This document shows positions 1 through 35,593 of a stretch of DNA of 35,593 bases, in pieces; positions within the stretch are counted from its first letter, which is position 1; each line of letters begins with the position of its first letter. This DNA comes from Amoeboaphelidium occidentale (lineage: Eukaryota > Aphelidiomycota > Aphelidea): positions 1 through 35,593 of the forward strand of contig JALGPX010000106.1 in NCBI GenBank assembly GCA_023515795.1, given 5' to 3'. The notes below the pieces were generated by a model. The model searched no databases. It was not told the DNA's origin and saw nothing but the letters and a program-made list of their open reading frames with translations. A program made the position numbers and the translations under genes.

Positions 1-210
1 GTCGATCTAAATAACATCTCAGCAGAGAGATATATTACGGAAAAGATCGACTTTTTTTAACAATACCAAGTTGCAGGATGAAATATTGAAAAAAAGCTTG
101 TCTTGTCTTGTCTTGTCTTGTCTTGATTCGTCTTGCGGCAACCTCTCTGATTGCGCGGACCATGATAGGCCGTGAAAGCCGTCATTACGCTTTCTCAATT
201 CAATACTGAT
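1..210. promoter_or_regulatory. Upstream region of the EF-hand gene
   Basis: No coding region or RNA gene is seen here. The stretch lies immediately upstream of the EF-hand/coiled-coil gene start and presumably holds its promoter and 5' UTR. It contains an A-rich run followed by a short pentanucleotide tandem array, described separately. No clear TATA element was identified. Confidence 0.4.
97..135 (+). repeat. TCTTG pentanucleotide microsatellite
   Basis: Five perfect tandem TCTTG units (101-125) preceded by a partial unit (CTTG, 97-100), then one ATTCG and one more TCTTG at 131-135. It sits about 85 bp upstream of the EF-hand gene start, on a pyrimidine-rich strand. It probably varies in copy number by slippage; any promoter role is speculation. 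Confidence 0.9.
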
Positions 211-2780
211 ATGGCCCCTCTAAGTTTAGACGTACCGTTCACGCAAGAACAAGTAAAAGAATTATTTGAAAGATTTGACTTTAATGGCAATAAGTTGTAA
301 GATGACGCTTGTGATCCTTGATTTACTTGTTGTAGGCTTTCGCTGGCTGAAATCGACAAGGCTGTTGGAGAGATCTATCCTGAAATGGCAAAGCATAAAG
401 CAGGTGAGATTAGCTTCCATTGGTTTCTAAGTGTATAGCGTTGTTGAGAGCTTATAAAGCATCTGAAACAAGCAAGGATGGTTTTGTTAATTTGAAAGAG
501 TTTACAGACTTGTTGTACTTTTTGAAGTTCTATGACACTTTGGCTTCCAAGTTTGAATCCATTGATGGCGATGGTAACGGAAAGCTCGCTTTTGAAGAGT
601 TCAAGCAAGGGCACAAGTTGGCTGGCATCACTTTGAATGATCAAGACAATGATCAATTGCAACGCGAATTCGACGCGATGGATGTTAATGGCGGAGGTGT
701 AATTTTGTTTGATGAGTTCTGTATGTATATGGCACGCAAGTTTGGTGCATCGACCAAGGAAAGAACAGAAATTGCTTCTAATAATGCTGCATCTTATGAA
801 CCAAAAGTTCACAAACCAAAAGCCCAACAAGAAAAGAAGCAAGATGATCTCAAGATTGACCAAGTCACTAGCAAATCATTGCATGTTGATGAGAATTGGT
901 CAAAGGAACAAATACATGACATGTTCTTGAAGTTTGATGCCACCAACAACAATGGATTGTTGAGTCTTGCTGAAATTGACAAGTACATTCAACACGCTTG
1001 GCCAGAAATGTTTAAGAATAAGAAGGCTATCATGAGAGCATACAAAGCTTCTGATAAGTCCCAAGATGGTTTTATTAATGCGAAGGAGTTTGAAGAATTG
1101 TTGTACTTCTTGTTCTACTACGATAAACTGCACAAAATATTTGACTCTATCGATACTAATGATGATCAGCGCGTGAGCTTCGATGAATTCAAGAAGGCTC
1201 TTGCTGCGCTTGGTATTCCGAAATCTTCTGAACAACAGCTGAAGGAAGAGTTTGCCAGAATGGACACGAATGGTGGCGGATATGCTTTGTTTGATGAATT
1301 TTGTGTGTACTTGGCCAAAAAATTCGGCGCTTCAAGCAAAGATCGTTCTGAAATAGCTGCAAAGAACACCATTTCGTATGAGCCCACCATCAAGAAGAAA
1401 ACCCAGACTCAAACTAAAGCAATTGAGAAAGGTAAAACAGAGAAGGATGTTAAAAAATCATCGCTCAATGGTACATTCTGGACCGATGAACAAGTACACG
1501 AGTTGTTTCAAAGATTCGATGCAACTAATAAGAATGGTTTGTTGAGTTTGGCGGAAATAGATAAAGCCGCTCGTGATTTATGGCCAGAAGTATTCAAGCA
1601 CAAGAAAGCGTTGATGAGAGCATATAAATCTGCTGATAAGTCTGGTGACGGTTTTATTGGAGAACCCGAATTTAAAGATTTGTTGTTGTTCATTCAGTTC
1701 TATGACCAGCTTTACTTGGAGTTTGCAGCAATGGACGCTGATGGTGATTCTAGAATCCAATTCGAAGAATTTAAGAAAGGCTGTAAGATTGTTGGATTGA
1801 AGAATATGACTGAAGATAAATTGAAGGCTGAATTTGCTCAAATCGACGTTAATGGTGGAGGTATGATTTTGTTTGATGAATTCTGCTCGTATTTGGTTAA
1901 GCGCAACAAGGAAGGTTCAAAGCCTAAAGAGGCAGCAGCAAAGCCAACAGCGACAGATAAGAAGAAAAGTTCAAGTCAGTCAAGCTTGGAGAAAACAAAA
2001 GTGGCTGCAAAGGTTACGAAACCACTTGTTGCCGTAAGAAAGAGCGTCTCAAATGCAGCTCCAGCTCAAAAAGCAGAAGCTACAAAAGAGGAAAAGAAGC
2101 CTAGTGTCAGGGAACAATTGCTTGGCCTAAAAAAGAGTGCTCCTCCTGCCAAACAGCCAGTTCTTTCAGCAGTCCAGAAACAAGCTCCAGCGCCTGCTCA
2201 GCAACCACCAGCAGAACCAAATCAATCTCCTAAGCCTGCATCACGTGCTAGGAATATTGGATCTGCTGGATCGAATGCAACCGTTTCAGCACTTGAAAGG
2301 AAATTGAATCATGAACAGACTGAGCGAAAGAGACTGGAAGGAGTCGTTGCTACTTTGAAGCATCAATTGGAACAATTTAACCCAAATACTGATCACTTGA
2401 CAAAAAATTATTTGAGTGGAATGGATCAATTGGCTGATAAGAACTTTAAGTTGCAGCAGAAATTGGAGAAAGAACAGCAAAAGAATACGGAGCTGCAGGC
2501 TACGATCGCTGAGCTATCCCAAAAATTGAAGAATGTGGAGACAAGCTCAAGAAAAGAGTACATTGAAAAAACTAAACATGCAAAGGATCAGCAGTTGAAT
2601 GCATTGACAAAAGAAGTTCGTGATTTGAGAGATGATAAGGTTAAAATGGAGCGTTTATGTAATGATTTGGCAAAGAAACTGGCAACAGAGGAAGACAAGA
2701 ACAAAAAGATGCAGGATGAGCTATTTCAAGTGAAACAAACAGAGAAGCGTGGATCTGTTTCAGCAAGATCAGCTCGTTGA
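211..2780 (+). CDS. Triplicated EF-hand protein with C-terminal coiled coil
   Basis: Three exons, 211-296, 336-403 and 439-2780, join in frame to give 831 residues; the introns are 39 and 35 nt. The first half is three copies of a module of about 150 residues. Each begins with an 'FERFD/FLKFD... LLSLAEIDK' segment, continues with a '(K/R)AYK(A/S)..KS.DGF' EF loop and a canonical loop such as DGDGNGKLAFEEF, and ends with a 'D.NGGG..LFDEFC' loop, so roughly 4 EF-like loops per module. A K/A/P-rich linker follows (about 490-660), then a long charged coiled coil (about 670-815). The module resembles flagellar calcium-binding proteins (calflagin-like), which is my inference. Calcium-regulated scaffolding is likely; the cellular site is unknown. 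The exon junctions restore the module sequence exactly, which supports the splice sites. Confidence 0.85.
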
Positions 2781-2789
2781 TTAAAAGAG

Positions 2790-2795
2790 AATAAA
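2790..2795 (+). terminator. Poly(A) signal AATAAA of the EF-hand gene
   Basis: AATAAA lies 10 bp after the stop codon of the EF-hand gene and inside the 31-bp gap to the convergent ASF1 stop codon. If used, cleavage would fall within the ASF1 coding region on the other strand. Confidence 0.45.
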
Positions 2796-2811
2796 AAGAG
2801 TTGTTTAATAA

Positions 2812-3596
2812 TTACACAATCATCTGCTCAGCAGCAGGTGACACTCCAGACCCCGATGAGGCCTGGATACCATCTGCGCTTACAACATGACCGGCCCTAA
2901 TCTCAATTTCAGCGGGCTCTTCATCTGGATTCCCCTCAACAATAGGAACTTCAAGCATTTCAGAATCTTGACCTTTAACCCAGCTAATAGGAAATCTTGT
3001 TACACGCGGTTTATCTGCCAAAATGCTTCTGACCATATGTTCAAATTGAGGTTCAGCAGGATATACAACGGCTGGCGGATTAGCAAGATCAATCTGCTCG
3101 CCGGATGCCTGAAGCTGTTCCAATTGAGCTTGATGAATAGGCCTTAGGAACTCTTGCGTGTAATCATTGTTAACGTAGTAACCAACTCTGATGAACTCAC
3201 GCGACAGATAAGAACATGTCAACAAGAGAACTGTCGCTCCGATAGCGTCTTGAGCCGGAATCTTGGCAGGGTTTGGAGGGTCCGTCTAAAAGTTAACTAC
3301 ACAACAAGGAACAGACAAAACTTACTTGAAACACAAACTTGTTAATGCCAACCGGAACAGGCCCAACCATAACGCTATCAAGAACCTGGTCATGCTCTTC
3401 ACTGGAAGCGGAGCCAACGTAAATGACTTTCCATTCCAAATCTACAAAAAGGAATTAGCTGAGGTCCTTAATGGCTGCAATGTGTACCATCATCAAGAGC
3501 TTGGATGCACTCAAAAGTTATTTCCAGCTGAATGGGATTAAAGAATGGGGCAGGATTATCAAGAACTTCAACATTTAAAATATTAACCAAAGACAT
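2812..3596 (-). CDS. ASF1: Histone chaperone ASF1
   Basis: Three minus-strand exons, 3596-3488, 3441-3326 and 3285-2812, encode 232 residues; introns are 46 and 40 nt. ASF1 binds the H3-H4 dimer and hands it to CAF-1 or HIR during nucleosome assembly in the nucleus. Signature segments of the Ig-like core are clear: '[20 protein letters not shown]' near residue 8, '[12 protein letters not shown]', '[15 protein letters not shown]', and '[11 protein letters not shown]' in the last exon. The two introns split conserved family segments cleanly, which fixes the splice sites. After the core of about 155 residues there is a short, moderately acidic tail. The gene is convergent with the EF-hand gene, so the 3' UTRs almost certainly overlap. 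Confidence 0.95.
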
Positions 3597-4038
3597 TTCG
3601 AATTGTTATTTTGTGAAAGGAACAGAAATAGCGGCGATGGGTCGGGTTTTGGAGTATCAGCGCAAACAACAACAACAGCGACGGCCAAGGAAAGTATCAA
3701 AATCAGGAAACAAAGAAAAGTCGCGCAATTACTCAGGAAACGTCGGAGTTTATTGGCAAGAGGTTCTACAGGTTATGCCGATGGCTGATATGTCTGATAC
3801 TAAAGCATTTATTGTGCTGAAAGTCTGATTTGGTTCCTGGCATGTTTTAGCGCGACAGCTATACTATTCCAGCGCCAGGTATCAAGTGGTGTAACAGCTT
3901 TTTATCTCACCACTTTACTAAGCCATGTTATGCTTTAACTTAAAATGTGACTTCTACGCGAAGACCAGAATACTGAATTCCTATTGGCTGTTCTTGATTC
4001 TGTCTTGCGATCAACTCTGAAACAGTTGTTACCACAAG
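3597..4038. promoter_or_regulatory. Divergent intergenic region, ASF1 / USP gene
   Basis: About 440 bp separates the divergent starts of ASF1 (minus) and the USP-family gene (plus), so both promoters should lie here. A plus-strand reading frame opens at ATG 3637 and stops at 3828 (about 63 codons, Q- and R-rich). I recognise no family in it and do not call it a gene. No RNA gene or repeat seen. Confidence 0.4.
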
Positions 4039-4647
4039 ATGAGCACTTTCACTCCTACGACCACCGTTAATCGCCCTTCCAACGCTCAGCGTACCGTTAT
4101 TATTTCTGTTGATGGTTCAGACCATAGCAAGTATGCGTTCAGATGGTCCTTGAATAACATCATTCGCTCTGAAGAAGGTGCCCTTGACTGGGTCGTTCTA
4201 GTTACGTGCATGAAATCTGAACTAAAGAAAGATGAAATAATCAAAGGAAGCAAGTGGGCAGAGGTTCCTGTAAGCTCATCAAAGCAATACGATGAATTGG
4301 AAGCAGCGGTAATATCCACTTAAAACTTTTCTTATTTCGTTTTAGGAACGTAGTCGCTTGCAGAATATGCTGTTGACTTATCAGTCAGAGTTGCACTCGA
4401 AGAACATTCCTTCAAAGATTGTTTACTTGAAAGGTACATGTTTCATTCTTGCTTGATAGTTAATCACTCTGTAGGTGATCCAAAAGACGCCCTTGTTGGA
4501 AAAGCCGAAGAATTGCCAAGTGATTTGATGATTATGGGGAGTCGCGGTATGAGTGGCTTGAAGAAGGCGTTTATGGGTTCAGTTTCTGATTACTGCGTCC
4601 ATCATGCTTCGTGCCCTGTTTTGATTGTCAGGAAGCCTAATCATTAA
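4039..4647 (+). CDS. Universal stress protein (UspA) family protein
   Basis: Three exons, 4039-4308, 4346-4433 and 4475-4647, give 176 residues; introns are 37 and 41 nt. The N-terminal 'VDGSDHSKYAFRW' is the typical USP strand-1/helix-1 opening. Near the C terminus 'MGSRGMSGLKKAFMGSVS' is the G-x2-G-x9-G-S/T ATP-binding signature, and 'HHASCPVLIVR' is the usual final strand. The length matches single-domain USP proteins. These are small cytosolic nucleotide-binding proteins linked to stress responses; the partner here cannot be told. The exon 2/3 junction restores 'YLKGDPKDALV', supporting the splice. Confidence 0.9.
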
Positions 4648-4676
4648 ATTTATCAGTTTTATTAGTCTTTTGAATT

Positions 4677-4961
4677 CTATAAAGTGTTAGCTGTGCTTGT
4701 AGGAGTCGGGAATGGCGCTAAACCGTTAATCTCTACCGGAGAAGCGTGATATTCTGACGAGTAATTCTTGGACTGAGTAATGATCATTTCTGGAACCATT
4801 GGTATTGTATCTCTTTCAAATAGTGTTCCATTGAAGAAGAAGCCGACAGGTGTGGCCATAGGAGCATGTAAAGGCAAGCCAAAATTCTCTGTTGCGTAAC
4901 CAGCACGTGATAGTCCCATAAACGAACTTAGTAGCAACATGACCGGAACATAAGAGATCAT
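4677..4961 (-). CDS. Small secreted protein, unrecognised
   Basis: A 94-codon minus-strand frame starting with ATG. The first ~20 residues (MISYVPVMLLLSSFMGLSRA) look like a signal peptide with cleavage after the SRA segment. The mature part of about 75 residues has no cysteines, two N-glycosylation sequons (NGT, NYS) and a Pro/Thr-rich end. No family recognised. It is convergent with the USP gene, with only 29 bp between stop codons. It could be a chance ORF, but the signal-peptide start and its position between genes favour a small secreted protein. Confidence 0.5.
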   Translation of the reverse strand: MISYVPVMLLLSSFMGLSRAGYATENFGLPLHAPMATPVGFFFNGTLFERDTIPMVPEMIITQSKNYSSEYHASPVEINGLAPFPTPTSTANTL

Positions 4962-5135
4962 ATTTTCCTAGTTTGAAACGCTTATTAATGAAATATTGAT
5001 ATTGGCTTAAATACATGGCATTGTTTCAGGTGATGAGATTTGATTGATCAAAACATCCAGCAACTAGACATTACTCCGCGAGGGATATAAAAAAATGACG
5101 AGTCTAAAAAGGCATTCTATTCCATTACGCTGTCT

Positions 5136-6425
5136 CTATTTGAACTTTAAGCGATTGTCGTCGCGCTGGATGGTGTATTTGTCCATTAACAAGGAGCGGA
5201 CTTTTGCGTTTGGCTCCTCTCTGCGTTTGCCTGCACATTTAATACATACAATTTCGTCGCGATTTGCATCAAACCAGACCGGTTTTTCATTACCACATGA
5301 GCACGCTGGACCATAAACTTCGTAAACGGTTTTCAACTTGTCCAAAGCTTCCATGTTGAAGCTACCGTCATTCAATTGATACTGGTAAGAACTTTCCTTG
5401 TTCTTATTCAATGCACTGTGCCACTTTTGTGCAGACTCAGCAGATTTGAAGCAAAACTCGATCGAGAAGCCCTTATTATCCAAACCAGAAATGTTGCATG
5501 TTGAAGGAGGAATACCGCTTCTAATGCTCAACTTTGTGCTAGTTTTGACTATCGGAGGCATATTGCAATTGACCAAATACACTGCAAGCTTTTCCTTGAC
5601 ACGAGTCATTGGGATTGCGTTAGCATTCTTTGACTTTGCTGAATAAATCTTGATAAAAGAAGCTCCCAATTCAATTAGGGCACCCTTAATCTCACAAACT
5701 TTTGGTGACTTGTAGTCAATGCCGTTTCTAATGACAACATGACACTTTCCTTCCATTCTGACAAATAATTCAGAGGCAGATTCATTGCTATCGAAGGAAT
5801 CCAATGAAGCATCAGAGGATCTTCTTGTCAAGTCGCGAACCATTGCAATACGCTCACCGAACAACTGTTCAATGTTGTTACCAAACATGACATGAACCTG
5901 CTTGACTTGAACCAAAAGCTCATTCAATGCTTCATGGAATTCAAGAATCATGTCTTCTTTTGCCTTAGCAGCAAGGTTCTTGTCATTAGTGTTCTGTAAC
6001 TTCTTGTTCAACTTGTGCCAGACAGCTCTGATCTTGAAATCAGTCTTTAGCTTTTTGTACTTGTTGACAGCAGCTTTGATAACCTTCAATGCATGGCGAC
6101 CACGGGATCTCAATTTGACGATTTTCTGTCTGACCAACTCTGATCTACCAATGTCTAGCTTGAAGTTAGGGAGTTGGAACATCACTTCGCGCGAGTGACA
6201 AGCATGCTCTCCGACCAACTCATAGAAGTACATATCTTTTGCCATTTCAATGAACAGTTCTTGCTTTGCTTGCAGAGCCATCATGGTGGATGGCAGTTCT
6301 TTGCCCATCGCGCGGGCTGCCGATTCTGGCTGTTTGATCGCAGTTTCGATCGCAGTTTCAGCCAATTTGATATTAGCTGCTTCGTTAGCAGTTGCGGTTT
6401 CGCTTTTCTTGTTAGTATAGATCAT
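5136..6425 (-). CDS. BAR-PH protein with truncated ArfGAP zinc finger (ACAP/ASAP-like)
   Basis: A single-exon gene of 429 residues. Residues ~35-205 are helical and charged with basic patches, as in a BAR domain ('VVNK/KYKKLKTDF', 'LVQVKQVHVMFG'). Residues ~225-345 fit a PH domain ending in the usual Trp helix ('AESAQKWHSALNK'). Residues 375-397 match the start of an ArfGAP zinc finger: C375, C377, then 16 residues, C394, C397, with 'KPVW' and 'CIKCAG'. 'KVRSLLMD' (407-414) follows, like the KVRSLTLD of ArfGAPs. The protein stops 15 residues later, so most of the ~120-residue catalytic domain is absent. The first cysteine pair is CxC rather than CxxC, and the arginine finger (IHR.LG) is replaced by GKRREE. 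Membrane curvature binding is likely; GAP activity is unlikely. Confidence 0.75.
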   Translation of the reverse strand: MIYTNKKSETATANEAANIKLAETAIETAIKQPESAARAMGKELPSTMMALQAKQELFIEMAKDMYFYELVGEHACHSREVMFQLPNFKLDIGRSELVRQKIVKLRSRGRHALKVIKAAVNKYKKLKTDFKIRAVWHKLNKKLQNTNDKNLAAKAKEDMILEFHEALNELLVQVKQVHVMFGNNIEQLFGERIAMVRDLTRRSSDASLDSFDSNESASELFVRMEGKCHVVIRNGIDYKSPKVCEIKGALIELGASFIKIYSAKSKNANAIPMTRVKEKLAVYLVNCNMPPIVKTSTKLSIRSGIPPSTCNISGLDNKGFSIEFCFKSAESAQKWHSALNKNKESSYQYQLNDGSFNMEALDKLKTVYEVYGPACSCGNEKPVWFDANRDEIVCIKCAGKRREEPNAKVRSLLMDKYTIQRDDNRLKFK

Positions 6426-6485
6426 TTTTATACGTTAAAGCAGAGTTTGAAGCTTAAGTTTCTTTTGAGAAAAGTCGCGCTTTGA

Positions 6486-6493
6486 TATTTATA
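6486..6493 (-). promoter_or_regulatory. Possible TATA element of the BAR-PH gene
   Basis: TATAAATA read on the minus strand, about 60 bp upstream of the BAR-PH start codon at 6425. The spacing suits a core promoter with a short 5' UTR. AT-rich sequence makes chance matches common. Confidence 0.35.
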
Positions 6494-6627
6494 ACTTTCA
6501 CCAGCTCGTGTTCTCTCTATAAATAGATTGTACGCGTTTCAAGTACGACAGTAATTTTAATCGAGTTCGTATTTTATTTTTGATAATAATTTCTGCTTAG
6601 CAGAATATTTCATATTAATGGATAGCT

Positions 6628-8484
6628 TTACGATGATTGCGGATCTTGACCAGCATCAGGAGAATTTAGTTGTTTTAGAGTATTGTGCACAAATTCTTCT
6701 AGATCAACATCACTGGTTAAGGATATCCGAGGAGTTGGAGTATTAGAAGTTTTCAGAATAACTTCAGGACTTTCAAAATCTGCCATAGTAGAACTTGAAT
6801 AGATACTGTTGGTTTTTGATTCAAAGACTGGATCTGAATTTGGCCTGTTATTTAGCCCAATGTCTTTCCATGGATTATCAGTGGTAGAATCTGATAAAAT
6901 AGAAACGTTTTCTCTCCGTGCAATTTCATGTGCTTGATTTTTATGACGAGCTAATGCTTCGGCTTTGCCATAACCCATAGGACTCATCAAAAATCCCAAA
7001 GACTTGCGCATACTGAATAAAACACTTCGTCCTCCGTCAGTTATTGGAGTCGCTAGAATACTCTCTGTATTGTTCGCACTGTTATGTCTGCTCAAATTGT
7101 TCAAGTATCTGTCCCAAGGATCAGTCACTGCAGACATTGGTGTTGCAAGCTCCGCATTTGAATCTTCGCGATCATACTCAACAGAAGGATTTGTTGGACT
7201 TTTGGGGACGCTCATGGATCTTCTCTTTTGCCAGACAAATATTCCAACTGCGCTGAATACAACAGCCAAAGCACCAACAACTCCAAGAACAATTGACGTT
7301 GCATTACCATTACCATCAGAAGACGAGCCTTTCGTTGAGTTCGAACCATCGGGGCTTCTGTTGCCATTGTTATTTCCTGTTGATGCTTCGCCCAAACCTG
7401 ATATGCTTGGTGCACCGGAAATTCCTGCATTCAGTCTTGCGTCACCAGAAACAGCTCCAAAATTATCAGAAGCATCTTCTTCATTATTGGAGGAGCTACC
7501 ACTGCTTTGAGCAACTATTGGATTATTAGGATTTTCAGCTGTGCCTGTTGTTGATGGCATTTGTCTAGCTTGTGCAGCAATAGTTGAAACACTTTGAGCG
7601 ACAGAATTGACAATATCTGCAACACCTTCACCGGAGCTATTATCTGAACTATCGGCACTGCCTTGGTCAGTAGCAGGTCCATCACTTGAATCGGTTTGTC
7701 TCTGAGACGGCATGCTATCTCGTCCAGGTTGCACCTGTGGCGCGTTTTCGTTTGGTTGCTCCTTTACTGGTTCTTGTGGAAGTGGTGCAGCTGGTTCGGG
7801 GGCAGGAGCTTCAGCATCATCAGGAGAGGAGAGATCGTGTTCAAATAAAGTGTCACTTCTATCTCTACCTCTTCTTCTTTCACGTCTACGTCTTCTACGC
7901 TGATCTCGACTATTGTTTTCATTGGAAGGAGGAGGAGATGGATTTGCAGGTTCAGCGGGTTCTGCAGGCGCAGGAGCTGGTACGGCTGGCTCTGGTGCAG
8001 GTGCAGGTGCTGGTGGAGCTGGAGCTGGAGCTTCATCGGATGTATCATCAGACAGTTCGGTTAAATTCAGATTAATTGCTGGCACTTCGACCGGTGCAGG
8101 CTTTGGAACATCAGGAGTAATTATGGGTTCTGGAAGAACAAACGGAGGCGTCGTTTCAGCTTCTTCAGTTGCATTATTTTCTGGTGTTTCTTGATGCGGA
8201 AGATGAGTTTCTGTGCCGATGTGAGGGACATGCTCTTCAGAAAGAGGATGTACGAGAGGTACGTCTGAAAAACCATTCCATAAGTGTTGCGGCTTGATCT
8301 TTGGCCCCAAACCACCAAGATTAAGAATTTGGATTCCTTCATTCAGATTTTCTGCTGGTGGTGGACGATCATTCAGCAGATGAAGTATAGGAAGACTTCG
8401 CTTTTCAATCGGTTTGCTATTTGCTAATATCCGTTCGCCAGACAAGAAGCACAGTAGTATTCCATATATTAGCTTTGATTTCAT
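6628..8484 (-). CDS. Type I membrane protein with Pro/Ser-rich ectodomain, unrecognised
   Basis: A single-exon gene of 618 residues. It has an N-terminal signal peptide (hydrophobic core ~5-20). A long low-complexity ectodomain (~25-395) includes a PA/EP repeat tract (~150-190), a strongly basic run of about 14 residues, mostly Arg (~197-211), and Ser/Gly/Asn-rich sequence with N-glycosylation sequons. One transmembrane helix (~396-417, 'SIVLGVVGALAVVFSAVGIF') is followed by the stop-transfer WQKRRS and a cytosolic tail of about 200 residues. The layout is that of fungal cell-surface stress sensors or mucin-like proteins, but no WSC or other named domain is visible. Surface location is inferred; function unknown. 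Confidence 0.8.
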   Translation of the reverse strand: MKSKLIYGILLCFLSGERILANSKPIEKRSLPILHLLNDRPPPAENLNEGIQILNLGGLGPKIKPQHLWNGFSDVPLVHPLSEEHVPHIGTETHLPHQETPENNATEEAETTPPFVLPEPIITPDVPKPAPVEVPAINLNLTELSDDTSDEAPAPAPPAPAPAPEPAVPAPAPAEPAEPANPSPPPSNENNSRDQRRRRRRERRRGRDRSDTLFEHDLSSPDDAEAPAPEPAAPLPQEPVKEQPNENAPQVQPGRDSMPSQRQTDSSDGPATDQGSADSSDNSSGEGVADIVNSVAQSVSTIAAQARQMPSTTGTAENPNNPIVAQSSGSSSNNEEDASDNFGAVSGDARLNAGISGAPSISGLGEASTGNNNGNRSPDGSNSTKGSSSDGNGNATSIVLGVVGALAVVFSAVGIFVWQKRRSMSVPKSPTNPSVEYDREDSNAELATPMSAVTDPWDRYLNNLSRHNSANNTESILATPITDGGRSVLFSMRKSLGFLMSPMGYGKAEALARHKNQAHEIARRENVSILSDSTTDNPWKDIGLNNRPNSDPVFESKTNSIYSSSTMADFESPEVILKTSNTPTPRISLTSDVDLEEFVHNTLKQLNSPDAGQDPQSS

Positions 8485-8631
8485 TTAATTGAAAACAAAA
8501 TATCACGAGAGAATGAACTAAGATTCAAACAGGCATGAGGTAGCATATTCTGAGCAAGATTCAACCAATCATGATTGCTCAAATACTGTGCAGCCTTACA
8601 ACATTATGATTTCTGATCTTTTATTGACGTC

Positions 8632-10347
8632 CTAGTTTTTCTCAGAAGATGAAGAACCCTCATCTCCAACTAGAGGAGCAGTGTCTTGTTCAACAGTAGT
8701 AGACACGGCAGGCTGAGGAGATTCTGTAGAAACAGTTTCAGTTGCAGCTGGTGCAACAGGCTGAGCTTGTGGCTGTAAGACCTGAGTTGGCATACCCATT
8801 TGCATCTGCATTGCATAGTACGGATTCATGGCTGGATTAGGAGCGAAAGAACCATACACTGACATATTATTATTAACTGCGCCACCTCCACTTGGAGCAC
8901 CATAGACGGACATATTCATCATGGCCATAGCCTGAGGGTTTGCGTACACTGACATATTAGGGAACATACCGCCACCACCGTAAACTGACATTGAGCCATC
9001 CATACCTCCGTAAACAGAAGCACCATTCATCATAGTGTACTGTGTAGAAGGCATGAAAGTTGCTTCTGGAGGCAAAGCGTACAAACCTTGTTTGGCATCA
9101 GTGCTAGCACCTCCACTTCTGTAATAAATTACTACACCAATTGAGAGACCAACTAGTGCGAAAACACCCATAATCAAACCAAAGAAGGCTCCATTGAAAG
9201 ATGCAACTGGATTACTTAGTAGCTGCTCTTCACCGAAAACACGAGTTCTTGGTGGTCCTTTCGTGGTTGTCCTGATGGTGCTTGTAGTAGTTCTTCTGAT
9301 AGCAGTTGTTCTCTTATCAAATCTGCACATTTCATCGCAAGGCTCAGTTGAAATTGGTTGAGCGACTGGACAACTCTCCCATGGAATGCAGTATTGTTGA
9401 ACAACTGCATCACCTCTTTGAGTTGGGCAAGGGCCGTCACAACCAAGTGTGTACTTGGCAAATCTGGTAATAGCGGTCTCGGTAGCATAATAATCATCCC
9501 TGGAATAAAGGAAGGCTTTCGAAGGTGGCGTGAAGGAGTATCTCAATACATAATTACCAATATTAGCATTACTCCAAGCTCTTACTTTTAGAAAGTATGG
9601 TGTATTGGCCTTAATAGAGTACTTGATTAAAAACTGACGGTTTCCGTTTCCGTCATCATCAGAAGCAAGTAGTCTACCAGCGTAATCATACAATTCACCC
9701 AAAGTATCAGTTTCGGCGACACGAGCCAAGACGTAAAAGTAAATGTCTCTTGTTTCGGGATGAGTCAAGTTGCCAATGAATCCCACCATATAAAAGTCTT
9801 CATCACCGCCATAATGAATACGTCCTGGATACTCCATAAAGGCGTTTTCTTCCGTTGAATTCATTATTAGAGGATAGGCACTCTTAAAATCATTACCAAC
9901 ATCATCGTTCTCGACCAAAATCAACGCAGTATTACCAACGGAGCCAGTTCGATCGAGAATAATTGAAATATTTCTTTGAGGATTTCCAAAGTTGAGCGTA
10001 GGAGGAAAAGATGCTTTCATATTGAAGTTACCAGGATAGTTCAAATCGGCACGAGGTGAGCGCGCGAACCTCTTGTTGTCTTGACCCCAAGCAATCATTT
10101 CTCTTGCGGCAAGACCAAGACCTCCAGGACCCGATAAGGTAGGGTCAAAGGTAGGAAGAGTCTTGTTGATGTTCATCGTTACAGGGTAAGCATTCACCAA
10201 TGTCCTCTGAAAAGTGATCGTCGTTGTTAGAAAGCGATCTTCCGAATTAGCAAATGGTATGAACGCCTGTCCATTCCTGAACTGCCATGGTTGTACTGCT
10301 CCCAGGACCGTGGATAAAGCAAGGTTAAATACAAAGAACAACTTCAT
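8632..10347 (-). CDS. Type I membrane protein with PPC-like and TSP1-like domains and SVYG-repeat tail
   Basis: A single-exon gene of 571 residues. It has a signal peptide (first ~17). Residues ~150-280 look like a bacterial-type pre-peptidase C-terminal (PPC) beta domain: 'GGDEDFYMVGF', '...LLASDDDGNGN', 'YFLKVRAWSN.NIGNYVLRY'. Residues ~300-340 are cysteine-rich in the order of the second half of a thrombospondin type 1 repeat (C-GPC-TQRG-C-C-PC-C). A short Thr/Arg stalk leads to a transmembrane helix (~385-408). The cytosolic tail of about 160 residues contains five (M/A)SVY(G/A) motifs and is Met-, Gly- and Gln-rich. The domain set suggests an adhesion or surface protein; no orthologue recognised. 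Confidence 0.8.
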   Translation of the reverse strand: MKLFFVFNLALSTVLGAVQPWQFRNGQAFIPFANSEDRFLTTTITFQRTLVNAYPVTMNINKTLPTFDPTLSGPGGLGLAAREMIAWGQDNKRFARSPRADLNYPGNFNMKASFPPTLNFGNPQRNISIILDRTGSVGNTALILVENDDVGNDFKSAYPLIMNSTEENAFMEYPGRIHYGGDEDFYMVGFIGNLTHPETRDIYFYVLARVAETDTLGELYDYAGRLLASDDDGNGNRQFLIKYSIKANTPYFLKVRAWSNANIGNYVLRYSFTPPSKAFLYSRDDYYATETAITRFAKYTLGCDGPCPTQRGDAVVQQYCIPWESCPVAQPISTEPCDEMCRFDKRTTAIRRTTTSTIRTTTKGPPRTRVFGEEQLLSNPVASFNGAFFGLIMGVFALVGLSIGVVIYYRSGGASTDAKQGLYALPPEATFMPSTQYTMMNGASVYGGMDGSMSVYGGGGMFPNMSVYANPQAMAMMNMSVYGAPSGGGAVNNNMSVYGSFAPNPAMNPYYAMQMQMGMPTQVLQPQAQPVAPAATETVSTESPQPAVSTTVEQDTAPLVGDEGSSSSEKN

Positions 10348-10693
10348 CCAAGAGATTACAATAAGAAAAGATGGGATTCTGACGGTTCAGACGTGAATGA
10401 TTCGAGTTCTAAAAATAGCTACGATGTGGGTGACGAGCGCCATACTTCAACGCGTGCCGGTAACAATTAGGTCTATCCGAAACTATCAAGACAAGAACTG
10501 TATAATTCGTGGTTGCTTCCTCTTGCAGGTGGTTTTAACTGATCGCCAATGTTCAAGAACGCTAGAGCATTGAAAAGAGATACAAAAGTATGATCTCATT
10601 TAGTTGCATATTGCTTACTCTCGTGCCAATTCCTGACTAGTAACAAATGATCAAACTTTCTGAGAAAGATTAAGTTGTTTCTCAATCTCGCAA
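10348..10693. promoter_or_regulatory. Divergent intergenic region
   Basis: About 345 bp between the starts of the PPC/TSP1-like gene (minus) and the ankyrin-anillin gene (plus). It should contain both promoters. No ORF, RNA gene or repeat is seen. Confidence 0.4.
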
Positions 10694-13123
10694 ATGGCTA
10701 CGGATATCGAAGACGTCTGGTTCAGATCAATTAAGGATGCAAACCTACCGCAGCTAACAAGACTGTTATTTAACACTCCTGTACCTCAGACAGGTGTTGA
10801 TAGATTAAGATCATGGTTAACTCCTGTTGAAACGGACTTCTGTACAAAACTTGATCTTGGCTTCAAACCTGGAATGCAGGTCAAATCGCTGATGGCAGCT
10901 GTACTGTACCTCTTGATCGACTCCTGCAAAGATAGAATGGATGTGGTTAAGCTGATTTTGACAGTAAGAACTTTGATCATGGACTTCTAATCTGATTTCT
11001 AGTGTTGCCCTATTGATGAGATCAATCATCAGAGCGATAATGGTTGCTCAGTGATGTACTGCGCTGTGGTATGTGGACATGATGAACTTGTACGCCTACT
11101 CATTTCAAAGAAGGCTAACCCTACGTTACCTCACGAGTCTGGTCAAACAGCTCTCTCACAATCTAAAGGAGTTTTCAAGCACTTACTGACCAAGTTAGCA
11201 GAGACATCGTATCCACCAAGAAGAAACAAGTCAAGTGCGTCTTTGATCTTGTCTTCTTCTGTTCAGAAACAAGAAGAAGAGGAGAGTGTCAAGGCTAAAG
11301 TTAAACCAACGGAAGAATCAGTTGAACCAAAACCAGAAAGCTCGCACAAGATCCAAGTCTTTGTTGCGTCTGATAAGAAGGATAGCAAGTTGGCCAACCT
11401 GAACTTCAAACTGGAAAACTTGAGGCAGCGTCTTACCTCTAAACCTCAAGAAGAATCAAAAGAAGAAAAACCCCTGCCACCTGCCTTCGAACTCAAAGAT
11501 CATGGTCGAGTTAAAGAAGTTAAGCCTGTAGCGATTGCTGCACCGAAACCGAATATCTCAAGCTTGTTCAAACAAGAGGAATCACCTGCTGTCGATCATC
11601 AAAGTCCTGCGTCGTTAAGAAAATCGCCAACGAAAGATTATCACTCCAAAACTCCTCTTGTCGTTCTATTTGATGAAGAGCAAGATGAAAGCAATTTGGT
11701 TCATTTTGGTACATCATGGAGAGGAGAGTTAGAAAAGACGCGCACGTTCTATTCTTCATCTTCAATTGCTAGTGTCAAGTCCAAACCTCGTCCAAAAGTA
11801 TCTTTGGAAACCTTCTCTTCTCCTTCACTTGACAAGTCTTCCAATGACTCTATTGCTAATGACTCCTCCTCTACCCACGGAAAATTGTACTTGCAGCTTA
11901 TGAACATGAGAGGCTTGGTTATGAATCTTCCGAAGATGGCGGAAAAGTCATCGTTACATTGTGTTATTACTGTTGATGACTCGGAGCCTATGCTAACGAA
12001 TTCTATCCAATGTTGTGATGAAAACATGTACACAAACATTCCGTTGACTGATGAGTTCTCTTTTGAGCTCGATTTGGATGATGATGCAGTGGTAAAAATT
12101 GAATTGAGATTGCGTTTAGAGTTCTCCCAGAAGCCTCGCAGAAGTTTTACTAGAAGATTGTTGAGAGCAGATTCTTTGTCGGCCATCTTCCTAGGCGGAG
12201 CATCATCTCAGAAAGGCATTCAACAGATTCACGAACAGACTGTTTGCCAAATCCAGTTTAATTTGTCTCAAATCAAGGATAGATGCAAAGACAAGCCTTT
12301 AGAAAGAAAATGGAGTTGGGAAGTTGTTGAACCTGAAACAGTTGCTCCTTCACCGGAAAGATCAATGTCGTCCATGCGCCGCACTTCTCTGTTGTCAAGA
12401 GCTTCAACAAGAAACTATAAAGGCGTTGCTGATGATAGATCACTGACAGCTGACATACAAGAGACTGGAACTCTGCAGTTGAAATCGTTGTATTTGGAGG
12501 CTTCCTCAAATGAAGAACTGCCAACTAGTCTTAATGCAGCAGTTTTGTATGTAGAGCAAAGACAAATGCAAGCGGAAACTTACATTTCTGGATTTTTGAG
12601 TCAGCAAGGTGGCGATATCAAGTACTGGAGACGCAGATACTTTGAAGTTACTGGGTTTATGATGAAGGCTTATCATGAGTTCTACACTGATGATTTGCGC
12701 ACTTCTATTGATTTGAGCCAGATGGTCGCTGTTGAAGAGTTGCCGATGGAAGTTGATACTGATAGATTCCCTGTAAAGAATTCATTCAGAATCTGCTTCA
12801 AGCACGGAGAGTACATTGACTTTTATGCTGATTCTAAAGAAGAAAGAGAGAGATGGGTTAGTGTGCTTCTGAAAGATATTATGTCCTTGAAGAACGAATG
12901 CATGGTTAACATCGCTAACCAGCAGGAAGATGCGAAAGCTTCAGAAAGAAAGAAAAAACTTGATAAGCGCTTGAAAACTCCTTCACCAAGAAAGAAGGCT
13001 TCAATTGATATGATTTCCTTTACAGAAGAAGTGGAACAACCACCTTCAAGAAACAGTGCTGAATTTGTCGGAATTTATGGCACAAAGAAATCAAAGAAAG
13101 TCTCTTTAATCCCACCTCAATAA
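10694..13123 (+). CDS. Anillin/Bud4-like protein with N-terminal ankyrin repeats
   Basis: Two exons, 10694-10963 and 11003-13123 (intron 39 nt with a CTAAT branch-like site), encode 796 residues. Residues ~20-140 fit ankyrin repeats; the clearest is 'D.GCSVMYCAVVCGHDELVRLLISKKANP', which the splice joins to exon 1. A Ser/Pro/Lys-rich linker follows. From ~383 'GKLYLQLMNMRGL' opens an anillin-homology/C2-like region. A PH domain at ~615-720 starts 'ISGFLSQQGGDIKYWRRRYF', closely like the C-terminal PH of fungal Bud4/Int1/Mid2 proteins, and ends with the Trp of 'ERERWVSVLL'. Such proteins scaffold septins and the contractile ring at the cell cortex. Ankyrin repeats are not part of the usual anillin layout. 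Confidence 0.85.
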
Positions 13124-13130
13124 AAAAGAT

Positions 13131-13796
13131 CTATGCAAACTTCATGATGGTTCTGATAAACCGTTCCAAGTTCTTGGGAACGTCCTCGCCATAAAACTTG
13201 ACATTTCCCTTATCACCAAGTAAAACATCTGCGCTTCTAACACGAGTTAATTGTGGCGCTATCCAAGAATTATAAGATCGCAACCGGTAAATATCGATTC
13301 CGGTTGCCCAATTGAAATGCTTCAAGACATCCTCCTTTGAGTGATCGTCAGAACTTTGGAAGCCAAACACAATCTGTTCCACACCAACATGAACTTCTTT
13401 AACGTAGAAAGTAAGATACAATTCAATATAAGACGAATGACCGTAGTTAAACGCAAAGTCCAGCAATTGCTCATCATCAAATGCCAAAGGTAACAGCTCC
13501 AAACCCTCTTGAAGATAACTGAGAACCCTTGCGAACCATGGAAACGCAATTCTGTCAGAAGCACAGGTTGTTGGCAAGAAGCCTACCAGAGCTATTCCTT
13601 CCTTATCAAAGTAAAGAACATGTATCGTTCGTTTCTCTGTTTCGCAAATGTATTCGGTATAAGACTCCTTTGGAATATGCTGAATGCTTATAATAGAATC
13701 ATTCTTGCGATATCCGCTTTGAAATAATTCATGTAAGACCGAAGGATCCTCTGTCGGCGTTGAAACAGTGTAAATCTTCCAGAGCTTGTCAATCAT
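13131..13796 (-). CDS. Unrecognised ORF, possibly the last exon of the adjacent RING gene
   Basis: From the first in-frame ATG the frame encodes 221 residues ('MIDKLWKIYTVSTP...'). I recognise no family. It has mixed alpha/beta composition, no signal peptide and no transmembrane helix. The frame is open a further ~40 nt upstream of that ATG. It can be joined in frame to the PA-TM-RING gene by a 50-nt GT...AG intron (13886-13837), giving one 701-residue protein. The alternative is a separate gene with its promoter in the 86 bp after the RING stop codon. It is convergent with the ankyrin-anillin gene (7 bp between stop codons). Coding reality is supported by length and position, function is not. 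Confidence 0.6.
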   Translation of the reverse strand: MIDKLWKIYTVSTPTEDPSVLHELFQSGYRKNDSIISIQHIPKESYTEYICETEKRTIHVLYFDKEGIALVGFLPTTCASDRIAFPWFARVLSYLQEGLELLPLAFDDEQLLDFAFNYGHSSYIELYLTFYVKEVHVGVEQIVFGFQSSDDHSKEDVLKHFNWATGIDIYRLRSYNSWIAPQLTRVRSADVLLGDKGNVKFYGEDVPKNLERFIRTIMKFA

Positions 13797-13807
13797 GATT
13801 GCAAAAA

Positions 13808-13826
13808 TTGTCTCGCCGCGAGACAA
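13808..13826. repeat. 19-nt near-perfect palindrome
   Basis: TTGTCTCGC, one central C, then GCGAGACAA: 9-bp arms with a single central base. It lies at the junction between the RING gene and the downstream frame. Confidence 0.85.
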
Positions 13827-13882
13827 AGCATTGAACCTCAAAATAAAATATCAATTGAATTGTTTATTGTGATAAATATTTT

Positions 13883-15286
13883 CTACCTTCTTGTAGAGCT
13901 CCTGCCAAATAATCTCATCACTGATGAATTAGAATCAACACTTGCACTTGTTACGGCACCACTTGAATGGAAACTTGCCGACATATCTGATGCATTCAGT
14001 ATTCTTGTAGACACACGAGAAGGTATCTGAACAGCAACATGTGATGGTCTTAAAGAAGAGCTTCTTTGTGGTGTTGATGAAGGTAATGCAGACGGCGTAA
14101 CAGTTATTGAAGGTACATTTTGAGACGGTGATTGCTCAGAAGCAGCAGCAGGTACAAGAACAATATCAACTACTTCTTCATCGTGCGTATGATCTACTTC
14201 TTCCTGAGGATCACCACGAATGCTTCGTTTGCAAATTGGACAAGCAGCACTCTTGCCCAAAGATAGCCAGGTATCAATGCACTTTACGTGAAATCTATGT
14301 CTGCAAGTCTTTTCAAATAATCTCAATTCGTCACCATCTTCAAATAATTCTAAACATACAACGCATGTATCCCAATTAACACTTTTCCTATCAGAAGACT
14401 CAGCAATGAGAGGGCTGTTTTCATCACCATCGCCGCATTCAATAGAATCAGATGGAGCACGATATATAATAATAGGAATCTGTTCTAATTCTTCTTGTGT
14501 AAGAGTATCTTCTTCATTTTCTTGATTCTGTAGATGGAACTGAAGTTGTCTGGTCCTTCGAAATCTGTACAAAGAATAAAGGAACACAATTATCACAATT
14601 GGCGCAATTACAGTGACAATTATGATGTCCAGCAGAGGCCATTGAAAGTCTTCACTCTTTACAATTCTGATTTTCAGACCGTCTTCAATGGACACAAATG
14701 ACGAGGCTGACGTTCTTCCCAAATTCGCTGAACCTGAAAACCCAACAGATCCCGGACGGATAAGAAACACCAATTCACGGTACGTCCACTGCTTAACGAA
14801 TACCGCTGGAATCGTAATCTGATCAACTTTCCATTCGTAATTGTCGTCGAGCGGAGGATACATCGTAATAAGTCCGCTGTTCTTTTCATTATCGCCAACA
14901 ATTATTCCTGATGCGCCCATTCGCTGTGCTACGAGAGTTTTCTGTACAAAAGAACATCCGCCTCGCTCCACCAAAGCGATCCACCGCAGCGATGAGTTCG
15001 ATAAATCCACAGGAGCCTGACGCTCTTTACAGCCCTGGTGCGGCAGATACGATGATAATTCCTCTTCTTGAGCAAACACCAGAGAAGTATCTTCCACTGT
15101 CTGTGCAAGTTCTGGCAGTATTTCAACGTTTATCAGAAATCCTTCCAAGCCTTCCTCTGAATCCGGCAGTCGAGGCCCAAATGCTGCGATACGGTCATTA
15201 TAAGAATCATTTGTCCTGAAAACAACGACTTTGGCATTCAATAGCGGCCACAGGAGGAGTCCAACGAGAAGCAACTTTTTCAGCAT
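13883..15286 (-). CDS. PA-TM-RING E3 ubiquitin ligase (RNF13/GRAIL-like)
   Basis: 467 residues as a single exon. It has a signal peptide (~1-18) and a protease-associated (PA) lumenal domain (~20-190) with 'IALVERGGCSFVQKTLVAQRMGASGIIVGDN', the hallmark of the family. A transmembrane helix spans ~215-240, and a cytosolic RING-H2 domain at ~308-353 has C..C...C-H..H..C...C..C ('CVVCLELF', 'CRHRFHVKC', 'CPIC'). A Ser/Thr-rich tail of about 115 residues follows. Family members are endosomal or vacuolar membrane ubiquitin ligases that select membrane cargo. All zinc ligands are present, so it should be active. The tail may continue through a 50-nt intron into the frame at 13131-13836. Confidence 0.9.
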   Translation of the reverse strand: MLKKLLLVGLLLWPLLNAKVVVFRTNDSYNDRIAAFGPRLPDSEEGLEGFLINVEILPELAQTVEDTSLVFAQEEELSSYLPHQGCKERQAPVDLSNSSLRWIALVERGGCSFVQKTLVAQRMGASGIIVGDNEKNSGLITMYPPLDDNYEWKVDQITIPAVFVKQWTYRELVFLIRPGSVGFSGSANLGRTSASSFVSIEDGLKIRIVKSEDFQWPLLDIIIVTVIAPIVIIVFLYSLYRFRRTRQLQFHLQNQENEEDTLTQEELEQIPIIIYRAPSDSIECGDGDENSPLIAESSDRKSVNWDTCVVCLELFEDGDELRLFEKTCRHRFHVKCIDTWLSLGKSAACPICKRSIRGDPQEEVDHTHDEEVVDIVLVPAAASEQSPSQNVPSITVTPSALPSSTPQRSSSLRPSHVAVQIPSRVSTRILNASDMSASFHSSGAVTSASVDSNSSVMRLFGRSSTRR

Positions 15287-15442
15287 TTCTGGTCACTCTT
15301 GGAAAACTATGCAAACATTCGCCGATCATGCGATGAAGGGTTTCGTGTAACACATTTCGGTGTTCGACGACAAGTTAGTCCTTCTACTAATAAAGGTCTT
15401 GTCATGTTTTTAGTTTATTGCTTCAGTAGATTTCACATTGTT

Positions 15443-16623
15443 TTACTGTGGTACACTGACTTGCCAAACTCTGACGTGGTGGTCAGTGTATCCGCTGAAC
15501 AAAGACTGACCATCAGCACTCCAAGCAAGGCAGACACACTGTGGTTCCCTAGCCTTTCCTTTTCTACCAGCCTGTTGCAAGAATTCTGGGCGTAATTCAT
15601 CGACAACCTGCTTTGTTTCCAAATCCCAGATCTTGATTCCGGAATCTGTAGCTGCGCATAACCAGTATCTGTTTGGTGAAAAGACCAAAGAATGAATAAT
15701 GTCACCAGCTTCCAAGGAATATAGGTGCTTTCCATCGTTAAGATCCCATAGCATGACTTTTCCGTCTTTTCCACCAGAAGCACAAAGTGAACCATCAGGA
15801 GACACGGTAACAGTGTTGACGTATCCAGAGTGACCAATGTGGTTAGTCTTTAGCTTGAACTTCTGCATGTCCCAGACCTATAAATTAGTTAGTAAAGTTC
15901 TTGAATACGAAAGAGTTCTAGAAGGGCTCTATCAGGTGCGTCTGTTTGTCTCATTGCATCTTTTTGGGAGATGCATCAGAAGTAGCAAATATTCAGCAAA
16001 ACATCACAAGAGCCTCTTCTAGAACAGAAATATAAAATTCTCACCTTAACTAAACGATCCCATCCACCAGAGACAACCAAAGCATTGCCTGAGTTTGGTG
16101 AGAAACGAACACAAGAAACCCATTCGGTGTGTCCATTCTCAGTCAAGTTGAACTTGCACTCTCCGATAGCGTTCCACATCTTGATGCTCTTGTCGCGAGA
16201 ACCAGAGACGATCTGACGGTTGTCTGGTGAAAAGGAGACAGACATGACGTCGCTTGTGTGTCCAACAAATCGGCAGGTAGTCTTTCCCTTGTTCAAGTCC
16301 CACAAGCGCAAAGTCTTGTCCCATGAAGCGGAAATAGCGAATTGACCATCAGATGAAATAACGACATCCTGGACAAAGTGGTTGTGGCCAGTTAATGAAC
16401 GCTTTGGAACAGCGAATGCGCCTTCCTCGCGTGTAATGTCCCAAACGATAACAGTCTTGTCACGACTTCCTGATACCAAAAGATTTGGGGCTTCAGCAGT
16501 GGTTGCCTTCAAAAACGGTTAGCGTCTGATCTCAGTACAAGTGATCCAAATTACCAAAGAAGTAACAGCTCCGTTGTGAGCTTTCAAAGTGCCACGTAAT
16601 ACCAAAGTCTCTCTATTTGCCAT
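15443..16623 (-). CDS. RACK1: RACK1/Asc1 WD40 ribosomal scaffold protein
   Basis: Three exons, 16623-16555, 16506-16045 and 15877-15443, encode 321 residues (family about 317). Seven WD40 repeats are readable: 'DKTVIVWD', 'DKTLRLWD', 'DKSIKMWN', 'DRLVKVWD', 'DGKVMLWD', 'SGIKIWD', 'DHHVRVWQ'. RACK1 sits on the head of the 40S ribosomal subunit and recruits signalling proteins. Intron 1 (48 nt) ends in AAG after a CTAAC branch-like site. Intron 2 (15878-16044, 167 nt) is more than three times longer than other introns here, has a perfect TACTAAC branch site, and hosts a U24-type snoRNA. The exon 2/3 junction restores 'VKVWDMQKF', the fourth repeat. Confidence 0.97.
15916..16024 (-). ncRNA. SNR24: U24 (snR24) box C/D snoRNA in RACK1 intron 2
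   Basis: Read on the minus strand, a terminal stem (TTCTAGAAG and GGCTCT pairing with AGAGCC and CTTCTAGAA, one bulged A) encloses box C GTGATGT (16007-16001) and box D CTGA (15935-15932). Inside are box D' CTGA (15979-15976), a perfect 7-bp hairpin TGCATCT/AGATGCA, and a C'-like ATGAGA. Directly upstream of D' the guide TGAATATTTGCTACT is exactly complementary to the large-subunit rRNA tract AGTAGCAAATATTCA. This is the U24 target; the fifth base upstream of D' faces the residue equivalent to yeast 25S A1449. Budding yeast U24 also lies in the RACK1 (ASC1) intron. Flanks include extended intron stem, so mature ends are probably a few bases inside. Confidence 0.93.
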
Positions 16624-17208
16624 TATTATCGCCTAATTGATTTTCCAAAGGAAGTCTGGAAAAAGTTTTTGCTTGACCGTGTCGATCAGTTTGGGTTCGG
16701 TCCGTAAGCCGTTTCAGATGAATCTCTCGCAGGTTTGTGAGAAGTAGGCTTCTAATACTGAGATTCCATTTACGCTGTCAGGGTCGATTTAAGGTGAGAC
16801 GCTATCAGCAGGAAGGGGTGGTGCTACAGAATTTTTGGGCAACAGCAACATGATCATCATAAAAGTGTCAACTACGCGTTAAAAAACATCGGCAAAGTGT
16901 AATATCACGACGCTATGTGTGCGCCTTACTTAAAAATGTTTATATATTCGAAGCTATTGTGATCTCGCAAGAGTTTACAGTATGCGCTACAATGTCGCCC
17001 ACGCATGATCTAACTTATTTGATAGATGCTGCTAACGCACATAAGACTCTCAGCCGAACTGCTACAGTAAAAAGATATCAATATCCCAGTATCGTATCGC
17101 TGCTTTAAAATGTCTCAACCTCATATTGAACTCACAACAACACCGATCGCATCAGATTGACGTACTCCCTCATATTTTTGAGAACAAGTTTTCATCACCC
17201 AATTTAAA
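16624..17208. promoter_or_regulatory. Divergent intergenic region, RACK1 / thioredoxin
   Basis: About 585 bp between two divergent, presumably highly expressed genes. I see no convincing ORF; a 63-codon plus-strand frame at 16917-17108 has no recognisable features. No tRNA, snRNA or repeat was recognised. Both promoters should be here. Confidence 0.4.
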
Positions 17209-17615
17209 ATGGTCAAAGTAGTTCAGAGCTCAAAAGAATTCAAAGAAATTATCGCTTCCGGAAAGGTTGTCGTTGTTGACTTTTACGCTGAGTGGTGTGG
17301 TAAGTCTGTTAATTCGTAGTGCGGCTAATTGTGACTAATCGTCGTCAGGTCCTTGCAAATTCATTGCGCCAAAGATTGAAGCATTTTCCCAGACTTACAC
17401 TTCTGCAGTATTCCTGAAAGTCGACGTGGATGTATTGGCGGTTAGTTTTTATTCTTTTTTATAGGAAATATTCTTATGAGTAGGATTTGGCTGGTGAATA
17501 CGGAATCCAAGCCATGCCAACATTCCAGATATTCAAGAATGGACAAAAGATCAGCGAAGTCGTGGGTGCAGATGCTAACAAACTTGAGGCAGCCATTAAG
17601 AAGGCTACAGCTTAA
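17209..17615 (+). CDS. Thioredoxin
   Basis: Three exons, 17209-17299, 17349-17440 and 17484-17615, give 104 residues, the usual cytosolic thioredoxin length. The active site WCGPC is created by splicing: exon 1 ends after TGT-G and exon 2 supplies GT-CCT-TGC. Other signatures are '[11 protein letters not shown]', 'KVDVD', the cis-Pro segment '[14 protein letters not shown]' and the C-terminal 'EAAIKKA'. It reduces protein disulfides using NADPH via thioredoxin reductase. No targeting sequence, so it is cytosolic or nuclear. Introns are 49 and 43 nt. An AATAAA follows the stop by 6 bp, and the convergent ACT-domain gene ends 30 bp away. Confidence 0.96.
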
Positions 17616-17621
17616 AGATGA

Positions 17622-17627
17622 AATAAA
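17622..17627 (+). terminator. Poly(A) signal AATAAA of thioredoxin
   Basis: AATAAA starts 7 bp after the thioredoxin stop codon, in the 29-bp gap before the convergent ACT-domain gene stop codon. Confidence 0.45.
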
Positions 17628-17644
17628 AAGCATTATGTGTGTTT

Positions 17645-18706
17645 CTATTGATGATCCAAGCACATTAGTAATGCCTTTGCTTGTTCAAACTGCGACTCGT
17701 TCATGCTCCTCTCACCAGCCGGCACCAGAACGTAATCAGTTAAGAATGTAGAAATGTAGAAACAATTAATGCCCGACTGAGCTAGAGATGCAGAGTATTT
17801 CGCCACAATTCCAGATTCTTCAAAACCCAAACCATCATTGCTCTCATTGCCAATCTCTATCAAATGCCAGCCAGACTGTTGAGAGTCAAGGAAATTGAAT
17901 AACTCAGAGTTCTGGTAACATTCTAACGCCTTCTTGTCAAGCACTAAAGAGTATTCACTGTCGATCGAAGTGAAACTGAAGAAAGAACCCTCTTGAGGAA
18001 ACATTAAGCGCTCCAGTAGGCCCTTGACAATAAGACTAGCCATTGTAGGATCACGTAAACTTGCAATATGAACAGGGCCTTTTACAGGTTCTTTGACTGT
18101 GTGTTTCATAATTGTTTCGGTATCGTAATTATCTGAGCTCATTGGACATTCATGCTCTGCTGCACTGAGCTTTGCTTTAAATTCTTTCATTTCACCCATT
18201 TGCTCATCACTAGCGCCGCTATTCCCAAGAACATCTTCTAAATTGATTATGCGGAATTGTGATTTTAAGCACTCCACTGCATCTCTCAACCGATCTTCCG
18301 GAACCAAAGTGAAATCATTAGAAACCGTAGACAATTGATAAATTGATATTTCATTCTTTGCGAATGGTTCCGAAATCATTTGGATCGTTTTCGATAGTTC
18401 GTTTAGATGCGTGCCACTCTGCCCTGCGAAAACTTGGACACAGCGCCAAACCATCGGGCAAATCTTTACAGAGTCACCGAGAAAATCTTCAAAAAGCTTC
18501 ACACTGTTCATGTCAAGGATTAGGGAAATGTTATGAGGTGTCTCTGTGTACGAAAAGAAATGTTGTTCTTTTGTGCCTGTAGGTGAGAAGAATGCTGCTT
18601 GTAGTAAAGGATGCAGCAGCTTCTGTACATCTTTCTTCTGAATTGAGGCCAATAGCATCCTAAAAGGCATAATTTCCATTTCAAGCGATTCCATATCTGC
18701 AGTCAT
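17645..18706 (-). CDS. CASTOR-like ACT-domain protein
   Basis: 353 residues from the ATG at 18706. Two related halves are visible, each with an ACT pair. The C-terminal half contains 'GWHLIEIGNES', 'FEESGIVAKYSASLAQSGINCFYISTFLTDYVLVP', the distinctive ACT_7 pattern of CASTOR/GATSL proteins. The N-terminal half has the parallel 'VWRCVQVFAGQSG', 'KTIQMISEPFAKNEISIYQLSTVSNDFTLVPE'. Animal CASTOR1 is the cytosolic arginine sensor of mTORC1. Here I infer an amino-acid-binding regulator; the ligand is not known. The linker between halves (~160-215) is charged and variable. No intron is seen. Convergent with thioredoxin. Confidence 0.75.
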   Translation of the reverse strand: MTADMESLEMEIMPFRMLLASIQKKDVQKLLHPLLQAAFFSPTGTKEQHFFSYTETPHNISLILDMNSVKLFEDFLGDSVKICPMVWRCVQVFAGQSGTHLNELSKTIQMISEPFAKNEISIYQLSTVSNDFTLVPEDRLRDAVECLKSQFRIINLEDVLGNSGASDEQMGEMKEFKAKLSAAEHECPMSSDNYDTETIMKHTVKEPVKGPVHIASLRDPTMASLIVKGLLERLMFPQEGSFFSFTSIDSEYSLVLDKKALECYQNSELFNFLDSQQSGWHLIEIGNESNDGLGFEESGIVAKYSASLAQSGINCFYISTFLTDYVLVPAGERSMNESQFEQAKALLMCLDHQ

Positions 18707-18878
18707 CAAAGAAAAATGTTTGAGAAGAGCTCAAAGTAAAAAACCATCAGACAAGTTTCGAAAGGAGATCCTGTGCGCTTTCAAGTTATTTGCCGCCGCT
18801 AGTTTGACCAACTTAGCGTGGGAGCGCAATTAGTTGTTTGGGCGACGCAAACTAGGACGCGCTAAAATTTTGTACCAA

Positions 18879-21083
18879 ATGACCGGTGCAAATTTTGTTG
18901 ATCAGGAGAATCTTAGCCTACAAGAGAAAGTTAAAATGTACGAAGCTTGCCTTAATGCGCTACCGGATGCGATAACGATTGAAAACAGGTCTGGCCAGTC
19001 CTTGTTTGTGAATATGGCCGCAAAGAAGCAGCAGGCCGAAGGCAGGCGTATCGAAATTCCTGATCTCGAAGGCTGTATAGATGTCGAGTCTAAATACATA
19101 GTGAAGAGGGTTAGCCCAAACTCAACTCAAGTTTTGAGCAGCGCTTTTGATGAATTGCCACACTTGGTTTGGATCACTGACCCGAATGGCGATGTGACGT
19201 ACTACAATCAAGTCTTTAATGATTACACTGGAACTTATGGCAAAGAAATGCATGGTAAGCGCTGGGACACGATGGTTCATCCTGATGACTTTGAACGCAC
19301 TCGTGAAGAATGGTGTAGAAGCTTGCAAGAAGAAGGAGAACACAACATCGAGCATCGCCTAAGACACCATTCTGGTGATTATCGCTGGTTTCTTACTAGA
19401 GCAAGACCATTGTATGATGCAGATGGACAGTTGATCCACTGGTTTGGTACTTGCACAGATATCCACAAATCCAAAACGATCGAAGAGAGTTTGCGCAAGG
19501 CTGAAGCAGAGTTGACTGCTGAACGAAGAATTCAGGAGTTTATTTTAAATCATCTGCCCGTCGCTGTTCTCATGGCCAAAGCTCCTTCTGGAGAGGTGTT
19601 CTATGCAAATGACAAGTATGCTGATGTATGGAGACAACCATTGGCTCCAATTGCTTCTATTTCTTCTTACAAACAGGTCAAGGCTTTTCGTAAGGATGGT
19701 AGACCATATGAGCCGATGGACTGGCCCCTTGCTCGCTCTGTTGCCACTGGCGAAGTTGTTCGCAATGAAGACACGGATGTTGAATTTTGTGATGGCACTA
19801 GAGGTGTGGTGAGATTGAATTCAAAACCTTTGTATGACGAAAAAGGGAATATTTCCCATGCTGTTGTGATTTGTGAAGATTTGACTGAAAAATTAAAAAT
19901 GGATGAACTTAGAGTTCAGTTGTTGGGCAGAGAACAAGCTGCTTTGGAGTCGAGCAGAATGAAGTCTGAATTCCTAGCCAATATGTCTCATGAAATAAGA
20001 ACTCCTTTAAATGGTATTTTAGGAATGGCTGAGACTCTTAAAGAAGATACATCTCTTTCACCAACTCAATTAAGTTACGTATCTACGATTGCAAAGTCTG
20101 GCCAGTTATTGCTCACTGTGATTAATGACATTCTAGATTTTTCCAAAATTGAAGCTGGAAAATTAGAATTAGAAATGAATCCTGTTGATATTTGTAAATG
20201 TTTGAAATTGGTAGAAAGCCTTATGATGCCTGCTGCTACCAGAAAAGGAATCGACCTTAAATTTAATCTTCCAGAAGTTATGCCACCAAGCCTTATCGGA
20301 GATCGAGATAGAATACAACAGGTTGTATTGAATTTGGTTAGTAACGCCATCAAGTTTACAGAGCGTGGTGGAGTTAAGGTTACGCTAAAATGTGATGTTC
20401 ACCAGAACGAAAACATGGCAGATTTAGAGTTTTGCATTGAAGATACTGGTATTGGTATTCACCCAGATGCTTTAAAACGCCTTTTCCAACCTTTTGTACA
20501 AGCTGATACTTCAACTACAAGAAAATTTGGCGGAACAGGGTTGGGTCTTTCTATCGTTAAATCTTTGGTTGGCTTAATGGGCGGCGAAGTTTTTTCCGAG
20601 CCTAACCCTGGCGGAGGCTCAAAGTTCTGTGTTCACATTAAATTGCCGGTTAGCAATACTACTCCTTTATCGCCCAAAGAAGAAAAGGCTCCTGTATTTA
20701 TGGAACATTTGAAAGTATTGATCGCAGAAGATAATCCTATTAATCAAAAGATTGCTAAGATGGCATTGAACAGGATCAGTATAAAGAATGTTGATGTTGT
20801 AGAAAATGGTCAGCTTGCCGTCGATAAATTTTTTGAACAAGGCGACTATGATGTAGTTTTAATGGATGTTCAAATGCCTATTCTGGATGGCAAAAAGGCA
20901 ACCAAGCTTATTAGATCGAAAGAAGTAGAACTTGGCAGAAAGCGAACTCCTATAATCGCATTAACTGCGAGTGCTCTCAAGACAGATCAGGAAGAATGTC
21001 TTGAAGCTGGAATGGACACACATATCGCTAAGCCTTACAGTCATGTGCAACTAAAAGAAAAATTATCATCAATTATTAACTAG
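18879..21083 (+). CDS. PAS-containing hybrid histidine kinase (copy 1)
   Basis: 734 residues, one exon, no transmembrane segment, so a cytosolic sensor. Domains: N-terminal PAS-like piece (~20-60), PAS-PAC (~88-205, 'LPHLVWITDPNGDVTYYN', 'GDYRWFLTRARPLYD'), a third PAS (~222-345), HisKA with phospho-acceptor H371 in 'FLANMSHEIRTPLNGIL', HATPase (N box 'NLVSNAIKFTE', G1 'EDTGIGI', F/G2 'FQPFVQAD...FGGTGLGLS'), and a receiver (~610-730) with E-D pair 'AEDNP', phospho-acceptor D663 ('VLMDVQMP'), 'ALTAS' and the lysine of 'AKPY'. All catalytic residues are present. It should pass phosphate to an HPt protein, not seen here. The upstream frame is open to 18834 but only via TTG; ATG 18879 is used. 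Confidence 0.95.
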   Translation: MTGANFVDQENLSLQEKVKMYEACLNALPDAITIENRSGQSLFVNMAAKKQQAEGRRIEIPDLEGCIDVESKYIVKRVSPNSTQVLSSAFDELPHLVWITDPNGDVTYYNQVFNDYTGTYGKEMHGKRWDTMVHPDDFERTREEWCRSLQEEGEHNIEHRLRHHSGDYRWFLTRARPLYDADGQLIHWFGTCTDIHKSKTIEESLRKAEAELTAERRIQEFILNHLPVAVLMAKAPSGEVFYANDKYADVWRQPLAPIASISSYKQVKAFRKDGRPYEPMDWPLARSVATGEVVRNEDTDVEFCDGTRGVVRLNSKPLYDEKGNISHAVVICEDLTEKLKMDELRVQLLGREQAALESSRMKSEFLANMSHEIRTPLNGILGMAETLKEDTSLSPTQLSYVSTIAKSGQLLLTVINDILDFSKIEAGKLELEMNPVDICKCLKLVESLMMPAATRKGIDLKFNLPEVMPPSLIGDRDRIQQVVLNLVSNAIKFTERGGVKVTLKCDVHQNENMADLEFCIEDTGIGIHPDALKRLFQPFVQADTSTTRKFGGTGLGLSIVKSLVGLMGGEVFSEPNPGGGSKFCVHIKLPVSNTTPLSPKEEKAPVFMEHLKVLIAEDNPINQKIAKMALNRISIKNVDVVENGQLAVDKFFEQGDYDVVLMDVQMPILDGKKATKLIRSKEVELGRKRTPIIALTASALKTDQEECLEAGMDTHIAKPYSHVQLKEKLSSIIN

Positions 21084-21102
21084 CAGGTATTGTTTAAGAA
21101 TG

Positions 21103-21108
21103 AATAAA
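21103..21108 (+). terminator. Poly(A) signal AATAAA of histidine kinase copy 1
   Basis: AATAAA 20 bp after the stop codon, followed by a T-rich run at 21112-21119. It lies at the start of the 248-bp spacer before the second kinase copy. Confidence 0.4.
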
Positions 21109-21331
21109 AATAATTTTTTGAAGTCGACCCAGGAATTTGGAACAGTCAGTGAACATGTAGAGCGATGACAGTCACAAAGATATCCTGTAAAACATTGATG
21201 GCCCAGTGATGATAATCGAAGCGCTAGGAGATTTTGAACTTATTCAACTTTGAGCAAGCTATGAATGGAAACTTTTGTGACGCTCTTAATTTGAAACTGT
21301 GACGTGCGCTGCGTAAAGCCTTTTCATCCAA

Positions 21332-23536
21332 ATGATCGGCAATGCATCCACTATACACAAGGCCATAGATGAACGGCTAAAGATAGAGCTTTATGAATCC
21401 TGTCTAAATGCCATCCCCGATGCAATTAAAATAGAAGATCCTACGGGTGCCATGGTGTTCTCAAATTCGAGCTATCAGAATCTAGCAAACCGCAAAACTG
21501 TGGATAATATTCCAGTGATCGAAGACTCTTTTGAGTTAGCTTCCGGTTATCGTATGAAAAGGGTAGTTGTTAATACAACAGATGTCTTGCACAAAGCCTT
21601 CGATGTTTTGCCCCACATGGTTTGGATAACCGATGCTGCAGGGCATGTCGAGTACTGTAATCGAAGATTCTATGAATACACCGGCGCAACTTCGATCGAA
21701 GAAGCCAACTACGACTGGAGGCAGGTCCTTCATCCAGACGATTATGATCGCACAGTTGATGTTTGGAATTGCTCGGTTATGAACGCATCGGAATTCGATA
21801 TAGAATACCGCTTGAGAAGTCTATGTGGGGATTATCGTTGGTCCCTTGGGAGAGCAAAGCCTTTATTTGGATCTGATGGAAAATTGACTCAATGGCTCGG
21901 CACCTGTACTGATATTCATGCTTCGAAGACTATCGAAGAAAGCTTGCGTAAAGCGGAAGCAGATCTTACGGCTGAGCGAAGATTATTTGAGACCACCTTA
22001 AATCAGCTTCCTGTTGCTGTTATCGTTGGGAAGGCACCAAGTGGTGATCTGATTTATATTAATGACATCACAACCGATGTTTGGAAAGTGCCGAAATCCG
22101 ATGATTCGGACGAAGACTATATTGCGGACTACAAAGCTTTCCACAAAGACGGAAGAGAATACGAACCAGAAGATTGGCCTTTGTATCGCTCTCTTTTCAA
22201 GGGCGAGATTGTGCGTAACGAGGATACAATGGTTCAGTTTGGGGATGGGACAAGGGGAATTATGAGATTAAGCTCGAAACCCGTCTTCGATGAAATGGGC
22301 AATATAGAACAAGCTATAGTTATTTGTGAAGATGTTACAGAAAAAGTCAAACTGGAAGAGCTCCGTGTTCATTTGTCAAGTCGAGAGCAAGCAGCAATTG
22401 AATCTAGCAGAATGAAATCAGAGTTTTTGGCCAACATGTCTCATGAAATAAGGACACCCTTGAATGGTATCCTTGGAATGGCCGAAGCGTTAAAAGAAGA
22501 CACGTCTCTCTCTTGTGTACAAGTTGACTATGTTTCAACAATTGAAAAATCCGGCAACATGCTTCTCACAGTGATAAACGATATACTGGACTTCTCGAAA
22601 GTGGAAGCTGGAAAGTTGGAATTGGAGAAAACACCGTTTGATGTTACTCAATGCCTTGCTTTGGTCGAGGGACTGATGAAACCCGCGGCATTAAGAAAGG
22701 GAATTGATTTGAATGTTAAGATTTCTGATGACATACCTCCGGCACTCATAGGTGATCCAGATAGGATACAGCAAGTCGTTTTGAACTTGGTTAGTAATGC
22801 TATAAAATTTACAGAAGAAGGTAGTGTCGATGTCACCTTGACATGCGATGTTGATAAGTATGAGCAAATGGCTGCTCTCACAGTTTCTGTAAAAGATACG
22901 GGCATTGGCATTCCTCAAGGAACTTTGAAACGTCTCTTTCAGCCGTTTACGCAAGCTGATACTTCGACTACAAGGAGATTTGGCGGAACTGGATTAGGCC
23001 TCTCTATTGTTAGATCTTTACTCGCGTTGATGGGAGGCACCGTAAAAGCCGATTCAGAACCAGGAAAGGGCTCAACGTTTTGTGTTGAAGTTCCACTGCC
23101 TATAGGAAAATTACCTGTGGAGACGCCTATTGAGGAAAAGAAACAAGTAATTGTGGAGCATCTAAAAATTCTCATGGCCGAAGACAATCCGATAAATCAA
23201 AAGATTGCACTTATGGCATTAACAAGAATAGGTATAAAAAACGTGGATATTGTGGATAACGGCCAACAAGCATATGAAAAGTTTTTTGAAGAAGGTGATT
23301 ATGATGTTGTTCTAATGGATGTACAAATGCCCGTTCTAGACGGAAAGAAAGCTACAAAACTTATAAGATTAAAGGAAGCCGAACTTAACAGAAAACGTAC
23401 TCCTATAATTGCACTGACGGCAAGTGCACTAAAGACTGACCAGGAAGACTGCTTAAAAGTTGGAATGGACACTCACATGGCAAAACCTTACACACATGAT
23501 CAATTGAAACGAAAGATCGCTTCAATTATATCGTAA
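21332..23536 (+). CDS. PAS-containing hybrid histidine kinase (copy 2, tandem paralogue)
   Basis: 734 residues, the same length as the upstream copy and colinear with it: the phospho-acceptor histidine is again residue 371 ('MSHEIRTPLNGIL') and the receiver aspartate again residue 663 ('VLMDVQMP'). Architecture is identical: PAS-like N-terminus, PAS-PAC ('LPHMVWITDAAGHVEYCN', 'GDYRWSLGRAKPLF'), third PAS, HisKA, HATPase ('NLVSNAIKFTE', 'KDTGIGI', 'FGGTGLGLS'), receiver ('ALTAS', 'AKPY'). The kinase and receiver parts are much closer to copy 1 than the first ~60 residues and the third PAS, suggesting different inputs to a shared output. No introns or membrane segments. Confidence 0.95.
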   Translation: MIGNASTIHKAIDERLKIELYESCLNAIPDAIKIEDPTGAMVFSNSSYQNLANRKTVDNIPVIEDSFELASGYRMKRVVVNTTDVLHKAFDVLPHMVWITDAAGHVEYCNRRFYEYTGATSIEEANYDWRQVLHPDDYDRTVDVWNCSVMNASEFDIEYRLRSLCGDYRWSLGRAKPLFGSDGKLTQWLGTCTDIHASKTIEESLRKAEADLTAERRLFETTLNQLPVAVIVGKAPSGDLIYINDITTDVWKVPKSDDSDEDYIADYKAFHKDGREYEPEDWPLYRSLFKGEIVRNEDTMVQFGDGTRGIMRLSSKPVFDEMGNIEQAIVICEDVTEKVKLEELRVHLSSREQAAIESSRMKSEFLANMSHEIRTPLNGILGMAEALKEDTSLSCVQVDYVSTIEKSGNMLLTVINDILDFSKVEAGKLELEKTPFDVTQCLALVEGLMKPAALRKGIDLNVKISDDIPPALIGDPDRIQQVVLNLVSNAIKFTEEGSVDVTLTCDVDKYEQMAALTVSVKDTGIGIPQGTLKRLFQPFTQADTSTTRRFGGTGLGLSIVRSLLALMGGTVKADSEPGKGSTFCVEVPLPIGKLPVETPIEEKKQVIVEHLKILMAEDNPINQKIALMALTRIGIKNVDIVDNGQQAYEKFFEEGDYDVVLMDVQMPVLDGKKATKLIRLKEAELNRKRTPIIALTASALKTDQEDCLKVGMDTHMAKPYTHDQLKRKIASIIS

Positions 23537-23566
23537 CCGTATCAATATCCTAAATAGAATTTTTCT

Positions 23567-25618
23567 CTATTCTGCTTTTAAAACATGCGGATACATTGAT
23601 TTGTAACCCATTTCAGGCCATTTAGGGAAGACTCTTCTATACAACGGCAGCAGGATAATATCTTCACTCTTTAGAGCTTTATCAAATCTGCATTTCATTG
23701 CTCCATGAGTGCCAATACTCTCCATAATATTTCCTCTTCTTCCAAGCTTAGTTTTTAGCTCCACTGGAGAAAAGTACTGAACATCTTCCGGATTGTGGAA
23801 CATGTATCTAACAACTGCAGTATGATTATGTTTACCGGGATGAATTCTTGTTGGAACACCAGTAAGCAACTTTCTCTTGATGATCTTTCTGTCTGGATCA
23901 ACTGAGAGCAGCGAGCCAGATCCAGTGAGTGAAGTGGAGTTATCTTTAAAATAGAGAACTGCCACAGGAGAATACTGAATAGGACCAAAAACAGTCGCCA
24001 CTGCAGATTCTCCAGGATAAACGAACTTCAACATCCTGTTCAACTTGTTTTTGTGGTTGGAATTCTCGGAATAAATAGGATGATGAACTATCCTTCTGTA
24101 GCCACTTTGTATTAATATTGGTTGCTTAGATTCTAGAACTACATCTTCTGCTTTTGCATTTGGTAAGTTGATCGTATAATTCAACATTGACATTTTCTCC
24201 TCATGCGGCAGAAGACCAAAGACGACACAGTTGTGTTTAACAAAGAACTCTGCGACAGAAACTGGAACCATCTCCAAGTACAATTGGATCTTTACATTAG
24301 TAATTCGTTCTTCTTCTTCCAAATCTTCGAATACATCATTAGCAGTCTTTCTGAAATTCTCAAACATGAAAATATTGTCAAACGATGGCGGTAACTCATC
24401 TTCTCCTTCCCATGAAGAAGTCTTGAAGCTTTGAAGTCCTCTATACTTTCTGAATCTAGATTTGGCTGATTGATTTGCAGGGACCTCAACTTCATCGGGA
24501 AACTCTTTCTCTTCTTCCATCCTTTGACGAAACTCTTTTCGTCTTTCCTCTTCTTCTTCCTTTGTTAGCTCATCATCATCGCTTTCGCTTTCCGATTGCA
24601 TAGTCATTTGATCGTCAGCGTCCATGTTATCATCTTCAGAGAGTTCTTCATCGGAAAGCCAAACTGCCTGATAACTGCTTGTTCCCTTAAGTGATTTTGC
24701 GCGAGACGCAGTTGATCTTGTTTCAGTTTCCATTTCCATATCTTCGTCAACTTCTTCGTCTATTCTACAATTAAATGATTCTTCTGGAATCAACTGCCTT
24801 TCTTCAGGATCAGCAGATGGCATTTCCACATCGCCGTTGGAATAAACAATTTTTTGTAATGAAAAATCGCCATAATCCGGTAAATGAACAAGTCTGTTTG
24901 GATCAAAAGCTTTTCCTCTGTTGTATCCTTCGATCATAAGAACGCCGTTGTTTGCATCATAGTCGATACAATCCGCGATAAGATGCGGATAACTCTTTGG
25001 CTTCTCAGAAACTTGTGAAATCGCCCTGAATAAAAGTTCCTTTTCTAATGGGAGATTGAAAATACGCATAGTGTCATTGAACTCGAACTTTGCCCATGAA
25101 GCCAAACTTTTCTTTACAGATTTATCCTCCAGTTGGGGACATACAACAAAACAAGACGTCATTCCTTGAGCACGTAACGCTGAAAGAACGTCATTACCAA
25201 ATTGATCAACTTCCTCTTGGGATGAAACGACAAACACAGCGCAATCAGCAACCTTGCAAACATCAAGGATTTCCCAAAAATCTCTGCCCAAAGGAACCAA
25301 CTTCATTTTTGCCTTCATAGTATCATCAAAAGCAGATGCGATTTCCATGCAATTGGCGTCTGGAGTCAACGGAACAAAAGCTACAATTCGCGGCACACCA
25401 GAATGACCACTGAATAACCTGTTTCTTGTCTTCTCATCCTCCCTCTTCTTCTTCTGTTCGATCTTGGCTGCATTTTTCCGATCATGCTTTGCTATAATCT
25501 TGTTGGAAGGACCATCGCGAGCAGTAACAACGCGTCTTTCCACTTTTCCCTTGTTGCGCCTCTTAATCGATGATTTCGTTGCGTGTTTAGATTTGAACGC
25601 TTTGTTCTTCTGGTGCAT
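23567..25618 (-). CDS. TSR1: Ribosome maturation factor TSR1
   Basis: 683 residues, single exon. It starts with a basic 'HQKNKAFKSKHATKSSIKRRNKGKVERR' type segment typical of Tsr1. A GTPase-like fold follows without a P-loop (~55-215), then an acidic stretch (~325-365, 'SESESDDDELTKEEEEE') and the conserved C-terminal half (~380-675). The latter has 'YRGLQSFKTSSW', 'VFGLLPHEEKMSMLNYTI', 'HPGKHNHTAVVRYMFHNPEDVQYF' and the closing 'GTHGAMKCRFDKAL...LLPLYRRVFPKWP'. Tsr1 blocks premature 60S joining and tRNA binding during late 40S maturation in nucleus and cytoplasm. It is about 100 residues shorter than budding yeast Tsr1. It diverges from the next gene with only 47 bp between start codons. Confidence 0.95.
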   Translation of the reverse strand: MHQKNKAFKSKHATKSSIKRRNKGKVERRVVTARDGPSNKIIAKHDRKNAAKIEQKKKREDEKTRNRLFSGHSGVPRIVAFVPLTPDANCMEIASAFDDTMKAKMKLVPLGRDFWEILDVCKVADCAVFVVSSQEEVDQFGNDVLSALRAQGMTSCFVVCPQLEDKSVKKSLASWAKFEFNDTMRIFNLPLEKELLFRAISQVSEKPKSYPHLIADCIDYDANNGVLMIEGYNRGKAFDPNRLVHLPDYGDFSLQKIVYSNGDVEMPSADPEERQLIPEESFNCRIDEEVDEDMEMETETRSTASRAKSLKGTSSYQAVWLSDEELSEDDNMDADDQMTMQSESESDDDELTKEEEEERRKEFRQRMEEEKEFPDEVEVPANQSAKSRFRKYRGLQSFKTSSWEGEDELPPSFDNIFMFENFRKTANDVFEDLEEEERITNVKIQLYLEMVPVSVAEFFVKHNCVVFGLLPHEEKMSMLNYTINLPNAKAEDVVLESKQPILIQSGYRRIVHHPIYSENSNHKNKLNRMLKFVYPGESAVATVFGPIQYSPVAVLYFKDNSTSLTGSGSLLSVDPDRKIIKRKLLTGVPTRIHPGKHNHTAVVRYMFHNPEDVQYFSPVELKTKLGRRGNIMESIGTHGAMKCRFDKALKSEDIILLPLYRRVFPKWPEMGYKSMYPHVLKAE

Positions 25619-25665
25619 TACTTTAAGTGAAAGTTCGAAAAAAATTTCTGCAACTTGATCTGATC

Positions 25666-26688
25666 ATGCAAGCATTGAAAGCAGCAACCGCAACCGCTAC
25701 AGCAGCGAGCTCAGCAGGTTCAGCACCAGTCAGGGCCAAAGCGATCAAGAAGAACCCAACAGTTTTCCAGTACTTTGCGCACGTTGGAAGAAACATGTAC
25801 CAAATGATAAATCGAGCTAAAGCTACAGAAGAAGCGCGTAAAGAAGCAAGTAACTCCAAGAAGTTGGTTCTGTGGAATGTGGCTAAAGATAAGCGACAAT
25901 TAAGTTATGATATCAAATTGACTGTTGGCTTGGGAGCGAGTTTGGCATCGATCGGATATCTTGGTGGCGCTTTGCCGTTGATTGCAGTTGCGCCCGCTAT
26001 TCCGGCTGCGTGGTTCATGTCTAACTTCCACCCCGCAATAACGCCATCTTACGGAAGAGCTCTTAATAGGTCGCATCCATATTATAGACAGCCAAAGAAA
26101 AGTTGCTCAGCTGATGTTCTTTTAAATACTTTAAGTCAGACTGAAGTAGCCAAGAAATCAAGAGAGTTTGGCACGCTTCAGAAAGCTCTCGAAAAGTCTG
26201 CGCTTTTATCCGACGATGCTCGATACATTTATTACTTTGTGCTCTCGCTGCAGAAGGATATTTCTCAGCAAATGAAGTTGAAAGATTTACCTCCAGCGGC
26301 GTTAAAAGATCTCCGTTCGCTGTTTAATTTCAGTAGAGTTTCAGTTCCGTATACAAAATTAGGACGCGCCTTAGCCACTCGGAAAGTTGTGCAGAGAATA
26401 TTGACTAATGTTGACACCTGGGACAAGTATTTGGATGACGAAGACTCCAGCGTCGACTTGACAGATGTTTACGAAATTCTTGTTCTCAGGGCTGGCATCG
26501 CAAAGGAATGCATTGATCAGTTGAAAATGTCCAGAAAAGGCTACAAAGAACTCAATGCTTTGTGTGATTTGTATTTGGGATTCAGCAAAAGAATACGCGA
26601 TTTACCAGATGAAGAGAAAATACCGCTTTACATTACTGCCATGACAGTATTGCGAAGCAGGTCTCTTCAAAAGATCAAAAAACAATAA
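25666..26688 (+). CDS. Membrane protein of unknown function, possibly mitochondrial
   Basis: 340 residues from the first ATG (the open frame reaches back to 25627 only through a GTG). The N-terminus is Ala/Thr-rich with spaced Arg/Lys and no acidic residues in its first ~45 positions, like a mitochondrial presequence. A hydrophobic stretch at ~100-135 (including 'GGALPLIAVAPAIPAAWF') could form one long or two short membrane segments. The remaining ~200 residues are soluble-looking and mostly helical. I do not recognise a family. It shares a 47-bp divergent promoter with TSR1, so the two may be co-expressed. The localisation is inference. Confidence 0.75.
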   Translation: MQALKAATATATAASSAGSAPVRAKAIKKNPTVFQYFAHVGRNMYQMINRAKATEEARKEASNSKKLVLWNVAKDKRQLSYDIKLTVGLGASLASIGYLGGALPLIAVAPAIPAAWFMSNFHPAITPSYGRALNRSHPYYRQPKKSCSADVLLNTLSQTEVAKKSREFGTLQKALEKSALLSDDARYIYYFVLSLQKDISQQMKLKDLPPAALKDLRSLFNFSRVSVPYTKLGRALATRKVVQRILTNVDTWDKYLDDEDSSVDLTDVYEILVLRAGIAKECIDQLKMSRKGYKELNALCDLYLGFSKRIRDLPDEEKIPLYITAMTVLRSRSLQKIKKQ

Positions 26689-26755
26689 CTGGCCCTTCGC
26701 TACGGGATTAGTTCAAATAAAACCAAATCTTACTTAGAAGAGTGTTACACGAATC

Positions 26756-26769
26756 GCCGATTTCTCGGC
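26756..26769 (-). other. GAAA-tetraloop hairpin at the stop of Fanzor remnant 1
   Basis: On the minus strand GCCGA-GAAA-TCGGC forms a perfect 5-bp stem capped by a GNRA tetraloop, beginning at the last base of the stop codon of the remnant. TnpB/Fanzor guide RNAs derive from the 3' end and downstream flank of the nuclease gene, so a stable element here could be a guide-RNA relic. That role is inference. Confidence 0.5.
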
Positions 26770-26960
26770 TACGCTGGTGGAGACTGTACAAGTAAATATT
26801 CAAGCATAATCACCTGTCTGATATTTCGTGCAGCGTTGATGTCCCTGTTCCAAACAGTTAAGCTATCTGAATTGCAGATTTTAACCGCCCAAAACTTTGT
26901 CTGTTTCAACTCATGTGAATAGAAAGAACATAAATTTTAGGATTCAGAGCGAGCTAGATA
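26769..26960 (-). pseudogene. Fanzor/TnpB-like (OrfB family) C-terminal remnant 1
   Basis: A minus-strand frame preserves the zinc-ribbon/RuvC-III end of an OrfB-family protein. 'NLCSFYSHELKQTKFWAVKIC' and 'WNRDINAARNI' are readable, the latter the classic RDxNAA motif that supplies the third catalytic Asp of TnpB/Fanzor. The zinc ribbon is damaged: CxxC has become CSFY and the second pair CNSD. An in-frame TAA at 26939-26937 sits just before the first cysteine, where relatives have a Ser-Lys-type context. About 16 residues after the motif the frame ends (TAG at 26771-26769). Nothing upstream of ~26960 is recognisable and a tRNA lies 160 bp beyond, so the N-terminal ~90% is gone. Fanzors are eukaryotic RNA-guided DNA nucleases carried on transposons. 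Confidence 0.75.
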
Positions 26961-26987
26961 TAGTCCCATTAGGAAAGCGCATTCGAA

Positions 26988-27022
26988 CTCCAGCTCGCAG
27001 CATGTAGACGCTTGAGCTGGAG
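26988..27022. repeat. Inverted repeat, 9-bp arms
   Basis: CTCCAGCTC (26988-26996) and GAGCTGGAG (27014-27022) are exact reverse complements with a 17-nt loop. It lies between Fanzor remnant 1 and tRNA-Asn copy 1. Confidence 0.8.
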
Positions 27023-27121
27023 CTCTGCGCGATAAAAAATGGGTTAAAGTTCGATTAAAAAAGATCTTCAAGGGAACACCAGGAAGATATTGAAAAAATA
27101 AGCTCGATGGAAGCAAAAAAG

Positions 27122-27206
27122 CGCTCCATGGTGGGTTCGAACCACCGACCTTCCGGTTTCCCAAAGGATAACAGCCGAACGCGCTAACCAGCTGAGCCAA
27201 TGGAGC
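27122..27206 (-). tRNA. trnN-GTT: tRNA-Asn(GTT), copy 1, with 11-nt intron
   Basis: Reading minus: acceptor GCTCCAT pairs with ATGGAGC, discriminator G. The anticodon stem TTCGG pairs with CCGGA (one T-G), the anticodon loop is CT-GTT-A with the intron TCCTTTGGGAA between positions 37 and 38, the variable loop is AGGTC, and the T arm is GGTGG-TTCGAAC-CCACC. Box A (TGGCTCAGCTGG) and box B are good matches. CCA is not encoded and a T6 run follows as the Pol III terminator (27120-27115). The D stem GCTC/GCGC has a T12-C23 mismatch. Budding yeast tRNA-Asn has no intron. Confidence 0.93.
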
Positions 27207-27358
27207 TTCACGATAACAAAAATGTTTGTCCCTTTTTAAAATTTTGGGACTCACTCCAAAGCAAAGCAGTTGTTTGAATCGACACCAAAATCACCTTAAG
27301 TCTCAAATTTAGTGGCGCTGTGCCAAGTTCAAAGAATCGTCGCAAACATCTTCAAGGA

Positions 27359-29521
27359 ATGACACAAGTGCAATTCGCCTCCAGGATCGCAGAGTATGAA
27401 ACAAGGCTGGCTGAAGAAGAACAAGATGCAAAGTTATTAGAAGCTAAACTCACTAAAACAGGCCAAAATGTTCAGGATGCTTTACACATTCTTACAGGAT
27501 TCGATAGCAGAGTTCAAAGTCTTGAGATTAAAGTTCTACCAATTCATACGGCTACACAGAAGCTTTCAAAGTTATACGAGAATATGGACAGAACGCTTTC
27601 TCAGCTGCAACAAGTGAAACAATACTTGGAACAAGACAAGTTGGAAGAACCAACACTGCAACCTTTAATCAGGGGAGAATTCTCTAGATCAGAACTAGAA
27701 AAATGGTTTCAGTCTTTGGATCGACTAAGGCTGGCTTATGGTTACATCATTGCTAATAAGATCATTCAAGCTGATCCGATTCTTCAAAGGGAACGCTCTC
27801 TGGTTATGAATTCCTGTGCAAAGTTGGACAAAATGATGCGCTACGAATTGGAACAGAACTTTAATTCAGTTCAAGTTGGTATTGATCAAAGAGAATTGCT
27901 TATGAGACTTGAGTCTGAAGTGAAACAAGTTTTAGTTAAGGAAAGTCAGACAGATCCTGCAGAGTTAGATACAGTTGATCAGTTTGTTCTGGTCAATAGG
28001 AATGCTTTAGAATCTGTATCTCTGATCGCTAAATACCTTGCTGGATATGAGAGCGATGCGATCTTGAGCACATCTTCCGGTTCTTCTACTGATGTAAGCC
28101 ACATTAAGACTCATATTGAATGTCGTTCCAACTTCATGCAAAAAATACTGAACCCAATACAACAACAAGTTGCTCAAAACTTTGATAAGAAATTGAATGA
28201 TGGTGGCTTATACATTAAAGGTTCAGGGCTTGCTCTAAGCTGCACAAAGATCATCTTTGGATTAGTAAATAATGAGTGGATCTTGCTAAACAAGATTATA
28301 CAAGCTGGAGGATCATATGGCGGGAACGCTAATATTCAAAGCTCTCGCAGTCAAAAGAAATCCTTCATGGATAATATTTTTGAGCAGATTGTTAAGGAAT
28401 CTTTAACAAAGTACTTCGAGACTATTGGGCAAATACTTGTCAAGATCAAAAGGCACGCTTTACAGAATCATGATTTATCTTTTCTATTCTTTGTGTATGA
28501 CTTACTTTACCTTTATGTGGATTCTATTGATATTTCAATGTCTTCTTCATCAGAATGTTTAAAATGGTTCTCAACACTAAAAGAACATTGTCCAAAGATT
28601 TATCCAGAGTTTATCAAAATTATGAATGATTGTATAGTTATGGCATTGAGATCTTTTTCAGAATTGACCGACGATATTAACAATGTTGGCTTGAACAAGA
28701 ACATGCCTGAAGATGGAATTGTTCATGAGTTGTCGAGCAACACCTTGAGTTTCTTAAAGAAGATTGTCGATTTTGCTCCAGCTGTCGATTTAATGTTGAG
28801 ATTATACCAACAAAGTGCTTCTGGATCATCTTTTGATGAACTTACTGCTGATTCAGAGCTTTGCATGAAACTTGTTGCGATTAGAAAGTCAACGAGGCTC
28901 AACTCTGCTCCAGATGATTTTTCTGCGCTCAAAAAATACGTGGTCGATTCTTTACAATTGCTTTTGACGAATTTGGAAGCAAGAGCCACGAAAGGTTACA
29001 AGAAGGGTCCAACTGGATCGAAGCCTGTTGTCGGATGTGTGTTCATGCTCAATAATTGTCATTACATCCTGAAATCTTTGAAATCAAATCAGCAATTATC
29101 ATACATCACAACATCTGAGTTTGAGGCTTTGCTAGATAAAAAGATTCAGACTGAAATCCACTTTTACGTTCAAGTTTGGGATCCTCTAATTATGAATTTG
29201 ATGGATGGCGTTGGAATGCTGATTACCATCTCTGCGAATATGTCACAAACTGATAGACAAAAGATCAAGGATAGATTCAAACATTTTAATGATGGCTATG
29301 ATGATATCATTGTCATTCAAAGGAAGCTTGTCATCCCAGATGCAGAACTACGTCAGAGAGTTGTCGCAGCCCTGAAGAAACACTTGATTCCTGTTTACAC
29401 AAAATTCTACAACAAGTTCGCAACTTCGAACTTTACAAAGAATGCTGAAAAATACATCAAATTTGATGTGCCGTCACTGGAAAGCAGCGTAGACAAATTC
29501 TTTGACCCCGCGAATAAATGA
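27359..29521 (+). CDS. EXO70: Exocyst subunit EXO70
   Basis: 720 residues from the first in-frame ATG; the frame is open back to 27320 only via GTG. The N-terminal ~100 residues are coiled coil ('RIAEYETRLAEEEQDAKLLEAKL...'). The rest has Exo70 rod-domain segments: 'KVLPIHTATQKLSKLYENMDRTL', 'YRY-type' helical repeats, 'FMLNNCHYILKSLK', 'DRQKIKDRFKHFNDGYDDI', 'VVAALKKHLIPVYTKFYNKF' and the closing 'NAEKYIKFDVPSLESSVDKFF', which matches the end of the family. Exo70 binds PI(4,5)P2 and Rho3/Cdc42 at the plasma membrane and tethers secretory vesicles. No introns. The next gene starts 31 bp after its stop, on the same strand. Confidence 0.92.
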   Translation: MTQVQFASRIAEYETRLAEEEQDAKLLEAKLTKTGQNVQDALHILTGFDSRVQSLEIKVLPIHTATQKLSKLYENMDRTLSQLQQVKQYLEQDKLEEPTLQPLIRGEFSRSELEKWFQSLDRLRLAYGYIIANKIIQADPILQRERSLVMNSCAKLDKMMRYELEQNFNSVQVGIDQRELLMRLESEVKQVLVKESQTDPAELDTVDQFVLVNRNALESVSLIAKYLAGYESDAILSTSSGSSTDVSHIKTHIECRSNFMQKILNPIQQQVAQNFDKKLNDGGLYIKGSGLALSCTKIIFGLVNNEWILLNKIIQAGGSYGGNANIQSSRSQKKSFMDNIFEQIVKESLTKYFETIGQILVKIKRHALQNHDLSFLFFVYDLLYLYVDSIDISMSSSSECLKWFSTLKEHCPKIYPEFIKIMNDCIVMALRSFSELTDDINNVGLNKNMPEDGIVHELSSNTLSFLKKIVDFAPAVDLMLRLYQQSASGSSFDELTADSELCMKLVAIRKSTRLNSAPDDFSALKKYVVDSLQLLLTNLEARATKGYKKGPTGSKPVVGCVFMLNNCHYILKSLKSNQQLSYITTSEFEALLDKKIQTEIHFYVQVWDPLIMNLMDGVGMLITISANMSQTDRQKIKDRFKHFNDGYDDIIVIQRKLVIPDAELRQRVVAALKKHLIPVYTKFYNKFATSNFTKNAEKYIKFDVPSLESSVDKFFDPANK

Positions 29522-29552
29522 TCAATCAAATCTTCATTGTTTCATTCCCATA

Positions 29553-31194
29553 ATGTCGAACAGCACCCCTGCGCAAGTAGTGCCATACACTAAATTAGAA
29601 AGAATCGGAAAGGGCTCTTTTGGCTCTGTCTTTAAAGGGTACTTCGTTTCATTGAGACCTGGACTAAGCTTATCTATATCAGCATCCATAATGAAACAGG
29701 TCAGATTGTGGCCATCAAGGTGCTGGACCTGGATAGTTCAGAAGACGAGTTTGAGGAAATTCAAAAGGAAATTAATGTGCTCATCAACTGCGACAGTGAA
29801 TACATTACTCGGTATCATTCATCATATCTTGTTCAAACCAACTTATGGATTGTGATGGACTATGCATACACTTCGATCCGACAGATCTTAAAGAGTGGCT
29901 CATTAACAGAAAGGTCGCTTTCTAGTTTAAAGTTAGCTGATTAGAGTGTAGACAAGTTGGCGTGATCAGCAAGGATGTTGTTCAGGCTTTGGTATATCTA
30001 CATAAGGCTGGTATCATCCACAGAGATATCAAGGCAGCCAATGTTCTCATAACGGAACAAGGCGGTATAAAGCTGTGCGATTTTGGAGTTGCTGGACAGG
30101 TTACAATGAATTGTCTGCGCAGGAACTCTTTTGTCGGAACACCGTACCATTTAGCTTCACGCTTTTGACTGTTTTGTAGATATTGGATGTCACCTGAAGT
30201 TATAAAACGATCGACTTATGATTTTAAAGCAGATATTTGGTCACTTGGAATCACTGTATACGAGATGATAACTGGTAATCCTCCATACGCTGATCAGGAT
30301 CCTATGAAGGCAATTTTCTTGATTCCACGGAACCCACCGGCACGTTTAGAAGGTAGTCAGTATTCTAAAAATATCAAAGAATTCATCGCGCTTTGTTTAA
30401 ATGATGACCCACAAACGAGATCCACAGCAGATGAATTGTTAAAGTCTACATTCTTAAAAAACATCAAGAAAAAGGGATCTGAGTTGACAGAACTGATTAC
30501 GAGGCATCAACAGTGGAAAACTTCAAAGGAAGAGGCTGACAGTGATGATGAAGACGTGAATGCTTTCGAACTGGAAGAGAACTTGGACAATGGTAAAATG
30601 GATTCTTGGGTATTTGATACTGCCAGACTATCCAAAGCTATTGATCCAAAAAGCGTGCTTCAAGTAGAGAATGCGGAGACTGTTAGACATGCGCCAGTCC
30701 AGAATGAAGAAAATCAAACAGATGAGAATTTCGAAACGATTCGAGGCCATATAAGATTAGAAGAAGAACCTGAAAACACTCCTAACCCTCCGTCTCCGAT
30801 AATCGTGATATCTGAAGTGAAATCTATTGAAGAAGAAGAAAAGATTGACAATGAGAAGGTGAATGCCCATCCAGAAGAAAATGTAAAAGTGGAAACGCCA
30901 GACCAAACAGTTGTATCAGAACAAAAAGTCGTGAATGATAATCGTGATAGTGTTGCGCCAAGTGAGAGCAAAGAAGAGGAAGATTCGGCATCTTCTACTC
31001 TACTGACTAATCCAGTTGTGCCAAAGTTTGATCCTGCAACAATGGTCACACATGCTCAGTTCAAACCACCAAGACTAGATAAAATCGGTTTCAGCAACGA
31101 CGCACTTTTACAAGAGTTCACAAGACTAATAGAGGAAGGACTCAAGTGGACAGAATCGTTGGAACAAGTTATCAAAGCGAATATTAAACGTTAA
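29553..31194 (+). CDS. Ste20-family GCK-III protein kinase (Kic1/Nak1/Sid1/MST-like)
   Basis: Four exons, 29553-29638, 29683-29913, 29952-30143 and 30180-31194, give 507 residues; introns are 44, 38 and 36 nt. Kinase domain ~12-262: 'IGKGSFGSVFKG', 'VAIKVLDLDSSEDEFEEIQKEI' with the GCK-III acidic segment, 'HRDIKAANVL', 'DFGVAGQ', and 'FVGTPYWMSPEVI', whose PYW is rebuilt by splicing at exon 3/4. The tail of about 245 residues is acidic with a short helical C-terminus, as in fungal GCK-III kinases that bind Cab39/Mo25 and Mob pathways controlling polarity and septation. The GGGS-type linker after the hinge is shortened (MDYAYTSIRQ). The 5' splice sites GTCGCT and GTACCA are weak, but only they restore the family sequence. 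Confidence 0.93.
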
Positions 31195-31939
31195 TCAAGA
31201 TTAAACATTATTTTGTGGATAAATAGAGCTGCGTCTTTTATGCAGCGGTCACAGATTTTTTGACTCAGACTTGCCTACTGAAACCGGGGGTGTCTTTCTC
31301 CAGTAAAAAAGTAATGAGCTGCGATATTAGCCATGTTGATTGCTGCTGATACATCCTTGTTAACAATGAGATCGTGTCCAGTTGAAGTCTTGCAATCTTT
31401 ACTTTTCCACATTCTAGTTCCTTCGTTACCGTGCTTTTCAAGAGGTTCAAAGCACATCGGACAATTCTAAGAAGTTCAAAATCTCTGAGCAACGATGGCC
31501 TAAGTACATATCATCCAATGAATAAACGCTTATAATTTAAACAACTCAGTGCCCGTGTCTGTGCACTTTTAATCCATCTCTGTGTGAGTAGATCAATATA
31601 TGGTACTACCGCAGAAAAAAGTAGCAACAATGATGTTCTCAATGATTGCTATGCTCCGTTCATAGTGCTGACTTGTGTGAGTATCCTGTGGTCTCTCCTA
31701 TAGTTGTTCTCCGGGTTCTCCAATTAATCTGCTGCTGATAACTTGATTCTTGAAACAAGCGAAATTTGATTCTTCTGACAGTTATAGTTCGCATGACCGG
31801 AATTCTATTCAGCCATTCAGGAATTTTATCTGTGCAGGTTGGTATTTTTACTGGAAATAATATTCTTGTTTTGCCTTGACCAACCGGTGACCAGTCCAGG
31901 TTTCGACTAATTGTTTGGGTGACCAAAAAATCTTTATTT
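31195..31939. other. Gene-poor gap holding Fanzor remnant 2
   Basis: About 745 bp between the GCK-III kinase and the PRP40 stop. The left part holds a decayed Fanzor-like C-terminus (minus). The right part (31500-31930) has only short broken frames on both strands, possibly further decayed pieces of the same element. A short GCTGC/GCAGC hairpin lies at 31230-31248, about 27 bp past the remnant stop. Confidence 0.55.
31275..31481 (-). pseudogene. Fanzor-like (OrfB family) C-terminal remnant 2
   Basis: A minus-strand frame reads F-stop-TS-stop-NCPMC, continues through 'FEPLEKHGNEGTRMW' and 'KSKDCK', and reaches 'VNKDVSAAINM', then about 20 residues to 'GERHPRFQ' and a stop at 31275. In Fanzor proteins the corresponding order is E-F/Y-R-T-S-K, CPxC, a second Cys pair, RD..AA.NM and a closing RP.F, so this is a C-terminal zinc ribbon plus RuvC-III region. 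TGA (31478) and TAG (31469) interrupt the highly conserved RTSK-type segment, and the RuvC Arg is Lys here. An overlapping frame (31265-31492) continues upstream, suggesting a frameshift. It differs in sequence from remnant 1 and so is a second lineage, not a copy of it. Confidence 0.65.
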
Positions 31940-33712
31940 TCATTCCTCGGCAGTTGAAGCCTCCCCCTCTTCTTTGTCATTATCTACACGGCGAACTTTC
32001 GCTGGCCTTTCACTTTCTTTGTCTTCTCTCTTTTCTCTGAGTCTTTCCATGTATTTATCAAAGAATTCTCGCCTTTGAACATCATTCTCACATTGTTCGT
32101 ATGCAGTTCTGCCTCGGATCTGGAGCATAACATCTTCGTACTTTGATCCTTCTTTCACACCCAGTCTCTTCAATAAATACTTGAAATCTTCATAAAGTCT
32201 TCTTTTGTGCCTTTCCTCCTTCTTTTTGGTTTCTTTGAGTTTTTCTTGTAAATTCTCAATTAAAATTTTATAAATAGCACGAAGATTATCATCAGGAACT
32301 CTTAATTGAACAAATCTAGGGATTTGGCTTAGCAATTTGACAAAATCGTCGTAAGAAGTATCAACAGACAACTCAACATTGGATTCTTTCATCAGCCGTT
32401 TAACTTCTTTACCATCACTGTACATTTCATCTTCCAGCCTTACTATTTCATCTCTAAAAAGCTCTAGCGGAGTGGAGCCAGGTTGAGCAATAAGATCTTT
32501 GGTAACTTGATGTTCCCTAATGAGCGGATAAACATTCTTAAATTTAGAGTTCAGGTCCAATTGCCCTCTTTTTCTTAAATCTTTAAGTAAATCAACAAAT
32601 TCTTCTCTGCATTTTCTTTCCCTTCTGAAACGCTGTTCCTTCTCAATCCTCTTCTGGTTTAGAACATAGTTCTCGTACTGTTTCACCTTGTTCTCAAACA
32701 AAATGAGCGCTTCTAATTTCATTTCTAGTTTAACAACTTCCCTTTCTTCTTGAGAAAAGTCTTGCTCGCACAGCTGACTAAGAAGTTCATCCCAGCCTGC
32801 GTTTTTCATTAAAATCTCCTCCAGAAACCAATCAAATGATCTGATAGAAGCAGGAACGTATTTTCCATTCATACCTAAGCCAGTTGATGTTTCTTCTTTC
32901 GGGGCAGCGATTTCTACAGTTTCAAGAACATTCTTAACAAAAGAGGATATTGAGTCCTTCTTTGTCCGCTCCTTTGCTCTTTCTTCGTTTCGCTTATGAG
33001 TCAAGAATGCCGAAACTAAATCCTTCCTTAACCCATCGTCTAAAGCGCTCCATTCGGACCGATTTTCAAAGTTTCTCCGGATAACGTCGTAGTTTAGTCC
33101 GGAAAAAGAGACGCGTTTGATCTCATTCTCAAGCATGGCCTTAAAAGCGACTTTGTTCTCTTCGATTTTTGCAATACGAAGTTCTTCCTCTTTATCCTTT
33201 AATTCGCTAATGTACCGTAAGAATGCTTCCTTCCGTTCTGTCGATGTTTTCAATGCTTTGTACATTGGATAATGCATTAATGATCGCATGGCCTTGTCCC
33301 ATGTCCAGTCGCTTGTGACATTGTGCTCCTTAAGAAAAGCAAAGAACGCAGCCTCAGCCTCCTCTTTGGTATGGAAATCCGGAACGAAACTTGAATCTAC
33401 GCTCTTTGAGCAAACGGAATCGCGATCATTTCCATTTGAGATCATATCCTTCACTTCCTGTGGCAGCGTCCATGAGCTCTGCTTAGAACGTTCATTGTAG
33501 TAATACACTTTCCCATCGCCTGTGGAGAATTCCTTCCAGCCAAACTTTTGCAGGGCTTTTTCTTGAGGGCTTTTCAGATCCTCTGGCTTCTCGTATGTAC
33601 TTTTCTGAGTTATTTTGTTGAAATAATACTTCCTACCATTCGGTGCGACATGTTCCGTCCAATTCTCTGCGGCCGCTGTGGATGTTTTTGAAGGTGCGTA
33701 AGATGCCATCAT
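31940..33712 (-). CDS. PRP40: Pre-mRNA processing factor PRP40
   Basis: 590 residues (yeast Prp40 is 583), single exon. Two WW domains at ~17-46 ('NWTEHVAPNGRKYYFNKITQKSTYEKP') and ~58-88 ('YYYNERSKQSSWTLP'), separated by the short linker usual for Prp40, are followed by several FF domains from ~125 ('AEAAFFAFLKEHNVTSDWTWDKAMRSLMHYPMYKAL') to ~560. The last ~30 residues are charged and acidic. Prp40 is a U1 snRNP protein that bridges the 5' splice site and branch-site complex, which fits a genome with many tiny introns. Two ATGs in tandem open the frame; the first is used here. Confidence 0.95.
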   Translation of the reverse strand: MMASYAPSKTSTAAAENWTEHVAPNGRKYYFNKITQKSTYEKPEDLKSPQEKALQKFGWKEFSTGDGKVYYYNERSKQSSWTLPQEVKDMISNGNDRDSVCSKSVDSSFVPDFHTKEEAEAAFFAFLKEHNVTSDWTWDKAMRSLMHYPMYKALKTSTERKEAFLRYISELKDKEEELRIAKIEENKVAFKAMLENEIKRVSFSGLNYDVIRRNFENRSEWSALDDGLRKDLVSAFLTHKRNEERAKERTKKDSISSFVKNVLETVEIAAPKEETSTGLGMNGKYVPASIRSFDWFLEEILMKNAGWDELLSQLCEQDFSQEEREVVKLEMKLEALILFENKVKQYENYVLNQKRIEKEQRFRRERKCREEFVDLLKDLRKRGQLDLNSKFKNVYPLIREHQVTKDLIAQPGSTPLELFRDEIVRLEDEMYSDGKEVKRLMKESNVELSVDTSYDDFVKLLSQIPRFVQLRVPDDNLRAIYKILIENLQEKLKETKKKEERHKRRLYEDFKYLLKRLGVKEGSKYEDVMLQIRGRTAYEQCENDVQRREFFDKYMERLREKREDKESERPAKVRRVDNDKEEGEASTAEE

Positions 33713-33913
33713 ATCAAAGCTAGCGAGGTTTGATTCAACAGAAAAAACAAAAACGGAGCTTTAGAAGGCTTAACGGGACTCAGAATGAAGTTGTCGCATA
33801 AATAAGCTTAGAAATAGAGGAATATTTCAATTTTACACTGAATGCCTTAGCTTTTGCGTTTTTAAGAGACCTCTTTGCAAAAAAACCGCTACGAAACATT
33901 CTATTTTCGTGAA
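33713..33913. promoter_or_regulatory. Upstream region of PRP40 and tRNA-Asn copy 2
   Basis: A 200-bp spacer with the PRP40 promoter (minus) and the 5' flank of the tRNA. No ORF. The last bases before the tRNA (TCGTGAA) are identical to those before tRNA-Asn copy 1, so the duplicated unit slightly exceeded the tRNA itself or the flank is constrained. Confidence 0.4.
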
Positions 33914-33997
33914 GCTCCATTGGCTCAGCTGGTTAGCGCGTTCGGCTGTTATCCATAGGAAACCGGAAGGTCGGTGGTTCGAACCCACCATGGAGCG
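33914..33997 (+). tRNA. trnN-GTT: tRNA-Asn(GTT), copy 2, with 10-nt intron
   Basis: Mature sequence is identical to copy 1, including the T12-C23 mismatch in the D stem and the T28-G42 pair. The intron between 37 and 38 is TCCATAGGAA, keeping a TCC/GGA stem but with a different loop from copy 1. Acceptor GCTCCAT/ATGGAGC, discriminator G, no encoded CCA. A TTT-A-TTTT run follows at 34000-34007 as a weak Pol III terminator. Confidence 0.93.
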
Positions 33998-33999
33998 CT

Positions 34000-34734
34000 T
34001 TATTTTGTCATTGACAACAAATCATTTTTTGCTGCGATTCTCAACATATTGAACCTTGTAGACTGCCATGCAACTACTGTTTGGCATGGCGAGTAAATTA
34101 ATGTTCGCTGATTTTGTGCCGTGCTTTTGAACCCAAGCTTTTCCAGGGCAGTTTCAAGATTTCGATCGCCAAACTCAATAGTGCTTAAAGTGCTCAAATT
34201 GATTGTAGTCACATTACTCAATGCGCCAGGTTGTAAATGATACAGGCAAGTTTCGCTGATGTGTAAATATTGTAAATTAGGTGGCAACATTAAGTAGATA
34301 TGCTGTCCCAAGGTAATTCCAAGGCCAACTTTACCAGGCATCTTGAACTTCTCGTAGTACTTCTTCTGGACGATCGAAACCTGATAGCCACCGACGTCAA
34401 AGAATAAATCATAATGAAACCAGTCAGTCAATGCCATCGCGACCATGTTTTCGAACTCGTTCAACATCCATATATCATCGCGTACGCTTAAAATCGTGAA
34501 ATCAAAGCATAATGCCATTCTACGTACGTATTTTTTGTACTCAGGATGCCTCTCCAAGTTTATTTTGTATGATGACCTATCTTCCCAGTTTCTTAGTATC
34601 ACTGTCGAATTTAGTTTTTGTATCAGTTTGCTATACAAAGCTTTGTTAGTACGTACAAGCACAAGCAAGTCTGGCTGCGGTAAATAGTAAGCAATTTCTT
34701 CCAAAATGTACAAATGGAATTCGTCAAGTTTCAT
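34000..34734 (-). CDS. F-box-like protein
   Basis: 244 residues from the first in-frame ATG; the frame is open to 34785 without another ATG. Residues ~5-45 ('FHLYILEEIAYYLPQPDLLVLVRTNKALYSKLIQ') fit an F-box: hydrophobic spacing, the P-x-x-D-L-L turn and the 'V..NK..Y' helix, though the usual LP start is missing. The rest may hold degenerate leucine-rich repeats ('LPPNLQYLHISETCLYHLQPGALSNVTTINLSTLSTI'). That would make it a substrate receptor of an SCF ubiquitin ligase, an inference. The stop codon is only 3 bp from the 3' end of the convergent tRNA-Asn, so the mRNA 3' end must run antisense through the tRNA gene. Confidence 0.65.
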   Translation of the reverse strand: MKLDEFHLYILEEIAYYLPQPDLLVLVRTNKALYSKLIQKLNSTVILRNWEDRSSYKINLERHPEYKKYVRRMALCFDFTILSVRDDIWMLNEFENMVAMALTDWFHYDLFFDVGGYQVSIVQKKYYEKFKMPGKVGLGITLGQHIYLMLPPNLQYLHISETCLYHLQPGALSNVTTINLSTLSTIEFGDRNLETALEKLGFKSTAQNQRTLIYSPCQTVVAWQSTRFNMLRIAAKNDLLSMTK

Positions 34735-34838
34735 TTGAATGAAAATCGATCTTTGAAACCGCGATTTTGAAATTGGGACAAGCAAGATTATTGAATATCA
34801 TTACAAGAAGCGAGTTTTAATAGCTTCATTTACTTGAC

Positions 34839-35593
34839 TTACAAGCGATCCCATGGAGATTTTCTCGTCAAGAGATCATAAAGGATTCCCGCAAAGCAGT
34901 AAATATCGCCTGCTTTCAGCACATTACTTGGTGAGACTGCAAGTTTACGGAATCTCTGATAGGCCTCTGGAGACGCATACTTGGCCGAGATGCCTCTTAA
35001 ATTCACAACTGAGAATGCTTTTGCTGCTATAACATTCTCTTCCAGAATATGTGATATGCCGAAGTCTGTGAGAACACAAAATAATCGTCCATTGCTTTCA
35101 GTGTCTAAAAGAACGTTCTGAGGTTTCAAGTCATTGTGAGCAACAGATTTTGTGTGCATGATCTTTAATCCTTTGGAAATGTCCATTGCGAAACTTAAAC
35201 CCAACCACAAAGGATATTTGTTCGCTTCAATAAATGCATCAAGAGATTTCTTTGGATAATACTTCATTATTATACAACAAGGCACATGGCAGTATCCGTA
35301 AAGTTTCGCAATGTGCTTTTCATTCCTAAAGAATTCCATCAATGAAATTTCTTGGTCAAAGTTGTCTCGTAGTCTTTTCGTTAGACCCTCATAGCTTTCT
35401 CCAACTTTCTTCACAATTATAGTTTTCGCAAAGCGAGATATTTTAGATTCTGTAAGAAACTCTCCGACATATACAGTTCCACCTCCGCCCTGTGCGATTT
35501 GCCTTAATATTCTAAACTCTCTTGTATCTGTTTCGAGGTAGGCAGGTTTGGCTATTCCGGTTGTTTTTGTAACAAACGTTCCTATCGTTGTAG
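34839..35593 (-). CDS. Protein kinase, 5' end outside window
   Basis: The minus frame is open from the window edge to a TAA at 34839 (about 250 codons). Motifs: glycine loop 'IAQGGGGTVYVGEF', a lysine in 'TIIVKKV', catalytic loop 'HNDLKPQNVLL' (HND instead of HRD; D, K and N kept), 'TDFGIS', an APE-like 'YASPEAY', and the alphaF Asp in 'AGDIYCFAGILYDLL'. It resembles TKL-like kinases. The frame stops directly after 'TRKSPWDRL', so subdomains X-XI are missing. After a one-base shift near the end the DNA can be read as '..LVSQVNEAIKTRFL', plausible kinase sequence, so a frameshift is possible; the stop also overlaps a GTAAGT that looks like a splice donor. It may therefore be truncated, shifted or spliced. 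Confidence 0.7.
   Translation of the reverse strand, partial: TTIGTFVTKTTGIAKPAYLETDTREFRILRQIAQGGGGTVYVGEFLTESKISRFAKTIIVKKVGESYEGLTKRLRDNFDQEISLMEFFRNEKHIAKLYGYCHVPCCIIMKYYPKKSLDAFIEANKYPLWLGLSFAMDISKGLKIMHTKSVAHNDLKPQNVLLDTESNGRLFCVLTDFGISHILEENVIAAKAFSVVNLRGISAKYASPEAYQRFRKLAVSPSNVLKAGDIYCFAGILYDLLTRKSPWDRL

Follow-up and report, generated by a model that had tools for sequence, protein, structure and literature searches.

The window, by which we mean the whole 35,593-nt stretch of Amoeboaphelidium occidentale DNA analysed here, contains a 353-bp non-autonomous element derived from a Fanzor1 transposon (26684..27036, minus strand). Its host is an aphelid, a member of a group of alga parasites placed next to the root of fungi. 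Beyond the right end of the element lies an ORF of 353 codons, counted stop to stop (25627..26688, plus strand), whose 3' end faces the element and whose TAA stop (26686-26688) is provided by the element's right end. This ORF matched no Pfam family and a homologue search, made as a truncation test, returned only the ORF itself; it is likely to be a gene. On the other side, about 85 bp from the element end, is a tRNA gene recognised by Rfam (27122-27206, minus strand). ARAGORN missed it in bacterial mode but found it, with an intron and an uncertain anticodon assignment, when introns were allowed. Elsewhere in the window, 18834-21080 and 21317-23533 encode two adjacent hybrid histidine kinases, in which PAS, HisKA, HATPase and response-regulator domains were recognised.

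A Fanzor1 C-terminus and its relatives in the genome

The original prediction had described a decayed Fanzor nuclease end on the minus strand, about 160 bp from a tRNA gene, with a WNRDINAARNI signature, a zinc-ribbon-like stretch that had lost two cysteines and an in-frame stop. The tRNA gene and its distance from the predicted interval are real, as is the frame: positions 26936-26772 of the minus strand read NLCSFYSHELKQTKFWAVKICNSDSLTVWNRDINAARNIRQVIMLEYLLVQSPPA, preceded by an in-frame TAA at 26939-26937, with WNRDINAARNI at 26852-26820. When compared with Pfam, the 55-residue frame gave a match to PF07282 of 16.6 bits (E 0.0089), which is weak and lies under the cut-off of 26.3 bits. Relatives within the genome say more. 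Residues of the frame share 80% identity with the L029 peptide, from another copy (E 5.4e-29), and a 540-base query around it matched 83 pieces of the genome at 81-100% identity, itself included; the frame is therefore not a chance one. In these relatives the peptide reads EPCNLCS...KVCNLDC...VWNRDINAARNI. By this comparison the first cysteine has become the stop in the window copy and the last a serine, in agreement with the two lost cysteines of the prediction, and the frame no longer codes. The Fanzor1 C-terminal remnant as a whole, with zinc ribbon and RuvC-III NRDINAARNI, covers 26812..26941 (minus strand; TAA 26937-26939, Cys to Ser).

The genome searched (G000, A. occidentale, Aphelida) comprises 11,314,846 bases in 204 contigs. 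It yielded 90 matches to PF07282, of which 84 were above the cut-off, a count that includes duplicates at assembly joins. The expectation that kin would be present elsewhere in the genome thus held, whereas the search of G000 for an intact parent of the window family found none. The longest relative seen, L045, has a 327-codon frame and the same right end, and is itself truncated at its 5' side. It matches solved Fanzor1 structures best, has a Fanzor1-like fold and matches PF07282 above the cut-off. It also contains the Fanzor1 motif given by Bao and Jurka (PMC3627910), D-X(125,275)-[TS][TS]-X-X-C4 zinc finger-X(5,50)-RD, with LDPGR at 96, TSKLCSFC at 258 and RDINAA at 290, the zinc finger fitting a relaxed C4 pattern. 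The window copy has neither this motif nor a Pfam match above the cut-off, as the RuvC-I Asp is absent, the C4 broken and the frame interrupted by a stop. Its remnant stretch is 96% identical in DNA to L045, and the same identity links L045 to positions 319-468 of the family consensus.

A '998-codon' frame at C125 was considered as an intact parent and rejected, as it crosses a 2,635-base run of N. Other Fanzor-related loci were seen along the way. Longer open frames occur in other Fanzor families of the genome. One such locus, L047 (G000:C183:30500-35500), has a frame of 629 codons with single-N joins nearby and, in an adjacent frame, an N-terminal stretch resembling a zinc knuckle; its 3' side lies opposite a kinase-like ORF, whose 3' end is turned towards it. 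L001-L008 (C71, C52, C37, C12, C54, C138) form a second, TnpB/Fanzor2-like family with FDRDMNAARNI and matches to PF01385 and PF07282; its right end, ...GCTGCGCGTCGGCTTGACAAGCCGGCTTGCGGCAACCTTAG, is strongly conserved and hairpin-rich and lies about 95 nt past the stop, and three members (L001, L003 and L008) are likewise antisense to an ORF, whose 3' end is no more than about 65 nt away. Finally, the Fanzor tail peptide matched G000:C185:10125-10238 (58% over 38 residues) within a 3,456-codon frame, which may be either a fusion or an artefact of a run of N.

A family of miniature elements with fixed ends

Matches to the window copy elsewhere in the genome break off abruptly at 27036 and 26684. 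From 81 loci, many of them overlapping, we drew 33 distinct copies that had both ends and were free of N inside. These complete copies, of 338-478 bp, lie in unrelated flanks and have the same two sharp ends and the same 5' junction. They fall mainly into size classes of about 468, 391 and 353 bp, separated by internal deletions directly after the NAARNI codons, and the window copy belongs to the shortest main class. Read on the minus strand, the unit begins TTTATCGCGCAGAGCTC and finishes GAAGGGCCAGTTATT (left end TTTATCGCGC..., right end ...GGGCCAGTTATT, both common to the copies). Its first ~95 bp are left-end sequence (TTTATCGCGCAG in the family), including a hairpin, after which the 468-bp form reads ELECECAFLKGVYLARSEPCNLCS..HELKQTKFWAVKVCNLDCLTVWNRDINAARNIRHVFLDLNANGGKRPLAFSRKNRA, a stop and about 175 bp of non-coding DNA. 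Relative to the consensus, the window copy consists of positions 1-225 joined to 332-468. The deletion scar, at which the 468-bp form has lost about 106 bp, lies at 26812..26819 (minus strand), where the two flanking blocks overlap by 8 bp. From there to the right end (26684..26819, minus strand) extends the 3' non-coding region, where an omega RNA scaffold would be expected and which is common to L045 and the 33 copies.

The left end carries the target-like motif TTTAT (27032..27036, minus strand), a candidate TAM by analogy. It is present in 30/33 copies, the other three having TTGAT, TTAAT and TATAT. Next to it, the hairpin of the window copy (26970..27031, minus strand) folds at -18.3 kcal/mol as DNA, with a z of -4.0 against shuffles; a hairpin of at least 12 bp is present in 31/33 copies, with a mean z across copies of only -1.9. 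The right-end motif TTATT (26684..26688, minus strand; AATAA on the plus strand) is invariant (33/33). Terminal inverted repeats of the SPu-1 kind are absent, the left end reading CGCGCAG and the right end, read inwards, CTGGCCC. Target site duplications outside the ends were found in none of the 33 copies for lengths of 3-8 bp and in four for 2 bp. With TTTAT on the left in 30/33 and TTATT on the right in 33/33, TTAT stands at both ends and may be either a duplication or carried by the element. A search of the same genome with 14 joined sites for empty sites returned only their own halves. Nor did the repeat on the left flank of some copies lead to an empty site. This other repeat (L075:1241-1500, G000:C194:52572-52831), the left flank of two copies, has 18 matches, 11 of which stop exactly 42 bp before the element.

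We conclude that the element is a non-autonomous, MITE-like derivative of a Fanzor1 transposon, with fixed ends and a common internal deletion. It resembles a 'ghost' locus: left and right ends are present and the Fanzor gene is absent save for its last codons in 33 copies, and the 3' region resembles that of the Fanzor-bearing L045. The original prediction had a full nuclease transposon inserting here and decaying in place to its C-terminal end, as the stop and missing cysteines in the frame would allow. We regard this as very unlikely, given a unit of ~353-468 bp with the same ends and 5' junction in 33 copies with unrelated flanks. What inserted here was most likely already a short derivative of 350-470 bp, with two ends of its own that all copies share.

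The coding remnant evolves without visible constraint. Among changes private to single copies 14/50 were synonymous, in line with the expectation without selection (p 0.51), and among shared changes 17/46 (p 0.054). These counts lend no support to a translated, selected small peptide.

At several loci two or three right ends follow one another, with differing flanks. Such rows might be read as CRISPR-like arrays of scaffolds and guides, but in 11/11 of these loci a single N lies between the ends and the piece before the N overlaps the piece after it. The rows are therefore unmerged contig overlaps; we rejected the guide-array reading, to which we give next to no credence. Over all loci, 44/50 single-N joins had a similar stretch on both sides and six did not, some being double-counted in overlapping loci. 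These overlaps inflate Fanzor counts and break frames. Faulty joins across repeat-rich places (e.g. L011, L013, L049, L050, L052) call for care with mobile-element counts and open frames in this assembly. Two further loci, L015 and L020, have 870 bp of right flank in common and different left flanks, which suggests a misjoin or a duplication.

Location behind ORFs and a proposed poly(A)-type target hexamer

The arrangement seen in the window, with the element behind an ORF and antisense to it, recurs in most of the insertions analysed. For this analysis we kept 23 of the 33 insertions; the 10 dropped had either an N in the first 400 nt on the side of the right end or a right-end flank that another copy already represented. 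All counts of gene ends rest on predicted, unvalidated ORF calls. Of the 22 insertions with an ORF on the right side, 20 had its 3' end facing the element (p 1.2e-4), an orientation that makes the element antisense to the ORF. A stop codon lay within 80 nt on the right-end side in 17/23 insertions, compared with one on the left-end side (p 1.4e-4). No insertion (0/23) lay inside a called ORF, and six of the 23 had no called stop within 80 nt. Raising the ORF threshold from 100 to 150, 200 and 250 codons changed the number near stops from 17 to 16, 14 and 14 of 23; for random non-ORF positions the figure was 4-10%. Before cleaning, an ORF 3' end faced the right end in 20/31 cases and an ORF ran into the element in 9/31, and on the left-end side an ORF 5' end was found in 23/27. 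The tRNA gene near the window copy looks incidental, because a tRNA is present in just 3/33 insertion loci of about 3.3 kb, a count on which tRNA targeting was rejected.

Joining the two flanks of an insertion across TTTATT gives AATAAA on the strand of the gene. Of 61 element-free ORFs, 17 (about 28%) had this hexamer no more than 70 nt from the stop, compared with one for CATAAA, three for GATAAA and none for TATAAA. It was present at 18/63 ORF 3' ends versus 3/69 5' ends. In coding sequence it is rare, at 0.059 per kb, while TTTATT occurs there at 0.78 per kb. As it is enriched behind stops and rare in coding sequence, AATAAA is, judged by position, likely to be a poly(A) signal in this genome. 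The insertions are placed like these hexamers. Distances to the stop were similar (median 15.5 nt for AATAAA in 20 ORFs, 22 nt for insertions; p 0.42), and a same-strand stop within 80 nt was found for 20/38 non-ORF AATAAA sites (p 0.11 versus insertions), but for only 23/87 ATAAA sites (p 5e-5), 0/12 CATAAA and 0/22 TATAAA sites, the insertions being placed unlike either of the last two. Thus, copies lie mostly antisense and within 80 nt behind ORF stops, as do the AATAAA hexamers of the genome.

These comparisons bear on whether the target might be TTTAT alone. TnpB-only IS200/IS605 elements and their miniatures have a fixed left-end motif, a subterminal hairpin and no TSD visible outside the ends, and the present family shares all three features. 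On such a target, the antisense bias at gene ends would come purely from selective loss of copies elsewhere or in the other orientation; the left TTTAT does vary (3/33) while the right TTATT is invariant, the copies evolve neutrally and insertions in ORFs are absent. A TTTAT target would imply, however, that an A preceded ATAAA in just 3/17 near-stop insertions, against 20/23 in the background near stops (p 1.5e-5). The joined sites contain AATAAA by construction, and the stop overlaps the junction hexamer in 6/17 cases, the other 11 being independent of it. Insertions are also placed unlike ATAAA sites, and the Y1 transposase of IS200/IS605 was not found in the genome (PF01797, 0 matches in the genome; control detected in 5/14). 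We therefore consider a TTTAT target improbable; the AATAAA-like placing and the preceding-base comparison favour TTTATT as the target, in the form of a hexamer that straddles the junction.

The insertion may also bring a replacement signal. The window copy has an AATAAA of its own 38 nt in from the right end (26716..26721, plus strand, that of the neighbouring ORF), and this internal antisense hexamer is found at the same place in 31/33 copies. Its retention is no proof of selection, because a per-site identity of about 97% would keep most copies intact anyway, and its conservation does not clearly exceed that of the neighbouring sequence.

Our preferred explanation, in which we have fair though not full confidence, is that a Fanzor1-derived ghost-type element inserts at TTTATT, usually a poly(A) signal, and brings its own AATAAA. 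A transposase provided in trans would move the element into TTTATT, which reads AATAAA on the strand of the gene and would in most cases be a poly(A) signal; the left end would then read T-TTAT and the right end TTAT-T. The AATAAA that the element carries in antisense, 38 nt in from its right end, would take over polyadenylation of the host gene, and with this substitute signal the insertion would do little harm. A preference for the hexamer together with selection against gene damage may suffice for the placing at gene ends, with no need of an evolved gene-end preference. More tentatively, the family could be seen as landing on the poly(A) signal and repairing the damage, target hexamer, antisense orientation and substitute AATAAA together amounting to a safe harbour, while Fanzors made elsewhere might retain the copies through right-end guide RNAs. 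If true, this would be a eukaryotic safe-harbour strategy, testable by poly(A) mapping. The proposal bears on where Fanzor elements insert and on how a genome that is both small and dense copes with so many copies, and predicts TTTAT/TTTATT as the target motif of an unstudied aphelid Fanzor1 clade. Fanzor 'ghost' loci are already known; the variant described here is new in that its placing points to a poly(A) signal as the target. Among the literature matches listed, whose coverage is partial, there was no report of a target motif for an aphelid Fanzor1 or of insertion at a poly(A) signal with its replacement.

Guide RNA, known systems and mobility

The family keeps precisely the 3' region and right end that it has in common with its Fanzor1 relative L045. 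The copies might on this ground be working guide-RNA loci, the right end being transcribed and the flank serving as guide for Fanzor proteins made elsewhere, so that cutting of empty alleles would keep the element at its sites. Functional omega RNA is carried by the ghost loci of Spizellomyces (PMC10432273), and the last 149 nt of one copy gave a z of -3.5. Over 33 copies, though, the last 92 nt had a mean z of -1.1, weaker than the coding control (-1.8), the window copy's right-end fold had a z of -1.75, and covariation at the right end was absent (1/27 pairs, term -0.05). Neither fold statistics nor covariation thus supports an omega-RNA structure, and we think it unlikely that the copies work in this way, a role that would be compatible with insertion at a poly(A) signal.

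The loci of this type in Spizellomyces punctatus (Saito et al. 2023, PMC10432273) are similar to the present family in having two ends without a Fanzor gene, many copies, a conserved 3' region as in Fanzor-bearing elements, a left-end motif and a transposase that was not found. They differ in that the family described here has no 30-nt terminal inverted repeats, retains a Fanzor C-terminal remnant and sits at AATAAA sites behind genes. Among the elements described by Bao and Jurka (2013, PMC3627910), the non-autonomous Fanzor1 / Helitron2 families CRe-1,2,3 of Chlamydomonas also have a left-end hairpin, a T-rich target and internally deleted copies, and lack ordinary TIRs and TSDs; their target is TTTT rather than TTTATT. 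Mucor MCi-5 (same source), a Fanzor1 without TIRs, likewise ends on either side in an A+T-rich hexamer (ATTTAT, a putative TSD), but it is another hexamer, and MCi-5 elements are larger, some with a Harbinger-type transposase gene.

The left hairpin, of the 5'-terminal type found in Helitron2 (at least 12 bp in 31/33 copies, as above), and the T-rich target may recall Helitron2. That group has asymmetric terminal inverted repeats, the 3' one 20-30 bp from the end (PMC3627910). In our family such repeats are suggestive at most: TCGCGCAG needs a gap to pair with CTGTAGCGA, which, read by eye, stops about 13 bp from the end. RepHel was not found, Helitron_like_N (PF14214) giving no match in the genome with all controls silent too. 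The tyrosine recombinase profile PF00589 also had no match in the genome (control detected in 14/14), though eukaryotic Cryptons may escape it. The search for Y1, Helitron_like_N, resolvase, tyrosine recombinase and PIF1 linked no transposase candidate to the element. It did return two PIF1 helicase matches and a single resolvase match, a 188-codon frame at G000:C172:89432-89881, which is a candidate IS607-type transposase.
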